Source of the DNA: Aphanothece sacrum FPU1 | GTDB taxonomy: Bacteria > Cyanobacteriota > Cyanobacteriia > Cyanobacteriales > Microcystaceae | Length of the DNA: 64,000 bases | Assembly: GCF_003864295.1 (NCBI RefSeq) | Contig: NZ_BDQK01000003.1 | Coordinates: 124,001-188,000 of the forward strand | Direction of reading: 5' to 3' | Shown: in pieces, positions 1 through 64,000 of the stretch | How positions within the stretch are numbered: the first letter of the stretch is position 1 | Layout: every line of letters begins with the position of its first letter | Notes under the pieces: generated by a model | What the model was told of the DNA's origin: nothing | Databases searched by the model: none | What the model saw: only the letters and a program-made list of their open reading frames with translations | Made by a program: the position numbers and the translations under genes

Positions 1-2
1 TG

Positions 3-332
3 ATGGGATTACTTACCCTGGGAGTGGGGGTAATGTTTTCAACGGTTCCTACTTTAGCGCAAGAAGAAATTATTACTGACCCCAAACCCTTAGAAATTTA
101 TACAGGAACAGTACAAGATTTAGGGGGAACTGAAACGAGAACTCTAGTAGAAGGTTTAGGTGGTGTTGGGGGACAATATACACCGGTCGATGGAGTGACT
201 TCGGGATATAAATTTGACAAAAATTCCTATGAAGCTAAAACAGATGCCCTAAATTCAGTATTAGAACAACATGATGCTACTTTAGGTGATGTTCAACGTC
301 CCACAGCACGTATTCCTTTAATCAATTTTTAA
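3..332 (+). CDS. Exported protein of unknown function, probably 5'-truncated by the window edge
   Basis: I do not recognise the family. The visible 109 residues open with a hydrophobic stretch (LLTLGVGVMFSTVPTLAQ) that looks like the core and cleavage region (TLA-Q) of a Sec signal peptide. It has no positively charged n-region, so the true start is probably just left of the window. The mature part is short, polar and glycine-containing, with no cysteines or known motif, and ends with ARIPLINF. A periplasmic or outer-membrane location is inferred from the signal-like segment only. A hairpin (337-376) lies directly downstream. Confidence 0.55.
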   Translation: MGLLTLGVGVMFSTVPTLAQEEIITDPKPLEIYTGTVQDLGGTETRTLVEGLGGVGGQYTPVDGVTSGYKFDKNSYEAKTDALNSVLEQHDATLGDVQRPTARIPLINF

Positions 333-336
333 CTTT

Positions 337-376
337 CTTCCGCGAGAAGTCCCCCGATTTATCGGTGGGACGGAAG
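337..376. terminator. Strong hairpin after the first gene; terminator or mobile-element end
   Basis: CTTCC (337-341) pairs with GGAAG (372-376), GTCCC (349-353) with GGGAC (367-371), and CCGAT (354-358) with ATCGG (361-365) around a two-base loop. It starts five bases after the stop codon of the first gene and is followed by GTTTCTTTA, so it could terminate that transcript. The T-run is weak. An old transposon end is the alternative. Confidence 0.45.
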
Positions 377-429
377 TTTCTTTATGTCGGGGAACCCGCC
401 AACAGAACTGCCTTATGAATCGCGGGCAA

Positions 430-599
430 TAAGCTGTCACGCATCTAAATTGGTAGTTGAGATTGCAAGGGAGCAAGGGAGCAGGGAGCAAGGGAGCAGG
501 GAGCAGGGAGCAGGGAGCAAGGGAGCAGGGAGCAAGGGAGAAAGATTTGAACTTTTGTACCAAAACCCTCTATAACCATTTTAAATGCGTCTTAGCTTA
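430..599. repeat. MITE-like repeat with TAAGCT ends carrying a GGGAGCA tandem array (copy 1)
   Basis: The ends are imperfect inverted repeats: TAAGCTGTCACGCATCTAAA at the left and the complement of TAAGCTAAGACGCATTTAAA at the right. Between them lie TTGAGATTGCA and about ten copies of a 7-8-base unit (GGGAGCA/GGGAGCAA, about 471-540). An inverted relative flanks the IS4 element at 18696-20106. A shorter one at 32764-32883 carries a different tandem unit (TTTTGCC). Short reading frames across the array on both strands are repeat artefacts. Confidence 0.6.
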
Positions 600-634
600 T
601 TTGTGGATTGTTATTTTGAACAAAGTATAAATTT

Positions 635-660
635 TAGGGGTCAACGGCCGTTGACCCCTA
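635..660. repeat. Perfect palindrome, TAGGGGTCAACGG and its complement (copy 1)
   Basis: Perfect 26-bp palindrome with no loop, between the TAAGCT repeat and the 3' end of the porin gene. The same palindrome, extended to 28 bp by a G/C pair, recurs at 42873-42900, 49253-49280 and 63038-63065, and a half copy sits at 24047-24061. All copies are intergenic. Here it could end porin transcription on the minus strand. Confidence 0.8.
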
Positions 661-692
661 CAGAAAATATCAAATTGAGAGATGATTCAGAC

Positions 693-2561
693 TTAGAACC
701 TGAAGGTAGTCCGCAATGCCCCTACCCAAATACTATTATTGCTATTGTTACCATCAGGATTGATGATTACATAAACCCCAGGAGTCAATAGAATGTTTTT
801 AGTCAGAGGATACTGATACTGGGTTTCAAAAATGTAAGGAGTATCTTGGTCAGGAACCGTTAAATCTCCAGGTAAGGCATCAATCCGACGAGAATTGGTG
901 GTAGAACCACCAGCAAAACTCAAGACAGCCCCCTCTTTCCCTAAATCTACGATATTAAGAGCAGCCATCCAAGTCCAGATATCAGCCCCAAAACCGCGAC
1001 GACTTTGACCATTGGCATCAAGACCTTGCGCACGGGCCAAACCATAACCAACCCAACCGGTCAAGTTAAAAGTTTGGTTAATGCGCCAGTTACCATTGAG
1101 TCCATAGGCATCCATAATAGTTGGCGCGCCTAAGAAGGGATCTCGGCCTATCCCAACTCCGAGTCGGCGACTATTAACACCAGCCGCAGTTCGGTTATTC
1201 GGTTCAACATAACTTCCTGTACCAAAAGTCGTATTGAGACGGTTGGGGTTGGGATTGTTGGGGTTGGGATTGACATAGTCGGCAGTGAAATAATGGTGCA
1301 TAAAAGTAAAGTTAAAGGCCAAGCTCTGAGTAGGATAAATCCCTAACTGACCCCCCGCACTAAAATTACCATTAAACAAACCTCTTCCTAAAGCTGGATC
1401 ATTACCTGTATTACTGGGGGCTAAATAAAGACCCCGTACCGTCACCCAATCAGCAAATTTATAGGCAAAACCGCCCCCAATCCCTTCATTCCCCCGCGCG
1501 GTGAGAGGATCATAACGAAGGAAACGAGATAAAGTCCCTGTTCCTGAAGCATTTAAGAAGGGGTTGCCCACATCAAAAATATCGTCAACATCAAGTCCAG
1601 TACCTCCGACATAACCCGTGAAGTTACCAATGGGGAACCGATACCACAAGTTATCAACAATGACGTTACTGGTGTTACGAAGGTTGCTAGTGGTATCGTA
1701 GGAAAGACGAGCCATTTGCGTTCCAGTAGGGTCAGAATAGTCAAAAACACTACCCGCTTGCAGACGAGTAGTTAAGAAGTCTTTTCCGGTAAAACTGGTA
1801 TTGATATTTAAACGAACCCGATAACCAAGATTCGCGTTATCATCAATGCGTCGTCTGCCATTAGGAAGTCTTCCTTGATTGAATAAATTTTGTTCCCGGA
1901 AGTCTAAGGCTCTTTCCCCTGACGCACCAGATACGGAAAATAGGACTTCCCCTCTTAATTTGGTGGTAGTGGAAAATTGATGATCTTCAAGAAACGCTAC
2001 CCTTTCTTCTAGATTACTAACTCTTGCTCCCAATGCGGTTAATTCAGCCTCAAATTCTTGAGCTAAACGTTTGAGCTTTTCAATATCTTCCCGTAACACT
2101 GCTACGTTTTCTTGTAACAAGCGTTCAATGGTATTTAAACAAGCGTTTAAACCGGCCGCAAATTCCCAACGAGAGGTGGCCCGGTTGCCCCTGAATGTCC
2201 GGTCAGGATAACCCACAATACATCCGTAACGCTCAACTAAACTGCGTAACGCTTCATAGGCCCAGTCCGTGGGTGAAACATCCCGTAACTCAGAAATACT
2301 GGTTACTTGGGACATGGGTTCACCGGCCACTGAATTATCAAACTTCTTCGTTTCAGTGCGGTTTAAGGGAGTTTTTAATTCAGGACGACTACGAACAACT
2401 CCTAATGCTTCTTCGGGAGAAGCGACTTCACTACTTACAAGTTGTTCTTGAGAATCCTGAATTTCAGGATTAGGAGAGGCGATCGCACTTTGAGCGACTA
2501 ACAGAGAAAAACCCAAAGCAATGGGTGTTTTCTTAAGAAATTCTTGAAATAACCTGGACAT
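693..2561 (-). CDS. Iron-uptake/Som-type outer-membrane porin (SLH domain plus OprB barrel)
   Basis: Cyanobacterial major porin of the SLH-OprB family, a trimer-forming outer-membrane channel for ions and small solutes. The 622 residues show a signal peptide (about 1-29, ending AIASP), an SLH domain (about 94-150, DVSPTDWAYEALRSLVE), a coiled coil (about 152-190) and an OprB-type beta-barrel to the C-terminus, which ends in aromatic F as barrel proteins usually do. The SLH domain is expected to bind pyruvylated cell-wall polymer. I chose ATG at 2561 (MSRLFQEF) over an upstream TTG because GAGGA lies about 10 bases before it. The leader carries a Yfr1-complementary motif. Iron specificity is inferred from family naming only. 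Confidence 0.9.
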   Translation of the reverse strand: MSRLFQEFLKKTPIALGFSLLVAQSAIASPNPEIQDSQEQLVSSEVASPEEALGVVRSRPELKTPLNRTETKKFDNSVAGEPMSQVTSISELRDVSPTDWAYEALRSLVERYGCIVGYPDRTFRGNRATSRWEFAAGLNACLNTIERLLQENVAVLREDIEKLKRLAQEFEAELTALGARVSNLEERVAFLEDHQFSTTTKLRGEVLFSVSGASGERALDFREQNLFNQGRLPNGRRRIDDNANLGYRVRLNINTSFTGKDFLTTRLQAGSVFDYSDPTGTQMARLSYDTTSNLRNTSNVIVDNLWYRFPIGNFTGYVGGTGLDVDDIFDVGNPFLNASGTGTLSRFLRYDPLTARGNEGIGGGFAYKFADWVTVRGLYLAPSNTGNDPALGRGLFNGNFSAGGQLGIYPTQSLAFNFTFMHHYFTADYVNPNPNNPNPNRLNTTFGTGSYVEPNNRTAAGVNSRRLGVGIGRDPFLGAPTIMDAYGLNGNWRINQTFNLTGWVGYGLARAQGLDANGQSRRGFGADIWTWMAALNIVDLGKEGAVLSFAGGSTTNSRRIDALPGDLTVPDQDTPYIFETQYQYPLTKNILLTPGVYVIINPDGNNSNNSIWVGALRTTFRF

Positions 2562-2570
2562 ACAATACAA

Positions 2571-2579
2571 TCCTCACAC
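2571..2579 (-). promoter_or_regulatory. Porin ribosome-binding region complementary to the Yfr1 core motif
   Basis: On the minus strand this reads GTGTGAGGA, which includes the likely Shine-Dalgarno GAGGA of the porin. It is the exact complement of nine bases of the conserved Yfr1 loop (ACUCCUCACAC). In Prochlorococcus, Yfr1 is known to pair with som porin mRNAs. Direct regulation here is inference. Confidence 0.5.
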
Positions 2580-3046
2580 CGATAATATCAAGCGAATTCT
2601 TCAAAAAAGAATTCTTCAATTCTAACCAATCTTACTGAAAAATTGGGAACTTTATCCCTAACGGATAAAATATATCATTACTATAAAACAATTTAGTAAA
2701 AGCATCCTATTATTTCAGGTATGAACTTTAAACTATTACTGTTTTAAGTCATTCAGTAGGATTAATCGTCACTTCTCAATGATAGGGATTCAACTGAATC
2801 AATCCCTTTTTAATTGTCTAGTTCACTATGACGTTTCTTTTACAAAAAAGTTGAGAGAAATCGTCACTGTTATAGTTTATCTCAGATGCGGTTGATTTGT
2901 GAACCGGACTTAAATAACTATCAGTCCAACTATTTCTAGACGATAAAAGATAAAAGTTATGATTCAGTTATCTTAATGTTAAGAATCAATAAAACTAAGT
3001 AAATCATCAGATTAATCTGTCTTCTGACTTCTAACTTCTGACTTCG
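2580..3046. other. Intergenic region upstream of the porin gene
   Basis: About 470 bp between the porin start and the phoU stop, with no credible ORF. It should hold the porin promoter and leader on the minus strand; I could not assign -10/-35 boxes. It contains an isolated hairpin with a T-run (2784-2811), and a short direct repeat (TTCTGACTTC) near 3018-3046. Confidence 0.5.
2784..2811 (+). terminator. Rho-independent terminator-like hairpin with no upstream gene on its strand
   Basis: AGGGATT (2784-2790) pairs with AATCCCT (2801-2807), followed by TTTTT on the plus strand. No plus-strand gene lies upstream, so it could end a small RNA transcribed divergently from the porin, or be fortuitous. 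Confidence 0.35.
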
Positions 3047-3712
3047 TTAACCCCGATGTCCAGTAACAATATAAGACACTCGCTGAGCAATATTAGTTGC
3101 GTGATCAGCCATTCTTTCTAAGTGACGAATCACAAGAGCAAGTAAGATGAAAGGTTCAATGACTCCTGGAATATTGCGCTGATAGGCTAATATTTGATAA
3201 AGATGCTCGTAAGCATCATCTACTGTATCATCCATCTGTTTAACCCGTTTTCCCCCATCACCATCTAACTCTGCTAAGGCCACCAGACTAGCTGCTAACA
3301 TCATTTGAGCATAATTAGACATAATAGCCATCTGCCCTAAACAATCATGAGGGGGATAAGTTACCAGTTTAACAGCAATTTCGCTCAAGTCTTGGGCATA
3401 ATCTCCAATACGCTCTAAATCTCGCACCAACTGCATAAAAGCACTCAAAAGACGCAGATCTTGAGCTACAGGAGATTGTAAGGTCATCAAAGTTGAGCAA
3501 TCTAGTTCTATTTGACGATAATAACGGTCAATTTGTCGATCAAGTTCACTAATTTTAACAACTACATCAAGATTCTGTTCAAACAAAGCTTGATGACTCA
3601 GACGAAAAGACTCTTCAACTAAGGTTCCCATCCGTAGAACTTCTTGTTCTAATCGCTTGAGACAGCGAGCAAAATAGGTATTATCGGGATATTTCCTGTT
3701 TGATATGTTCAC
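3047..3712 (-). CDS. phoU: PhoU-type phosphate signalling regulator (SphU in cyanobacteria)
   Basis: Negative modulator linking the Pst phosphate transporter to the SphS sensor kinase. The 221 residues are all-helical, with two PhoU repeats (about 15-105 and 120-215), normal length, and the usual acidic/Arg helix segments (RDLERIGDYAQDL and RHLERMADHATNI), which are metal-binding in the family. The frame starts with GTG at 3712; no ATG occurs before residue 29, which would delete part of the first helix. It is downstream of sphR and sphS on the same strand, with one small gene between, so co-function in phosphate sensing is well supported by context. Confidence 0.93.
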   Translation of the reverse strand: MNISNRKYPDNTYFARCLKRLEQEVLRMGTLVEESFRLSHQALFEQNLDVVVKISELDRQIDRYYRQIELDCSTLMTLQSPVAQDLRLLSAFMQLVRDLERIGDYAQDLSEIAVKLVTYPPHDCLGQMAIMSNYAQMMLAASLVALAELDGDGGKRVKQMDDTVDDAYEHLYQILAYQRNIPGVIEPFILLALVIRHLERMADHATNIAQRVSYIVTGHRG

Positions 3713-3784
3713 TACTTTTACTTTAGAAGGAATAATAAAATCAGGAGATGTAGCTTTTATACTTATAACGTTTAAGATTAGACA

Positions 3785-4021
3785 TTATTTAGTTCTTCCT
3801 TTTTCTGCCAACATTTCTAATTTAACTTGTTGAATCAATTCCATTTTTTTGTCTAAGGATTCATAGCCATTACTTTTAGCCAGTTGACACATTTCCTCAA
3901 AGTCGTCTAGTTCATTTTTAGCAATAATAACTAGATCGACTTCTCCATCACTAAATTCTGGGGGTGCTTTGACTCTTAATTCTCCTTTGTGTATTTTACC
4001 TTTAGTCTGTATTATTCTCAT
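3785..4021 (-). CDS. Small antitoxin-like protein between sphS and phoU
   Basis: Seventy-eight residues, not confidently assigned. The N-terminus (MRIIQTKGKIHKGELRVKA) predicts beta strands like the DNA-binding half of AbrB- or antitoxin-type small proteins. The C-terminal half is helical and charged. No toxin partner is adjacent: downstream is phoU after 72 bp, upstream is sphS after 85 bp. ATG at 4021. It may be an orphan antitoxin or an unrelated cyanobacterial small protein. Confidence 0.5.
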   Translation of the reverse strand: MRIIQTKGKIHKGELRVKAPPEFSDGEVDLVIIAKNELDDFEEMCQLAKSNGYESLDKKMELIQQVKLEMLAEKGRTK

Positions 4022-4106
4022 TTATTTACTTCTGCTATCTTGACTAATTGTTGTTTAATTAAGTTACAATGAGATCTTGCACCTGATATTAAAAACCCGA
4101 TTTTTC

Positions 4107-5387
4107 CTACCCTTGATTAATAGGCAGTATCACTTGTATCCAAGCTCCACCCGTTGATGGATGATTTCTCGCCACAATAGACCCACCATGAGCAATTATA
4201 ATCTCTTGAGTAATGGCTAGTCCTAAACCACTTCCTTGACGGGGTGATTGCTCAGAAAACCCTTGACGAGTACGAGACAGATCACCTCTATATAACCGAT
4301 CAAAAACGTAGGGTAAATCCTCATCTGAAAAACCAGACCCATGATCAATTATATCAATTGTAATGATTTTTAGCTCCTGCTCTGTGGCCATTACCAGAAT
4401 CTCCTTTTGAGGGGGACTATGTTTAAGGCTATTATCTAATAAATTCAAAAATACTTGTATCAGACGAGAGCGATCGCCAGAAAAACTAATCTGTTCTATT
4501 CCTTGATAGTCTAGAGTGACTTGTTTTCCTTCAGCAATGGGTTCTAATATTTCCCAAGCTGACCTAATTAATATTTGTAAATCTAATAATTCATAAGTCA
4601 GAGTTTGATGAGCATTTTCGGCCAATTGACTTAAATCTAGCCAATCTTCCACTAAATTGCTTAAACGCTTTGTTTCTTTTAACAGTTGTTGGGCCCAACG
4701 ACGTTCAGGGTTTTGTAACCGATTTTGTAAAGTTTCAGCTACTAAAGAAATAGAAGTTAAGGGGGTTCGTAGTTCATGAGTCAGATCAGAAAAAGCGCGA
4801 TCGCGGGAACGGGATAATTCTCTCAAAGGCTGTTGATTTTCAATAAAAACCCCTATTTGTCCTTGGGGAAGGGGTAAACTATAAGCTTTCAGCGCAATGG
4901 AACGTTGAGGGACATGGGGACTCTCTGAAGACCCTTGAGAGACGGAAGGGTTAGGATAAAAGGCCCATTCCTTAACTTGAGAGGTTTGAGTCTGACGGGT
5001 AAATTCAATCAGTTGATCAAGTTCATAAGAACGTACTAAATGCAAGACTAAGCGAAGTTGATCTGGTTGCCAACGATCAATTTGTAGTAGGGTTTGAGCT
5101 TGTTTATTACACCATAACAATTGATTTTGATCATCTATCCGTAAAAAAGCCAGAGGACAATAAGCTAATAAATCTTGTTGACAATGTAATTCTTGTGTTT
5201 GTTCGTCATACTTCTGTTGAAGATAGAAAATTTCTCGCCTAATGACAGAAGTAATAGACAAAGAGGGCAATAAATCGGGTGTATCTGGTGCTATAGTCAA
5301 AATTTTGCCTAATTGTGACTTAAGACGATGATTGTTCCACCAAGCAACCCCAAGTCCTAGCAGTAAACCCAGGATAAAGAAAATCAA
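4107..5387 (-). CDS. sphS: SphS-type sensor histidine kinase for phosphate limitation
   Basis: Membrane-anchored sensor kinase that phosphorylates SphR when phosphate is short. Order: one N-terminal membrane helix (about 2-17), a PAS-like region (about 70-180), HisKA with phospho-acceptor His204 in DLTHELRTPL, then the ATPase domain with N box (NLLDNSLKHSP), G1 (DHGSGF) and G2 (GSGLGLAI). The frame has no ATG near its beginning; TTG at 5387 preceded by AGGTGG fits the start. It lies 45 bp after sphR and upstream of phoU, the arrangement expected for the cyanobacterial phosphate regulon. No periplasmic sensing domain is present, as in known SphS proteins. Confidence 0.88.
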   Translation of the reverse strand: MIFFILGLLLGLGVAWWNNHRLKSQLGKILTIAPDTPDLLPSLSITSVIRREIFYLQQKYDEQTQELHCQQDLLAYCPLAFLRIDDQNQLLWCNKQAQTLLQIDRWQPDQLRLVLHLVRSYELDQLIEFTRQTQTSQVKEWAFYPNPSVSQGSSESPHVPQRSIALKAYSLPLPQGQIGVFIENQQPLRELSRSRDRAFSDLTHELRTPLTSISLVAETLQNRLQNPERRWAQQLLKETKRLSNLVEDWLDLSQLAENAHQTLTYELLDLQILIRSAWEILEPIAEGKQVTLDYQGIEQISFSGDRSRLIQVFLNLLDNSLKHSPPQKEILVMATEQELKIITIDIIDHGSGFSDEDLPYVFDRLYRGDLSRTRQGFSEQSPRQGSGLGLAITQEIIIAHGGSIVARNHPSTGGAWIQVILPINQG

Positions 5388-5432
5388 AGTTGACTGCCAC
5401 CTAAATTCTCAATATATTCCTAGTATTGTAGA

Positions 5433-6188
5433 TCAACCAAAACGATAACCAAAACCTCGTACGGTGATTAAATATTCCGGTTGACTGGGATCTTTTTCTA
5501 ATTTCTCCCGTAACCAACGAATATGAACATCAACGGTTTTTGTATCCCCTAAGAAGTCTGGCCCCCAAATTTGCTCAATTAACTGCTCTCGTGACCAAAC
5601 ACGGCGAGGATAACTCATAAATAGCTCTAAGAGACGATATTCTTTAGGAGAGAGATTAACTTCTTCCCCATGAGCGATCACCCGACATTCTTGAGTATAA
5701 ATGGCAATATCGCGGAACTTACGAATAGGTGCTGACGACATATTAGTAAAACCTTGACGACGAATTAAGGCACGACAACGAGCCACTAATTCTCTCATAC
5801 TAAAAGGTTTTGTTAAATAATCATCTGCACCTACTTCTAAACCAAGTACCCTGTCTGTTTCACTTGCTTTTGCACTTAAAATTAGAATCGGGACAATATT
5901 GTTTTGATAACGCAGACAACGACAAATATCTAAGCCGTTGATCTGAGGTAACATTAAATCGAGTAATACTAAATCAAAGCCTGACCCAATAGTCTTAGTT
6001 TCTTCTTCTTGCTGTAATAGATTTAAGGCAGCGCGTCCATCACTTATAGATAGTACCTCATACCCTTCTTCTTCTAAAGCAAGAACAATCATATCCCGAA
6101 TTACGTCTTCATCTTCAACTACCAAGATTCGATAATTATTAACAATAGACCCAGAAGTAGAATTTTGCGGTAAGTCGAGGGATAGCAT
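5433..6188 (-). CDS. sphR: SphR/PhoB-type response regulator
   Basis: OmpR-family transcription factor acting with SphS. The receiver domain (about 19-140) has the acidic pair (VVEDED), phospho-acceptor Asp77 in LVLLDLMLP, and Lys in LTKPFS. The winged-helix DNA-binding domain (about 155-248) ends with VRGFGYRFG. The N-terminal 18 residues before the receiver are polar and probably unstructured. It is the first gene of the sphR-sphS-(small gene)-phoU group on the minus strand, so its promoter should lie in 6189-6270, just beside the MITE at 6277. I did not find a clear Pho box. Confidence 0.9.
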   Translation of the reverse strand: MLSLDLPQNSTSGSIVNNYRILVVEDEDVIRDMIVLALEEEGYEVLSISDGRAALNLLQQEEETKTIGSGFDLVLLDLMLPQINGLDICRCLRYQNNIVPILILSAKASETDRVLGLEVGADDYLTKPFSMRELVARCRALIRRQGFTNMSSAPIRKFRDIAIYTQECRVIAHGEEVNLSPKEYRLLELFMSYPRRVWSREQLIEQIWGPDFLGDTKTVDVHIRWLREKLEKDPSQPEYLITVRGFGYRFG

Positions 6189-6276
6189 ACAAACAATCTG
6201 TGCTTTTAGTTATATCCTCAATATATACAACAAAAATGTCTTGTTGGCCTAAAAAATTTCTTTTTTCTTATCTCTA

Positions 6277-6395
6277 TAGAACCCATTTGGGATCTTTCCC
6301 AGAATCTCTACACAGTCAGGATTAAAAAGAAATCATCCAATTTGCTAAAACCATCATAAGTTCAATCTTTCAATAGAGATCCCAAATGGGTTCTA
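6277..6395. mobile_element. 119-bp MITE with 19-bp terminal inverted repeats and TA duplication (copy 1)
   Basis: The ends are perfect inverted repeats, TAGAACCCATTTGGGATCT and its complement, flanked on both sides by TA (6275-6276 and 6396-6397). This is the hallmark of IS630/Tc1-mariner insertion. No coding capacity. The second copy (15103-15221) lies in opposite orientation with two differences over 119 bp. A fragment of an IS630-family transposase starts immediately to the right, possibly from the autonomous parent. Confidence 0.85.
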
Positions 6396-6403
6396 TAGTC
6401 TCT

Positions 6404-6649
6404 AAGTATTTATACTCAATTAAGGCGAAAAGTATGCTACAAGCGATACTACAAAACGAAGTGCGAAATGTGGGTTATAATTTGATTGAATTAGTGTGGC
6501 ATTCAGCCAAAGAATATATAGCTAATAAAATATTTGAATCAGTTGAAGAGTTAGAAAAGTTATTAAATAAATTATTAAACGAAGAGCAACTTATTATTAA
6601 GTGGGGCCGTTTAATTAAAAATAAAGGTAATGCTATTTATTTTATTTAG
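6404..6649 (+). pseudogene. C-terminal fragment of an IS630-family transposase
   Basis: The frame ends with NLIELVWHSAKEYIANKIFE and KLLNKLLNEEQLIIKWGRLI, which match the end of IS630-type DDE transposases: the (P)NLIELVWH segment carries the last catalytic Glu. The N-terminal catalytic Asp residues and at least two thirds of the protein are missing. The ATG of the open frame lies within the MITE terminal repeat, so it is not a genuine gene start. The fragment abuts the MITE. Confidence 0.65.
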
Positions 6650-6791
6650 CTGCGTAGCAGCTTATTATCATAATCTTTGTAAGCAATCCGACACAAATTA
6701 TAGAGACTTTGCGTAAATCTGATTCAATTAGATTAAAGATATTGCCTAAACTATCCCTGAAACTGACAAGAAAATGCTAAATTAAAATTAG

Positions 6792-9020
<2,229 letters not shown>

Positions 9021-9064
9021 ACATCTTAACCTATAACCTTCAACATTTTAGCAGTGAAATTAAT

Positions 9065-9550
9065 ATGTTAGAAGATTTTCAGCAAGAGTTATTAGAACCT
9101 TATCATCATGCCCTGAGTTATATTGGAGTAGATTTTGAAAGAGAAGACGTACAAGAAGCCTTAGAATTTTGTTATAATGGTTTTGAAGCTGCCTTACAAA
9201 GTGTAATTGAATACTGGTTATGGCTAAAACAACGAAACCAAACCATAGAATATCCGATTGCTTGTTTAATTAATGCCTTAAATCAACAGTGGAAACCTTC
9301 TAATTGGGAAGAAGAATGGCTTAATTTACCAGAATTTAAACGTCCTAGTCAAAGATGGTGGGAAGCTGCCTATAAACAATGGGGAAAAGACACAACAAAT
9401 CAATTAATTGCTGATGTTTCAGACTCTCATATTACCTTTATGAATTATCAACGAATTACCCTAAAAATTGCTTATGTTTGGGGTTGGCAGCGTACTTATC
9501 ATTACGCCATTGAACAACTCCCTAAGAATCATTTACTGAGAGTTATTTGA
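9065..9550 (+). CDS. Conserved-looking cyanobacterial protein of unknown function
   Basis: 161 residues, family not recognised. It is soluble, rich in aromatic residues (Trp and Tyr) and acidic, with no signal peptide, membrane helix or cysteine motif. Predicted largely helical. ATG at 9065. It precedes the giant kinase gene by 40 bp on the same strand, so the two may be cotranscribed and functionally linked; that link is only positional. Confidence 0.6.
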   Translation: MLEDFQQELLEPYHHALSYIGVDFEREDVQEALEFCYNGFEAALQSVIEYWLWLKQRNQTIEYPIACLINALNQQWKPSNWEEEWLNLPEFKRPSQRWWEAAYKQWGKDTTNQLIADVSDSHITFMNYQRITLKIAYVWGWQRTYHYAIEQLPKNHLLRVI

Positions 9551-9590
9551 CCTTACTATTTAGATTAATTAATATTTTGAGGTTGTGATT

Positions 9591-12500
9591 ATGAATATCT
9601 TAATTGAAAACTATCAAACAACGATTAAAATTCATGAAAGTCATCACTCTTTAGTTTATAAAGGTTATCGAAAAGAAGATCAACTACCCGTTATTTTGAA
9701 AATTCTCAAAGACAATTATCCTCCCCCTCAAACCTTAGCTCAATTTCAACAAGAATATGAAATTTTAAATCAATTAAATGTGCCAGAAGTTGTCAAAACT
9801 TATGGTATTCAAAGATATCAAAATAGTTTAGTGATTATTTTAGAAGATTTCGGTGGACAATCTCTAAATTTATTATTACAAAACCATCAATTTTCTATTC
9901 CAGAATTTCTAAAACTTTCTCTAAAAATTATTGATGCTTTATCAGTAATTCATCAAGCTAATATTATTCATAAAGATATTAATCCATCAAATATTATTTA
10001 TAATTTAGAAACCGAAGAAGTTAAATTGATTGATTTTGGTATTGCTACGTCACTATCATCAGAAAATATTAGTCCCGAACATCCTAATTTAATTGAAGGA
10101 ACGTTAGCTTATATTTCTCCGGAACAAACAGGGAGAATGAACCGAATTGTTGATTATAGAACAGATTTTTACTCTTTGGGAGTTACTTTATATGAAATGT
10201 TAACTAATCAACTTCCTTTTACGAGTAATGATATCATGGAGTTAGTTCATTTTCATCTTGCTAAATATCCTCAATCTCCCCATGAATTAAATCCATTAAT
10301 TCCCTTAATAATTTCTAATATTATCATAAAATTATTAGCAAAAACAGCAGAAGATAGATATCAAACCGCTTACGGAATTAAAGTAGATTTAGAAAAATGT
10401 TTAAATAATTTAAGAAAACATAATTTTTGTGAAATATTTAATTTAGGAGAAGGAGATATATCAGATAAATTTCAAATTCCTCAAAAACTTTATGGTAGAG
10501 AATCACAGATTAACACCTTACTGAAAGCCGTTGAAAGAACAATGCAAGGACCAACAGAAATGATCTTAGTTTCTGGATATTCTGGAATTGGCAAAACGGC
10601 ATTAGTAAAAGAAGCTTATCGACCAATTACTGAAAAAAAGGGATATTTTATTTCAGGAAAATTTGATAAATTAAAACGGAATATACCCTATAGTGGCATC
10701 ATTCAGGCATTTCAGGAATTAATCGGACAATTGCTAACAGAAAGTGATCTAGAAATTAGTAAATTGCGAGAAAACTTATTAAAAGCTTTAGGCATTAATG
10801 CACAAATTGTGATTGATGTAATTCCCGAAATTGAATTAATTATTGGTCAACAATTAGATGTACCTAATTTACCTCCATCTGAAGCACAAAATCGTTTTAA
10901 TTTCGTCTTTCAAAGCTTTATTAAAGTTTTTGCTAAATCAACTCATCCTCTTGTTATCTTTCTCGATGATTTACAGTGGGCTGATAGTGCATCTTTGCAA
11001 CTAATACAATTATTAATGCTTCCAGCTAATCAACAATATTTGTTCTTAATTGGAGCTTACCGAGACAATGAAGTAAGTCCAGCCCATCCTCTGATATTAA
11101 CTTTAAATGAAATTCGCACTAAAGGAACTTCTATTAATTATATTGTTCTTAATACTTTAAATTTAAGAGAAATTAATCAGCTAATTAGAGAAACTTTTCA
11201 ATGTGAAAATAATATCACTCAAACTTTAGCAGAATTAGTAAACCAAAAAACGCAAGGTAATCCTTTTTTTATTAGAGAATTCTTAAAATCTTTATATCAG
11301 GAAAATTTAATTTTATTTGATATTAATAAAAGACTTTGGCAATGGGATATTGATAAAATTAAAACTACAAAAATCACTGATAATGTCGTTGAATTGATGT
11401 CCAAGAGAATAAAAAATACTCACCCAGAAACCCAAGAAGTTTTAAAATTAGCTGCTTGTATTGGCAATAATTTTGACCTAAAAACTCTTTCAATGGTTTA
11501 TAATAATTCACAAATTAAAACGGCAGAATATCTTTGGGATGCTTTAAAAATAGGATTAATTGTTCCTTTAAAAAATAATTATAAAATACTAGGAAATTAT
11601 CGAGAGTCTGACTCTATACCCGATACTTTAATAATTAATTATAAATTTTCTCATGATCGAGTTCAACAAGCAGCTTACTCTTTAATAAAACCAGAAAACC
11701 AACAAGAAATTCACTTAAAAATAGGGCAAATTTTATTTGAATATATCTCAATCACTAAACAAGAGGATAAAATTTTTGATATGGTTAATCATTTGAATAT
11801 AGGTCATAAATTAATAACAAATCAATCAGAACAAAATAAATTAGCCACATTAAATTTAATCGCGGGAAAAAAAGCCAAATTATCAGCCGCGTATACCCCT
11901 GCTCTAAATTATTTTCAATTAGGAATTAAACAATTAGAAAGTCAACAAACATGGAAAAATCAATATGAATTAACTTTAGAATTATATCTTGAAGCAGCAG
12001 AAGCAGCTTATTTAGATGGGCAATTTGAAGAGATGGAGAAGTTATTAGAAACACTCCTCAAACAAGCTAAATCTATCGTTGATAAAGTCAAAGCTTATGA
12101 AATTAAAATCAGAGCATATACGTCTCAAAATAGACTATTAGACGTGATCAATATTGCCCTACCTATTTTAAAAGAATTAGGAATGAATTTACCTCAGTCT
12201 CCTACTCAGTTAGATATTAAATCTGCACTCGAAGAAACGAAAGTCTTATTAGAAGGAAAAGCCATTAAAACATTAATTAATTTACAGGAAATTAGTGATA
12301 CCATAGCCTTAGCTGCAATGAAAATTTTAGGAGGAGTTAGTACAGCAACTTATTTAGCATTACCTCAATTATTTCCCTTAATTGTTACTAATCAAGTTAA
12401 CTTATCCATTAAATATGGTAATGCTCCTGAGTCTGTTTTTGCTTATGCTTGTTATGGGCAAATTTTATGTCAATTAATAGGAGATTTTGATAATGGTTAT

Positions 12501-14987
12501 GAATTTGGTCAACTTACTTTACAGTTACTTTCTAAGTTGAATACGAAAATATGGGAAGCACAAACCTTGTTTATTGTCACTGTTTCTATCAGATATTGGA
12601 AAGAACCGTTAAAACAATTATTACAACCGTTACTCTTAGGATATCAAAGTGGTATTGACACAGGAAATATTGAATATGCTGCCTGGCATGGACATATGTA
12701 TTGTTCTTATTTATTTGGAATAGGAACCGAACTAACTCAAGTCATGAAAGAATTCAATAAATATATTGAATTAGCTAATAAATTAGGACAAAAAAATAGT
12801 TTATGTTTCTTAAAAATGGGTTATCAAGTTACCTTAAATTTAAGAGGTGAATGTGAGGATAAATGTCAATTAATTGGAAAAAGTTATAATGAGAAAATAA
12901 TGTTAGAGCAATATATAAAATCTCATTATAATCTAGCTATTTTTCATTTGTATTTTTACAAATTAATGCTCTGTTATTTATTTAGTGATTTCTCTCAAGC
13001 AATAGAAAATTCAATTGAAGCAGAAAAACATTTAGGTGCGATCATAATTCCTGGTTTACCTACCTTTCGATTTTATAATTCTTTAGCCCAATTAGCTATA
13101 TATAACAACGTCTCAAAATTTCAGCAAAATGAGATCATAAAAAAAGTTAAAATTAATCAAAAAAAAATGAAAATTTGGGCTACACATAATCCTAGTCATT
13201 ATCTTAATAAATTTTATTTAGTTGAAGCTGAATTAGCTCGTATATTAAAGCAAGAGCAAACTGCTAGAGACTATTATGATCAAGCGATTACAGTTGCTAA
13301 AGCTCAAGATTATATTCAGGAAGAAGCTTTAGCCTATGAATTAGCCGCGCAGTTTTATATTAATATAAATTATCAACATTTAGCCCGTTATTATTTACAA
13401 GATGCTCATTATGCTTATCAACGTTGGGGTGCAATTGCTAAAGTCAAGGACTTAGAAGATAAATACCCTCAATTACTGGCTAAAATCCAACCAAATAAGG
13501 CAAATAATAACACACTTAATATTACAGGAAAACATCTGTGTAGTGATTTAGATATTATTAGTATTATCAGAGCTTCTCAAACAATTTCAGGAGAAATTGT
13601 TTTAGGAATATTATTAAAAAAATTGATGAAAACTGTTATAGAAAATGCAGGAGCAACCAAAGGCTTTTTACTTCTTGAAAAAGAAGAAAACTGGGTAATA
13701 GAAGCAGAAGGAGCTATTAATGTTGAGCCTAAGACCATTTTACAATCTGTTCCTATTAATGCCATTGCTCCTGAAATAAAACAGCCATTATTATCTGTTT
13801 CTATCGTAAATTATGTTGTTCATACTAAAGAAAATATAGTATTAAACGATGCTACTAATGAAGGGAAATTTACCAGAGATGATTATATTATAAAAACTCA
13901 ACCTAAATCTATTTTATGTACTCCTTTACTCCATCAAGGGAAACTCAGTGGAATTATTTATCTAGAAAATAATCTAACTACAGGAGCATTTACAGAAAAA
14001 CAAGTTGAAGTCTTAAAAATATTATCAAGTTCAGGAGCAATTTCGATTGAAAATTCTCGTCTTTATGAACAATTAGAAGATTACAGTCGGACTTTGGAGA
14101 AAAAAGTAGAAGCAAGAACTGAAGAATTACAAGAAAAAAATCTAGAATTAGGAATAGCTTTAGAAAAACTAAAAACGACTCAAGCACAAATTATTGCTCA
14201 AGAAAAATTAGCCTCTTTAGGTGCGTTAACCGCAGGTATTGCTCATGAGATAAAAAATCCTTTAAATTTTGTTAATAACTTTTCTGAATTATCAGTAGAA
14301 TTAACACAGGAACTAATCGAAGAATTAGACAATCATCAAGACAAATTTGACTCAGAAACTCAAGAATATATTGAAGAAATTTTACATGATTTGCAACAAA
14401 ATGCCAAGAAAATTAATGAGCATGGCAAAAGAGCAGATAAAATTGTCTGGGGAATGTTGATGCACTCTCGTGGAAAAGCAGGTCAAAGACAACTCACTGA
14501 TATTAATGCTTTATTAGCTGAATCTGTCAATTTAGCTTATCATGGAATGCGGGTTAAACATGCTTCTTTTAATATTACCCTTGAAACCCATTATGATGAG
14601 GCGATAAAATCCCTTTATATTGTGCCACAAGATATCAGCAGAGTCTTACTTAATATTATTAATAATGCTTGCTATGCAGTGCATGAAAAACAACAACTTT
14701 TAGGACAAGAATTTATCCCTAGTCTTCTAGTAACTACTCAAAATTTAGAAGCACAAATTGAGATTCGTATCCGAGATAATGGTATGGGAATGTCTCAAGA
14801 AGTAGTCGACAAAATTTTTAATCCCTTTTTTACCACTAAACCTACAGGAGAAGGGACAGGGTTAGGCCTCTCCATTAGTCATGACATTATTGTGCAGGGA
14901 CATCAAGGACAAATTAAAGTTAATACAGAAGTTAATTCTTATACTGAGTTAATTATAATTTTGCCCAAAATTCTTGGAAATAATTAA
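9591..14987 (+). CDS. Trifunctional Ser/Thr protein kinase / ATPase / GAF / sensor histidine kinase
   Basis: A 1798-residue cytosolic signalling protein of a type common in filamentous and unicellular cyanobacteria. Order: Ser/Thr kinase domain (about 10-265) with HKDINPSNII catalytic loop, DFG and a SPEQTGR activation segment; AAA/STAND-type ATPase (about 295-490) with Walker A GYSGIGKTAL and Walker B VIFLDDLQWAD; a long helical repeat region (about 650-1290); GAF domain (about 1320-1480); coiled coil; HisKA with GIAHEIKNPLNF (His near 1551); HATPase with GTGLGLSISHDI. ATG at 9591 is preferred over the in-frame GTG at 9585 because GAGG lies 8 bases upstream. Its 3' end is duplicated by the insertion at 15008-15317 without damage. 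The cognate signal is unknown. Confidence 0.95.
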   Translation: MNILIENYQTTIKIHESHHSLVYKGYRKEDQLPVILKILKDNYPPPQTLAQFQQEYEILNQLNVPEVVKTYGIQRYQNSLVIILEDFGGQSLNLLLQNHQFSIPEFLKLSLKIIDALSVIHQANIIHKDINPSNIIYNLETEEVKLIDFGIATSLSSENISPEHPNLIEGTLAYISPEQTGRMNRIVDYRTDFYSLGVTLYEMLTNQLPFTSNDIMELVHFHLAKYPQSPHELNPLIPLIISNIIIKLLAKTAEDRYQTAYGIKVDLEKCLNNLRKHNFCEIFNLGEGDISDKFQIPQKLYGRESQINTLLKAVERTMQGPTEMILVSGYSGIGKTALVKEAYRPITEKKGYFISGKFDKLKRNIPYSGIIQAFQELIGQLLTESDLEISKLRENLLKALGINAQIVIDVIPEIELIIGQQLDVPNLPPSEAQNRFNFVFQSFIKVFAKSTHPLVIFLDDLQWADSASLQLIQLLMLPANQQYLFLIGAYRDNEVSPAHPLILTLNEIRTKGTSINYIVLNTLNLREINQLIRETFQCENNITQTLAELVNQKTQGNPFFIREFLKSLYQENLILFDINKRLWQWDIDKIKTTKITDNVVELMSKRIKNTHPETQEVLKLAACIGNNFDLKTLSMVYNNSQIKTAEYLWDALKIGLIVPLKNNYKILGNYRESDSIPDTLIINYKFSHDRVQQAAYSLIKPENQQEIHLKIGQILFEYISITKQEDKIFDMVNHLNIGHKLITNQSEQNKLATLNLIAGKKAKLSAAYTPALNYFQLGIKQLESQQTWKNQYELTLELYLEAAEAAYLDGQFEEMEKLLETLLKQAKSIVDKVKAYEIKIRAYTSQNRLLDVINIALPILKELGMNLPQSPTQLDIKSALEETKVLLEGKAIKTLINLQEISDTIALAAMKILGGVSTATYLALPQLFPLIVTNQVNLSIKYGNAPESVFAYACYGQILCQLIGDFDNGYEFGQLTLQLLSKLNTKIWEAQTLFIVTVSIRYWKEPLKQLLQPLLLGYQSGIDTGNIEYAAWHGHMYCSYLFGIGTELTQVMKEFNKYIELANKLGQKNSLCFLKMGYQVTLNLRGECEDKCQLIGKSYNEKIMLEQYIKSHYNLAIFHLYFYKLMLCYLFSDFSQAIENSIEAEKHLGAIIIPGLPTFRFYNSLAQLAIYNNVSKFQQNEIIKKVKINQKKMKIWATHNPSHYLNKFYLVEAELARILKQEQTARDYYDQAITVAKAQDYIQEEALAYELAAQFYININYQHLARYYLQDAHYAYQRWGAIAKVKDLEDKYPQLLAKIQPNKANNNTLNITGKHLCSDLDIISIIRASQTISGEIVLGILLKKLMKTVIENAGATKGFLLLEKEENWVIEAEGAINVEPKTILQSVPINAIAPEIKQPLLSVSIVNYVVHTKENIVLNDATNEGKFTRDDYIIKTQPKSILCTPLLHQGKLSGIIYLENNLTTGAFTEKQVEVLKILSSSGAISIENSRLYEQLEDYSRTLEKKVEARTEELQEKNLELGIALEKLKTTQAQIIAQEKLASLGALTAGIAHEIKNPLNFVNNFSELSVELTQELIEELDNHQDKFDSETQEYIEEILHDLQQNAKKINEHGKRADKIVWGMLMHSRGKAGQRQLTDINALLAESVNLAYHGMRVKHASFNITLETHYDEAIKSLYIVPQDISRVLLNIINNACYAVHEKQQLLGQEFIPSLLVTTQNLEAQIEIRIRDNGMGMSQEVVDKIFNPFFTTKPTGEGTGLGLSISHDIIVQGHQGQIKVNTEVNSYTELIIILPKILGNN

Positions 14988-15007
14988 GATTAAAATCCTA
15001 AATCTGC
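14969..15007. repeat. 39-bp direct duplication, left copy, flanking a multi-hairpin element
   Basis: Identical over all 39 bases to 15318-15356. It contains the last codons and stop of the giant kinase gene and a duplicate of the end of the opposing HerA gene. It abuts the first base of the element's terminal repeat exactly, as a target-site duplication would. Confidence 0.9.
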
Positions 15008-15317
15008 GGTTCTACAGAACTTACTATGCTAAACTAATAATTAATAAAAGGCTAAAGCCTTATTCTATAAAAACGATCGTCCGACGAGCGCGGACTAAAT
15101 TATAGAACCCATTTGGGATCTCTATCGAAAGATTGAACTTATGATGGTTTTAGCAAATTGGATGATTTCTTCTTAATCCTGACTGTGTAGAGATTCTGGG
15201 AAAGATCCCAAATGGGTTCTATAGGTTGCGTAGGCAACCTTTGTTTGTATAGCTTAACTCTAAGCGAGTTAAAGTCTATTATTTGTAATAATTTAGCATA
15301 ACTTGTCCGGTAGAACC
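15008..15317. mobile_element. Multi-hairpin element, copy A (189 bp plus a nested MITE)
   Basis: The ends are imperfect inverted repeats beginning GGTTCTAC and finishing GTAGAACC (TTAGCATAACTTGTCCGG before it). Removing the nested MITE and its extra TA leaves 189 bp. Internal short stems include AGGCTAAAGCCT, GGTTGCGTAGGCAACC and TTAACTCTAAGCGAGTTAA. No ORF. Relatives: 26386-26530, 33731-33881, 39041-39118 (same internal hairpins where present), and 30578-30765 and 39985-40173 (same ends, different hairpins). Confidence 0.75.
15103..15221. mobile_element. 119-bp MITE (copy 2, inverted), nested in multi-hairpin element A
   Basis: Same 19-bp inverted ends as the copy at 6277-6395, flanked by TA (15101-15102 and 15222-15223). 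When reverse-complemented it differs from copy 1 at two positions. It splits the multi-hairpin element before TAGGTTGCGTAGG; the relative at 26386 keeps that junction uninterrupted. It is therefore the younger insertion. Confidence 0.85.
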
Positions 15318-15356
15318 AATTCTTGGAAATAATTAAGATTAAAATCCTAAATCTGC
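15318..15356. repeat. 39-bp direct duplication, right copy
   Basis: Perfect repeat of 14969-15007. It includes the stop and final codons of the HerA-type gene on the minus strand (ADLGF-stop) plus a duplicate of the kinase gene's last codons. Both flanking genes keep intact ends because of it. Confidence 0.9.
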
Positions 15357-17048
15357 TCTTGCTTTTTCTGCTGCCGCTAAAACAGCTTCATCAGATAATT
15401 CTGACCAGTCAATTTCTCCAATTTCCGTATAAAATTGTTGATCATAAGCACGAGTTCTAATAACTACAGGCATTGGGACTGCATGACCTAAGATTAAAGC
15501 TTGTTGTTTTGAATCTAATTTAGCTAATACTGAACGCAAATTTTGCCCCCCAGAAACTCCAGTAAAAATCGCATCAATGTCTTTTTCATCATTCAATAAA
15601 CAAGTAATACGAGTACCGACTTGAGACATCACTTCATTATCAATTCCTGATGGTCTTTGGTCTACAATTAAGAGAGTAACAAAATATTTCCGCATCTCCC
15701 TAGCAATAGTTCCAAAGATAGTTTGATGAACAATTTTAGAATCAAGAAATCTGTGGGCTTCTTCAATTGTAATAACTAATTGTCTGGGTCGATCAACTGA
15801 ACTTTTAGTCTGTAAAAATTGCTCTGATTTTTTTACATAATTAGCATGAATACGTCGGGTAATCATATTAGTAGCTAACATATAAGATAGCAGATTAGAT
15901 TGGGAACCAAATTCTACTACAACGTGCTTACCTGCATCTAAAGATTGAAGGATTTGATCAATATAATTATGGGGACAAACAGGGCGTAAATATTTTAAGT
16001 TTTGTAAGCGCATTAATTTACGTTGTAAGGACATAATTGATCCCGCATGACCTTGTTTTTCTTGGCAAAATATTTTAATATCTTCATTAGTCATATTTAA
16101 TAATTGAACAATCCAAGATTCGCCATATTCTGCATTGAGAATACTAGCATTATCTAAACTTGCTTCTGAAATGCCTAATTCATAACCGACTAAGCGAATA
16201 TCTTCAATCTCAATTTGATTGTAACTGAGGTATAATTCTTGAGCATCTTTGACCCCTCTTCTTTTAGTAGACTCTGTATCTAAAGTATAAATTTCTACTT
16301 GTCCAGGAAATAATTGACGTAACCCTTTAACTGTGGCAATGTCTTTCCCTTCTCGCATCGCTTCCCACCCATATTCTGAGTGCATATCAAACATTAAATT
16401 AACAGCAGCTTGTCTACGAATAATACCCGAAATTAATAATCTTGTGAGAAAAGATTTACCGGTTCCTGACTTGCCAAAAACTCCGTTACTTCGTTCAACA
16501 AACCGATCTAGATCAATACAAATAGGAACTTCCATATCTAAGGGTTTACCAATGGTAAAATTACGGCGAGTTTGATCGTCTTCCCAACCAAAAACTAATC
16601 TAAAATCTCGTTCTGAAGCTTCATAAACTTGGCTAAAATGAGACGGAATAGTTTTCACAGGGAGAAGTTCAATTTCGCTGTTAGTTTGGGCTTTAAATGA
16701 AGCCAAAGAACTATTATTTTTGTTGTTTTTAGAACTATAATTATTATCACTATCAATAGGGGTAAACATCAACATAGGAGCTAATTCTATGGTTCCATAA
16801 GTGCTACTTCCTGCTAAAACATCCCGCATAAAAGTATCTTCAAAACTGGGGGGGTTTGCCATAATACGAGGGTTAGCAGTTCCCAAAGAAACATCAGTCA
16901 GAAGACAAAAAAAACGCGACCTCACCCCTTGAACTACTAAAAATTTACCTACCCGCATTTGTTCAACGGAAATATCAGGATGCAAACGAACCTCTAAACC
17001 CTCAGAAAGAGATCCTTGAATAACTGATCCCAGGGGATGTTCTATCAT
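15339..17048 (-). CDS. HerA-type hexameric DNA translocase/ATPase (DUF87)
   Basis: 569 residues. An N-terminal HAS-barrel-like beta region (about 1-95), a low-complexity Asn/Ser linker (about 102-117), then a RecA-like ATPase: Walker A GKSGTGKS (192-199), Walker B LVITIEEAHRF (424-434) and a downstream arginine-rich sensor region. HerA proteins pump or unwind DNA, usually with the nuclease NurA in archaea or with defence effectors in bacteria. No nuclease or SIR2-like partner is adjacent here; neighbours are the convergent giant kinase and a divergent P450. ATG at 17048. The role in this organism is therefore open. Confidence 0.88.
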   Translation of the reverse strand: MIEHPLGSVIQGSLSEGLEVRLHPDISVEQMRVGKFLVVQGVRSRFFCLLTDVSLGTANPRIMANPPSFEDTFMRDVLAGSSTYGTIELAPMLMFTPIDSDNNYSSKNNKNNSSLASFKAQTNSEIELLPVKTIPSHFSQVYEASERDFRLVFGWEDDQTRRNFTIGKPLDMEVPICIDLDRFVERSNGVFGKSGTGKSFLTRLLISGIIRRQAAVNLMFDMHSEYGWEAMREGKDIATVKGLRQLFPGQVEIYTLDTESTKRRGVKDAQELYLSYNQIEIEDIRLVGYELGISEASLDNASILNAEYGESWIVQLLNMTNEDIKIFCQEKQGHAGSIMSLQRKLMRLQNLKYLRPVCPHNYIDQILQSLDAGKHVVVEFGSQSNLLSYMLATNMITRRIHANYVKKSEQFLQTKSSVDRPRQLVITIEEAHRFLDSKIVHQTIFGTIAREMRKYFVTLLIVDQRPSGIDNEVMSQVGTRITCLLNDEKDIDAIFTGVSGGQNLRSVLAKLDSKQQALILGHAVPMPVVIRTRAYDQQFYTEIGEIDWSELSDEAVLAAAEKARADLGF

Positions 17049-17321
17049 TATTTAGCTACAGATAAAGGACAAACGCTACAGATAGGGGTAGGATGAGTCC
17101 TATCTACCCTACCAGTATTGTATACAAAAACTTTTGAAAATGACCCTGGAATTCATCTTGAGGTTATATAGGGTAAATTAAACTAATAATAATTGGCTTC
17201 TATTTAGGTCTAGAAAAGCTAATTTTTGACTGAAATTGTATTTATGTGTTTTCTCACTCACATTATTAAACAAAATGCTATTATAAAAAAAAATGTATAA
17301 ATTATTCTTCCAATAAACAAT
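17049..17321. other. Divergent promoter region between the HerA-type ATPase and P450 genes
   Basis: 272 bp with no ORF. It contains an imperfect palindrome (about 17088-17114: ATAGGGGTAGG and ATCTACCCTACC) resembling the GTAGGGG/CCCCTAC hairpin family. Promoters for both flanking genes must lie here; none could be assigned safely. Confidence 0.45.
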
Positions 17322-18698
17322 ATGACAAAACTTCCTAATGGGCCAAAAACTCCTGCTTTGTTACAATTAATACAATGGATCAGTGATCCTCTTAATTATC
17401 TTGAAACTAATGCTAAGCAATACGGGGATATGTTCACTGCAAATATGACAGGGTTTCCTCCTTTTGTCATGGTGAGTCATCCTCAAGCAGTTCGAGAGTT
17501 ATTTACAGCAGATACACAACAATTTGATGCCGGACGTACTAATAATCTCTTAGGTTCATTATTCGGCGATCGCTCTATTGTCATGTTAGACGGCGATCGC
17601 CATAAACGAGAAAGAAAATTATTAATGCCTCCTTTTCACGGAGAACGTCTACAAACTTATGCTCAAAGTATTTCTAATATAGCCCATAAAATAGGAAGTC
17701 AATGGCAAAAAAATAAACCTTTTATTGTACGTCAAGCAATGCAAGAAATCACATTAGAAGTGATTATTCAAGTTGTTTTTGGTCTCAAAGAAGGAGAAAG
17801 ATATCAACAATTAAAACCGTTAGTTACTGAAATGCTAGATAGTCTTTCTTCTCCCTTTGAAGCCAGTTTTATGTTTTTTAAATTTTTACAAAAACCTTGG
17901 ATTCCTGGCAGTCCTTGGCGTAAAATGAAACAAGCGACCAAGAAAATTTACGCACTATTAGCAGCAGAAATTGAAGATAGACGTAACCATCCAGAATTAA
18001 TGGGAGATGATATTCTTAGTTTAATGATGGTAGCACGGGATGAAGCTGGTGAACCCATGAGCGACCAAGAATTAAAAGATGAAATGATGATCCTACTAGT
18101 GGCAGGACATGAAACCACAGCTACCACTTTAGCTTGGGCTTTTTATTGGGTTCATCACTTACCAGAAGTCAAAAATAAATTATTAGAAGAATTAGCAAAT
18201 TTGGGAGAAAATCCTAACCCCATGACGATGGCAAAATTGCCCTATTTAAGTGCAGTTTGTCAAGAAACTTTACGAATTTATCCGGTTGGGTTACTGACGT
18301 TTGGTCGGATAACTAATTCTCCAGTAAGTATTATGGAACATGAATTTGATCCTGAAATTATGTTAGCTGGTTGTATTTATTTAACCCATCATCGTGAAGA
18401 TTTATATCCTAACTCCAAACAATTTAAACCAGAAAGATTTTTAGAACGTCAATATTCTGCTTATGAATTTTATCCCTTTGGGGGAGGAAACCGTTTATGT
18501 ATTGGCTATGCTTTGGCTCTATTAGAGATGAAATTAGTTCTAGCAACTATATTATCTAATTATGAATTAAATTTAGCCCCAAATCAAACGGTTAAACCTG
18601 AGCGTCGTGGGTTTACTCTAGCTCCCAGTGGGGGTGTTAAAATGATAATGCAAGGGCAAAAAGTGACAACAAAAGAACTTGTTAATGTTGGGGGATAA
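17322..18698 (+). CDS. Cytochrome P450, CYP110-like
   Basis: Haem monooxygenase, 458 residues. The I-helix oxygen-activation motif AGHETT is at 261-266, the K-helix ExxR (ETLR) at 315-318, and the haem loop FGGGNRLCIG has thiolate ligand Cys393. The N-terminus (LPNGPKTPALLQLIQWISDP) and overall sequence resemble the cyanobacterial CYP110 family, members of which hydroxylate fatty acids or terpenes; the substrate here is inferred, not seen. No redox partner is adjacent. The TAA stop coincides with the first bases of a TAAGCT-type repeat, so the extreme C-terminus may have been reset by an insertion. Confidence 0.93.
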   Translation: MTKLPNGPKTPALLQLIQWISDPLNYLETNAKQYGDMFTANMTGFPPFVMVSHPQAVRELFTADTQQFDAGRTNNLLGSLFGDRSIVMLDGDRHKRERKLLMPPFHGERLQTYAQSISNIAHKIGSQWQKNKPFIVRQAMQEITLEVIIQVVFGLKEGERYQQLKPLVTEMLDSLSSPFEASFMFFKFLQKPWIPGSPWRKMKQATKKIYALLAAEIEDRRNHPELMGDDILSLMMVARDEAGEPMSDQELKDEMMILLVAGHETTATTLAWAFYWVHHLPEVKNKLLEELANLGENPNPMTMAKLPYLSAVCQETLRIYPVGLLTFGRITNSPVSIMEHEFDPEIMLAGCIYLTHHREDLYPNSKQFKPERFLERQYSAYEFYPFGGGNRLCIGYALALLEMKLVLATILSNYELNLAPNQTVKPERRGFTLAPSGGVKMIMQGQKVTTKELVNVGG

Positions 18699-18809
18699 GC
18701 TAAGACGCATTTAAACAGGGTATTTAGTTGTTTAGTACAAAATCTTAAACTCCTTCTCCGGTGCTCCCTTTGCTCCGGCGCTCCCCTGCAATCTCAACTA
18801 GCAATTTAT
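18696..18809. repeat. TAAGCT-type MITE-like repeat, left part, split by the IS4 element (copy 2)
   Basis: Reverse-complement relative of 430-599: TAAGCTAAGACGCATTTAAA, then GTACAAAA, a degenerate GCTCC array and TGCAATCTCAACTA. The right remainder continues after the IS at 20092-20106 (ending AACAGCTTA). Without the IS and its duplication the repeat would be about 129 bp. Confidence 0.6.
18801..18809. repeat. 9-bp target-site duplication, left (GCAATTTAT)
   Basis: GCAATTTAT here and at 20083-20091, directly bounding the IS inverted repeats. Nine bases is in the usual range for IS4-family elements. Confidence 0.85.
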
Positions 18810-20082
18810 CTGGCGTGGGGACATGAAACCCTGAAAGCCTTACCAGATGACGAAAAGAGCAAAACATGGTAAAAAGAAAATGTTCTTTTTTTAGCGATCG
18901 CCGTCTAAACCCAAAATGTTACCAGAAATTTATAACAACCATTTAACAAAGTATCTGAAAAAATCGGAATATTTAATACTGTTAATCATGATAGAATTAG
19001 TGCAAGTATATAGGAAAATTAGGTTTTATGAGTTAGCTAGTTATTTTCCCAGTCCCATTTTATTTGAAAGTAAGAGAAAAAAGTTAAAACGGTTTTTCGA
19101 GATTCCTTGTTTGACAATTGAAGGAGTATGGATACCTATCATAAAACAGTGGTTAAAGCAATCATTTAGTACAGGAGATGTCTTACATATTGCCATAGAT
19201 AGAACCCAATGGGGGTTGATTAATATTTTGATGGTAAGTCTGGTAATTGATAATAGAGGAATTCCCTTATATTTTGAGTTGCTAGATCACATCGGTAATA
19301 GTAACTTTGACACACAGAAAAGTATATTAGCCCGAATATTACTCTTTCTAAAAGAATATAAAATAGTTGTCTTAGGGGATAGAGAATTCTGCTCAGTTGA
19401 ACTAGCAAAATGGTTACATGGACAAAAAAGAGTTTATTATGCACTCAGATTGAAGAAAAGCAACTATATTGAAGTAGAAAAGGAAATGTGGACGCGACTA
19501 AAAGATTTAGGATTATCTTCAGGAATGTCTTTATTTTATCAAGGAGTTAAAGTTACGAAAACAAAAGGATTTATAGGCAGTAATATAGTGGCGAAATGGA
19601 AAAAGAAGTATAGAGGAATAGAGACAAAAGAAGCTTGGTTTATTATCACAAATTTAACCAGTATTGATGAGACGATTGACGCTTATAAAAAGAGATTTTG
19701 TATTGAGGAAATGTTTCGGGATTTTAAGAAAGGTGGTTATGATTTAGAAAGAACGAAATTAACAGGACATCGCCTTACTTCCTTAATTATATTGATTACT
19801 CTAGCTTATTCAATGGCAACATTTTCTGGAAAAATTATTAAAGAGAAAGGATTGGCAAAATATGTGGGGAGAGTCAGAAAAAACAAGAAAATGCGACGGA
19901 GACACAGTAACTTTTATATCGGTCTTCATGGAAAAGATTGGGTTGACTCTTGTGATTTATTTACCGTTGAAGCCCAGGCATTAATGCAATTAAGCCCCGA
20001 AAAACGCGCCTATTATCGACGAGGACGACGGGCTATATCCCTGATTAAGTCTAGCTTATAGATTTTTATGTCCCCACGCCAG
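18810..20082 (+). mobile_element. Complete IS4-family insertion sequence, 1273 bp
   Basis: Bounded by 15-bp perfect inverted repeats (CTGGCGTGGGGACAT and its complement at 20068-20082) and a 9-bp direct duplication. It carries one intact transposase gene. It has inserted into a TAAGCT-type repeat just after the P450 gene. Intact ends, intact gene and identical duplications all point to a recent insertion. Confidence 0.93.
18916..20061 (+). CDS. IS4-family DDE transposase
   Basis: 381 residues, intact. Catalytic residues: Asp95 in IAIDRTQW, Asp155 in VVLGDREF, and Glu264 within the IS4 signature Y-(2)-R-(3)-E-(6)-K (Tyr257, Arg260, Glu264, Lys271 in YKKRFCIEEMFRDFK). The C-terminus is basic (MRRRHSNFY and YYRRGRRA), as expected for DNA contact. 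ATG at 18916. The gene fills the insertion sequence between its inverted repeats, and nothing suggests decay, so the element could still be mobile. Confidence 0.93.
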   Translation: MLPEIYNNHLTKYLKKSEYLILLIMIELVQVYRKIRFYELASYFPSPILFESKRKKLKRFFEIPCLTIEGVWIPIIKQWLKQSFSTGDVLHIAIDRTQWGLINILMVSLVIDNRGIPLYFELLDHIGNSNFDTQKSILARILLFLKEYKIVVLGDREFCSVELAKWLHGQKRVYYALRLKKSNYIEVEKEMWTRLKDLGLSSGMSLFYQGVKVTKTKGFIGSNIVAKWKKKYRGIETKEAWFIITNLTSIDETIDAYKKRFCIEEMFRDFKKGGYDLERTKLTGHRLTSLIILITLAYSMATFSGKIIKEKGLAKYVGRVRKNKKMRRRHSNFYIGLHGKDWVDSCDLFTVEAQALMQLSPEKRAYYRRGRRAISLIKSSL

Positions 20083-20091
20083 GCAATTTAT
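20083..20091. repeat. 9-bp target-site duplication, right (GCAATTTAT)
   Basis: Partner of 18801-18809. It joins the IS right end to the rest of the interrupted repeat (ends at 20106). Confidence 0.85.
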
Positions 20092-20109
20092 ATGCTTAAC
20101 AGCTTAAGC

Positions 20110-20191
20110 GGCGTTGCTGAATTAAGGTATGATTTTTATCTCGCGCAAAGACGCAAAGAACTGATGTTTCATCCTCTGATTCAGCAACGCC
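20110..20191. repeat. Small inverted-repeat element, GGCGTTGCTGAAT ends
   Basis: GGCGTTGCTGAAT (20110-20122) and its exact complement ATTCAGCAACGCC (20179-20191) enclose CGCGCAAAGACGCAAAGA. 82 bp, no ORF. It looks like a tiny non-autonomous element. Confidence 0.6.
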
Positions 20192-20195
20192 ACAA

Positions 20196-20300
20196 ATTCT
20201 TAGTCCATTAAAATGGACTTATGGTTTTAGCCGTGAAATAAATTTCACGGCTGACTGTGGAACTTAACCAAAAAGCCATTTTTGGCTTAAGTTAATACCA
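20196..20300. repeat. Chain of short hairpins
   Basis: Consecutive stems: AGTCCATT/AATGGACT, AGCCGTGAAAT/ATTTCACGGCT and AAGCCA/TGGCTT, spaced by 8-25 bases. The style matches the multi-hairpin elements elsewhere in the window (AAGTCC...GGACTT and AGCC...GGCT stems), but the GGTTCTAC ends are absent. No coding content. Confidence 0.5.
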
Positions 20301-20385
20301 ATAAACTACCAATGACCCTTATAGTAGAACATAAAAACTGATACATTTATAAGGATACTCAAAAAGATTGCCCCATTGTATCAGA

Positions 20386-20771
20386 TTGTTCCGTGTTCTA
20401 CCACAAATCAAGGACTAAATGAATGCTGCTACGGTCGTCAAACAAAGGGGTAACGGAAAAGAAATAATCTTCATATTTTTCTTTATATATCCTCAAAATG
20501 GCAAAATAACAAGATATTCAAAGCAAACACAACAAAAGGCCTCTTTTAGCCACAAAGATAAGTTAAATTTGGAATTTTTGGTTTATTCTATGATAAATTT
20601 ACGACTATTAACCCTATGTTGAAAAATTGACATGAATACTACCCGATAATTATAATACATCAACCCATTAATTGATAATAAAATAGGATATTGTATATTA
20701 TTATACATTTTACCCCAGCGTATCGGGAGAGCATTCCTTTAGTCCTTGATTTGTGCTAGAACGCGGAACTT
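20386..20771. repeat. 386-bp segment bounded by 42-bp imperfect inverted repeats
   Basis: The left arm (20386-20427) and right arm (20730-20771) match in about 37 of 42 positions when one is complemented; the core is CACAAATCAAGGACTAAA. A further inverted pair lies just outside and inside the left arm (GTAGAACA...TGTTCTAC, about 20325-20402). The interior is AT-rich and holds only one dubious 67-codon frame. It looks like a non-autonomous or internally deleted transposon. Confidence 0.55.
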
Positions 20772-20804
20772 CACGATAAAATGAGACTTAAGACTTGAGC
20801 CTAA

Positions 20805-21800
20805 TTATTTATTGTCACCATTAATTCCCAAAGTATAAATATTACCATCAATTAAAAGACGAGTAATTCCTTTAGCGTATAAATAAGAACAAGTTTTATA
20901 TAATAAACGGCCATCAGGAATTTTAATTACACGCTGAGAACGGTTAGAAAAACGACGTGCTACCCGATGATTATCAAAAACAGGTAAAGTTTTTTGTTGC
21001 ACTTCTTCGGCTGGAATTTGACCTAAATGCCCAAATTCTTTCAGAGGAATTGCAATTAATTCAGCCGCACGATCAATGACTAAATAACAGGTTTTAGGAA
21101 AGGCAGCGATGGACAGAGGTAATATGTTGATCTTACCTCCAGCCAAAGAAGGTTGATAAGTTGATTCATCCTCATCCCAATCATCCTCATCCTCATCCTC
21201 ATCCTCATCTTGCAATAAATCCTCTCCAAACATCTCCTCTAAGGCCAGAACATCGATATCCTCTAGTTCTTCTTCTAACTCATCCTCCTCTGGTATTGCT
21301 TTGAGTTTCAGAGAAGATTTGACCTCACTTAAAACAGGAGAGATTTTTTTCACCGTAACTTCTGGGGGTGTTGTAATAGTTTGAGTTTCCGCTTTAATGG
21401 TTGAGACAACAGTTACCTTTTTAACCGCAACTTCTGAAGGGATGGCAGTCGGTTGAGTCTCAGCTTTAGGAGTTGAGACAACAGTTACCTTTTTCACAGT
21501 GGACTCCATCACCGTCGGAGTGACAGCAACCTCTGGTTTAATTGTTTCTAGCACTAACTCTTCTGGAGTTTCTAGCAGCAGTTCAAAGGAAGGAAAATCA
21601 GGTTTATTCGTTCTAGCTAAGCGTTTTTGCTGAATTAAGTCTTCATATTCCGATTCAGACAAATAACTTTTGAGAAAACGACTAATAGTTGAACTACTAA
21701 CCCCGTAACGGTCAGCTAAAGTGGATGTGGTTTCGGGAGTTTGACGATAAAGCTTAAGAATTTCTTGCTTATCATCATCCGTCAGTTTCTTGGGACTCAT
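20805..21800 (-). CDS. Helix-turn-helix protein with acidic central tract, function unknown
   Basis: 331 residues. The N-terminus (about 1-60: LTDDDKQEILKLYRQT, then TSTLADRYGVSSSTISRFLK) is a resolvase/transposase-like HTH. A low-complexity middle follows with a direct repeat (VKKVTVVSTPKAETQ and VKKVTVVSTIKAETQ, about 103-155) and a strongly acidic tract (about 170-215, DEDEDEDEDD). The C-terminal folded part (about 220-331) is of unknown type. ATG at 21800. The basic-HTH plus acidic-tract design suggests a DNA-binding regulator or chromatin-like protein rather than a transposase, since no catalytic motif is present. Confidence 0.7.
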   Translation of the reverse strand: MSPKKLTDDDKQEILKLYRQTPETTSTLADRYGVSSSTISRFLKSYLSESEYEDLIQQKRLARTNKPDFPSFELLLETPEELVLETIKPEVAVTPTVMESTVKKVTVVSTPKAETQPTAIPSEVAVKKVTVVSTIKAETQTITTPPEVTVKKISPVLSEVKSSLKLKAIPEEDELEEELEDIDVLALEEMFGEDLLQDEDEDEDEDDWDEDESTYQPSLAGGKINILPLSIAAFPKTCYLVIDRAAELIAIPLKEFGHLGQIPAEEVQQKTLPVFDNHRVARRFSNRSQRVIKIPDGRLLYKTCSYLYAKGITRLLIDGNIYTLGINGDNK

Positions 21801-21871
21801 GGGATTATACCTGCTTTCTGGCAGTTTGATTCTACCTTAATACCCCCAAGAGTATCTGATAAGATGATCGG

Positions 21872-21945
21872 GAGTAGCCTGGGGGCGAGTTTGTCTTAAC
21901 AGACTAGGAAACAGTCAGGGTTTAACTGGCCGCCTCATCTAGTCT
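21872..21945 (+). ncRNA. Candidate Yfr2-family (Cyano-1 motif) small RNA
   Basis: Contains AGGAAACA (21906-21913) in the loop of a GAC/GTC hairpin (ACTAGGAAACAGT), enclosed by an outer stem GGGGCG (21882-21887) with CGCCTC (21931-21936). From memory, an unpaired AGGAAACA within a short structured RNA is the mark of the cyanobacterial Yfr2 family. TAAGAT at 21860-21865 could be the -10 box. No clear terminator T-run follows. A covariance-model search (Rfam Cyano-1/Yfr2) would decide. It lies upstream of carA on the same strand and could alternatively be part of the carA leader. Confidence 0.5.
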
Positions 21946-22051
21946 ATCTTACTTTAATGCAAATAAATCTCGCGGTTATAGTCAAAGGCTTAATGGCGAG
22001 ATTATCAAGGCTCAATGTTCGGTTTCATCTGTGTGTTAGTTCAAAAACTTA

Positions 22052-23200
22052 ATGATTATGGCAATTGCAGACGCTACACCTGCCCTCTTAGTATTAGCTG
22101 ACGGAACTTCTTTTTCGGGTTGGTCTTTCGGGGCCAAAGGCACTACCTTGGGAGAAGTGGTATTTAATACGGGAATGACGGGATATCAGGAAGTTTTGAC
22201 CGATCCGAGTTATTGTGGTCAAATTGTTACCTTTACCTACCCTGAATTGGGCAATACAGGGGTTAACCCAGAGGATGAAGAATCAGATGGCCCTCAAGTT
22301 AAGGGGGTTATTGCTCGTAATGTTACTTATCGTCCCAGTAATTGGCGATCGACGGAATCTTTGCCTGATTATTTAGTACGTCATAAAATTCTTGCTATTT
22401 ATGGACTTGATACGAGAGCTTTAACTCGTAAATTGCGCTCGGTTGGGGCAATGAATGGGGCAATTTCGACGGAAATTCTTGATCCAAGTGAATTATTACA
22501 TAAAATTCAATTGGCCCCCAGTATGGCTGGTTTAAATTTAGTTAAAGAAGTTACTACTAAAGATGTTTATGAGTGGACAACTCCCACTGATATTCATTGG
22601 GAATTTAATCCTGAAAATCAAGAAGGTAAGGGAGAAAGTTTAACGGTTGTTGCTCTTGATTTTGGCATTAAACGTAATATTTTACGTCGTTTAGCTAGTT
22701 ATGGTTGTCGGGTGATTGTGGTTCCTGCGAGTACCTCGGCTGAAGAAATTTTAAAGTACAATCCTGATGGAATTTTTCTCTCTAATGGCCCCGGTGATCC
22801 CTCGGCGGTTGCTGAAGGAATAGAGACAACTAAAGAGTTAGTAAAAGCAGGAAAACCCACTTTTGGGATCTGTATGGGTCATCAAATTTTAGGGTTATCT
22901 TTAGGTGGCGAAACTTTTAAGTTAAAGTTTGGTCATCGCGGTTTAAATCAACCTTGTGGGTTACAACAACAAGTCGAAATTACGAGTCAAAATCATGGTT
23001 TTGCGGTAACAGAAAAGTCTTTAGATGATAATGTTCAGATTACTCATCTTAATTTGAATGACCGCACTGTCGCCGGATTATCTCACAAAACTTTGCCCTT
23101 TTTCTCGGTACAATATCATCCTGAAGCAAGTCCGGGTCCTCATGATGCTGATTATTTGTTTGAGAAATTTGTTACTTTAATGAGAGACAATAAAAAGTAA
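22052..23200 (+). CDS. carA: Carbamoyl-phosphate synthase small (glutaminase) subunit
   Basis: Hydrolyses glutamine and passes ammonia to CarB for arginine and pyrimidine synthesis. The 382 residues show the CarA N-terminal domain ([19 protein letters not shown]) and a class I amidotransferase domain with nucleophile Cys274 (FGICMGHQ), His356 and Glu358 ([10 protein letters not shown]). Two ATGs are close (22052 and 22058); neither has a good SD, and [10 protein letters not shown] from 22058 is equally plausible. carB is not adjacent, as is usual in cyanobacteria. A clear terminator follows at 23233-23264. Confidence 0.97.
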
Positions 23201-23232
23201 CTGAAAAGGTTAGAATTAAATTAACAAAACTG

Positions 23233-23264
23233 ATAGGGTTGCTATTTTCTGCCCTATTTTTTTT
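23233..23264 (+). terminator. Rho-independent terminator of carA
   Basis: ATAGGG (23233-23238) pairs with CCCTAT (23252-23257) and is followed by an unbroken T-run of about eight. It lies 32 bases after the carA stop. Confidence 0.75.
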
Positions 23265-23397
23265 ATTTCCTTGCTTTATTTGGGATTTAAGTCAGATTTT
23301 TTTTTAATTCTGATTCCCAATTAATCAGGAGGAGTTTAATTTATGCAGTTTTCATTTTAGAATAGAAAGGTACAACTTATATCATACCTTAGCCAAA

Positions 23398-23604
23398 ATG
23401 AAAAAAACCCTTTATATTCCTGATGAACTGTGGGATCACTTAAAAGTTTATTTACAAGCTCATCCTAACGAAAATCCATCTAGTGTGATTCAATCGGCAC
23501 TTATGGAGAAGCTACGTCCTCGAAATGGGGCTAATTTGCTTGAATTAGCGGGAATCGTTGATAATGCTCCGGCTGAAGCTTCTATGAATGAAGATTACCT
23601 TTGA
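23398..23604 (+). CDS. Ribbon-helix-helix-type antitoxin (VapB-like)
   Basis: 68 residues with an RHH-like N-terminus (KKTLYIPDELWDHLKVYLQA, then SSVIQSALMEKL) that should dimerise and bind the promoter, and a C-terminal tail (about 45-68) able to wrap the toxin. The stop TGA overlaps the ATG of the downstream PIN toxin by one base (TGATG), typical of translationally coupled toxin-antitoxin pairs. Autoregulation is inferred from the family. Confidence 0.75.
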   Translation: MKKTLYIPDELWDHLKVYLQAHPNENPSSVIQSALMEKLRPRNGANLLELAGIVDNAPAEASMNEDYL

Positions 23605-24017
23605 TGAGACGGTTAATTTTAGATGCTGGCCCTCTGATTGCTTTGGTATCTAAGCAAGATAATTATCATCAAGAGGCAAAAACAGGTTTTAGTCAACTCC
23701 CGCAAGAATTTGGCGAAGTCTTAACACCTTTACCCATTCTTTTTGAAGTATATAAATTTGTTTCTAGGGAAGCGTCTGTGGAAGCTGCACAGCGTTTATT
23801 AACTATTCTTTATCAAGAAACCGTTATTGTTCCGATAGAAGGAGAATTATTTGCGGAAGTTTATGATTTGGTGCGTCAACTGGTTAATTGGAAAGGAAGT
23901 TTAGAAGACGGCACAGTAATCATCTTAGCAGAAAAATATAACGCAGAAGTCTGGACCCTAGATTATCGAGATTTGGGATATTTTAAACAAATTCGCTTTT
24001 GGACTCCTTCTACTTAA
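23604..24017 (+). CDS. PIN-domain ribonuclease toxin (VapC-like)
   Basis: 137 residues from ATG at 23604; an in-frame TTG at 23601 adds one residue. PIN-domain acidic residues are visible: the first Asp in LILDAGPLIAL, Glu in ILFEVYKFV, and Asp in SLEDGTVIILAEKY and VWTLDYRDLGYF. PIN toxins cleave RNA, often tRNA or rRNA, with Mg ions. It forms a TGATG-coupled operon with the upstream RHH antitoxin. All expected catalytic positions are present, so the toxin is probably functional. Confidence 0.82.
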   Translation: MRRLILDAGPLIALVSKQDNYHQEAKTGFSQLPQEFGEVLTPLPILFEVYKFVSREASVEAAQRLLTILYQETVIVPIEGELFAEVYDLVRQLVNWKGSLEDGTVIILAEKYNAEVWTLDYRDLGYFKQIRFWTPST

Positions 24018-24046
24018 AATGAAAATAAAAAATAATAAAATAGACA

Positions 24047-24085
24047 GCCGTTGACCCCTACTATGAACGAGTTAAAGTCTATTAA
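24047..24085. repeat. Half palindrome joined to a fragment of the multi-hairpin element
   Basis: GCCGTTGACCCCTAC (24047-24061) is one arm of the 28-bp palindrome. It is followed by GAACGAGTTAAAGTCTATTA (24065-24084), which matches the right portion of multi-hairpin element A near 15264. Both are fragments, so this 90-bp gap is a repeat graveyard. Confidence 0.55.
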
Positions 24086-24107
24086 AAGAGTTATGTGAGG
24101 AAGATCA

Positions 24108-24542
24108 ATGACAGTTTCCCTTTATGAAAGTGACTTTTTGCTGTGGACAACAGATACAGTTACTAAACTAAAAGCACATAATTTTGAACAACTAGATTTA
24201 GAAAATTTAATCGAGGAAATTGAAAGCTTGGGGCGATCGCAAAAAAAGGAACTCAAAAGCAGACTTTTAGTTATTTTAGAACATTTACTCAAAAGATTGT
24301 ACGTTAACTCACCAGATAACTATCGTGGTTGGGAAATTACAATTAATGAACAAAGACGACAATTAGAATTAGAAATTGAAGATTCTCCCCGTCTAAAAAC
24401 TATCTGGGAAGATTCTTTTAATACAGTTTGGCGACTTGCACTTAAAGGAGTTCGCAAAGATTATCCACAAGTCACTTTTCCTGATGTTTGGTCCTATCCT
24501 AATGATATAGAGTCTATCTTAGATTGTGATTTTTGGCAATAA
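24108..24542 (+). CDS. DUF29 family protein
   Basis: 144 residues with the DUF29 pattern common in cyanobacteria: YESDFLLWTTDTVTKLKAHN, DLENLIEEIESLGRSQK and LLVILEHLLKRLY. All-helical and soluble; biochemical function unknown. It contains a HIP1 octamer (GCGATCGC) within the coding region. ATG at 24108 follows GTGAGGAAG. It sits between a VapBC-like pair and a restriction-modification pair, an accessory-gene setting. Confidence 0.85.
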   Translation: MTVSLYESDFLLWTTDTVTKLKAHNFEQLDLENLIEEIESLGRSQKKELKSRLLVILEHLLKRLYVNSPDNYRGWEITINEQRRQLELEIEDSPRLKTIWEDSFNTVWRLALKGVRKDYPQVTFPDVWSYPNDIESILDCDFWQ

Positions 24543-24591
24543 AATAACCTTGCCATTGATCCCTATCTAACAAGGTTTCAGAGTGCTATAG

Positions 24592-25353
24592 TTAAACGTT
24601 GTGTCGCTTAGAAACAAAATCTATTAACTTGAGCCAATCTATTTGATTAGCCGTCATAAATTGCTCCATAAAATCTTGTGTCATTTCATTGACTTTTGCT
24701 ACATAAGCTTTCTTAAATGTTTCATCTTTCTGACGTGCTTCATGGTCAATAGGAGAAATTATTTCACGGTATAAGTTATCATCATCAGAAATAAATTGCC
24801 AAAAGTCTTGTCCAGCATACTTATAATAGTTCTTTTCTGGATCAGTATTAGTTTTAAGTGGGGATCTCTCTTTGCCATAGATACATCCATTAACTGCCTG
24901 AATTTCCACTGATATTCCACCTTGTTTTAAGAGATTTTTGGCAAGTTTAAAATTATCTCGCATCTTGGCAACTTGATCACTATTACCCCAATTGATTCCT
25001 GATTTAATTCCAACTATGTAATAGATACCATTACGTTCAAACTCTAAATCTACACTTTTAAATTCAGATTTAAAACCTCCATATAATCGACGTGATATAT
25101 ACACGGCAAAACCTTCAAGTAAATCTCCAAATATTGTTTCTTCTTGAGAAGATAAAAAAGCATCAACAATACCTTTAACTAACTCACCAGCAAGCTCAAT
25201 ATTTTTAGCTTTAAATAAATATGGATTTTTTCTTTTTAATACATCGGTCAGCTTGAGAGATTTAAGCTTGTTCAGCCTTTTAGAGTAAAAAGGAGTAATT
25301 ACTTCCCTAGATAAATATTCGTAGTAATCATCATAAATTGAATTTATCATCAT
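24592..25353 (-). CDS. Probable type II restriction endonuclease (PmeII-like family)
   Basis: 253 residues, paired with a DNA methyltransferase whose stop is 5 bp upstream of this start. The central region (FGDLLEGFAVYI, VDLEFERNGIYYIVGIKSG, then NWGNSDQ) has the look of a PD-(D/E)xK nuclease. The residue two before the conserved Lys is Gly (GIK), so the canonical acidic position must be filled otherwise or the enzyme is impaired. Assignment to the PmeII-like family is from recall of this KSG-NWGNS pattern and should be confirmed. Two ATG codons are adjacent at 25353 and 25350. Confidence 0.72.
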   Translation of the reverse strand: MMINSIYDDYYEYLSREVITPFYSKRLNKLKSLKLTDVLKRKNPYLFKAKNIELAGELVKGIVDAFLSSQEETIFGDLLEGFAVYISRRLYGGFKSEFKSVDLEFERNGIYYIVGIKSGINWGNSDQVAKMRDNFKLAKNLLKQGGISVEIQAVNGCIYGKERSPLKTNTDPEKNYYKYAGQDFWQFISDDDNLYREIISPIDHEARQKDETFKKAYVAKVNEMTQDFMEQFMTANQIDWLKLIDFVSKRHNV

Positions 25354-25358
25354 ATTTT

Positions 25359-26234
25359 TTAAAACAAAGAGTTTTGTACAAAAGGTACTTTTACAGCATC
25401 AAGATTTGCTAATGCTATCTTATAATATTCTTCTTTAATTTCGATACCAATATAATTTCTATTTAATTCGTAAGCAGCTACACAAGTCGTTCCTGAACCA
25501 AGAAATGGATCTAAAATGATGTCTTCTTCATCAGAAAACAATTTAATAAACCATGTCGGTAAAGACTTAGGAAATGCAGCACTATGACTTTTATTACTAC
25601 ATTCTGTTGGTAAGTGTAAAACGTTTGTAGGATAAGCCATTTCTCGACCAACCCAATTAGCAATATTTTTACCAAACCCACTACCAACTTGAGAATTAAA
25701 TCTAATTTTGTCATTATCACTTAATTTATTGAGGCGTGTTTTTGCCCAATCACCTGTAGGAACCATAACCGCATCTTGATTCATTTTAAATTTCTTTTGT
25801 TTATTAAATTGTAAACATCTTTCCCAAGCATCCCGAAAGCGATTAGACCACTTACCAGGTGTACAATTTTTTTTGTGCCAAATATATTCTTCTGTCCATA
25901 ACCATCCTTGTTTTTTTAAAGCTAAAATAAGCTCAATAACATAGGTGTGACGTTCACAATTTACAGCTTTTTCTTTAATATTTAAGATAAAAGTTCCATC
26001 ATCTCTTAAAACTCGTTGTAACTCTTTAGCTATTGGTAAGAACCATTCCACATAATTATCAGGATGAATACCTCCATAGGTACTGCGGCGACTATCTGCA
26101 TAGGGTGGAGATGTTACAATTAGATTAACTGAAGCGTCGGGAAAATTTTGTAGAACTTCTAAACAATCTCCACAAAAAATTTTATTTTTCCAGTCATCTA
26201 AATTTTTAATATGAGAGTAGTCTAGAGATTGCAT
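25359..26234 (-). CDS. Site-specific DNA methyltransferase of a type II R-M system
   Basis: 291 residues. Catalytic motif TSPPY (near residue 40, NLIVTSPPYADSR) precedes the AdoMet-binding motif DPFLGSGTTCVAA near the C-terminus, the beta-class order. SPPY is typical of N4-cytosine methylases but also occurs in N6-adenine enzymes, so the methylated base is not decided. It is the first gene of a two-gene operon with the restriction enzyme (5-bp gap), which lets methylation be established first. ATG at 26234. Confidence 0.9.
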   Translation of the reverse strand: MQSLDYSHIKNLDDWKNKIFCGDCLEVLQNFPDASVNLIVTSPPYADSRRSTYGGIHPDNYVEWFLPIAKELQRVLRDDGTFILNIKEKAVNCERHTYVIELILALKKQGWLWTEEYIWHKKNCTPGKWSNRFRDAWERCLQFNKQKKFKMNQDAVMVPTGDWAKTRLNKLSDNDKIRFNSQVGSGFGKNIANWVGREMAYPTNVLHLPTECSNKSHSAAFPKSLPTWFIKLFSDEEDIILDPFLGSGTTCVAAYELNRNYIGIEIKEEYYKIALANLDAVKVPFVQNSLF

Positions 26235-26571
26235 TTTAAATTTCTATAAGTTGTTGTGAAAATTTTAACACAATTGTTATCAATGTTATTATACTAAGTC
26301 TCTAAAAGAATTCTACAGATATTTGATCCCCCTAAATCCCCCTTAAAAAAGGGTACTTAAATGTCTATTTGATCCTCCTAAATCAGTTCTATCAGACTTG
26401 CTATGCTAAAGGAATAATTAATAATACAGCTATTGCATTATTCTACAAGAACGAGCGTCCGACGAGCTATAGGTTGCGTAGGCAACCTTTGTTTATCTAG
26501 CTTAACTCTTTAGTTAAGGTTGCGCTCTAAAGTAAAATGTAGATAGTGTAAATATTTATCAGGAAAATTCT
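26235..26571. other. Divergent gap between the methyltransferase and gltX, filled with repeats
   Basis: Holds a CCCCTAAATCCCCCTTAAAA-type dispersed repeat (about 26326-26352) and multi-hairpin element B (26386-26530). No ORF. The gltX promoter must lie within or to the right of the element; the only unique sequence left before the start codon is about 40 bp. Confidence 0.55.
26386..26530. repeat. Multi-hairpin element, copy B (right end lost)
   Basis: Begins GTTCTATCAGACTTGCTATGC, matching the left end of element A. It retains ACGAGCGTCCGACGAGC, TATAGGTTGCGTAGGCAACC and the TTAACTCTTTAGTTAA hairpin, then stops matching. This copy shows the uninterrupted site at which the MITE entered element A. 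Confidence 0.65.
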
Positions 26572-28023
26572 GTGACAGTTAGAGTTCGTATTGCCCCCAG
26601 TCCTACCGGAAATTTACATATTGGAACCGCCAGAACCGCTATTTTTAATTGGTTATTTGCCCGCCATCATCAAGGTACTTTTATTTTACGGGTTGAGGAT
26701 ACAGATAAAGAGCGATCGCGTCCAGAATATACGGAAAACATTAAATCTGGTCTAACATGGCTTGGTTTAACCTGGGATGAGGGGCCATTCTTTCAGACAG
26801 AACGGTTTGACTTGTATCGTCAAGCTATTCAAAGCCTGATTGACAAAGGCTGTGCTTATCGTTGTTATTGCACCTCCGAAGAATTAGAACAGATGCGGGA
26901 GGCACAAAAAGCCCAAAACCAAGCCCCTCGCTATGATAACCGTCATCGTCATTTGACGGAAGCTGAATGTTTAGCCTTAGAAGCTGAAGGCCGAAAACCG
27001 GTAATTAGGTTTATTATTGACGATAATCGGGAAATTTCCTGGAACGATCTGATCCGAGGTAAAGTGGTTTGGAAAGGCAGTGATCTCGGTGGGGATATGG
27101 TGATCGCCCGTATGCCGGAAACTGAAGGAGAAGCCTTCGGACAACCCCTTTATAACCTAGCTGTGGTGGTGGATGACATTGATATGCACATCACTCAGGT
27201 CATTCGCGGTGAAGACCATATTGCTAATACGGCTAAACAAATTTTATTGTATGAAGCTTTAGGGGCTAAGGTTCCAGACTTTGCCCATACTCCCCTAATT
27301 TTGAACCAGGAAGGGCGTAAACTCTCAAAACGGGATGGAGTGACCTCTATTGATGACTTTCGTAATATGGGCTTTTTACCCGAAGCTATGGCTAATTATA
27401 TGACTTTATTGGGTTGGACTGCCCCCGACTCTACCCAAGAAATTTTTACCATTTCTGAAGCAGCGCAACAGTTTAGTTTAGAAAGAGTTAACAAAGCTGG
27501 TGCTAAATTTGATTGGGATAAATTAGACTGGATTAATAGTCAATATCTTCATAAAGTGCCGGCCAATGAGTTAGTTGAATTAGCGTTTCCTTATTGGCAA
27601 GGGGCTGGATATGAGGTAAATTTAGAACAAGATAGAGCATGGTTAGAACAATTAGCGAAGTTAATTGGGCCAAGTTTAACCCGTTTAACCGATGCAGTGA
27701 AAGAAAGTCATTTATTATTTGGAGAAACTGTTATCTATTCTGAGGAAGCAATGGCTCAAATTAAACAAGATGGAGTCAAAGAAATTCTGGAAGCTGTTCT
27801 TGAAAGTTTGAATAATCATCCTGAGTTAACCTCAGAAAATGCTCAACAGATTATTAAACAAGTAACGAAAACATTTAATGTGAAAAAGGGGTTAATTATG
27901 CGTTCTTTACGAGCAGGTTTAATGGGAGAATTACACGGACCTGATTTAATTCAATCTTGGTTATTATTAAATGAAAAAGGATGGGATAAAACTCGTTTAC
28001 AGGACGGTTTAAGTCAGATTTAA
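26572..28023 (+). CDS. gltX: Glutamyl-tRNA synthetase
   Basis: Charges tRNA(Glu), and by class knowledge tRNA(Gln) for later amidation in cyanobacteria; glutamyl-tRNA also feeds tetrapyrrole synthesis. The 483 residues carry the class I signatures HIGT (16-19, in [14 protein letters not shown]) and KLSKR (250-254). Start is GTG at 26572, giving [13 protein letters not shown], the standard N-terminus; no ATG alternative is nearby. The perfect palindrome at 28061-28090 lies 37 bp after the stop and may terminate it. Confidence 0.98.
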
Positions 28024-28060
28024 ACTAGATAATCTACATAACTTACACAGTAGAAATGCC

Positions 28061-28090
28061 TGTAGGGGTAATTCATGAATTACCCCTACA
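28061..28090. repeat. 30-bp perfect palindrome, TGTAGGGGTAATTCA and its complement
   Basis: Perfect inverted repeat with no loop, between the convergent gltX and GIY-YIG genes. The outer GTAGGGG/CCCCTAC arms are shared with the 28-bp palindrome family, but the core (TAATTCATGAATTA) differs. It could act as a bidirectional terminator. Confidence 0.75.
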
Positions 28091-28124
28091 CGAAACGCAA
28101 GGGAAAATATAGCAACAGTTATTA

Positions 28125-29627
28125 CTATTTTTCAATAGTTTCCCGTTTAAAACTTACTTTTAAATCTGGTAAATCTGAATTTTGAAGACGTTTACGAATT
28201 TCCTCAATAGCCAATTCTAATGACGGAAATTCTGGATTAAAGCCAAAAGGAATCCAAGCACTATATTCGATTTTTTCAAGTTTGATATTAACTTTCGCGG
28301 GTACAATATATTTTCTAGGTGAAATATAAAATTTTGTCATAAATCCTTCTCCGTTACTTAGTTTACCAGCAGGTAGAGCAAAGTCTTTTAAATATTCTTC
28401 AACCAGTAGCCAGGCTTTTGTGTCAACATTTGCTAATAAATAAACAAGATTAAATTGAGAATAAGCACCTTTTGTTGTCTTATTATCCAGCATTCCCTCA
28501 ACTAAATTATAATAAGGCTGTTGACCATTGCCACTAAAAGTCTTGATATATACTCCTATCCGATCTCTGAATTTAGGAAAAGTAATGATTTGACCTTGAT
28601 CATATTTATTTGGTTCAATTCCTCGACTCAATAATAATTCGTCAATTGTTGTAAATTCTGAAGTAATAAATTTAGATTTAATCGGTGTAGAACGACTCCC
28701 AACTCCTCGTTTTCCTGTCTTATAGTCTTCACTAATTTGGGTTAATTCTTTGCTTGCGCCTTCATGATCTATGGGTTCGTTAAAGAGTAGTTGAATAAGA
28801 TCTGAAGTGTAAGGGATTAATCTTTGTAAATGCAAAGCATAACTTTGTTGATTATCTGCCTGATGTTGTATTTTAGTTAAAGCTTCTGGGGTCAATGTTC
28901 TAATAGATTCCTGTGCTAATGTTGTTTGCGTATATTGTTTTAATTCTCTTATTTCTTGCGTCAAAAACCATGTAAAAGAATTAATTTCAATTGCATAATT
29001 ATTCACTGAAAGTCTGTATTGTCGAGCAAATTGTACACTTTCCCACTTATGAGCATAAGCTTTACGACTCATGAATGGTTTTTTGATCAGTGCTTCTTCT
29101 TCTTCTAATGATTCAGGTTTAAATTTTTCTTGAAAATCATCATCATTTAAAGCTATATGAATTACATTTAAACCCAATACTTTTTTTTCTGCTAACCATT
29201 GAGATCTCATTTGAGACTCTATCTCTTTTCTCGGAGGTTCTACCCCTAAAATAACGGCAAAATCAGCGATCGCAGCAATAGTTTCTCTGAGTAGTGTTTC
29301 AGTGGGGCGTAGGGTTTTTGTTTTGACTGAAGTAGCGTTTAAATAGGGATTATATTGGCTAATACGTTGCTGTTCTATATGATCTAATTGACTATCATCT
29401 ACTTGCTCATAATAAATAGTAAAATATTTCTTTTTCTGGGCCTCTAGCTGATAAATACGATGATGAGATTGACCTTGCCAACGTTTACGAAGATTTTTCG
29501 CTTTTCCTATATACCAAATGGTCTTAGTTTCATCTAAAACGTAGTAAATTCCTGAATATTCAGGCAGTAATTGTTTAGCGTGTAAAGCAATCCTGGGAAG
29601 TTCTAAAATAGATACATCAGCAATCAT
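28125..29627 (-). CDS. GIY-YIG nuclease-domain protein of 500 residues
   Basis: The GIY-YIG domain lies near the N-terminus (about 22-95): SGIYYVLDE, then IWYIGKAKNLRKRWQ with the expected Tyr, Arg and later Glu (HIEQQRISQYNP). The remaining 400 residues are unassigned and mostly mixed helix/strand, with an Arg/Lys-rich C-terminus. GIY-YIG enzymes cut DNA in repair (UvrC), restriction or homing; this one is far longer than a bare domain and lacks UvrC features. It lies near an R-M pair but on the other side of gltX. ATG at 29627. Confidence 0.75.
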   Translation of the reverse strand: MIADVSILELPRIALHAKQLLPEYSGIYYVLDETKTIWYIGKAKNLRKRWQGQSHHRIYQLEAQKKKYFTIYYEQVDDSQLDHIEQQRISQYNPYLNATSVKTKTLRPTETLLRETIAAIADFAVILGVEPPRKEIESQMRSQWLAEKKVLGLNVIHIALNDDDFQEKFKPESLEEEEALIKKPFMSRKAYAHKWESVQFARQYRLSVNNYAIEINSFTWFLTQEIRELKQYTQTTLAQESIRTLTPEALTKIQHQADNQQSYALHLQRLIPYTSDLIQLLFNEPIDHEGASKELTQISEDYKTGKRGVGSRSTPIKSKFITSEFTTIDELLLSRGIEPNKYDQGQIITFPKFRDRIGVYIKTFSGNGQQPYYNLVEGMLDNKTTKGAYSQFNLVYLLANVDTKAWLLVEEYLKDFALPAGKLSNGEGFMTKFYISPRKYIVPAKVNIKLEKIEYSAWIPFGFNPEFPSLELAIEEIRKRLQNSDLPDLKVSFKRETIEK

Positions 29628-29659
29628 GTTACTTATCTCTCACGATCATGTTATCTTTA

Positions 29660-30003
29660 TGGTAATTTCAGTATTCCCAATATGATGAGGATAATTGCTA
29701 TCAAGACTATGGGATGGTATTGATTTCTGAAGAAATCCGCTCCATTGAAGTCTTTGATAAATTTCTTCAGATTTTTCTGCTAAGTCGGGGTCATCAGAAA
29801 AACAACCAATGAAATCACTATTTCTTAATTGTGCTAGAGGATCATCACTATTTGATGTGGTTTCTAACGCATTTTACAAGGATTTATCAGTTTTAAAATA
29901 AGCGGTAATTTCGGTTAAAAGTTTTTCGACTAAAGCTAATTGTTCAAGATTTAGATTATCCAGAGTTTCTGTTATTCTGTGTTTTATTTCTGTACTTTCC
30001 ATT
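29660..30003 (-). pseudogene. Remnant of a small cyanobacterial antitoxin-like gene
   Basis: On the minus strand the sequence reads MESTEIKHRITETLDNLNLE and onward to a stop at about 29877, then in another frame DPLAQLRNSDFIGCF and DPDLAEKSEEIYQ, a pattern I associate with small antitoxin-side proteins. A frameshift and a stop split it. At 29712-29745 the plus strand resembles the antitoxin-toxin junction at 30376-30405 (TGGGATG, then TTGATTTCTGAAGAAATCC), so pieces of two toxin-antitoxin loci are fused here. Confidence 0.45.
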
Positions 30004-30084
30004 GATAATCAATCTCACTTTATTCAATATAGAGACTAGGTATTGCTTGATCATATAATAAAATAACCTCAACTCAATAAAATT

Positions 30085-30396
30085 ATGATGAGTCTTAAAC
30101 TCCCTACTGAACTTCTGCAAACAGCGCAAATGACTGAAGCAGAAATGCTCAAAGAAATTGCTATAATGCTTTATCAGCAACAGCGTATTCACTTGGAACA
30201 AGCAGCCCAAATTAGTGGAATGGCAATCGATGATTTCTATCAATTGCTAATAGGTCGCAATCTCATTACGTTACCCACTGACCCCGACGACGAATCCAAC
30301 GAACTTATCCTCGCTAGTCTTAACACTTCCCTTCAACAAGCTAAAGAAGGCAAATTACATCCTATCTCTGAACTGTGGGATGACATTGATGTCTGA
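30085..30396 (+). CDS. Antitoxin of a RelE-type system (UPF0175-like N-terminus)
   Basis: 103 residues. The N-terminal 70 residues resemble UPF0175-type small DNA-binding proteins (LKLPTELLQTAQMTEAEMLK, then LEQAAQISGMAIDDFYQLL). The tail (ILASLNTSLQQAKEGKLHPI, then ELWDDID) is the kind that binds a RelE/ParE toxin. The downstream toxin frame overlaps its end by 7 bases at ATG 30390. Start at 30085, or 30088 one codon later. The antitoxin is intact although its partner is broken. Confidence 0.7.
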   Translation: MMSLKLPTELLQTAQMTEAEMLKEIAIMLYQQQRIHLEQAAQISGMAIDDFYQLLIGRNLITLPTDPDDESNELILASLNTSLQQAKEGKLHPISELWDDIDV

Positions 30397-30577
30397 AGAA
30401 ATCCCCGATCTTAAAATCTTTTTCTTCGATGATTTCAAAAGTAGACTTCGCACCCTTGCTAAACGTTATCGTAGCATTCGCAATGATCTACAACTGATTC
30501 TTATATATGCTAAATCTGACCAAACTGACATTACAACTAACCATATTCGAGATATTATCAATAAGTTTTACATCCTA
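30390..30577 (+). pseudogene. RelE/ParE-type toxin, internally deleted and cut by element D
   Basis: From ATG at 30390: MSEEIPDLKIFFFDDFKSRL then RTLAKRYRSIRND matches the start of RelE/ParE toxins, but LQLIL then joins directly to IYAKSDQTDITTNHIRDII, which is the C-terminal end of the family. The central ~45 residues with the catalytic sheet are absent. The last codons then run into multi-hairpin element D, which supplies an artificial stop at 30601. It should be inactive. Confidence 0.65.
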
Positions 30578-30765
30578 AGTTCTACCGAACTTAGGATGTA
30601 AAACGATTAAAAATTACAGGCTTAAACCCGATCGGGTTAAGCTATAGGAACTAAGCCTGGCTACCCAGGTTTAAAATTAGGCTGTGTAGACAGCCTTTGT
30701 GCTTATAGAATAAGGCTTTAGCCTGTATTGATTTATTAATTTGACATGACAAGTTCGGTAGAACC
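30578..30765. mobile_element. Multi-hairpin element, copy D (188 bp)
   Basis: Ends AGTTCTACCGAACTTAGGATG and, on the right, CAAGTTCGGTAGAACC. Internal stems: TTAAACCCGATCGGGTTAA, CCTGGCTACCCAGG, GGCTGTGTAGACAGCC and AGGCTTTAGCCT. Its closest relative is 39985-40173. Its left end fuses to the toxin fragment. No matching direct duplication was found at its borders. Confidence 0.7.
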
Positions 30766-30794
30766 ACAACTCTTAGATATTGCCTTGCTAGATG

Positions 30795-32510
30795 TTAATT
30801 CTTATTTAAAACTCTTGGAGAAGAAATAGCAGGGGTACTTCCTGGTCTTAAGCGGTTAAATACATCACTTAAAGGAACATCAGCATCAGCACCTACTAAA
30901 TAAAGAGTATTCGGTTCTTGACTAATATATTGTCCATAAGCTGAGGTTAAAAAGGGACGATAAGCCTCATTTTTAGAGACATAAACTTCAGCAAAACCCA
31001 CTAATATAGAATTCGCATATTCATCAAGAATTTGTTGTTTAGGAAGGGTTAAATCTGGAAAGGAATCAATCAAAGCTTTAATACTAGCATCCAATTGAGA
31101 AAAATTAACGTGAGCTTGTCCTTTTACTAACACTAAATATTTATCAGCCGTATTAACCCAGACAAATGCTTGTAATTGTTCAATGACAGCAGGAGTTGCA
31201 GGGTCACTACTTCCCGCTCCGATCATAACCGGAATTTTGACCTGATTTAATCCTTGTGACCCGAAAATAGCACTCGTAACCGGATTAATTACTAGGGCAG
31301 ATGTCACCCTTTCATCCCGAAAATTATACTCTTTACGGGGCAATTCTAAGGCTCGACATTGAAGCAATAAAGAAAGATTTGGCCCCCAAATTCTTCTACC
31401 ACAAACTTCTTCTAATTTCTTAAAATCAATGGGGGCCCCCGCAACAGCTAATGCACCATATCCCCCGAAAGAATGACCCATAACTCCGACATTTTTTAGC
31501 TCCAAACGTCCGCCAAATTCTCGATTATTACGCACTTCTAATTCATCAATAACATAACTAATATCTAAAGGACGATCAATAAATTCATTAACATTATATA
31601 GCTCTCTAGATAGACCTGCTAACATATTCTGTACCTGTTGAAAATCACTCCCAGGATGTTGAGGTAAAGCTACTAAATAACCATAAGATGCTAACTGTTT
31701 AGCGCGATCGCTAAAATCTTGGGGCCGAGAAGCTAACCCATGAGAAATGATAACTACTGGAATTTTACCTTCTGGAAACTTTTGAGGTTGGAATAATAAC
31801 ACATTAAATGTTCTTTGACGCTTCTCATCTTTGAGGGTTAGAACTCGTTCAGGTGCTACCCCATAGGGGCCCGGTTGACGAATATCAGGAAGGGTAGAAA
31901 AATTTACAGGAGTCTCTTTTTTGGCTTGTTGGGCTGATAATTCTCTCATTTCCTCGATAACTGAATCTGTTCCCCGTCCTAAAAGATCAACATAATCAGC
32001 AGTTTGCAAGATATCTTTTAAATTAAACTGCATATTAACCGGAAGATTATTAAGAACATTAAGTAGGGTTAGTCCTTCTTTTTGATCCAGTGCTGCTTTG
32101 ATCATTGCACCTCGTAGGGCAAACTTACCATTACGTCCCCCGCGAATTGAGATCAGATATCCTACTCTTTCTAAAATAGCTTCTCCAGTGGGAGTGTTGA
32201 GAAAACGAGACATTTGTACCGCATTAATGTCAGCGCGTGTGTTTAAGGCCTCTCGAAACAAAGCTTTTTGCTCGTCATCAACCCCTGCTAGACGCATATA
32301 ATCAGCTAATTCACGAGTAACCACCCCTTCTCTCGCAAAGGTGTCCAAGGAATCAATGCCTAAAGATATATTAATGGGGCCAAAAATAAAGTGCAATCTT
32401 TGGCCAGCTTGAAGGGGAAGTGCCGTTAAAATCGCCGCCAGGGTTCCTAAAGTTAACTGTTTGAAGGTTTTGCTCAATAAACGTTTTGGAAGCAATTTAT
32501 GGCTCAGCAT
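30795..32510 (-). CDS. Exported alpha/beta hydrolase with DUF1400 N-terminus
   Basis: 571 residues from ATG 32510. Signal peptide (MLSHKLLPKRLLSKTFKQL then hydrophobic LGTLAAILTALPLQA), DUF1400 cyanobacterial domain (about 40-190), then an alpha/beta-hydrolase fold of the lipase/PAF-acetylhydrolase kind with oxyanion region VVIISHGLASRPQDF and nucleophile Ser in GHSFGGYGALA. Substrate unknown; ester or lipid hydrolysis outside the cytoplasm is inferred. The frame stays open to 32657, but that stretch contains a hairpin repeat (GGGGGTTGGGTT...AACCCAAC) and precedes an ideal signal peptide, so I reject the longer start. Confidence 0.85.
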   Translation of the reverse strand: MLSHKLLPKRLLSKTFKQLTLGTLAAILTALPLQAGQRLHFIFGPINISLGIDSLDTFAREGVVTRELADYMRLAGVDDEQKALFREALNTRADINAVQMSRFLNTPTGEAILERVGYLISIRGGRNGKFALRGAMIKAALDQKEGLTLLNVLNNLPVNMQFNLKDILQTADYVDLLGRGTDSVIEEMRELSAQQAKKETPVNFSTLPDIRQPGPYGVAPERVLTLKDEKRQRTFNVLLFQPQKFPEGKIPVVIISHGLASRPQDFSDRAKQLASYGYLVALPQHPGSDFQQVQNMLAGLSRELYNVNEFIDRPLDISYVIDELEVRNNREFGGRLELKNVGVMGHSFGGYGALAVAGAPIDFKKLEEVCGRRIWGPNLSLLLQCRALELPRKEYNFRDERVTSALVINPVTSAIFGSQGLNQVKIPVMIGAGSSDPATPAVIEQLQAFVWVNTADKYLVLVKGQAHVNFSQLDASIKALIDSFPDLTLPKQQILDEYANSILVGFAEVYVSKNEAYRPFLTSAYGQYISQEPNTLYLVGADADVPLSDVFNRLRPGSTPAISSPRVLNKN

Positions 32511-32626
32511 AGTAGTTATCAGAGGCTTGTTGATTCTGTCCTCAAATACTATAACAGTAAGGGTTATCAAAAGAGTTACTTTCTTATAATTTCGAGTCCA
32601 AACAGCCATTAAATTGTTAAAATGGG

Positions 32627-32667
32627 GGTTGGGTTGAACGATAGTGAAACCCAACAAACCCCCTATG
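32627..32667. repeat. GGGGGTTGGGTT hairpin repeat upstream of the hydrolase
   Basis: GGGGGTTGGGTT and, after a short loop, AACCCAACAAACCCCC. A related hairpin (GTTGGGTTTCG...CAACCCAACC) occurs at 32885-32912, and another (GTAGGTTGGGG...AAACCCAAC) at 56976-57050. It forms part of the 541-bp gap before the Phd/RelE pair. Confidence 0.5.
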
Positions 32668-32763
32668 CTATCCCTCTTGCGTCAGAGTGGATTAAAACCC
32701 TGGTTTTTCCCTAGTTGAAATGACTTGCCTTCGTTAAAATCTCGTAAGATGACGGAAGATGGC

Positions 32764-32883
32764 TAAGCTGTTGTGCATTTAAACTGCTTATTGGTTAAAT
32801 TGAAGGAAATAGCTACAACTCTCTTTCTTTTTGCCTTTTGCCTTTTGCCTTGCTAATACGCATTTTAAATGCGTATTAGCTTA
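32764..32883. repeat. TAAGCT-type MITE-like repeat with TTTTGCC array (copy 3)
   Basis: Starts TAAGCTGTTGTGCATTTAAA and ends with the complement of TAAGCTAATACGCATTTAAAA. The interior has three TTTTGCC units in place of the GGGAGCA array of copy 1. The right end itself is a perfect palindrome (GCTAATACGCATTT/AAATGCGTATTAGC). No coding content. Confidence 0.5.
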
Positions 32884-33051
32884 TGTTGGGTTTCGTTCCT
32901 CAACCCAACCTACAAAAATTGATTATCCGTCAACAGTATTGTTGAACATTTTATGTCTTCAAATATACCTGACTCAGATAATAATATAAATCCTTTTAGA
33001 TTTTAGATTATAATTAAATTACATAAGGCAATCAAAATTAGGTAAATCGTT

Positions 33052-33342
33052 ATGATAAAAGTCAATGAAACAGTTAATTCTGATGAACTCTTAGCATTAG
33101 TTAAAAAAGCTGAAATTGAAGGAGAAAGAATCATTATAGAAAAAGAAGGTCAAGGAAAAGTTGCCATTATTAATTATGCAGATTTAGAATATTTAGAAGC
33201 TTTAGAAGATGCTAGAGATTCTGAATTATTACGTCAAGCAGTTGAAGAAAGCAAAGGCCAACCTAGTGTGACTTTTGATGAATTATTAGAAGAATTAGGT
33301 TTAAATATTGAAGATTTAACATCGGGAGATGAAGATGAATAA
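33052..33342 (+). CDS. Phd/YefM-type antitoxin
   Basis: 96 residues with the Phd/YefM fold signature: VNETVNSDELLALVKKAEIE, then ERIIIEKEGQGKVAIINYAD and YLEALEDARDSELLRQAVEE. It should dimerise, bind its own promoter, and neutralise the downstream RelE/ParE toxin with its acidic C-terminus (TSGDEDE). ATG at 33052; the toxin start overlaps its last codons. Confidence 0.85.
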   Translation: MIKVNETVNSDELLALVKKAEIEGERIIIEKEGQGKVAIINYADLEYLEALEDARDSELLRQAVEESKGQPSVTFDELLEELGLNIEDLTSGDEDE

Positions 33343-33604
33343 AGAATATTCATTTATCATTGAATCTTCTGCTAGAAAAAGTTTAAAAAATCTTCAACCA
33401 AAATTTATCAAGCAGATTGTTTTCAAAATATTTACCTTGCAAGATAATCCCTTTCCTCAAGACTGCAAAAAGTTAAAAGGGTATGAGAAAGGTTATCGAG
33501 TAGATCAAGGTGAATACCGAATTTTATACACAGTTGAGAATGATAAAATTAGAATATTTAAAATTGGTAAGCGTAATGATGATGAAGTATATCAAAATTT
33601 GTAA
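33335..33604 (+). CDS. RelE/ParE-family toxin
   Basis: 89 residues from ATG at 33335 (MNKEYSFIIESSARKSLKNL); an ATG six bases earlier is possible, but GGAG at 33324 is better spaced for 33335. The C-terminal half is typical: QDNPFPQDCKKLKGYEKGYR, then VDQGEYRILYTVENDKIRIF and KIGKRNDDEVY. RelE members cleave mRNA on ribosomes, while ParE members poison gyrase; the Arg/Lys/Tyr pattern (YRVDQGEYRILY, KIGKRND) favours a RelE-type RNase. It overlaps the antitoxin by 8 bases. Unlike the locus at 30.4 kb, it is intact. Confidence 0.85.
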   Translation: MNKEYSFIIESSARKSLKNLQPKFIKQIVFKIFTLQDNPFPQDCKKLKGYEKGYRVDQGEYRILYTVENDKIRIFKIGKRNDDEVYQNL

Positions 33605-33730
33605 GATTTATTTTTACTCGTCTTTAGTAAAACTATTGATGATATTGTAAAATCATAATAGAACTAAAATTATCGGTCATTAATTCTTTCCCATAATTCA
33701 GAAATAGGTCTAGTTTTACCTTGCTTAACA

Positions 33731-33881
33731 TAGACCTTAACTCTAAAGAGTTAAGCTATACAAACAAAGGTTGCCTACGCAACCTAGAATGAGCGTCCGC
33801 GCAGGCGGACTTAGTCTTTATAGGATAAGACATAAGGTCTGTCATTAATTATTAATTTAGCATAGTAAGTCCGATAGAACC
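33731..33881. repeat. Multi-hairpin element, copy C (inverted, one end lost)
   Basis: On the complement: GGTTCTATCGGACTTACTATGC, AGACCTTATGTCT, GTCCGCCTGCGCGGAC, GGTTGCGTAGGCAACC and CTTAACTCTTTAGAGTTAAG. It aligns with element A but ends after the last hairpin, so the second terminal repeat is missing. It lies between the RelE toxin and the GTPase gene and fills half of that gap. Confidence 0.7.
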
Positions 33882-33903
33882 ATATTTTCCATAATATCAA
33901 AGA

Positions 33904-35334
33904 CTAACTCCGTTTTAATTTAGCCCCTAATTCCCATTTAATACGATTAAGAATCGAGGTTTCATCTAAAGACAATAAAATACTTTTAACCACCGATTTC
34001 GGCCCATCTGGCCCCCAAGATGCACCATTAGCTAAATAACGTTTTGTTACCTGTCCAATCGCATAACAAGAAACCCCGGCCACACTACCTTGAGTAATAG
34101 CAACTGACACATAAGGAAACAAAGAAAATCCCCCCGTTGCTGGTGCAGCTAATCCTAACATTCCTTTGACAGAACTTAACCCCAAAGAAGCAAGAAACTC
34201 ACTGGCACTAATTCCCCCCATACTAACACCAATCTTTTGTAAAAGAGCGATCGCCCCTTGTTGAGTCATAGAGATACCATAAAGACGAGATAAACTTAAA
34301 ATCATGGCAACATCTATCACGGCCCCTGTTAATAAATCTATCACCGTCACAGGATTAAGAGCAATGGCCATTGCTTTAGTCATCACCGCTTTTTGTATTA
34401 ATTGATTAGCCGCATTTTCCCTAATTTCTAATTTTCTGGCGACAATTTGTTCATTAACTTCATCAGCATATAACATCGTATTAAGAGCAACTAAAGATTT
34501 ACCCTCTCGGTGCAAAATTTCTAAAATTTTCAGTTTTAAAGATTCAATCTGTGGCGTTCCTCTGAGTCTTTGTTGCTTAATATTTCCGCTTTTATCTTGT
34601 GTTACCTCTGTCACTAAAGGACAAGCCGCAATCATGACAATTTCATCAGCAGAAAGTAATTCTTTGACTCGATCATCCCTAATTTTTTCATAAATTGCTA
34701 AGCGATCAACTTCAGGATATTGATCAATTTTATTAAAAGCTAAAATCATCGGTTTTCCCGCTTCTCGTAATTGAGATAAAGCCTCAAACTCAACTTTTGT
34801 CATATCTCCCGCAATAATAAATAAGATTAAATCTACCTGTTTAGCCATCTGATGGGCTAACATTTCTCTCGTTTTTCCATCAATTTCATCAATACCAGGA
34901 GTATCAATTAATTGTATTTGAGAATTACCCCATCCCGATAAAACTAATCTTTGTACACCCTGTAAACTCTGATCTTCTTCTAACTTCCAATTAGCTGTAT
35001 CAATAGTTTGAGTTACACCATGAAGGGGCCCAGTTGCAAAAATAGATTGTCCTAATAAAGCATTTAAAACCGAAGATTTACCCCTACCTACCATACCAAA
35101 AGCAGCAATTTGTACGACTGATTGCTCTAATTTTTCTAACATTTCTGTTAGATGATCGAGTTCAAATTCTAAACCGATTTGTTCCTGAGAAGTTAAATCT
35201 AGACGATTAACCAAATTTCTCAAGGTATCTTGTGCTTGTTTATAGTTTAATTCTTCCTGAATCGCTTCAAAACTCAGAATAGTTTCATCTAAGTCTGAAA
35301 AATTCCATTGATCATCAAAAGTTGGCTCAGACAT
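33904..35334 (-). CDS. Era/dynamin-like GTPase with DUF697-type C-terminus
   Basis: 476 residues. GTPase motifs: G1 GMVGRGKS (80-87), G3 DTPGI (144-148) and G4 NKID (201-204). The C-terminal half (about 315-450) has several hydrophobic helices rich in Gly/Ala (VIDLLTGAVIDVAMILSL), characteristic of DUF697 proteins that associate with membranes. Cyanobacteria carry several such proteins, whose roles are poorly known; membrane or chloroplast-import-like functions have been proposed for relatives. ATG at 35334. A GTGGGTTA-type repeat sits upstream at 35512-35578. Confidence 0.85.
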   Translation of the reverse strand: MSEPTFDDQWNFSDLDETILSFEAIQEELNYKQAQDTLRNLVNRLDLTSQEQIGLEFELDHLTEMLEKLEQSVVQIAAFGMVGRGKSSVLNALLGQSIFATGPLHGVTQTIDTANWKLEEDQSLQGVQRLVLSGWGNSQIQLIDTPGIDEIDGKTREMLAHQMAKQVDLILFIIAGDMTKVEFEALSQLREAGKPMILAFNKIDQYPEVDRLAIYEKIRDDRVKELLSADEIVMIAACPLVTEVTQDKSGNIKQQRLRGTPQIESLKLKILEILHREGKSLVALNTMLYADEVNEQIVARKLEIRENAANQLIQKAVMTKAMAIALNPVTVIDLLTGAVIDVAMILSLSRLYGISMTQQGAIALLQKIGVSMGGISASEFLASLGLSSVKGMLGLAAPATGGFSLFPYVSVAITQGSVAGVSCYAIGQVTKRYLANGASWGPDGPKSVVKSILLSLDETSILNRIKWELGAKLKRS

Positions 35335-35511
35335 TCCCTAATTTATAGTAACAAGTGCATAATTCTATTATCAATCAAATGACAATATAAGTAAGTAGAC
35401 AAAATTAATTACACAAAAATAGAAGTTAGGGAACAATTAAGTTGCGATCGCCCCCTTGACTCTCCCGACATCTTGCTAGAAAATGTATGATAAGCTATAA
35501 TCTTTAATATA

Positions 35512-35578
35512 GTGGGTTAAGACGCGCCCTAAAACTTATTAGTTTGCCCTCAAAATCGTTGCTTCGTCTAACCCACCC
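35512..35578. repeat. GTGGGTTA-TAACCCAC dispersed repeat
   Basis: GTGGGTTAAGACGCGCC at the left and CTTCGTCTAACCCACC at the right form imperfect inverted ends. Related to 8825-9020 and 59436-59506. Intergenic, between the GTPase and GAF genes. Confidence 0.6.
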
Positions 35579-35600
35579 TAGGAATCATAAGCTTTAATTA

Positions 35601-36356
35601 TTATTTAATACGTTTTTTGTGACGTTCTAAACTATCTTGTAATAAGTTGAGGACTTCTGTTGCGCTCGCAATAACTTGATTGGGACTAAAACCAGCTTGA
35701 GCAAGTTCTTTATAGAAAGATTTGGCGACAATTTTAGCTAATTTTGTCGGATTAGAATGAAGTGCGACAGCAGGTTGTCGATTATTTTCGATAACATCTC
35801 TAATAACAGCAACTTCAACAAATTTTGAGCGCATAATAGTTTGTAATTGGGCTATTTGTAAAGATTTACCAACAAATAAAGCAAAAATTTCGACTATATC
35901 TAACTCATCTTCAACAAAGCTAGGTCGTTCTAAAGGAATACTAACATTAATTACTCCAACTACTTGTTGACTTAAAATAATAGGGACAGACATTAAACTA
36001 TTATGACCCTCATCGAGATAACGAGCATTAGTAACAAACTTAGATTGAGTAAGATCCTTAATTAATAGGGGTTCTCTCGTTGCTGCGACGTAACCAGCAA
36101 TGCCCTCATTAAGTTTAGTCACTTCTGCGTAAGCTGAAGTAGGTAAATTTCCGTAATGAGTAAATACTCGCAGATAGGGGTCATTGACGGAATCGTCAGA
36201 TTCATCAGAAAATAACATGATAGAACAACGTTGAGATCTCAAAATTTGGGCTGTCAGCTTAGCCGCCTCAGCTAAACCATTTTCTAAGTTAATCGGTTCT
36301 TCTAAGAGGTTAGATACCCGAACCAATTGAAACATAAAGTTATTATCGTCGTTCAT
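35601..36356 (-). CDS. GAF-domain protein
   Basis: 251 residues. One GAF domain (about 18-175) with AAKLTAQILRSQRCSIMLFS, then REPLLIKDLTQSKFV and MSVPIILSQQVVGVINVS. No chromophore-type Cys motif of phytochromes is evident, so it may bind a nucleotide or act as a dimer scaffold. The C-terminal 70 residues are helical with no output domain seen. ATG at 36356. It is divergent from the FHA-PAS-GGDEF-EAL gene (142 bp apart), suggesting a shared regulatory region and possibly a shared pathway. Confidence 0.85.
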   Translation of the reverse strand: MNDDNNFMFQLVRVSNLLEEPINLENGLAEAAKLTAQILRSQRCSIMLFSDESDDSVNDPYLRVFTHYGNLPTSAYAEVTKLNEGIAGYVAATREPLLIKDLTQSKFVTNARYLDEGHNSLMSVPIILSQQVVGVINVSIPLERPSFVEDELDIVEIFALFVGKSLQIAQLQTIMRSKFVEVAVIRDVIENNRQPAVALHSNPTKLAKIVAKSFYKELAQAGFSPNQVIASATEVLNLLQDSLERHKKRIK

Positions 36357-36497
36357 ATGTACTCTCCAGATAGTAAGTATACTTTAATACTTACCGATTT
36401 CCTTGAAAACGTTAAAAAATTTTTCTTGAGGTCATGTTAATTTAGGGAAGATTTTGGGAACATTAGAATTATAGCCCCTTACTCTTTATGAGTCGTG

Positions 36498-39017
36498 ATG
36501 AGTAATGTTTCAGAAGTTCGTCATATCTTAGTAATCGCTGACCAAAAATCACGAAGAATTGTTCCTTTAGCCCAGAGCAATTATTCTATTGGTCGTGATC
36601 CTAATAGTAGTATTTTATTGTATGATCGGCAAGTTTCTCGCCATCACGCCACCCTTTTACGAATTAATGATGTTCAAAATGAACAACCTTGTTACCGGAT
36701 AGTTGATGGAAATTTACAAGGAAAAAGAAGCACTAATGGAATTACCATTAATGGTAAATATTGTCTATCTCATGAATTACAACCAGGAGATTTAGTTCGC
36801 TTTGGGAGTAAGTCTCAAGCTAATTACTATGTGATTGCTAATTCTGAAGAATTAGATTTATTAAAACAGGGAAATAATCTAGGGAATAAAACTTCTGAAT
36901 CTAATCATTTAGATACTTTTCTTAACGATCATACGATCATGCCTTTAGAGGAACTTTTCATTGAAGATGAGGAAGAAAACCAAGAAACAATGAGGTTTGG
37001 CAAGGTTTGTCAAACAAATAAGCCTAGTCATCAAATTGATCTTTCTTCCTTAATTGATTCAAATCCTTATCCCATTATTGAGATAAATTTTCCTGAAAAA
37101 ATAACCTATATCAACCCAACAGCAAAAGTTAAATTTCCTGATCTCAATGAGGTTAAATTAGACCATCCTATTTTACAAGGACTGGTTTTAAATTCATCGG
37201 GAAAAGATGAAACTTACTTAGTGCGAGAAGTTAAAGTAGATGAAGATTATTATGAACAGCATATTTATTATGCAAAAGATAATAATTCCCTTATGACTTA
37301 TTTGTTTGATATTACTAAATATAAACAAAGAGAAGAAAAATTAAGAGCGAGTAAAGATCGTTATCGTTTGTTTCTTGAACAAGGAACAGAAGGAATTTTA
37401 TTAGTCGATAGACAAAGCAAAAATATTATTGAAGCAAATCAAGCTTATTGTAAATTATTAGGTTATAGTAGTGCCGAAATTATTGGTCTAAGTCTTTATG
37501 AATTAATTGCCTTAGAACGAGAAGTCATTAAACAAGAATTAGTTCTAGTTACCGCCGAAAAACCCTATATTATTAAAGAATCTCTCCATCGTCACCGTAA
37601 CGGTTCTTTAATTAGTGTTGCTGGAAAAATTAGTGAGACACTTTATCAAGGACAAGAAGTTTTTTGTTTGGTAATACGAGATATTTTAGAACGGAAACAA
37701 GCAGAAGAAAAACTGAAATATCAGTCTTTACATGATCCCTTAACTAATTTACCGAACCGTCTTTTATTAAATAAACAATTAGCGATTGCTTTAGCCCATG
37801 CTCAACGTCATCAACATCTCTTAGCGGTTATATTCCTTGATATTGACTCCTTTACTCATATTAATAATACCTTGGGTCATACCATTGGTGATCGGGTTTT
37901 ACAAAGCTTTGGAAAAAGACTAGAATCTTGTGTTAGGACTGGTGATACAGTATCAAGATGGGGAAGTGATGAATTTACCTTACTCTTACCTCAAATTAGC
38001 AATACAGAAGATACAATTAAACTCGCTCAACGAATTTTTGATAATCTACAACGTCCCTTTATTATCGAGGAACATCAATTAAAAATCAAGTGTAGTATCG
38101 GTATTGCGGTTTATCCTCAAGATGGAGAAAACTCAGAGATTTTACTGAAGAATGCTGATGCGGCGATGAATCGTACCAAAGAACAAGGACGGAATCATTA
38201 TCAATTTTATAGTCCTAATTTAACCGATGAATCTTCTCTATTATTAAGAATAGAAAGTCTCTTACATCAAGCAATTGAGAAAAAACAATTTTATTTACAT
38301 TATCAGCCCCAAATTAGCCTAGCAACAGGTAAAATAGTAGGAATGGAAGCCTTATTACGTTGGCAACATCCATCTTTAGGGGTCATTCCTCCGCAAAAAT
38401 TTATTCCTTTGGCCGAAAAGACCGATTTAATGTTACATATTAATAAATGGGTGCTGAAAACTGCTTGCGCTCAAAATCGTTCTTGGCAAAAAGACGGTTT
38501 ACCCTCCATACCCATTGCTGTTAACCTTTGTAGTCGGGAGTTTCAACAACCTAATCTAGCAGAAATTGTGGCTAGAGTTTTGGATGAAACCGCATTAGAC
38601 CCTCAGTGGTTAGAATTAGAAGTGACTGAGTTAACCTTAAGACAACATTTGAATTTAGCGCGTAAAACCCTCAAAGATTTACAAAATTTAGGGGTTCGTA
38701 TCGCTTTAGATGATTTTGGTCGCGGTTTTTCTTCTTTAGGCTATCTCAAACAATTTTCGTTCCGTACTCTTAAAATAGATCAAGAGTTTATTCGAGATTT
38801 TCGAGGAACATCAGAGGAAATGGGCTTAATTTCAGCCGTTTTAGCTATTGGACGCGGATTTAATATTCGAGTCGTGGCCGAAGGTGTGGAAACACCAGAA
38901 CAACTTCAGCTATTACGAGAAATTGACTGTCAAGAAGTACAAGGCTATTTATTTAGTTATCCTTTATCAGCAAAGGAGGCCACAGAATTTTTAGGAAAAA
39001 TGGCCAGAGAACCGTAA
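36498..39017 (+). CDS. FHA-PAS-GGDEF-EAL cyclic-di-GMP signalling protein
   Basis: 839 residues. Order: FHA domain (about 8-115, SIGRDPNSSILLYDRQVSRH), PAS-like region (about 180-275), PAS (about 285-400), GGDEF domain (about 408-570) and EAL domain (about 585-835). The GGDEF signature reads GSDEF (489-493), which may lower or abolish cyclase activity. The EAL domain keeps MEALLRW and DDFG, so phosphodiesterase activity is plausible. The FHA domain suggests recruitment to a phosphothreonine protein, perhaps a substrate of one of the Ser/Thr kinases. ATG at 36498; GTG three bases earlier is an alternative. Confidence 0.93.
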   Translation: MSNVSEVRHILVIADQKSRRIVPLAQSNYSIGRDPNSSILLYDRQVSRHHATLLRINDVQNEQPCYRIVDGNLQGKRSTNGITINGKYCLSHELQPGDLVRFGSKSQANYYVIANSEELDLLKQGNNLGNKTSESNHLDTFLNDHTIMPLEELFIEDEEENQETMRFGKVCQTNKPSHQIDLSSLIDSNPYPIIEINFPEKITYINPTAKVKFPDLNEVKLDHPILQGLVLNSSGKDETYLVREVKVDEDYYEQHIYYAKDNNSLMTYLFDITKYKQREEKLRASKDRYRLFLEQGTEGILLVDRQSKNIIEANQAYCKLLGYSSAEIIGLSLYELIALEREVIKQELVLVTAEKPYIIKESLHRHRNGSLISVAGKISETLYQGQEVFCLVIRDILERKQAEEKLKYQSLHDPLTNLPNRLLLNKQLAIALAHAQRHQHLLAVIFLDIDSFTHINNTLGHTIGDRVLQSFGKRLESCVRTGDTVSRWGSDEFTLLLPQISNTEDTIKLAQRIFDNLQRPFIIEEHQLKIKCSIGIAVYPQDGENSEILLKNADAAMNRTKEQGRNHYQFYSPNLTDESSLLLRIESLLHQAIEKKQFYLHYQPQISLATGKIVGMEALLRWQHPSLGVIPPQKFIPLAEKTDLMLHINKWVLKTACAQNRSWQKDGLPSIPIAVNLCSREFQQPNLAEIVARVLDETALDPQWLELEVTELTLRQHLNLARKTLKDLQNLGVRIALDDFGRGFSSLGYLKQFSFRTLKIDQEFIRDFRGTSEEMGLISAVLAIGRGFNIRVVAEGVETPEQLQLLREIDCQEVQGYLFSYPLSAKEATEFLGKMAREP

Positions 39018-39040
39018 ATATTGAATTGTTGAATAAACCT

Positions 39041-39118
39041 GGTTCTACGGGATTTGCTATGCTAAACTGATAATTAATAAAAAGCTAAAGCCCTTTCTCA
39101 TACCGCCTAAGCGGTTGC
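39041..39118. repeat. Multi-hairpin element, fragment F
   Basis: Starts GGTTCTACGGGATTTGCTAT, then GCTAAACTGATAATTAATAA and AAGCTAAAGCCCTTTCTC, like the left 60 bases of element A. It then diverges with an ACCGCCTAAGCGGT hairpin. It lies between the convergent EAL and sfsA genes. Confidence 0.55.
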
Positions 39119-39131
39119 TGTCGGGAGTATG

Positions 39132-39848
39132 TCACCATAAACTAAGGGAAGCTAAACCTAAATAGCTAATTCCTTCAGGGGTTACATCAAATCGACAAGG
39201 TAACACTTTAACCCCCTTTTCTATGGCTTCCTGAAATAATTCCCCATAAGTGGGATCAAATTCATTTCCAGGGGCAAAAAAACCGCAATCTCCCCGATTA
39301 ATAAAATACAACATGATGGGGTTTGCTTCTGGTAAAAGGGCCATTAATTCTTTTAAATGTTTTTGACCCCGACTGGTGACAGTATCAGGAAATAAGGCAA
39401 TTTCTCCTTGAGATAGGGTCGTATTTTTTACCTCTAAATAAATAGGTGATTCTCCTTTTTCTTGAGTTAAAAGAAAATCAATCCGACTTTTTTTAGCAAC
39501 ACCATAAGGAACTTCTGAACGAATCTGGGTATATTGTCCCACTAAGTCGGGTAAACATTGTTTTTCTAAGGCTAGTTTAATGACTTTATTAGGCAATGCT
39601 GTATTAATACCGACCCAAGTATTATTAACTTCAATCATTTCCCAGCTATAGGCTAATTTTCGAGTAGGATTATAACTTTTAGATACATAAACCCTACTTC
39701 CGACTGTACATACCCCAATCATGGGCCCCGTATTAGCACAGTGGGCGGTAATGATTTCTCCTGATTCTAGCTCAATATCCGCTAAAAACCTTTTGTAGCG
39801 TTGTTTTAGAATTCCTGGAATTAGGGGCGGATAGGTGTAAATCATCAT
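39132..39848 (-). CDS. sfsA: SfsA family DNA/RNA nuclease homologue
   Basis: 238 residues, the usual length. Family features: N-terminal OB-like part (KRYKRFLADIELESGEIITA, then HCANTGPM), central catalytic-like segment (SRIDFLLTQEKGESPIYLEV, then KNTTL), and FPDTVTSRGQKHLKEL. SfsA was named from sugar-fermentation stimulation in E. coli and later grouped with PD-(D/E)xK nucleases; D in RIDF and ExK in LEVKN are consistent. ATG at 39848 or 39845. A long heptanucleotide array begins directly upstream (39851), so its promoter lies in or beyond repeats. Confidence 0.93.
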   Translation of the reverse strand: MMIYTYPPLIPGILKQRYKRFLADIELESGEIITAHCANTGPMIGVCTVGSRVYVSKSYNPTRKLAYSWEMIEVNNTWVGINTALPNKVIKLALEKQCLPDLVGQYTQIRSEVPYGVAKKSRIDFLLTQEKGESPIYLEVKNTTLSQGEIALFPDTVTSRGQKHLKELMALLPEANPIMLYFINRGDCGFFAPGNEFDPTYGELFQEAIEKGVKVLPCRFDVTPEGISYLGLASLSLW

Positions 39849-39850
39849 TA

Positions 39851-39961
39851 AATTATAAATTATGAATTATGAATTATGAATTATGAATTATGAATTATGA
39901 ATTATGAATTATAAATTATGAATTATAAATTATGAATTGTAAATTATAAATTATGAATTAA
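39851..39961. repeat. Heptanucleotide tandem repeat (AATTATG) upstream of sfsA
   Basis: About fifteen copies of AATTATG and variants (AATTATA). This is the class of short tandemly repeated sequences frequent in cyanobacterial intergenic DNA. Arrays of the same or complementary unit occur at 40283-40330, 55580-55700 and 62968-62999. Confidence 0.9.
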
Positions 39962-39984
39962 TAAGAATTGAACTTAGAATTATA

Positions 39985-40173
39985 GGTTCTACTGAACCTA
40001 GTATGTAAAACTATTAGAAATTATGGGTTTAAACCCGATCGGGTTAAGCTATAAAAACAAAACCCGCCTACGCGGGTTTAATTTAGCCTCTGAAGAGAGG
40101 CTTCGTCCCTATAGTATCAGACATAAGGTCTGTGATTTAGACGTTGATTTAACAGAACAAGTCCGGTAGAACC
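39985..40173. mobile_element. Multi-hairpin element, copy E (189 bp) with possible 8-bp duplication
   Basis: Ends GGTTCTACTGAACCTAGTATG and, on the right, CAAGTCCGGTAGAACC. Internal stems: TTTAAACCCGATCGGGTT, AAACCCGCCTACGCGGGTTT, CCTCTGAAGAGAGG and AGACATAAGGTCT. GAATTATA flanks it on both sides (39977-39984 and 40174-40181), which may be a target duplication, although the surrounding repeats make chance identity likely. Same length as element A without its MITE. Confidence 0.72.
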
Positions 40174-40240
40174 GAATTATACAAAGCTTTCAAGCATTAT
40201 TTACAATTTACAATTCATAATTTAATGAGGTCTAGACTTT

Positions 40241-40330
40241 AAAAATCCTAATTTAAAAATCCTAATTTAAAAATCCTAATTTATAATTCATAATTCATAA
40301 TTCATAATTCATAATTCATAATTCATAATT
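40241..40330. repeat. 14-bp and 7-bp tandem arrays next to proC
   Basis: Three copies of AAAAATCCTAATTT (40241-40283) run into about seven ATTCATA heptamers. The proC stop codon (TGA, 40323-40325 on the minus strand) lies inside the heptamer array, so the array sets the end of the protein. Confidence 0.8.
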
Positions 40331-41135
40331 TATGACCCAATTCTTGCGATCGCAGATAAGCGGCCTTAACTGCTTCAATAATAGCCGAACGAAACCGTCT
40401 TTGTTCTAATTGGGCCACACCCGCAATAGTGGTTCCCCCTGGACTGGTTACTTGATCTTTTAATTGGGCCGGATGGATATTAGTAGTTTGCATCAGTTGA
40501 GCCGTGCCTAAAACCGTCTGTAACGCCAGTTTAGCCGCAATAGTTCGGGGGAGTCCTGCTGCTACTCCTCCATCCGCCAAAGCCTCTATCATGATGGCGA
40601 CAAAAGCAGGTCCCGAACCCGATAAACCCGTCACTCCATCCATTAAAGATTCAGGTACGGTAACAACTTCCCCAACCGCCGTAAAAATAGAAGTCGCTAA
40701 ACTTAGGTGATGAGGTTCAACTGTTTGCCCAGACGAGATCGCACTCATTCCTGCCCCCACAGTCGCCGGAGTATTAGGCATAACTCGAACTACCGGATAT
40801 ACGGGAAAAGCCGCTTGTAAACGGCTTAAAGGGACTCCAGCTAAAATTGAAATAATTAGAGGATAACTAGGTTGAGACTTTATTTCTAATTGGTTGACAA
40901 CCGTATCGAATACCTGGGGTTTAATGGCTAAGAGTAACGCTTCCGTTGCCGTCAGGGTGTTTGGGTTATCTGAAGTTACCTGAACCCCATAGGTTTGTTC
41001 TAAGAACTCTCGTCTTTTCGGTTCTGGTTCACTTACTAATACCTCAGACCCTTGATAAATACCTTGTTGTACAAGACGTGATAGGATTGCTTCTGCCATC
41101 ACGCCACCACCAATGATGCCTAATCTAATGGACAC
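40323..41135 (-). CDS. proC: Pyrroline-5-carboxylate reductase
   Basis: Last step of proline synthesis, NAD(P)H-dependent. The 270 residues show the Rossmann start (RLGIIGGGVMAEAI), VVRVMPNTPATVGAGMS, GLSGSGPAFV and the C-terminal DQVTSPGGTTIAG signature. Start is GTG at 41135; no ATG occurs before the Rossmann glycines. It follows sepF, pipY and pipX on the same strand, an order conserved in cyanobacteria. The C-terminal few residues (GHKL) are partly encoded by a heptanucleotide repeat. Confidence 0.96.
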   Translation of the reverse strand: MSIRLGIIGGGVMAEAILSRLVQQGIYQGSEVLVSEPEPKRREFLEQTYGVQVTSDNPNTLTATEALLLAIKPQVFDTVVNQLEIKSQPSYPLIISILAGVPLSRLQAAFPVYPVVRVMPNTPATVGAGMSAISSGQTVEPHHLSLATSIFTAVGEVVTVPESLMDGVTGLSGSGPAFVAIMIEALADGGVAAGLPRTIAAKLALQTVLGTAQLMQTTNIHPAQLKDQVTSPGGTTIAGVAQLEQRRFRSAIIEAVKAAYLRSQELGHKL

Positions 41136-41229
41136 TAATTTCCAGGTTTAAATAGAAAAAAAGAGAAATTTGGGGATAAGCTCCCGTTAAAACGGTAAAA
41201 TCACTAAAACGGGAACTCAAACAACCGAA

Positions 41230-41826
41230 CTATTGAACTAAACGATTAACATCTGCTCCCCAACTAGAAATAGGGGAAGAAGAACGAGGCATAATGGGGT
41301 TAACATCAGGGACATCGTGCATAGTACCTGAGAGGGTACTTACTTTGACACAACTAGGGGTGAATAAGAAAATGCTCTCCCCAATGCGTTCTTGATGGCC
41401 ATCGATGGCATAGGTTCCACCAGCGACAAAATCTACCGCTCTTTGAGCTTCTTCTGGGTCCATTGAGTTAAGATTAAGCACAACAGACTTACGTTCCCGT
41501 AAAGTTTGGATAACTTCAGGCATTTCGTCAAAAGAATGGGGTTCAACCACCACAACTTCAGCAATACTATTAGTAATGCCAGGCATACCGATGACGTTAT
41601 CGAGAACGTTATTACTTCTACTAGTTCGCATATTCGATTGTGGGGTTAAATTGTTTAATCTATCTTGTTTGCGCCAGTTGCGTTGTTCATCCTCGGCTGA
41701 GGTATCTTGTACTTGATTATCGGGTTCTAAATTACCATAGATTTCTTCATAGGATTCGTTAGAATCATCTTCATCATCTATTGGTTCGTCAATGTTAGCC
41801 CAATCTTTCAGCTTTTTGAAAATCAT
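41230..41826 (-). CDS. sepF: Cell-division protein SepF (Cdv2)
   Basis: FtsZ-bundling and membrane-tethering septum protein. 198 residues: an N-terminal amphipathic membrane-binding helix ([12 protein letters not shown]), an acidic/Asn-rich linker (about 15-75), and the SepF beta-alpha core (about 95-185) with [20 protein letters not shown], then [20 protein letters not shown] and [13 protein letters not shown] at 41826. Located between pipY and proC, as in many cyanobacteria and Gram-positive bacteria where yggS, sepF and proC cluster. Confidence 0.96.
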
Positions 41827-42165
41827 ATCCGCAATCTCGTTTTTTTTTACAAGGAGTTAATCAAGCACAAGTTTGTTAAATACCTGATGGCAGTTCACAA
41901 TTGCAGTTTTAATGGGTTGAGTAAAAGAGAATTTTAGAGCCGCGATCGCTGTTTTATTTTACCGTTCTCGTCTCTTTTTTCCCTTCATCTTCCCTATTGC
42001 TTACATTAGTACTGGCATTCTTTCTAGGAAAGTTTAAGCCAGTTGTTTAGAGTTAGGATAGCTTTTTCCTCTAGTCGTTTTGACTTGAGAATATGTTCCC
42101 CAAAAAATTAAAAAGAATTTTAGATGGGTATAATAATTTTAGAGTATTAATGAGCAAAAAATTTT
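41827..42165. other. Gap between pipY and sepF
   Basis: 338 bp without an ORF, containing one HIP1 site (GCGATCGC near 41943). Its length suggests that sepF has its own promoter despite being downstream of pipY on the same strand. I see no assigned motif. Confidence 0.4.
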
Positions 42166-42819
42166 TCATCTGTCCCCAAAGATAATACGTCCTAGACGAA
42201 TCATGGTTGCCCCCTGTTGTATAGCTAATAAGTAATCAGAGGACATTCCCATTGACAACTGTTCCATCGATAAGGAGGACTGTTGTTTAAGGGTTTGAGC
42301 TAATTGTCTGGTCTGGTCAAAGGCAGCTAAAATCTCGGATTCTGATAACCCCAATGGTAAAATAGTCATTAATCCTTCTATTTTCAGATGTTTACACCTT
42401 TCTAATTCCGATAAATCGTCCAAAAGTTCCCGAATGTGCCAACCGTATTTATTGGGGTCGGGTAAAACTTTAACCTGGAGACAGAGTTTAGGGGAGTTAA
42501 CCCCCTCCTGTACTAATTGATTAAGACGTTGAGCCAGCTTTAGATTATCAACACAGTGAATCCAATCAAAGTGTTCTAGGACTTTTTTGGCTTTATTCGT
42601 TTGTAAATGTCCAATAAAATGCCAAGAGATATGTTTTAGGTCTTGTAGTTGTTCTTGTTTGGGGATTGCTTCTTGTAGACGACTTTCGGCAAAATCTCTG
42701 ACTCCTGCTTCATAAGCTTCCTTCATAGCTGATACGGAGACTTGCTTAGTTACCCCGATCAAAAGAACTGACGGGGGGATTTGTTGACGAATTTGGTCAA
42801 GGCGTTGGGCAATGGTCAT
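42166..42819 (-). CDS. pipY: PipY, YggS/PLPBP-family pyridoxal-phosphate protein
   Basis: 217 residues, a single-domain PLP-binding TIM-barrel protein that buffers vitamin B6 and amino/keto-acid pools. PLP Lys25 is in IGVTKQVS; GLMTILPLG and the phosphate-binding MGMSSDY are present. I start at ATG 42819 (MTIAQRL), the usual N-terminus, rather than the TTG at 42831. It lies downstream of pipX, with which it is normally cotranscribed; here the 114-bp spacer contains a perfect 28-bp palindrome that could attenuate or process the transcript. Confidence 0.95.
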   Translation of the reverse strand: MTIAQRLDQIRQQIPPSVLLIGVTKQVSVSAMKEAYEAGVRDFAESRLQEAIPKQEQLQDLKHISWHFIGHLQTNKAKKVLEHFDWIHCVDNLKLAQRLNQLVQEGVNSPKLCLQVKVLPDPNKYGWHIRELLDDLSELERCKHLKIEGLMTILPLGLSESEILAAFDQTRQLAQTLKQQSSLSMEQLSMGMSSDYLLAIQQGATMIRLGRIIFGDR

Positions 42820-42872
42820 ATCAAGGAGCAATTTTCGTAGTTTGGCATTAGTTATTCCTAAAACCTTGCCTT

Positions 42873-42900
42873 GTAGGGGTCAACGGCCGTTGACCCCTAC
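42873..42900. repeat. 28-bp perfect palindrome within the pipX-pipY spacer (copy 2)
   Basis: GTAGGGGTCAACGG and its complement with no loop. In RNA it would form a 10-12-bp stem between pipX and pipY. No T-run follows on the minus strand, so it is not a classical terminator. Identical copies lie at 49253-49280 and 63038-63065. Confidence 0.88.
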
Positions 42901-42933
42901 TTAATTTTGAGGACTATACTATCGCTTACGTAC

Positions 42934-43203
42934 CTATTGAAACGTCTTTTTATGGATTTCGGAGAGATCTTGATATTCTTGAGAGATTCCGATACGACGC
43001 AGGTTCCGTAAACGTTTTTCTATCAATAGCCTAGCATCAGAGCGACTAATGGGGTCAAGGGCGGTATTAGTTGAGTTTGTAGTTACCAAAAAAAATAACC
43101 GTTGGGCATATAGGGTGGTAAATAACTCTTGATTATCATCGAGGATACATACTCGATATAACAGTCCGAAAGTGGGATGGTTGACATAAATTTCGTTGCT
43201 CAT
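42934..43203 (-). CDS. pipX: PipX, NtcA coactivator and PII-binding protein
   Basis: 89 residues, the normal size. The Tudor-like N-terminus (YVNHPTFGLLYRVCILDDNQ, then ELFTTLYAQRLFFLV) and the two C-terminal helices (RSDARLLIEKRLRNLRR) match PipX. It binds 2-oxoglutarate-loaded NtcA as a coactivator, or PII when nitrogen is plentiful, and is found only in cyanobacteria. ATG at 43203. First gene of the pipX-pipY pair. A weak NtcA-like half match lies upstream but is not convincing. Confidence 0.96.
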   Translation of the reverse strand: MSNEIYVNHPTFGLLYRVCILDDNQELFTTLYAQRLFFLVTTNSTNTALDPISRSDARLLIEKRLRNLRRIGISQEYQDLSEIHKKTFQ

Positions 43204-43416
43204 TCAATTTCCTAAAAGTGCTTATCCTCTAACAAAGAAATCATTAAAACCGTTACTTATTGTATGTAATCTTAACCTTCTCTGGGCGCAACTAAGGGCC
43301 TATTTACTCCCAGAATAGGGAATCTTTAGACAAATGTCATCATTTCTCCACAAACTCACGGCAATATGAATGTGTTACAATAATGATTATCCTTAATTAT
43401 GGATAATTATCATCAA

Positions 43417-43665
43417 ATGCCCGCCAAAGATATTTATCATGATATCGTAAGAACTGCCCTAGAAAAAGACTGTTGGACAATTACTAATGATCCCCTAGTT
43501 ATTCGTTGGGGAAAAAGAGATTTATACAATGAATATTTTTATTTCTATCCTTTTGAAAGAGGAGGATTGAAACCTTTTTTTTGTCAAGTTTTATTAGAGA
43601 ATAAACGCCTTAAATTATTAGTTTTTCATGCAATTCAGGAGGTCATTTTAAAATGGATAACTTAG
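43417..43665 (+). pseudogene. xisH: XisH (fdxN-element excision controlling factor), core deleted
   Basis: The start (MPAKDIYHDIVRTALEKDCW, then TITNDPLVIRWGKRDLY) and end (LLENKRLKLLVF, then IQEVILKWIT) match XisH. The total is 82 residues against about 138 normally: the middle with the PD-(D/E)xK-like core (the usual KIAVEIKSF segment) is replaced by about 15 unrelated residues (NEYFYFYPFERGG). The frame is still open, but nuclease activity should be lost. I start at MPAK, the family's usual start, rather than ATG 43399. Confidence 0.75.
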
Positions 43666-43988
43666 AGAAGATGAGAGAAATTATTATTGAATCTCTGCGC
43701 TATTATGCTAACTTACGCTATGCAACAGGTGAAGTTAATCGACTCCTCATTATAGACAAAGACTCTGATAATTATCTCATTCTCTTAGAAGGATGGGAAA
43801 ACACAGAAAGAGTTCATGGCTGTTTAGTTCATTTGCAAATTATTAATGATAAAATCTGGATACAAAGAGACGAAATAGAAGAAGGTATTGCCACCGATTT
43901 ATTAGCTTCAGGAATTCCTAAAGATAAAATTGTCCTTGCATTTAAACCAGAATATATTCGCCCTTATACCGAGTTTGCCGTTAAATAG
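43653..43988 (+). CDS. xisI: XisI (fdxN-element excision controlling factor)
   Basis: 111 residues, full length: MREIIIESLRYYA, VHLQIINDKIWIQRDEIEEG, DLLASGIPKDKIVLAFKPEY and RPYTEFAV are characteristic. XisI normally partners XisH; the pair was first linked to excision of the fdxN element in Anabaena heterocysts, but it is widespread in unicellular cyanobacteria without that element, so a toxin-antitoxin-like or mobile-DNA role is likely. Overlaps xisH by 13 bases. Here it survives although XisH is damaged. Confidence 0.92.
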   Translation: MDNLEKMREIIIESLRYYANLRYATGEVNRLLIIDKDSDNYLILLEGWENTERVHGCLVHLQIINDKIWIQRDEIEEGIATDLLASGIPKDKIVLAFKPEYIRPYTEFAVK

Positions 43989-44070
43989 ACTATTATTTAC
44001 TATAACAACAACAGAGACGCGATCGCTCGCGCCTCTACTTGCTTAAAAATCAGTTAATAACTAACCGAAA

Positions 44071-47130
<3,060 letters not shown>

Positions 47131-47844
47131 ATGTTTAGTTTAGCAAAACTTATCTATTTTCGGGGGGGGGTAAAGCCTGGCTTATTAATGGCTGGTACTA
47201 CTCTTGCTTTTTTAACTCCTTTTACATCAGTCCAAGCAAGTTCATTTACTGCTTATCAAGTACCATCAGGACAGGCTGGAAATCAAGATTTTGGTGGTAT
47301 TCTAGGTATGGATTTTGATGTCAATAACAGTATCAAAGTTTCTGAACTGGGTGCTTTTGATGATCTTGGAAATGGTATTGTTGGAACCCTAACAACGGAG
47401 TTATGGTCGAGAAGTGGTGATACAGGGATTGCTAAGTTAGCTACGTTGACTTTCTCTAATAGTGATCCCGGTTCTTTAGAAGGCGGTAGTCGTTTCAAAA
47501 CTCTGTTGAGTCCCTTAGTTTTAGATCCAGGTAGCTATACTATCGTTTCCTATGGCTATTCTGGAAATGATCTAAACGGCAATTCTTATGATCCAACGCC
47601 TTGGACAACTAATGATGGCGGAGGACTCATCTCCTTTGTTGGTAGTAGCCGTTATGGTGGAACACTTGGTTCGAGTATTGGAGATACTGTAGATATTTTG
47701 CCAGCTAATCGTTATGCGACAGGGACTTTTAAGTACCAGGCCGTACCTGAACCTGAACCCCTGGCTATGTTAGGTGCAGGAACCGCCATTGCATTGGGTG
47801 CCAATTTTAAACGCAAACTTGCCAAGAATAGCAAGAAAAAATAA
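47131..47844 (+). CDS. Exported PEP-CTERM sorting-domain protein
   Basis: 237 residues. Signal peptide (about 1-37, ending TSVQASS), a beta-rich body (DUF4082-like or jelly-roll type), and a C-terminal sorting tag: VPEPEPLAMLGAGTA, a hydrophobic stretch, and basic KRKLAKNSKKK. The tag marks the protein for exosortase-dependent processing in the envelope or exopolysaccharide layer. ATG at 47131 after GGAG. A second protein with a very similar tag occurs at 58507. An eight-G run at 47163-47170 in the signal-peptide region could be a slippage site. Confidence 0.88.
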   Translation: MFSLAKLIYFRGGVKPGLLMAGTTLAFLTPFTSVQASSFTAYQVPSGQAGNQDFGGILGMDFDVNNSIKVSELGAFDDLGNGIVGTLTTELWSRSGDTGIAKLATLTFSNSDPGSLEGGSRFKTLLSPLVLDPGSYTIVSYGYSGNDLNGNSYDPTPWTTNDGGGLISFVGSSRYGGTLGSSIGDTVDILPANRYATGTFKYQAVPEPEPLAMLGAGTAIALGANFKRKLAKNSKKK

Positions 47845-47866
47845 ATTAGCTGATGTTTATTAGCTA

Positions 47867-47911
47867 TAAACGATAATTAAAGATAGTCCTCTCGTTAATT
47901 CTAGGGGACTT
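47867..47911 (+). repeat. Duplicated ~45-bp leader, copy 1
   Basis: TAAAGATAGTCCTCTCGTTA then ATTCTAGGGGACTT; it matches 48600-48643 with about six differences. Both copies lie just upstream of a plus-strand start codon, so they may be a shared regulatory leader or a duplication scar. Confidence 0.6.
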
Positions 47912-47920
47912 TTCAAAAAG

Positions 47921-48229
47921 ATGAAATCATTAGATAATATTTGCCAACAACTAAAATCTGGACAATTTGATTTAACACGCCATGCTTTGAAGCGTGTAGT
48001 TGAACGGAATATATCTAAACAAGAAATTATGGATACTGGGAAAAATGCCATAATTATTGAAGATTATCCCAATGATAAATACACACCCAGTTGTCTTTTG
48101 TTAGGATTTACCCAAGAAAATAGACCATTACATATCCAAACATCTCGTTTAGATTCTCCCAGAACGACTATTATTACCCTATATGAACCTAATAAAAACG
48201 AATGGATTAATTATTCACAACGGAGGTAA
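47921..48229 (+). CDS. DUF4258 protein, probable toxin
   Basis: 102 residues. LTRHALKRVVERNISKQEIM, then IIEDYPNDKYTPSCLLLGFT and RPLHIQTSRL match DUF4258. DUF4258 proteins often pair with a YgiT/MqsA zinc protein, as here, in a toxin-antitoxin-like operon; an RNase role comparable to MqsR/RelE is inferred. ATG at 47921. The zinc-finger partner starts 2 bases after this stop, with a strong SD (GGAGG) inside the end of this gene. Confidence 0.82.
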   Translation: MKSLDNICQQLKSGQFDLTRHALKRVVERNISKQEIMDTGKNAIIIEDYPNDKYTPSCLLLGFTQENRPLHIQTSRLDSPRTTIITLYEPNKNEWINYSQRR

Positions 48230-48231
48230 AA

Positions 48232-48465
48232 ATGTCTAATTGTTATAATTGCGGTTCAGATGAATTACAAGATAAATTTGTTAATGAAACCTTTGAGATT
48301 AAAGGAAAATTGATTTTAATTGAAAATATTCCTGCTCAAGTTTGTTGTCGTTGTGGAGAGATAATTTTTAGTAGTGAAACTGCTGAAAAAGTCCGTCTGA
48401 TGATTCAAGGAGAAACTAAACCGACAAAATCTATTCAAGTCGATGTCTTTGCTTATCAAGGTTAA
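48232..48465 (+). CDS. YgiT-type zinc-finger protein, probable antitoxin (MqsA-like)
   Basis: 77 residues. Two CxxC pairs (Cys4-Cys7 and Cys38-Cys41) form the zinc site of the MqsA N-terminal domain. The HTH half of full MqsA is missing, as in many short YgiT-type partners. ATG at 48232 is preceded by CGGAGGTAAAA. Coupled to the DUF4258 gene by a 2-base gap. Probably neutralises the upstream toxin; DNA binding is doubtful without the HTH. Confidence 0.85.
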   Translation: MSNCYNCGSDELQDKFVNETFEIKGKLILIENIPAQVCCRCGEIIFSSETAEKVRLMIQGETKPTKSIQVDVFAYQG

Positions 48466-48599
48466 ACTATATTTTCGGTTAATCAATTCTTTTTATCAGG
48501 GAACGTATAGTTTTCTTGTGTTTTTTCTTTCCCATTACAATTGTACATTGATTTATGGTGTTGAAGGTCATCCTATCATATACTGAAGATAAGATGCCG

Positions 48600-48643
48600 T
48601 AACCGATCATAAAGATAGTTCTCTAGTTAATTCTAGGAGACTT
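48600..48643 (+). repeat. Duplicated ~45-bp leader, copy 2
   Basis: TAAAGATAGTTCTCTAGTTA then ATTCTAGGAGACTT, 25 bp before the coiled-coil gene start. See copy 1 at 47867-47911. Confidence 0.6.
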
Positions 48644-48667
48644 GTCGAATATTGGAGAATAACCCAG

Positions 48668-49219
48668 ATGTCAAAGATAACAGAAAGTGATCTCAAAAGA
48701 TTAGAAGACTTAATTATAGGTAGTTTTGATAGGTTAGAAAAAGGTCAGAATGTCTTAGAAACTCGATTAAGTACAATTGAGACTCGATTAAATTCCCTTG
48801 AAATAGGACAAACAGAACTTAAAGAGGAAATTAAAACTCTTGAAATAGGACAAATAGAACTTAAAAAAGAAATTAACGAGAAAAGTCAAACTCTTAAAAT
48901 AGGACAAACGGAAATCAAGGGAGAAATCAAAACCCTTGAAATAAAACAAACAGAAATTAAGGAAGAAATTAGTGAGAAAAGTCAAACTCTTACAATAGGA
49001 CAAACGGAAATTAAGGGAGAGATTAAAACCGTTGATGCTAAACTCAATGGAGTAAGCGAGAGAATTAAAATAATAGAAGGAGCAATACTAAAAATTCCAG
49101 ATCTCGCAGAAAAGGTAGGAGAATTAAAGAATTGGAGACAGATAGTAATTATAACAATAACAGCGACTATCAGTAGTGTAGTTGGTTGGGTAATTCGCGG
49201 GGGAAACCTCAAACCTTAA
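48668..49219 (+). CDS. Coiled-coil protein with C-terminal membrane anchor, tandem internal repeats
   Basis: 183 residues, family not recognised. Residues about 25-125 are repeated 11- and 22-residue units of the form (E/K)IGQTE(L/I)K(E/G)EIKTL, which would make a long coiled coil. The C-terminus (about 155-178, RQIVIITITATISSVVGWVI) is one membrane helix. DNA repeats mirror the protein repeats, so copy number may vary between strains. ATG at 48668. It lies between a toxin-antitoxin pair and the Uma2 triplet; no functional link is evident. Confidence 0.7.
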   Translation: MSKITESDLKRLEDLIIGSFDRLEKGQNVLETRLSTIETRLNSLEIGQTELKEEIKTLEIGQIELKKEINEKSQTLKIGQTEIKGEIKTLEIKQTEIKEEISEKSQTLTIGQTEIKGEIKTVDAKLNGVSERIKIIEGAILKIPDLAEKVGELKNWRQIVIITITATISSVVGWVIRGGNLKP

Positions 49220-49252
49220 GAATAAAAATAGACTTAAAAATAACAGTTTATG

Positions 49253-49280
49253 GTAGGGGTCAACGGCCGTTGACCCCTAC
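49253..49280. repeat. 28-bp perfect palindrome (copy 3)
   Basis: GTAGGGGTCAACGG and its complement, between the convergent coiled-coil and first Uma2 genes, 7 bp from the Uma2 stop. It could be a bidirectional terminator. Confidence 0.88.
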
Positions 49281-49287
49281 TTAAAGT

Positions 49288-50004
49288 TTAAATATTATTA
49301 AGGTCAATTCCTAATTCTTTTAACTTTTCTTCTAAAATTCTCCTCTGTTCTTTTTCTTGTTGTAATTGAGATTCAAATTCATCTGCTCTTTGTCTTTCCT
49401 CATCTGCTCTTTTGGTTTCTTGTTCTCTTAATTTTCCTAACTCTACAAATGTTAAAAATTTATCTCCATCAGGACGAAAAATTGCTAAAGTTTCTGCATT
49501 TAATTCAAATTTAATGCCTAATCTTGGACTCACCCAATTTTCTATATCTTCAATCACAGTTAATTCATTTTCCTGACGTAACCATCCCTGTAAATCTATT
49601 TTATCAGGATCATAAAGATAATATTCTTCTATGCCATGATGTTCATAAAATTTAAACTTTTTCGCCATTTCTAATAAACGATTTCCTGGGGATAATATCT
49701 CAAAAACTACTTGAGGTGCCATATTATTTTCTTCCCATTGTCGATAAGAACCTCTATCTCCTTTCGGTCTTCCAATAACTATCATTATATCAGGAGCTTG
49801 ACGAATTTTATTATCTCCTTGTCTGGGATACCATAATAAATCACCGGCGACAAAAATATTAGGATTATCGGCAAATAATAATTCTAAATTCTCTTTAATA
49901 ACGACTATCCAACGAAATTGTTTAGTATTATCTGACATAGGTTTGCCATCTTTTTCAGGATAGATAATAGTTGCATCAAGGGGAACTGATAATGATTGTG
50001 TCAT
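49288..50004 (-). CDS. Uma2-family (DUF820) nuclease-fold protein, tandem copy 1
   Basis: 238 residues. Uma2/DUF820 is a PD-(D/E)xK restriction-like fold hugely expanded in cyanobacteria; activity is mostly unproven. Candidate catalytic Asp72 (RQAPDIMIVIG) and Glu102 (VVFEILSPGNR). The C-terminal coiled coil (about 195-232) contains one ADEERQR unit. It is about 95% identical to the next two genes; spacing is 28 bp, so the three form one array and likely one transcript, of which this is the last. Confidence 0.9.
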   Translation of the reverse strand: MTQSLSVPLDATIIYPEKDGKPMSDNTKQFRWIVVIKENLELLFADNPNIFVAGDLLWYPRQGDNKIRQAPDIMIVIGRPKGDRGSYRQWEENNMAPQVVFEILSPGNRLLEMAKKFKFYEHHGIEEYYLYDPDKIDLQGWLRQENELTVIEDIENWVSPRLGIKFELNAETLAIFRPDGDKFLTFVELGKLREQETKRADEERQRADEFESQLQQEKEQRRILEEKLKELGIDLNNI

Positions 50005-50032
50005 TGTTTTTCTTTTAGGTTAAAAAGGTGAC

Positions 50033-50728
50033 TTAAAGATTATTAAGGTCAATTCCTAATTCTTTCAATTTTTCTTCTAACATTCTCCTCTGTTCTTTTT
50101 CTTGTTGTAATTGTTGTTGAAGATCATCTGCTCTTTTGGTTTCTTGTTCTTTTAACTTTCCTAATTCTACAAATGTTAAGAATTTATCTCCATCAGGACG
50201 AAAAATTGCTAAAGTTTCTGCATTTAATTCAAATTTAATGCCTAATCTTGGACTCACCCAATTTTCTATATCTTCAATCACAGTTAATTCATTTTCCTGA
50301 CGTAACCATCCCTGTAAATCTATTTTATCAGGATCATAAAGATAATATTCTTCTATGCCATGATGTTCATAAAATTTAAACTTTTTCGCCATTTCTAATA
50401 AACGATTTCCTGGGGATAATATCTCAAAAACTACTTGAGGTGCCATATTATTTTCTTCCCATTGTCGATAAGAACCTCTATCTCCTTTCGGTCTTCCAAT
50501 AACTATCATTATATCAGGAGCTTGACGAATTTTATTATCTCCTTGTCTGGGATACCATAATAAATCACCGGCGACAAAAATATTAGGATTATCGGCAAAT
50601 AATAATTCTAAATTTTCTTTAATAACGACTATCCAACGAAATTGTTTAGTATTATCTGACATAGGTTTGCCATCTTTTTCAGGATAGATAATAGTTGCAT
50701 CAAGGGGAACTGATAATGATTGTGTCAT
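50033..50728 (-). CDS. Uma2-family (DUF820) nuclease-fold protein, tandem copy 2
   Basis: 231 residues, identical to copy 1 over the first 200 or so except for one Arg/Lys change near the end (KLKEQE). The coiled coil is shorter (RADDLQQQLQQEKEQRRMLE) and lacks the ADEERQR unit. The same Asp72 and Glu102 are present. The DNA identity, including the 28-bp spacers, points to a recent tandem duplication or ongoing gene conversion. Confidence 0.9.
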   Translation of the reverse strand: MTQSLSVPLDATIIYPEKDGKPMSDNTKQFRWIVVIKENLELLFADNPNIFVAGDLLWYPRQGDNKIRQAPDIMIVIGRPKGDRGSYRQWEENNMAPQVVFEILSPGNRLLEMAKKFKFYEHHGIEEYYLYDPDKIDLQGWLRQENELTVIEDIENWVSPRLGIKFELNAETLAIFRPDGDKFLTFVELGKLKEQETKRADDLQQQLQQEKEQRRMLEEKLKELGIDLNNL

Positions 50729-50756
50729 TGTTTTTCTTTTAGGTTAAAAAGGTGAC

Positions 50757-51494
50757 TTAAAGATTATTAAGGTCAATTCCTAATTCTTTCAATTTTTCTT
50801 CTAAAATTCTCCTCTGTTCTTTTTCTTGTTGTAATTGAGATTCAAATTCATTTGCTCTTTGTCTTTCCTCATCTGCTCTTTGTCTTTCCTCATCTGCTCT
50901 TTTGGTTTCTTGTTCTCTTAATTTTCCTAACTCTACAAATGTTAAGAATTTATCTCCATCAGGACGAAAAATTGCTAAAGTTTCTGCATTTAATTCAAAT
51001 TTAATGCCTAATCTTGGACTCACCCAATTTTGTATATCTTCAATCACAGTTAATTCATTTTCCTGACGTAACCATCCTTGTAAATCTATTTTATCAGGAT
51101 CATAAAGATAATATTCTTCTATGCCATGATGTTCATAAAATTTAAACTTTTTCGCCATTTCTAATAAACGATTTCCTGGGGATAATATCTCAAAAACTAC
51201 TTGAGGTGCCATATTATCTTCTTCCCATTGTCGATAAGAACCTCTATCTCCTTTCGGTCTTCCAATAACTATCATTATATCAGGAGCTTGACGAATTTTA
51301 TTATCTCCTTGTCTGGGATACCATAATAAATCACCGGCGACAAAAATATTAGGATTATCAGCAAATAATAATTCTAAATTTTCTTTAATAACGACTATCC
51401 AACGAAATTGTTTAGTATTATCTGACATAGGTTTGCCATCTTTTTCAGGATAGATAATAGTTGCATCAAGGGGAATTGATAATGATTGTGTCAT
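50757..51494 (-). CDS. Uma2-family (DUF820) nuclease-fold protein, tandem copy 3
   Basis: 245 residues from ATG 51494 (MTQSLSIPLD). The open frame reaches 51536, but that extension is derived from a degenerate palindrome and is absent in the other copies. It has two ADEERQR units in the coiled coil, against one and none in copies 1 and 2, and a few substitutions (Ile for Val, Gln for Glu). First gene of the array, with the promoter presumably in 51495-51575. Confidence 0.9.
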   Translation of the reverse strand: MTQSLSIPLDATIIYPEKDGKPMSDNTKQFRWIVVIKENLELLFADNPNIFVAGDLLWYPRQGDNKIRQAPDIMIVIGRPKGDRGSYRQWEEDNMAPQVVFEILSPGNRLLEMAKKFKFYEHHGIEEYYLYDPDKIDLQGWLRQENELTVIEDIQNWVSPRLGIKFELNAETLAIFRPDGDKFLTFVELGKLREQETKRADEERQRADEERQRANEFESQLQQEKEQRRILEEKLKELGIDLNNL

Positions 51495-51521
51495 CTTAAT
51501 TGATCCATCATTTAATAATGA

Positions 51522-51549
51522 GTAGGGACAATTCATTAATTGCCCCTAC
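51522..51549. repeat. Degenerate GTAGGG-CCCCTAC palindrome
   Basis: GTAGGGACAATTCAT against ATTAATTGCCCCTAC, one or two mismatches. The outer arms match the other palindromes and the core matches that at 28061-28090. It lies directly upstream of the first Uma2 gene, between it and DUF2996. Confidence 0.55.
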
Positions 51550-51575
51550 AGTTAGGGTCTGTGAGTAAGTTCCCG

Positions 51576-52022
51576 TTAATTACGAGTCAGCCATTTTTGT
51601 CCGTTCAAACGTTGTAACGTATATAAAAGCATTAAATCCAAAGTAGTTTTACGTTCGTCAATCATAAAGGATTCAATGGTGCTGGGAATCTTGCCATTAA
51701 GTCCATAAGAAAAGGCTTTTTGTCCGTTAATATTTTCTTCAGGAAAATAAAGTTTAAACTGACGTTGACCACTTTTCCAAGTTCCAATAACTTGCCAACA
51801 GCTATCATCTGAATTTGCTCCAGAAATAGACACTTTCTCTTTAACAAAAGATAATTCTACATCCTTAAGTCCCTGCTTATTTAATTCTTGTTTTAGCGCA
51901 GGGGTAAAGTGTTGTTCCATAAATTCAGTGAAGGGTTTATCTTCAATAGCTGGAGGTTTCTCTTTTTTAGCTGCTGGTTTAGCTTCAGAAGTGGGAGTCG
52001 TGGGGGTAGTTTCATCTGTCAT
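51576..52022 (-). CDS. DUF2996 family protein
   Basis: 148 residues. A Pro/Thr/Ala/Lys-rich flexible N-terminus (TPTTPTSEAKPAAKKEKPP) is followed by the DUF2996 body: FTEFMEQHFTPALKQELNKQ, then CWQVIGTWKSGQRQFKLYFP and TTLDLMLLYTLQRLNGQKWL. The family is confined to oxygenic phototrophs, and its function in photosystem biogenesis is only presumed. ATG at 52022. No signal peptide. Confidence 0.88.
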   Translation of the reverse strand: MTDETTPTTPTSEAKPAAKKEKPPAIEDKPFTEFMEQHFTPALKQELNKQGLKDVELSFVKEKVSISGANSDDSCWQVIGTWKSGQRQFKLYFPEENINGQKAFSYGLNGKIPSTIESFMIDERKTTLDLMLLYTLQRLNGQKWLTRN

Positions 52023-52135
52023 AGTGGTTACTCAAATTGCGATCGCGCTAAACAACTTAATTAAGTGATTATCTCTAGAATACGCTATCTTCTCAAAATA
52101 AGAAACATTTATCCCAAAATTTTTTATAAGTGGTT

Positions 52136-52459
52136 TTAGTAATAAACTGAACCATCACGACGTTTATAAAAATGATAAGATGGTTTAATGCCGAATAAAG
52201 TTGGTAAGCCATCTACATCTAGACAAAAACAAATGGTTCCATCTTTTTTGAGATGATAAGCTTCACCGGAAAATGTTAGATAATGTTCCTCAAACATTTT
52301 AACAGTAAACAGTTCTTCTGCTGGTTGTAACAATTCTAGATAGGATTTTTGCTCAAATTCTTTGCCTACTGTTTCGACTGCTTGTTTAAGCAATTGATAA
52401 TTATGTTTTAATTGTTGACGTTTTTGTGAGTTAAATAAAAATAATTGATTAAGGTTCAT
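52136..52459 (-). CDS. Small protein of unknown function
   Basis: 107 residues, not recognised. The N-terminal half is helical and basic (LFNSQKRQQLKHNYQLLKQA); the C-terminal half is beta-like (YLTFSGEAYHLKKDGTICFC, then GIKPSYHFYKRRDGSVYY). Soluble, no signal. ATG at 52459. Single gene between DUF2996 and bciB. Confidence 0.6.
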   Translation of the reverse strand: MNLNQLFLFNSQKRQQLKHNYQLLKQAVETVGKEFEQKSYLELLQPAEELFTVKMFEEHYLTFSGEAYHLKKDGTICFCLDVDGLPTLFGIKPSYHFYKRRDGSVYY

Positions 52460-52614
52460 TTTCTCGAATTAATCCCCTATTTCATGGCAAATTTACCTAA
52501 GATAAATCTCTGGCTGTTTCGTTACAGTCTTTTAACATTGATCGCTTTTTGTTACCAAAATGTCGTAACCTAAACTATGATGCTTGATCTTACATAACAA
52601 ATCTACCTTACTTT

Positions 52615-53811
52615 ATGTCATCAATTGCCCCTCATACTAAAGCTAAAGCTCTCAAACCAGGAAGTCGTCGTCCAGCGAAAGAACTCTGTAGTGAGTGTGG
52701 ATTATGTGATACTTATTATATCCATTATGTGAAAGAAGCTTGTGCTTTTCTTAATCAACAAATTAAAGAACTTGAAGAAATTGCTCATGGATATTCTCGT
52801 AATTTAGACAATGAAGATGATTGGTATTTTGGGGTGCATCAAGAGATGATGGCTGCCAAAAAGAAAGAACCAATTGAAGGGGCGCAATGGACAGGAATTG
52901 TCAGTAGTATTGCTTGTAAAATGTTAACAGATGGTTTAGTTGAAGGTGTGGTTTGTGTTCAAAATACGAAAGAAGATCGCTTTCAACCTATGCCTATTAT
53001 TGCCAAAAATCCTGAAGAAGTTTTAGCCGCAAGAGTTAATAAACCAACCTTATCCCCTAATTTATCTATTTTAGAACAGATAGAACAATCAGGGATGAAA
53101 CGATTATTAGTCATTGGGGTAGGTTGTCAAATTCAAGCTTTAAGAGCAGTAGAAAAAGAATTAGGATTAGAGAAACTTTATGTATTAGGAACTCCCTGTG
53201 TAGATAATGTTACTCGTGAAGGCTTACAAAAGTTCTTAGACACTACAAGTAAATCTCCTGATACGGTGGTTCATTATGAATTTATGCAGGACTTTAGAGT
53301 TCATTTTAAACATGAAGATGGCTCAACTGAATTGGTTCCTTTTTTTGGCTTGAAAACTAATCAATTAAAAGATGTTTTTGCCCCTTCTTGTATGAGTTGT
53401 TTTGATTATGTGAACTCTTTGGCTGATTTAGTAGTAGGCTATATGGGGGCAGAATTTGGCTGGCAATGGCTCGTTGTTCGTAATGATACAGGACGAGAAA
53501 TGTTAGAATTAGTACAGGAACAAATAGACACTAAACCTGTCATCTCTAAAGGGGATAGAAAACAAGCTGTTCAACAAAGTATTCCTGCTTATGATCAGGG
53601 TGTTACTTTACCAATGTGGGCAGCTAAATTAATGGGAGTTGTTATCGAGAAAATCGGGCCAAAAGGATTAGAATATGCTCGTTTTTCCATCGATTCTCAT
53701 TTTACGCGGAACTATTTATATGTCAAACGCAATCATCCCGAAAAATTAGATGATCATGTTCCTGAATATGCTAAAAAAATCGTTTCTCAATATCAATTAC
53801 CGGAGAAATAA
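52615..53811 (+). CDS. bciB: BciB-type 8-vinyl (divinyl protochlorophyllide) reductase
   Basis: Ferredoxin-dependent reduction of the 8-vinyl group in chlorophyll synthesis. The 398 residues belong to the F420-hydrogenase beta-subunit family, as does Synechocystis Slr1923. Iron-sulfur Cys are visible: C25xxC28xxC31 (LCSECGLCDTYY), Cys171 (GVGCQIQAL), Cys195 (GTPCVDN) and C259xxC262 (CMSCFDY), consistent with two 4Fe-4S clusters plus FAD. 7-Hydroxymethyl-chlorophyll reductase is a near relative, but BciB is the expected role in cyanobacteria lacking BciA. ATG at 52615. Confidence 0.9.
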   Translation: MSSIAPHTKAKALKPGSRRPAKELCSECGLCDTYYIHYVKEACAFLNQQIKELEEIAHGYSRNLDNEDDWYFGVHQEMMAAKKKEPIEGAQWTGIVSSIACKMLTDGLVEGVVCVQNTKEDRFQPMPIIAKNPEEVLAARVNKPTLSPNLSILEQIEQSGMKRLLVIGVGCQIQALRAVEKELGLEKLYVLGTPCVDNVTREGLQKFLDTTSKSPDTVVHYEFMQDFRVHFKHEDGSTELVPFFGLKTNQLKDVFAPSCMSCFDYVNSLADLVVGYMGAEFGWQWLVVRNDTGREMLELVQEQIDTKPVISKGDRKQAVQQSIPAYDQGVTLPMWAAKLMGVVIEKIGPKGLEYARFSIDSHFTRNYLYVKRNHPEKLDDHVPEYAKKIVSQYQLPEK

Positions 53812-53870
53812 ATAAATTGTCAATTGTCCATTATTGAACCAACCTCTTTGTTAGAATCAAATATCATGTA

Positions 53871-53909
53871 GGAGTTGTGACACAGGCATCTTGCCTGTGT
53901 CACAACTCC
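53871..53909. terminator. Bidirectional hairpin between bciB and the SpoIID-like gene
   Basis: An 18-bp perfect stem (GGAGTTGTGACACAGGCA and complement) with a 3-base loop TCT, followed by CTTAAATTT. It lies between two convergent genes, 60 bp after bciB and 14 bp from the next stop, so terminator function is likely although no long T-run is present. Confidence 0.6.
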
Positions 53910-53922
53910 TCCTTAAATTTCC

Positions 53923-55068
53923 TTAATTAAGATTAGTTAATTGAGCATTTTGATAGTAATGGGAGAGAATTTGATCATAAAGAACCCCTTGTTGGGCAAG
54001 ATAATAACTACCCCATTGACTTAGGCCAATACCATGACCATAACCACGTCCATCAATTTGAAACGTACCATTATCAGTAGAAACCGTAAATAGGGTACTC
54101 TTAATATCAAGAGCTTGACGTAATTGATCATCAGTAATGCGCCGAGAACCTCTATTGCCTACCACTTTTAAGGTAATAATACGTCCATGAGGGGTTGTCC
54201 TTTCAGGAACTAGCGATCGCACATTTCCTACACCTCCTAACAGACTCCCCAACTGACTTGCACTAAACGACTTACTCCAGGCAAAAACTGGGGCCTGTTG
54301 ATCATAGTCTACTACCCCGCGTAAATAGGGCAAAGAAGAATTCCACACATCTTCAACATTTTCCGTATGACCACCAGAAGAAGAATGAAAGGCTGCTAGA
54401 ATGATTTTACCTTGATAGGTTAACACTTTTGCTATAGTGGCATTCACCGCTTCAAAAGTGCTTAAATGTTCTGTTTCTAAACCCTTATAAACTTGAGTTT
54501 TGGTGGTAGTATCAAGATCATAAAAACGATTACTGGCCGTATTACTTTTGTACAGTGCATAAGTACGAGCGACAACCGCTTGAGATTTGAGGGCCTCTAG
54601 GGGCCAAGTAGGATAAGCTTCGGCCCCGACCACACTATAAAGATATTTCTCTAAATCTACTAAATTGATGGCACTGACTCCATTTCCTTGTCGTAAGAGT
54701 CTTACCTTGCCACGATACCAGCGATCGCCTATCCAAACAACCCCATCAAGTGTCGGTTCAATAACTAATTGGTTAGACTGCCATTGCTCAAGGCGAACTC
54801 CTGTTCTGTCTGGGGTGGCGTTAAAAGAATTTAAGGGGGATAATTCTCCTAATTGTTTGCCTCCTGCGTCTCGGACAATGGCAGTGGTAGAACTGCCTAC
54901 CCGAACACTATTGACCCCTTTTTGAATAGCGACCCTTAGTTCGGTTGCTTGTCCTGGAAGACAAAAGATAACCCAAAGTAATCCTATCAGCCAACTGCAA
55001 GATTTAAACGAAAATCCCAGAAATCTTAAGGGCCAGACAAAATAGTCTGACTGCTGTTGCTGTCTCAT
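53923..55068 (-). CDS. Exported SpoIID/LytB-domain protein
   Basis: 381 residues from ATG 55068 (MRQQQQSDYFVWPLRF), which begins a signal peptide ending about LPGQATE. The frame is open to 55119, but the extension lacks an SD. The SpoIID domain (about 110-380) has NLVDLEKYLYSVVGAEAYPT, then LEALKSQAVVARTYALYKS and GYGHGIGLSQWGSYYLA. SpoIID is a peptidoglycan lytic transglycosylase in sporulating bacteria; cyanobacterial relatives probably remodel the cell wall. GAGGAG 9 bases upstream is the SD and lies within a Yfr1-complementary motif. Confidence 0.9.
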   Translation of the reverse strand: MRQQQQSDYFVWPLRFLGFSFKSCSWLIGLLWVIFCLPGQATELRVAIQKGVNSVRVGSSTTAIVRDAGGKQLGELSPLNSFNATPDRTGVRLEQWQSNQLVIEPTLDGVVWIGDRWYRGKVRLLRQGNGVSAINLVDLEKYLYSVVGAEAYPTWPLEALKSQAVVARTYALYKSNTASNRFYDLDTTTKTQVYKGLETEHLSTFEAVNATIAKVLTYQGKIILAAFHSSSGGHTENVEDVWNSSLPYLRGVVDYDQQAPVFAWSKSFSASQLGSLLGGVGNVRSLVPERTTPHGRIITLKVVGNRGSRRITDDQLRQALDIKSTLFTVSTDNGTFQIDGRGYGHGIGLSQWGSYYLAQQGVLYDQILSHYYQNAQLTNLN

Positions 55069-55077
55069 TGTTGAATT

Positions 55078-55087
55078 CTCCTCACAC
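55078..55087 (-). promoter_or_regulatory. SpoIID-like gene SD region complementary to Yfr1
   Basis: The minus strand reads GTGTGAGGAG, complementary to ten consecutive bases of the Yfr1 core (CUCCUCACAC). It contains the SD GAGGAG. Stronger than the porin site by one base. Regulation is inferred. Confidence 0.45.
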
Positions 55088-55254
55088 ACATCCACAAATA
55101 TGAAAATCTTATCGCACATTGAGGGAAGTGACAGGGGGTTTTTCTGCTCAAATCAAAAGATCGTCTAAAATTTTGTTAATTATTGTGTCAATATTTTAGG
55201 AATTGTCTAAATTCTCCTGTAGTTTATATAGACGAGTGTGGTTAACAAGTAATA

Positions 55255-55578
55255 ATGTCTCAAGAATCCTCCAAAAATCCTAGTAGCCATGTAGATTGCA
55301 TTGATGATATTGAGCTTCATTACTGTTTTTGGGTCATGCGTGATAGTGAATCTTGGCAGCAGGCAGTCAAAGGTGATCTCAAGTTATCTCGTTGTGCTGC
55401 ATCTCGACGAAAATTTCCCTATTTTATGAGTTTCAATCTATCAGGAAGTTTGATTGTCCTAATTTTACTCACTGCGATCGCTTGGAATCGTCATCCTCAA
55501 CTGAGTCAATCTTATCAAAATTTCACCAAAAAATTAACCACTGAATTACTCTATTTACTGCCACATATGGATGATTAA
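55255..55578 (+). CDS. Small single-pass membrane protein, unknown
   Basis: 107 residues. N-terminal hydrophilic domain (about 1-60) with FWVMRDSESWQQAVKGDLKL, one membrane helix (about 61-78, LSGSLIVLILLTAIAW), and a short C-terminal tail. Family not recognised. ATG at 55255. A HIP1 octamer overlaps the membrane helix codons. The heptanucleotide array begins just after the stop. Confidence 0.6.
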   Translation: MSQESSKNPSSHVDCIDDIELHYCFWVMRDSESWQQAVKGDLKLSRCAASRRKFPYFMSFNLSGSLIVLILLTAIAWNRHPQLSQSYQNFTKKLTTELLYLLPHMDD

Positions 55579-55579
55579 C

Positions 55580-55700
55580 AATTCATAATTCATAATTCAT
55601 AATTCATAATTCATAATTCATAATTCATAATTCATAATTCATAATTCATAATTCATAATTCATAATTCATAATTCATAATTCATAATTCATAATTCATAA
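55580..55700. repeat. Heptanucleotide tandem repeat, about 17 copies of AATTCAT
   Basis: An almost perfect run of AATTCAT filling the whole gap between the stop codons of two convergent genes (55578 and 55701). Uniform units suggest recent expansion and likely strain-to-strain length variation. Confidence 0.95.
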
Positions 55701-56912
55701 TTATTCTAAACTAATCTGAGATCCCCATAAATCTTGAGGCATAAAACTGCGATCGCTAGGCAAAGAACTAACCGGTTCAGTTAACATAAATTCACCAGCT
55801 TCTATCCATTTTTTCAGTTCTTGAGCGACTTCTCTAGAACGGGCTAAACTAGCTAAAGGAGCGACCCGAACCGTTTTTCCTTCAATAGTCATCCGACCAC
55901 TTTTAAGCTGTCCATAACTGACTAATCCAAAGGTAGGACGTACTCGACGAGGGATAGCAAAATCTACTACAGGGGCCACAATTTCTTCATCTCGAATTGC
56001 ACAATGTTCGATAACTTTTTCGGTTAAAACAGGTAAAGGAACCCCAACCCCTAACATCAAAGATGGGCCATAATTAAGAAAATAACAACCTCTAACCCAA
56101 CGAGGAGACATTTGTTTAGCATCTCCAATTAATGCTAATGTAGCTGCGGGGCCGATAGGAGTTCGGTTAGGAAGGCGTTTTTGTAAAGGAAAATGTTGGG
56201 TTCCTTCCCAGGCAATATATCCTATTCCTCCTCCCAAAAAAATGCGAGTTCCGATCCCAATCACCTCTAAGTCAGGATCATTAAATAAAGGTGCGATCGC
56301 TCCTGGATTAGAATAGACAGCATTACCTAATCTTGGTTGTAATGGCCCCAAATAAGTATAAAGAGGGCGATCGCCCCCATTTACTCCAACAATAAAATTT
56401 TGATATAAGTTACGAGGATTATATAAATAAAACTGATTAATAGTTTTACGAGTAATAGTCGTTTCAAAGGATGCTCTAGGATAACAGTCTGTCACTTGGC
56501 CAAGGGCCCGCAAAGGAACGGGTTTTCCGGCAATTAAATCTTCAATTACATGACCCCCTCCTCTTTCTGGACGATTTCCCTGACGATTTTCTAGGTCACT
56601 CATTTTGTCATTGGCCCCATAATCTACGGTGGCGGTGGCTCCTAAATACAAATCTACTGCACCAAATCCGGCATAAGCAGGAATACCATCGATCCAACAT
56701 TGACGAATTTTAATGGGAGGATCAGTATGTCCTAGATTAAGCATAGCCCCTGATGATTCCATCGGTTCAAAAGTTCCTGTGCAAATAACATCGACTTCTT
56801 TAAATGCTTGGGATACTCCGATATCTTGGACTCGTACTTTAAGTTCTTCTACTGTCCAGACAATAGCTTTTTTTTGGCAAATTTTGTCGTTAATTTCGGA
56901 AATAGTACGCAT
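55701..56912 (-). CDS. Homocysteine-biosynthesis (DUF39, sulfur-incorporation) protein
   Basis: 403 residues matching the DUF39/HcyBio family, first characterised in methanogens where it makes homocysteine from aspartate semialdehyde. Seen: MRTISEINDKICQKKAIVWT, the Gly-rich YAGFGAVDLYLGATA, and conserved CTGTFEPMESSGA with a candidate sulfur-carrying Cys. The archaeal partner domains (CBS, ferredoxin) are not fused or adjacent here. Role in cyanobacterial sulfur metabolism is inferred. ATG at 56912; the 3' end abuts a heptanucleotide array. Confidence 0.88.
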   Translation of the reverse strand: MRTISEINDKICQKKAIVWTVEELKVRVQDIGVSQAFKEVDVICTGTFEPMESSGAMLNLGHTDPPIKIRQCWIDGIPAYAGFGAVDLYLGATATVDYGANDKMSDLENRQGNRPERGGGHVIEDLIAGKPVPLRALGQVTDCYPRASFETTITRKTINQFYLYNPRNLYQNFIVGVNGGDRPLYTYLGPLQPRLGNAVYSNPGAIAPLFNDPDLEVIGIGTRIFLGGGIGYIAWEGTQHFPLQKRLPNRTPIGPAATLALIGDAKQMSPRWVRGCYFLNYGPSLMLGVGVPLPVLTEKVIEHCAIRDEEIVAPVVDFAIPRRVRPTFGLVSYGQLKSGRMTIEGKTVRVAPLASLARSREVAQELKKWIEAGEFMLTEPVSSLPSDRSFMPQDLWGSQISLE

Positions 56913-57061
56913 TATTCGGATTATTCTACGGTTGTTAGTTTCGGAGACTCAGGATCATTATATAGTAATAAATTGTAGGTTGGGGAGCCACTCCGGTCTT
57001 GGGGTTTCCCCAAGTAGAGGAAGTGGCGTTTGAGGCACGAAACCCAACAAACTTTCCTCAG

Positions 57062-58087
57062 CTAATACGGTTTCCATTGATCTAAAATATCTTTAATTAA
57101 TACTTCTTTGAACCAAACTTGACCGACTACGGCTAAGGGTAAGGCTAATAATAATCCTAATACACCGAAAATAGTAGCAAAAAATAGTTGAGCTAATAAG
57201 GTGACAGCAGGGAGTAATGAAGCTTGACGAAACATTAATAAAGGGGTTAATAAATGACTTTCTAATTGTTGAATCAGTATGTATAGAATAAGGACAGCAA
57301 TAGATTTCCAAGGAGCTTCTAAAAGAGCGATAGCAATAGGAGGAATGACACTTAATGCAGGGCCAATATTGGGAATAAAGGTAAAAATTCCCGCTAGTAA
57401 TGCTTGAGCTAAGGAAAGAGGAATTCCCAATATTGATAGACCAATAAAACTTAAGATTGTAATAATAGTCATATTACAAAGGATAGCCATTAGCCATCCT
57501 TGTAATGCCTCATCACATTGAACTAAAATCTGATCAACTCGTTGTCGATAAAAAGAAGGAAATAAACGAATAAAGCCCTGTCGATAGGGTTGGGGATTAG
57601 CTAATAACATTAAACTCAAAACTAATAATAATAAAATACTTAGAGGAATCCCTAATGTCGTATAAAAAACGGATAAACTTTGACTTATAATTTGTTGAGA
57701 TAAAGGCTGGAGTTGTTTGGTCAGATTTTCAAGAGTTGGTAAAGCTTGTCTAAATTCTGGATCAAGATAGGAAACCTGTTCTTTTAATGTTAAAATTAGA
57801 CGTTCAATTCCTTTAGGTACTAATTTGACTAATTCTGGTAATTGTTCGGCAAATGGAGGAACAATCAACCAAAAAAATCCCCCTAAAGTTCCTAATAATA
57901 AAACCATTGATATTAAAACAGCATAACCGCGCCTAATACCCCAATTTTGAAATTGTTTTACCCCATGATTTAAAGCATTAGCGATAATAACTGCGGTAAA
58001 TAATAAGAGTAATAAATTACGAATTCTCCAGAAAATATAAACAATAATTATTAATACACTAAAGCCAAGCCATTGAGAAAAATTCAT
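57062..58087 (-). CDS. AI-2E/PerM-family transporter
   Basis: 341 residues with about seven membrane helices and a central soluble segment (about 90-200, LVKLVPKGIERLILTLKEQV). The C-terminal helices contain the family pattern AGIFTFIPNIGPALSVIPPI. Such proteins export AI-2 or ions, or act as Na/H antiporters; the substrate here is unknown. ATG at 58087. It follows a 64-codon membrane-protein gene by 28 bp, probably in one operon. Confidence 0.9.
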   Translation of the reverse strand: MNFSQWLGFSVLIIIVYIFWRIRNLLLLLFTAVIIANALNHGVKQFQNWGIRRGYAVLISMVLLLGTLGGFFWLIVPPFAEQLPELVKLVPKGIERLILTLKEQVSYLDPEFRQALPTLENLTKQLQPLSQQIISQSLSVFYTTLGIPLSILLLLVLSLMLLANPQPYRQGFIRLFPSFYRQRVDQILVQCDEALQGWLMAILCNMTIITILSFIGLSILGIPLSLAQALLAGIFTFIPNIGPALSVIPPIAIALLEAPWKSIAVLILYILIQQLESHLLTPLLMFRQASLLPAVTLLAQLFFATIFGVLGLLLALPLAVVGQVWFKEVLIKDILDQWKPY

Positions 58088-58115
58088 AATTAAAACGCCA
58101 AATAAATCAATTTTA

Positions 58116-58310
58116 TTAAAGTTCAGATGATTTATAAATTAGTCGCCAAATTAAAGCGAACATAACCATTAAAGGAAGACTCACAATAATAATAGCTGCA
58201 TTAATATCAGTAGGAGGTATGGACATTAAAGGGCCAGCATATTTAATTAAAATCGATCCCAGTAAAGAAAAAATTAAGACTTTGAAAATTAAGCCAGTTT
58301 GAGAATTCAT
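58116..58310 (-). CDS. Small two-helix membrane protein
   Basis: 64 residues, two predicted membrane helices (about 7-29 and 37-58) with a short polar hairpin containing SIPPTD. No recognised family. Upstream of and on the same strand as the AI-2E-type transporter, 28 bp apart, so it may be an accessory subunit; that is only positional. ATG at 58310. Confidence 0.6.
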   Translation of the reverse strand: MNSQTGLIFKVLIFSLLGSILIKYAGPLMSIPPTDINAAIIIVSLPLMVMFALIWRLIYKSSEL

Positions 58311-58506
58311 TAATTAAATATCTCCTTATTAGTATATTCGATAACATGAACGACATTTCTGTTAAAATTAACATAATCTTTTACTATAAGACAGTTAATT
58401 ATTAATTTTTTTGTCTGACTTGGCCAAAATATTTGACATTAGTTCTCTACTATGTTACTATGTCGCGAATAGCTTATATTTTATTTAATGTGAGGAAAAC
58501 AACCCC

Positions 58507-59196
58507 ATGAAGCTAAATACCGTTAATTCCTTGGTTTTAGTCACAGGTACCGCTACCCTATTGTTCAGTGCTGTATCTTCTGCTAGTGCTTTTACTGTGT
58601 ATACAGATCGTGCTGCCTGGGAAGCGGCGATCGCAAGCAGTATACCACCAGGATGGAATACAATTCTCACTGATACTTTTAGCAATGATATTGCTTCAGC
58701 ACAATCGATTACCCTAGATTCAGGTATTGTTTCCACCAATTCTGGCCCCATTACCCTTCCTAATTCGTTTAATAACAACAGCGTCTCTGGGGGTGTTTAC
58801 AATAATGCGACCCAGGCGGGTAATGGCACTGCTTCTAATACAATAACATGGGTGTTTCCCTCTCTCAAGACATGGGCTTTTGGTGCCGATTTTATTAGTG
58901 TTAATGATGGTGGATTAACCCTGACAGGTAATTTCGATGGCACAGGAGATCAAACTCTTAGCGTCTTTGCAGAAATTGGTGGAGGTACGGGTTTTCTCGG
59001 TATTGTTGGGATGACAAAATTTGATTCTGTTGTCTTTGGCAATAATTCGGATATCGTCGATGGCTTCGGCATTGACAATGCTTCACATACGGTTCCTGAA
59101 CCTCTCACCATGTTAGGTGCTGGTGCTGCTTTTGCTTTTGGTGGTGCGTTCAAACGCAAATTAGGTCAAGCCAAAAAGAAAGATAAAAACGCTTAA
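58507..59196 (+). CDS. Exported PEP-CTERM sorting-domain protein
   Basis: 229 residues. Signal peptide (about 1-28, VSSASA-F), a Gly/Asn-rich beta body (about 30-195), then the sorting tag VPEPLTMLGAGAAFAFGGAF and basic KRKLGQAKKK. The tag is nearly the same as that of the protein at 47131, so both are probably processed by one exosortase. ATG at 58507 with TGTGAGGA about 10 bases before, partly complementary to Yfr1 but also a plain SD. Likely a surface or matrix protein; specific role unknown. Confidence 0.88.
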   Translation: MKLNTVNSLVLVTGTATLLFSAVSSASAFTVYTDRAAWEAAIASSIPPGWNTILTDTFSNDIASAQSITLDSGIVSTNSGPITLPNSFNNNSVSGGVYNNATQAGNGTASNTITWVFPSLKTWAFGADFISVNDGGLTLTGNFDGTGDQTLSVFAEIGGGTGFLGIVGMTKFDSVVFGNNSDIVDGFGIDNASHTVPEPLTMLGAGAAFAFGGAFKRKLGQAKKKDKNA

Positions 59197-59559
59197 ATTT
59201 CAACTTTACCGTACTTGTGGTGATAATAAAATTTTATTATTCATAGGATGAGTTAGGTGCGGGCAATAATTCATGGATTTTATACCAGAATTCATTGCCC
59301 CCAACCTGACTCATCTTCCCTATATTGTATCGAAAAAAGAGGTTTCAAGCCTTCTCTTTCAAGAGGATAGAAATAATATGAAATGGAAAAAAGAGGCTCT
59401 CCCGTACCTGTGGTGATAAGTAAAGCTTATAATTCGTAGGGTGGGTTAGACGCGGCTATAATTTTGATGAAAAACCCATAACTTTTAAGGCGCGTCGTAA
59501 CCCACCATATTAAGTATTGTAGCTGATTATACATTTTATACCAAGATGTCGGGAGAGCC
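59197..59559. other. Repeat-rich gap between the PEP-CTERM and UDG-like genes
   Basis: Contains an imperfect 67-bp hairpin (59248-59314: GATGAGTTAGGTGCGGGCAA against TTGCCCCCAACCTGACTCAT), two copies of CCGTAC(T/C)TGTGGTGATAA (59208 and 59402), and a GTGGGTTA-type repeat (59436-59506). No ORF. Confidence 0.55.
59436..59506. repeat. GTGGGTTA-TAACCCAC dispersed repeat
   Basis: GTAGGGTGGGTTAGACGC at the left and GCGTCGTAACCCACC at the right, with ATTTTGATGAAAAA in the middle. Closest to the copy after ligA (8825-8895). Confidence 0.65.
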
Positions 59560-60231
59560 ATGACTGATATCGAAACCCTGATAGACCAAATTTCTCAAGA
59601 AGCACAACGAGAACCCTTTCCCATTGATGTTCCTGTGTATGAAGCAGCACACAAAAACCCTAATGATGCTATCCTTTATGCAGGAAACCTCAAAAGTCAG
59701 ATTTGTTTTTTTGGACGGGATCTCGGACGAGATGAAGTTCATGAGGGTCAACCTTTGATTGGGGCAGCCGGAACTTTGGTACGTAAAGGCTTTTATCGGT
59801 CTATTAATAAACAAGAGGCCCCCAATAAAGAAGCATTACAAACCATTTGCGATCGCGCGCTTTTGACCAATACTGTCCCCTATAAACCTCCTGGGAATAA
59901 AGCCTATTCTAAAGAAGTTAAAGAGAGGTTTCGCCCATTTATCGAACAATTACTTATTATTCATTGGAAAGGGACTGAAATTATTACCCTGGGAACCGAG
60001 GCCTTTAAATGGTTTACTCCCTATTGCTCTAAAATAGAGATTAATAGCTTTTGGGAACAAAGCGATCGCTATAGTAGTAAATTACCCCTAATTTTAAAAG
60101 CAACCGATAGTTTAGGGGAGAAATATGAGCGTAAAATCAATTTACTTCCTTTACCTCATCCTTCGCCTCTGAATACACAGTATTATGCTAAATTTCCCCA
60201 GATGTTACAAAAAAGATTAATTGAGTTTTGA
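59560..60231 (+). CDS. Uracil-DNA glycosylase superfamily protein
   Basis: 223 residues. Motif A is FGRDLGRDEVHEGQPLIGAA (about 51-70), resembling the GxxPGxxExxxGxPFVGxAG loop of family 4/5 glycosylases, and the C-terminal LLPLPHPSPLN carries the HPSP loop. The N-terminal and internal Cys of the 4Fe-4S family 4 enzymes are absent. The replacement of the PG by LG and the presence of RD instead leave true uracil excision uncertain. ATG at 59560. Confidence 0.78.
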   Translation: MTDIETLIDQISQEAQREPFPIDVPVYEAAHKNPNDAILYAGNLKSQICFFGRDLGRDEVHEGQPLIGAAGTLVRKGFYRSINKQEAPNKEALQTICDRALLTNTVPYKPPGNKAYSKEVKERFRPFIEQLLIIHWKGTEIITLGTEAFKWFTPYCSKIEINSFWEQSDRYSSKLPLILKATDSLGEKYERKINLLPLPHPSPLNTQYYAKFPQMLQKRLIEF

Positions 60232-60366
60232 GGGAACATTTGAAGAGACAATAGGTTCATTATAGTGAGGATCTTCCTTGTCAATATCAGCAAGATTTGA
60301 TTATACTTAATTTATTGATTTAAGTAAGTATTTTGAAGCAAAAAAAACAGTTACAATAAATTTGAT

Positions 60367-60439
60367 GGGTGTGTAGCTCAATGGATAGAGCAACGACCTT
60401 CTAAGTCGTCGGTTACAGGTTCGAGTCCTGTCATACCCG
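60367..60439 (+). tRNA. tRNA-Arg (anticodon UCU)
   Basis: 73 bases folding as a cloverleaf: acceptor GGGTGTG with CATACCC and discriminator G, D-arm AGCTCAATGGATAGAGC, anticodon stem ACGAC/GTCGT with loop CTTCTAA (anticodon TCT), T-arm ACAGGTTCGAGTCCTGT. CCA is not encoded. It decodes AGA/AGG. Confidence 0.97.
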
Positions 60440-60715
60440 TGTTTTCCTCCCTTTGTCGGTTATTCACTCTCAACCCTGTAACCAACTCTTAGAGTTACGT
60501 TGTTTACTCAAAATTTACTCAACTACAACGAATAACACAAAATAGTAATTATGTCAAATAGATTAAAATACTTCCGTATTTGTTAAGTATTTTAAAAACT
60601 TATTTGTGGTTTTTAAAGACCAATGATACTGACAAGGGATAATTGAGTTCTTGAAATATCTCATAATATAGCAAAGAAAGCTTAGTTACACTGATTAAGG
60701 TTAACTTAGTAATTT

Positions 60716-60958
60716 ATGGAAGATTACCAGTCAGCTTTTTTACAACGTCATCAAGATCAAGAAATTCTTTGTGATTCTCAGAGAAAAATAGCCGCTATGC
60801 ACCTTGGAGGTGTAGCGATTGAGTGTTTACTTAAATCAATTATTATCACTTATCATGATATAGAAGAATGGAAAACAACATCGAATAATCCTGGCCATAC
60901 TATCACCAATCCAGGACATGATTTACAGAAAGCTTTAAAGCATCAGTTAATGTGTTAA
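60716..60958 (+). CDS. Short HEPN-like protein, probably truncated
   Basis: 80 residues. RKIAAMHLGGVAIECLLKSI is like the second helix region of HEPN proteins (HLAGxAxECxLKxLI), and ITNPGHDLQKALK follows. HEPN domains usually run to 110-140 residues and need a downstream Rx4-6H motif, not present here, so this is likely a remnant. It is 277 bp after tRNA-Arg, in a gap with no other gene. The ATG at 60716 lacks a strong SD. Confidence 0.4.
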   Translation: MEDYQSAFLQRHQDQEILCDSQRKIAAMHLGGVAIECLLKSIIITYHDIEEWKTTSNNPGHTITNPGHDLQKALKHQLMC

Positions 60959-61039
60959 ATAGAGTATAAAAAAATATTTGTAAGACTCAAAATTATCCGC
61001 TAAAATTAAAAAATATTCCCTGTGCGATCCTCAACAACC

Positions 61040-62953
61040 ATGACCATAACGGCCTCCGTAGACTTCCAAGACGCTTTTGATATCATAGTGGTAGGTGCGG
61101 GTCATTCTGGATGTGAAGCAGCCTTAGCAGCGTCCCGTTTAGGGTGTCGTACCCTCATGTTAACCCTAAATCTCGATCGCATTGCTTGGCAACCCTGTAA
61201 CCCCGCAGTGGGAGGCCCTGCAAAATCCCAATTAACCCACGAAGTAGACGCATTAGGGGGAGAAATTGGCAAAATGGCGGATCGCACCTATCTACAAAAA
61301 CGGGTTCTCAACGCTTCACGGGGGCCCGCAGTTTGGGCCTTACGGGCCCAGACCGATAAACGAGAATATTCGGCAGTTATGAAGGAAATTGTTGAAAATC
61401 AAGAGAATTTGAGCATCCGAGAAGGAATGGTCACAGATTTAGTTTTGGGCAGTAATGATGAGATAGTCGGAGTGCAAACCTATTTTGGCAGTTGTTTCGC
61501 CACCAAAGCCGTTATTTTGACCACTGGAACCTTTTTAGGGGGACGCATTTGGATCGGTAATAAATCGATGGAAGCAGGACGGGCCGGGGAATTTGCCGCA
61601 GTTGGTTTAACTGATACTCTCAACCAATTAGGGTTTGAAACCGGACGACTCAAAACCGGAACTCCTGCACGGGTTGACAAGCGATCAGTTGACTATACCC
61701 AGATGGAAACCCAACCACCAGACGAAGAAGTACGCTGGTTTAGTTTTGATCCTGATGTTTGGGTACAACGGGAACAAATGAATTGTTATTTAACTCGAAC
61801 CACGGCCGAAACACATCAATTAATTAAAGATAATTTGCATCTATCCCCAATTTATGGGGGGTTTATTGACTCAAAAGGGCCTCGTTATTGTCCTTCTATT
61901 GAGGATAAAATTGTTCGTTTTGCGGATAAAGAAAGCCATCAAATTTTTATTGAACCGGAAGGCCGGGACATTCCAGAATTGTATATACAAGGGTTTTCGA
62001 CGGGTTTACCAGAAAACATTCAATTAGCAATGTTGAGAACCCTTCCTGGACTAGAAAAGTGTGTTATGTTGCGTCCTGCTTATGCGGTGGAATATGATTT
62101 TTTACCCGCGACTCAATGTTATCCTACTCTGATGACTAAAAAAATTGAGGGGTTATTTTGTGCGGGTCAAGTCAATGGAACAACGGGATATGAAGAAGCA
62201 GCGGCCCAAGGAATTGTGGCTGGAATTAATGCGGTTAAATTTGTTAAAAATGAGGAGATGATTGTCTTTCCTAGAGAGGATAGTTATCTGGGAACTTTAA
62301 TTGATGATTTGTGTACGAAAGATTTACGAGAACCTTATCGGATGTTAACTTCTCGTTCTGAATATCGGTTAATTTTGCGTTCTGATAATGCTGATCACAG
62401 AATGACTCCTTTAGGTCGAAAAATTGGCTTAATTGATGATCGTCGTTGGCAATTATTTGAACAAAAACAAGCTAATATTATTGCTGAAAAGGAACGTCTT
62501 TATGAAACCAGAATTAAAGAACGGGATGAGATAGGAATTGTTATTGTTAATGATACTGAACAAAAGATTAAAGGGTCAGTTACTTTAGCTGAATTATTAC
62601 GTCGTCCTCACTTTCATTATGTAGATTTAGAAAGATATGGATTGGGTAATTCTCAGTTAACCATAGTGGAAAAAGAAGGGGCAGAAATTGATATTAAATA
62701 TTCGGGTTATTTGAAACGCCAACAAATTCAAATTGACCAAATTACTCGTCATAGTAATCGTAATTTACCTCCAGATATTAACTATATGATGATAGAAACT
62801 TTGTCAATGGAAGCAAGGGAAAAATTAACAAAGATTCGTCCTTTAACTTTGGGACAAGCATCTCGTATTGGAGGAGTAAACCCGGCTGATATTAATGCTT
62901 TATTGGTTTATTTAGAATTGCGATCGCGTTATCAATCTGGGGTTAAAAGTTAG
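61040..62953 (+). CDS. mnmG: tRNA uridine-5-carboxymethylaminomethyl synthesis enzyme MnmG (GidA)
   Basis: With MnmE it modifies the wobble uridine of tRNAs. 637 residues from ATG 61040 ([20 protein letters not shown]); a GTG at 61022 would add six. FAD-binding GAGHSG (19-24), [20 protein letters not shown], the [11 protein letters not shown] segment, [20 protein letters not shown] and the C-terminal helical domain ([18 protein letters not shown]) are all present at normal length. The end contains a HIP1 octamer. MnmE is not adjacent. Confidence 0.98.
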
Positions 62954-62967
62954 TAGAAGTATAAGGA

Positions 62968-62999
62968 TTATGAATTATGAATTATGAATTATGAATTAC
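62968..62999. repeat. Short heptanucleotide array (ATTATGA), about four copies
   Basis: Complement of the AATTCAT unit; 15 bases after the mnmG stop. Confidence 0.8.
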
Positions 63000-63037
63000 G
63001 AAAGCTGTGCAATTAATTTTGCTTCGGTACTTAAATA

Positions 63038-63065
63038 GTAGGGGTCAACGGCCGTTGACCCCTAC
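63038..63065. repeat. 28-bp perfect palindrome (copy 4)
   Basis: GTAGGGGTCAACGG and its complement between the convergent mnmG and GH3 genes. Same sequence as at 42873 and 49253. Confidence 0.88.
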
Positions 63066-63091
63066 AAATAACATCTGTGAATAAGTCCTGA

Positions 63092-64000
63092 TCACATAAA
63101 TTCATTAAGTGTATCTTTGACTTGTTCAGTCGGTTGAGATAAATCAAATAACGTCTCACAAGCGATTTTTTGACTGTCTGCCATTTGTCCATAAGAAAAA
63201 ATCCAAGGTAATTTAGTTTTAAAAACCTTAGTTTTTTCTAAAAACCAATCTTTCACATAGGGACTGCCATAAATAATTAATCCTTGTACTTTCTCTTTCT
63301 TTATTAACTTTTTATATACTTTTTGTGCTTCATCTGTTAACCCTGCATTCCCCCGAAAAGGGTTTCCTCGAATAAAAATCTGTAGTAAGGTTACACGGTC
63401 ATCTTTGAGAAACAATTCAAGATTATTTTGCTCGATTAATTGTAAATCATAACCTAATTTTTCAGGAATCATTACAGCAGGTTTTTGTCCCTCCAAAAAC
63501 TTACAACTGAGTAAATTATCTACCACAATTAAGTTGCGTTTTTCTTTCTTTTTAACAAAACTTAATGGTAATTTTCCTCCTATTTGAATTGAATCTTTGA
63601 GAATATTCTTAACTGTTTGGGTTGCCCTAATTTGAGATAATTGTTCCAGAGATAATAAGGGATTATATCCATTACCAGATAAATAATTAGAAAGTTTTTG
63701 TTTAGCTTGCCAAATTCGATTTAAAGAATCTTCAATTCTTTGAGGTGTAATACGTCCTGATTCTACAGCTTGATAAATCGCTTCAATGGTTTTTTCAGGG
63801 TCTTTTGGCATCAATAAAATATCAGCACCTGCTTCTATGGCAATGACTGCGACTTCTTCAGGTGAGGCATAATTAGCAATTCCTCCCATAATTAAAGCAT
63901 CAGTGACAATCAACTTATCAAAGCCTAATTCTTGACGTAATTTATCGGTTAAAATAGGTTTAGATAAAGTAGCAGGTCGTTCCTTATCCCAAGCTTCAAT
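63092..64000 (-). CDS. Glycoside hydrolase family 3 protein, 5' part beyond the window
   Basis: The minus-strand frame stays open to base 64000 (reading IEAWDKERPATLSKPILTDK at the edge), so this is the C-terminal 302 residues. LRQELGFDKLIVTDALIMGG holds the GH3 nucleophile Asp (TDAL.M). EVAVIAIEAGADILLMPKDP and the following helical and C-terminal domain resemble NagZ-type beta-N-acetylglucosaminidases with an extra C-terminal domain. It may recycle peptidoglycan or act on exported glycans. Stop at 63092. Confidence 0.85.
   Translation of the reverse strand: MEAWDKERPATLSKPILTDKLRQELGFDKLIVTDALIMGGIANYASPEEVAVIAIEAGADILLMPKDPEKTIEAIYQAVESGRITPQRIEDSLNRIWQAKQKLSNYLSGNGYNPLLSLEQLSQIRATQTVKNILKDSIQIGGKLPLSFVKKKEKRNLIVVDNLLSCKFLEGQKPAVMIPEKLGYDLQLIEQNNLELFLKDDRVTLLQIFIRGNPFRGNAGLTDEAQKVYKKLIKKEKVQGLIIYGSPYVKDWFLEKTKVFKTKLPWIFSYGQMADSQKIACETLFDLSQPTEQVKDTLNEFM

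Follow-up and report, generated by a model that had tools for sequence, protein, structure and literature searches.

A dispersed GTAG...CTAC palindrome, probably a double-foot REP brought by a mini-transposon, lies between pipX and pipY of Aphanothece sacrum

The small dispersed repeats (SDRs) of Nostoc, from the 2008 work of Elhai et al., are reportedly hairpins of 21-27 nt that show compensatory changes and reside in mini-transposons and heptamer arrays. Cyanobacterial repeats of the SDR type have been counted among REP-like sequences without conserved terminal motifs, while the classic GTAG REP carries an unpaired GTAG tag at one end (PMC3733652, Di Nocera). The double-foot REPs of TnpAREP subclass 2.4 (group 4 of Bertels) begin with GTAG and end with CTAC; they are abundant in cyanobacteria and also occur inside the transposase gene with its frame unbroken, and their canonical, long forms have three consecutive G-C pairs at the stem base (PMC6006769).

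We compared with these systems a palindrome (hereafter the 28-mer) between pipX and pipY in a window of 64,000 nucleotides from Aphanothece sacrum FPU1 (contig NZ_BDQK01000003.1, positions 124,001 to 188,000). The two genes are transcribed in the order pipX, then pipY. The 28-mer consists of GTAGGGGTCAACGG followed by its reverse complement and was matched 0 times in 100 dinucleotide shuffles of the window. The original prediction, which had pointed to a perfect 28-bp palindrome in this spacer and to identical copies between convergent ORFs, proved correct on both counts (Table 1).

Table 1. Genes, palindrome, related repeats and mini-transposon, in window coordinates
Feature	Position	Strand	Details
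pipX, 89 aa	42934..43203	minus	NF045912 137 bits; PF12058 134.5 bits
pipY / YggS family	42166..42819	minus	TIGR00044 233 bits; ATG at 42819, alternative upstream TTG at 42831
28-bp perfect palindrome	42873..42900	.	double-foot REP-type repeat; GTAG-GGG-TCAAC-GGCC-GTTGA-CCC-CTAC; pipX-pipY spacer
Degraded mini-transposon MITE-B (apparent)	42820..42924, ends approximate	minus	palindrome inside; nearly fills the pipX-pipY spacer
Palindrome copy, exact	49253..49280	.	between convergent ORFs
Palindrome copy, exact	63038..63065	.	between convergent ORFs
Palindrome copy, 1 mismatch	634..661	.	missing from the list of the original prediction
Palindrome half copy	24045..24061 (approx.)	.	adjoins MITE-A-like arm
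Same-length relative GTAGGGGTAATTCATGAATTACCCCTAC	28062..28089	.	GTAGGGGT/ACCCCTAC arms as in the 28-mer, other core

The pipX and pipY genes of S. elongatus make up an operon in which PipX raises pipY in cis (PMC5504682, PMC7344720). That the two genes are usually neighbors agrees with published work and with 27 of the 30 pipX loci that we fetched (own included): pipY was in reach of pipX in these 27 and had the same orientation in all of them. No pipY was seen in the other three loci, one of which is cut by a contig end. The distance from the pipX stop to the codon matching our pipY ATG was 20 nt or less in 16 of the 27 loci and larger in 11 (own included); L246, one of these 11, has a stop codon inside its pipX. 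All three relatives with the best PipX match (G007, G012, and G017) belonged to the short class and had almost no spacer. Direct reading gave a spacer before the pipY ATG of 5 nt for G007, of 11 nt for G012, and of 114 nt here. Two loci of the same genus, L231 (G008) and L236 (G023), have pipX-pipY spacers of 119 and 165 nt that contain a different GTAGGGG sequence (GTAGGGGCG...CGCCCTTAC stem in L231), and another repeat apparently occupies the same spacer there.

The spacer of A. sacrum looks foreign, a degraded copy of the mini-transposon MITE-B around an intact palindrome. MITE-B is about 105 bp long with the ends ATAGCAYTAC and GTARTGCTAT, and the palindrome stands 23 bp from one end. Aligned to MITE-B in reverse, the spacer had an arm score of 55.5, while 2000 letter shuffles averaged 11.6 and peaked at 37.5, the MITE-B consensus having been written after the spacer was seen alongside other copies and being in this sense not blind. 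This score ranked eighth among 136 oriented copies, and all seven that ranked higher, except L272, had contributed to the consensus. A MITE-B profile with the palindrome masked found the spacer weakly, at E 2.7. Because the masked profile was weak and the consensus was not blind, the MITE-B claim rests on the arms anchored at the palindrome. Subtracting about 105 from 114 leaves about 9 nt, which fits an insertion into a short spacer such as those of the relatives.

Copies of the palindrome are often located in mini-transposons in this genome. A second one that can carry it is MITE-A, for which at least 41 long matches were found in the genome (40 of 253 candidates scored). Twenty-eight MITE-A copies were compared, three unrelated window matches having been dropped from 31 rows. 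The palindrome stood at one fixed spot in nine of them (half only in L288) and was missing in 19, a share that is no estimate of frequency as several of the loci were retrieved because they contain the palindrome. At this spot the 28-mer stands in the position of GTTAAGCTATAC, a stretch of 12 nt that shares the GT...TAC ends, and no target duplication was seen. Two MITE-A copies without the palindrome are located in the window at 15042-15317 (-) and 33730-33884 (+).

Genome-wide, the 28-mer family occupies 108 places at two or fewer mismatches (G000; 4.49 Mb, 20 contigs) while a reversed control gave 0, and the 28-mer is therefore not a feature specific to pipXY. It is an ordinary dispersed repeat whose location here is possibly consequential. 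The pattern GTAGGGG...CCCCTAC with 6-36 bases between occurred 69 times in the same genome (control 1). Five of 39 genomes (own and relatives) contained the family: G000, G007, G012, G017, with 92 places, and G029, where 33 of 50 places were two variants, GTAGGGGTTAACGG... and GTAGGGGTGAACGG..., each with its matched partner. Among at least 120 stretches listed, exact copies came from Crocosphaera, Planktothricoides, Oscillatoria, Roseofilum, Zarconia, Pleurocapsa, and others. Exact copies were also present on L055 and L058, contigs of the MAG ALOHA_ZT_7, named Crocinitomicaceae; these contigs may be cyanobacterial contamination.

We examined 62 copies of the own genome at five or fewer mismatches, 59 of them within 2 mismatches (59 of the 108 places). 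Fifty-seven of the 62 lay outside ORFs of at least 60 aa, versus 16% of 28-mers in the same loci. With neighbors defined as ORFs of at least 80 aa, 29 copies were in tandem gaps, 18 in convergent and 11 in divergent ones, 2 were at an edge and 2 in an ORF. The 45 imperfect copies from all fetched loci, most of these copies coming from loci found by exact match and recurrent variants being counted every time, carried 16 compensatory pair changes as compared to 1.7 expected, along with 52 single changes and 2 unmatched double ones. Most single changes hit either the loop or the outermost base, and among the matches listed only 2 of 16 copies with one mismatch were altered in the stem (positions 2-11/18-27; 11 expected). 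At stem positions 8-21 and 9-20 changes occurred almost exclusively as matched pairs. As read from these sequences, the feature conserved across copies is the hairpin.

Other forms of the repeat were observed as well. A 45-bp version at G000:C13:96118-96162 has GTAGGGGTCAAC arms with a longer hairpin (CACGCCGCA TCT TGCGGCGTG) between them. Half-palindromes are nested or doubled in L184 near 1298-1360 and, in L182 and L205, beside their copies; in L184, TAAAGA stands on both sides of the half copy, as if by slippage or template switching. Planktothricoides SR001 (L113, L134, L135, L042, L077, and L102) has mosaic arrays in which the 28-mer abuts the palindromes AGTCGGTTTTAACCGACT and GGCGGGGATTAAAATCCCCGCC where short spacers stood. 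The impression by eye, in Planktothricoides, that the flanks around the palindrome are complementary and that some neighboring arms had been converted was followed up in 8 groups, which showed no excess of complementarity. Palindrome pairs spaced by about 1.68 kb were considered as transposon ends and rejected: in the two pairs that were read, out of three, no transposase was evident among the ORFs. Among the fetched loci there were no clean empty sites for bare copies; 21 of 251 candidate pairs lacked the palindrome, mostly at mosaic repeats. We disregarded the conservation of the palindrome relative to its flanks in C. watsonii versus MO_133 (flanks 82-83%), as both loci had been found by exact match.

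The GTAGGGG sequence of the family was associated with one kind of RAYT transposase gene. Of the 16 RAYT genes with the motif NH.HG or NH.HA, 15 had GTAGGGG or CCCCTAC in the gene or at most 400 bp away, compared to 0 of the 23 other RAYT genes (P 6e-10), this grouping by the HUH motif having been chosen after looking at the data; when the HUH motif and the Y motif ends were used together, the result was 11 of 11 versus 4 of 28. The sample comprised 39 distinct genes after removal of six duplicates and exclusion of the fragments L316 and L349-L351, from a larger set in which many further profile matches were left unfetched. A tree, drawn open, placed 15 of the 16 in one group (support 89/97); L332 is not in the tree. 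The exception among the 16 is L318 (G007), which has GTAGAGAC palindromes within and beside the gene instead. A double-foot palindrome, GTAGAGACGTTGC...GCAACGTCTCTAC, is found inside and beside this gene at L318:2273-2302, 2665-2692, and 3531-3558.

A sister palindrome, GTAGGGGCGAACGG..., which has the AACGGCCGTT core of the 28-mer, lies within the RAYT reading frame of three other cyanobacteria, SU2, Planktothricoides, and Pleurocapsa. The SU2 locus (L109) has the exact 28-mer about 230 bp upstream of the RAYT frame and, inside the frame, a variant with CG replacing TC. Planktothricoides (L332) and Pleurocapsa (L333, one base off) have this CG-for-TC variant inside their RAYT genes too, and in Pleurocapsa it is additionally located 34 bp upstream of the gene. 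L332 and L333 came from a protein search in genomes picked for the 28-mer, and L109, the only case observed in which the exact 28-mer is beside a RAYT of the fitting type, had itself been fetched for its 28-mer. These three loci are the most direct tie of the palindrome family to its putative RAYT type.

The genome of A. sacrum was initially thought to have no RAYT on the basis of PF01797 alone; this was dropped when NF047646 found one. The gene (G000:C4, 162 aa, with NHLHG, WQ, and YILNNP) is the one RAYT of the fitting type found there. It scored 67.8 bits with NF047646 (curated cut-off 80) and 23.5 with PF01797 (cut-off 23), and its best solved relative was TnpAREP 4er8 (E 0.0067). Its motifs are near those of subclass 2.4 (NH[IFV]H, WQ, and YIxNNP) and also of 2.7, and its identity to other RAYTs of the group is 44-78% for five of them and 31% for a sixth. 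Its flanks contain other GTAGGGG elements and lack the 28-mer, the nearest copy of which is 1.1 kb away inside a MITE-A. Similar elements of about 187 bp with the ends GTAGGGG and CCCTAC flank the gene in direct orientation (L315:2706-2892 and 3466-3653); they are possibly its true cognate repeat. No intact GTAGGGG...CCCCTAC element was found within 1.5 kb of IS200-type genes in this genome (15 loci: L143 and L166-L179). Sixteen genomes chosen for the 28-mer, several of them draft or metagenome assemblies, yielded a fitting RAYT in eight, other classes only in five (including C. watsonii WH 8501), and none in three.

Given these data, the 28-mer is in our judgment likely to be a double-foot REP of the RAYT/TnpAREP subclass 2.4 type, brought by a MITE-B insertion between pipX and pipY that was followed by decay of the carrier; our confidence is slightly lowered because the MITE-B consensus was not blind. 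Such a repeat would spread as a single-stranded DNA hairpin handled by a subclass 2.4 enzyme, would sometimes land in larger mini-transposons, and would then travel with them. A MITE-B of about 105 bp with the palindrome would have inserted when pipX and pipY were about 5-11 nt apart and would have decayed since, while the palindrome within stayed intact. A likely side effect would be that the close spacing of the two genes was lost and a stable mRNA stem was placed behind pipX. This stem could protect pipX mRNA and lower pipY output, transcription termination not being involved.

The prediction that the transcribed palindrome forms a strong stem was supported by folding: a stem of 12 bp encloses a GGCC loop (for the palindrome alone -21.2 kcal/mol in RNA form, -11.9 as DNA), and RNA folding of the spacer gave a z of -3.5. 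In E. coli, REP stems can protect upstream mRNA. On the pipXY strand the stem is followed by AAGGCAAG; as a U-run behind the stem is absent on this strand, the palindrome is not an intrinsic terminator of pipX. A terminator scan came up empty for the pipXY strand; its single terminator-like site is on the opposite strand (0.8 expected by chance), which contains no ORF of at least 60 aa in 41000-43398. Rfam gave no match in 42000-43500 up to E = 1.

It had further been proposed that the stem acts on pipXY itself. Regulation of the pipX:pipY balance by the stem is possible, and we infer that the insertion would affect pipXY more via the lost proximity than via the stem. A role as a dedicated control site was not supported: the palindrome is dispersed over the genome, it sits inside an apparent degraded mini-transposon, and pipX and pipY are nearly contiguous in G007, G012, and G017, the relatives whose PipX matches best. 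A dedicated RNA element, retained in order to adjust the PipX:PipY ratio through attenuation or RNA processing, would account for the great stability of the stem and for a palindrome that is intact though the mini-transposon around it has decayed, and it would accord with the action of PipX in cis on pipY in S. elongatus (PMC7344720). However, the same 108 places and the nearly absent spacers of the relatives, together with the lack of both a terminator on the pipXY strand and an Rfam match, make this decidedly improbable. A bidirectional terminator or stabilizer of mRNA ends, under selection at gene ends across the family, is unlikely. The median distance from the copies was 40 nt to a neighboring stop and 136 nt to a neighboring start. 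Of the 58 copies between two ORFs, 18 lie in convergent gaps, which make up 17-23% of the space. A T-run (5 or more T among the 8 nt that follow the stem) occurred at 26 of 124 ends against a background of 10%, so that some family copies may end transcripts. On the other hand, 98 of the 124 ends have no such T-run, the end on the pipXY strand being one without, and REPs generally are mostly downstream of genes (PMC3733652).

Two further readings concern the nature of the repeat, and one its way of spreading. An untagged cyanobacterial repeat of the SDR type, copied by an unknown and perhaps RNA-based route unrelated to RAYTs, would agree with the size, the cyanobacterial spread and the residence in mini-transposons and mosaics that are said to characterize SDRs, and with the eight of 16 genomes having the 28-mer in which a fitting RAYT was not found. 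Against it stand the GTAG foot of the repeat, the occurrence of its exact form beside a RAYT gene, and the sister forms inside such genes, and we find this rather unlikely. A DNA operator for a dimeric regulator would explain the perfect twofold symmetry, and there is a loose likeness to the 17-bp inverted repeat of HetR (PMC4192349). Yet variation at the center combined with covariation in the stem is what a hairpin would show, copies are found in transposons, and 14 bases separate GGGG and CCCC here where the HetR rule is GGG, 5 bases, CCC; an operator is highly improbable. As to spreading, the replacement in MITE-A without target duplication and the paired changes at 8-21 and 9-20 led us to consider hairpin-templated exchange of single-stranded DNA (snap-back or template switching), which, in place of ordinary insertion, would spread the 28-mer and keep it perfect. 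We give this a small chance; if it were true, pipXY would be a case of a pristine unit inside a decaying carrier.

If the 28-mer is a double-foot REP that arrived with MITE-B, the supposed regulatory stem is recast as an insertion event that seemingly separated genes which are near-contiguous in relatives. Given that pipX and pipY are linked by cis-acting polarity control in S. elongatus, the insertion would be a natural experiment on the PipX:PipY balance. It would also tie a common cyanobacterial family of GTAGGGG hairpins to one RAYT group and make the question of REP mobility testable in cyanobacteria.

Like the SDRs of Nostoc, the 28-mer is a hairpin with compensatory changes that is found in mini-transposons. 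Its terminal GTAG foot sets it apart from SDRs as viewed in PMC3733652. With GTAG REPs, including GTAG-15/16 of Cyanothece, it shares the GTAG end, a hairpin in the range of 20-40 bp, dispersal, and an intergenic position that is often behind genes; unlike the unpaired tag of the classic GTAG REP, its tag is paired at both ends, GTAG with CTAC (PMC3733652). It is like a REPIN in having two inverted halves, in looking mobile, and in its link to RAYTs, while a REPIN consists of two REP hairpins plus a spacer and the 28-mer is one hairpin, as if the center had been deleted (PMC3116915). We assign it to the double-foot REP type because it is bounded by GTAG and CTAC, as are the cyanobacterial REPs of subclass 2.4, and like their canonical forms it has three G-C pairs, GGG/CCC, at the stem base (PMC6006769). 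It differs from those REPs in that the RAYT of its own genome has no exact 28-mer beside it, and its core was not seen in passages of PMC6006769; outside Figure 1 of PMC3733652 and the supplements of both REP papers, no paper naming this core was found. As in subclass 2.4, copies of the core flank a RAYT gene in SU2 and Pleurocapsa and sit in frame inside the gene in these two and in Planktothricoides. The 28-mer is a real, well-explained feature and an apparently new member of an already known type of repeat.
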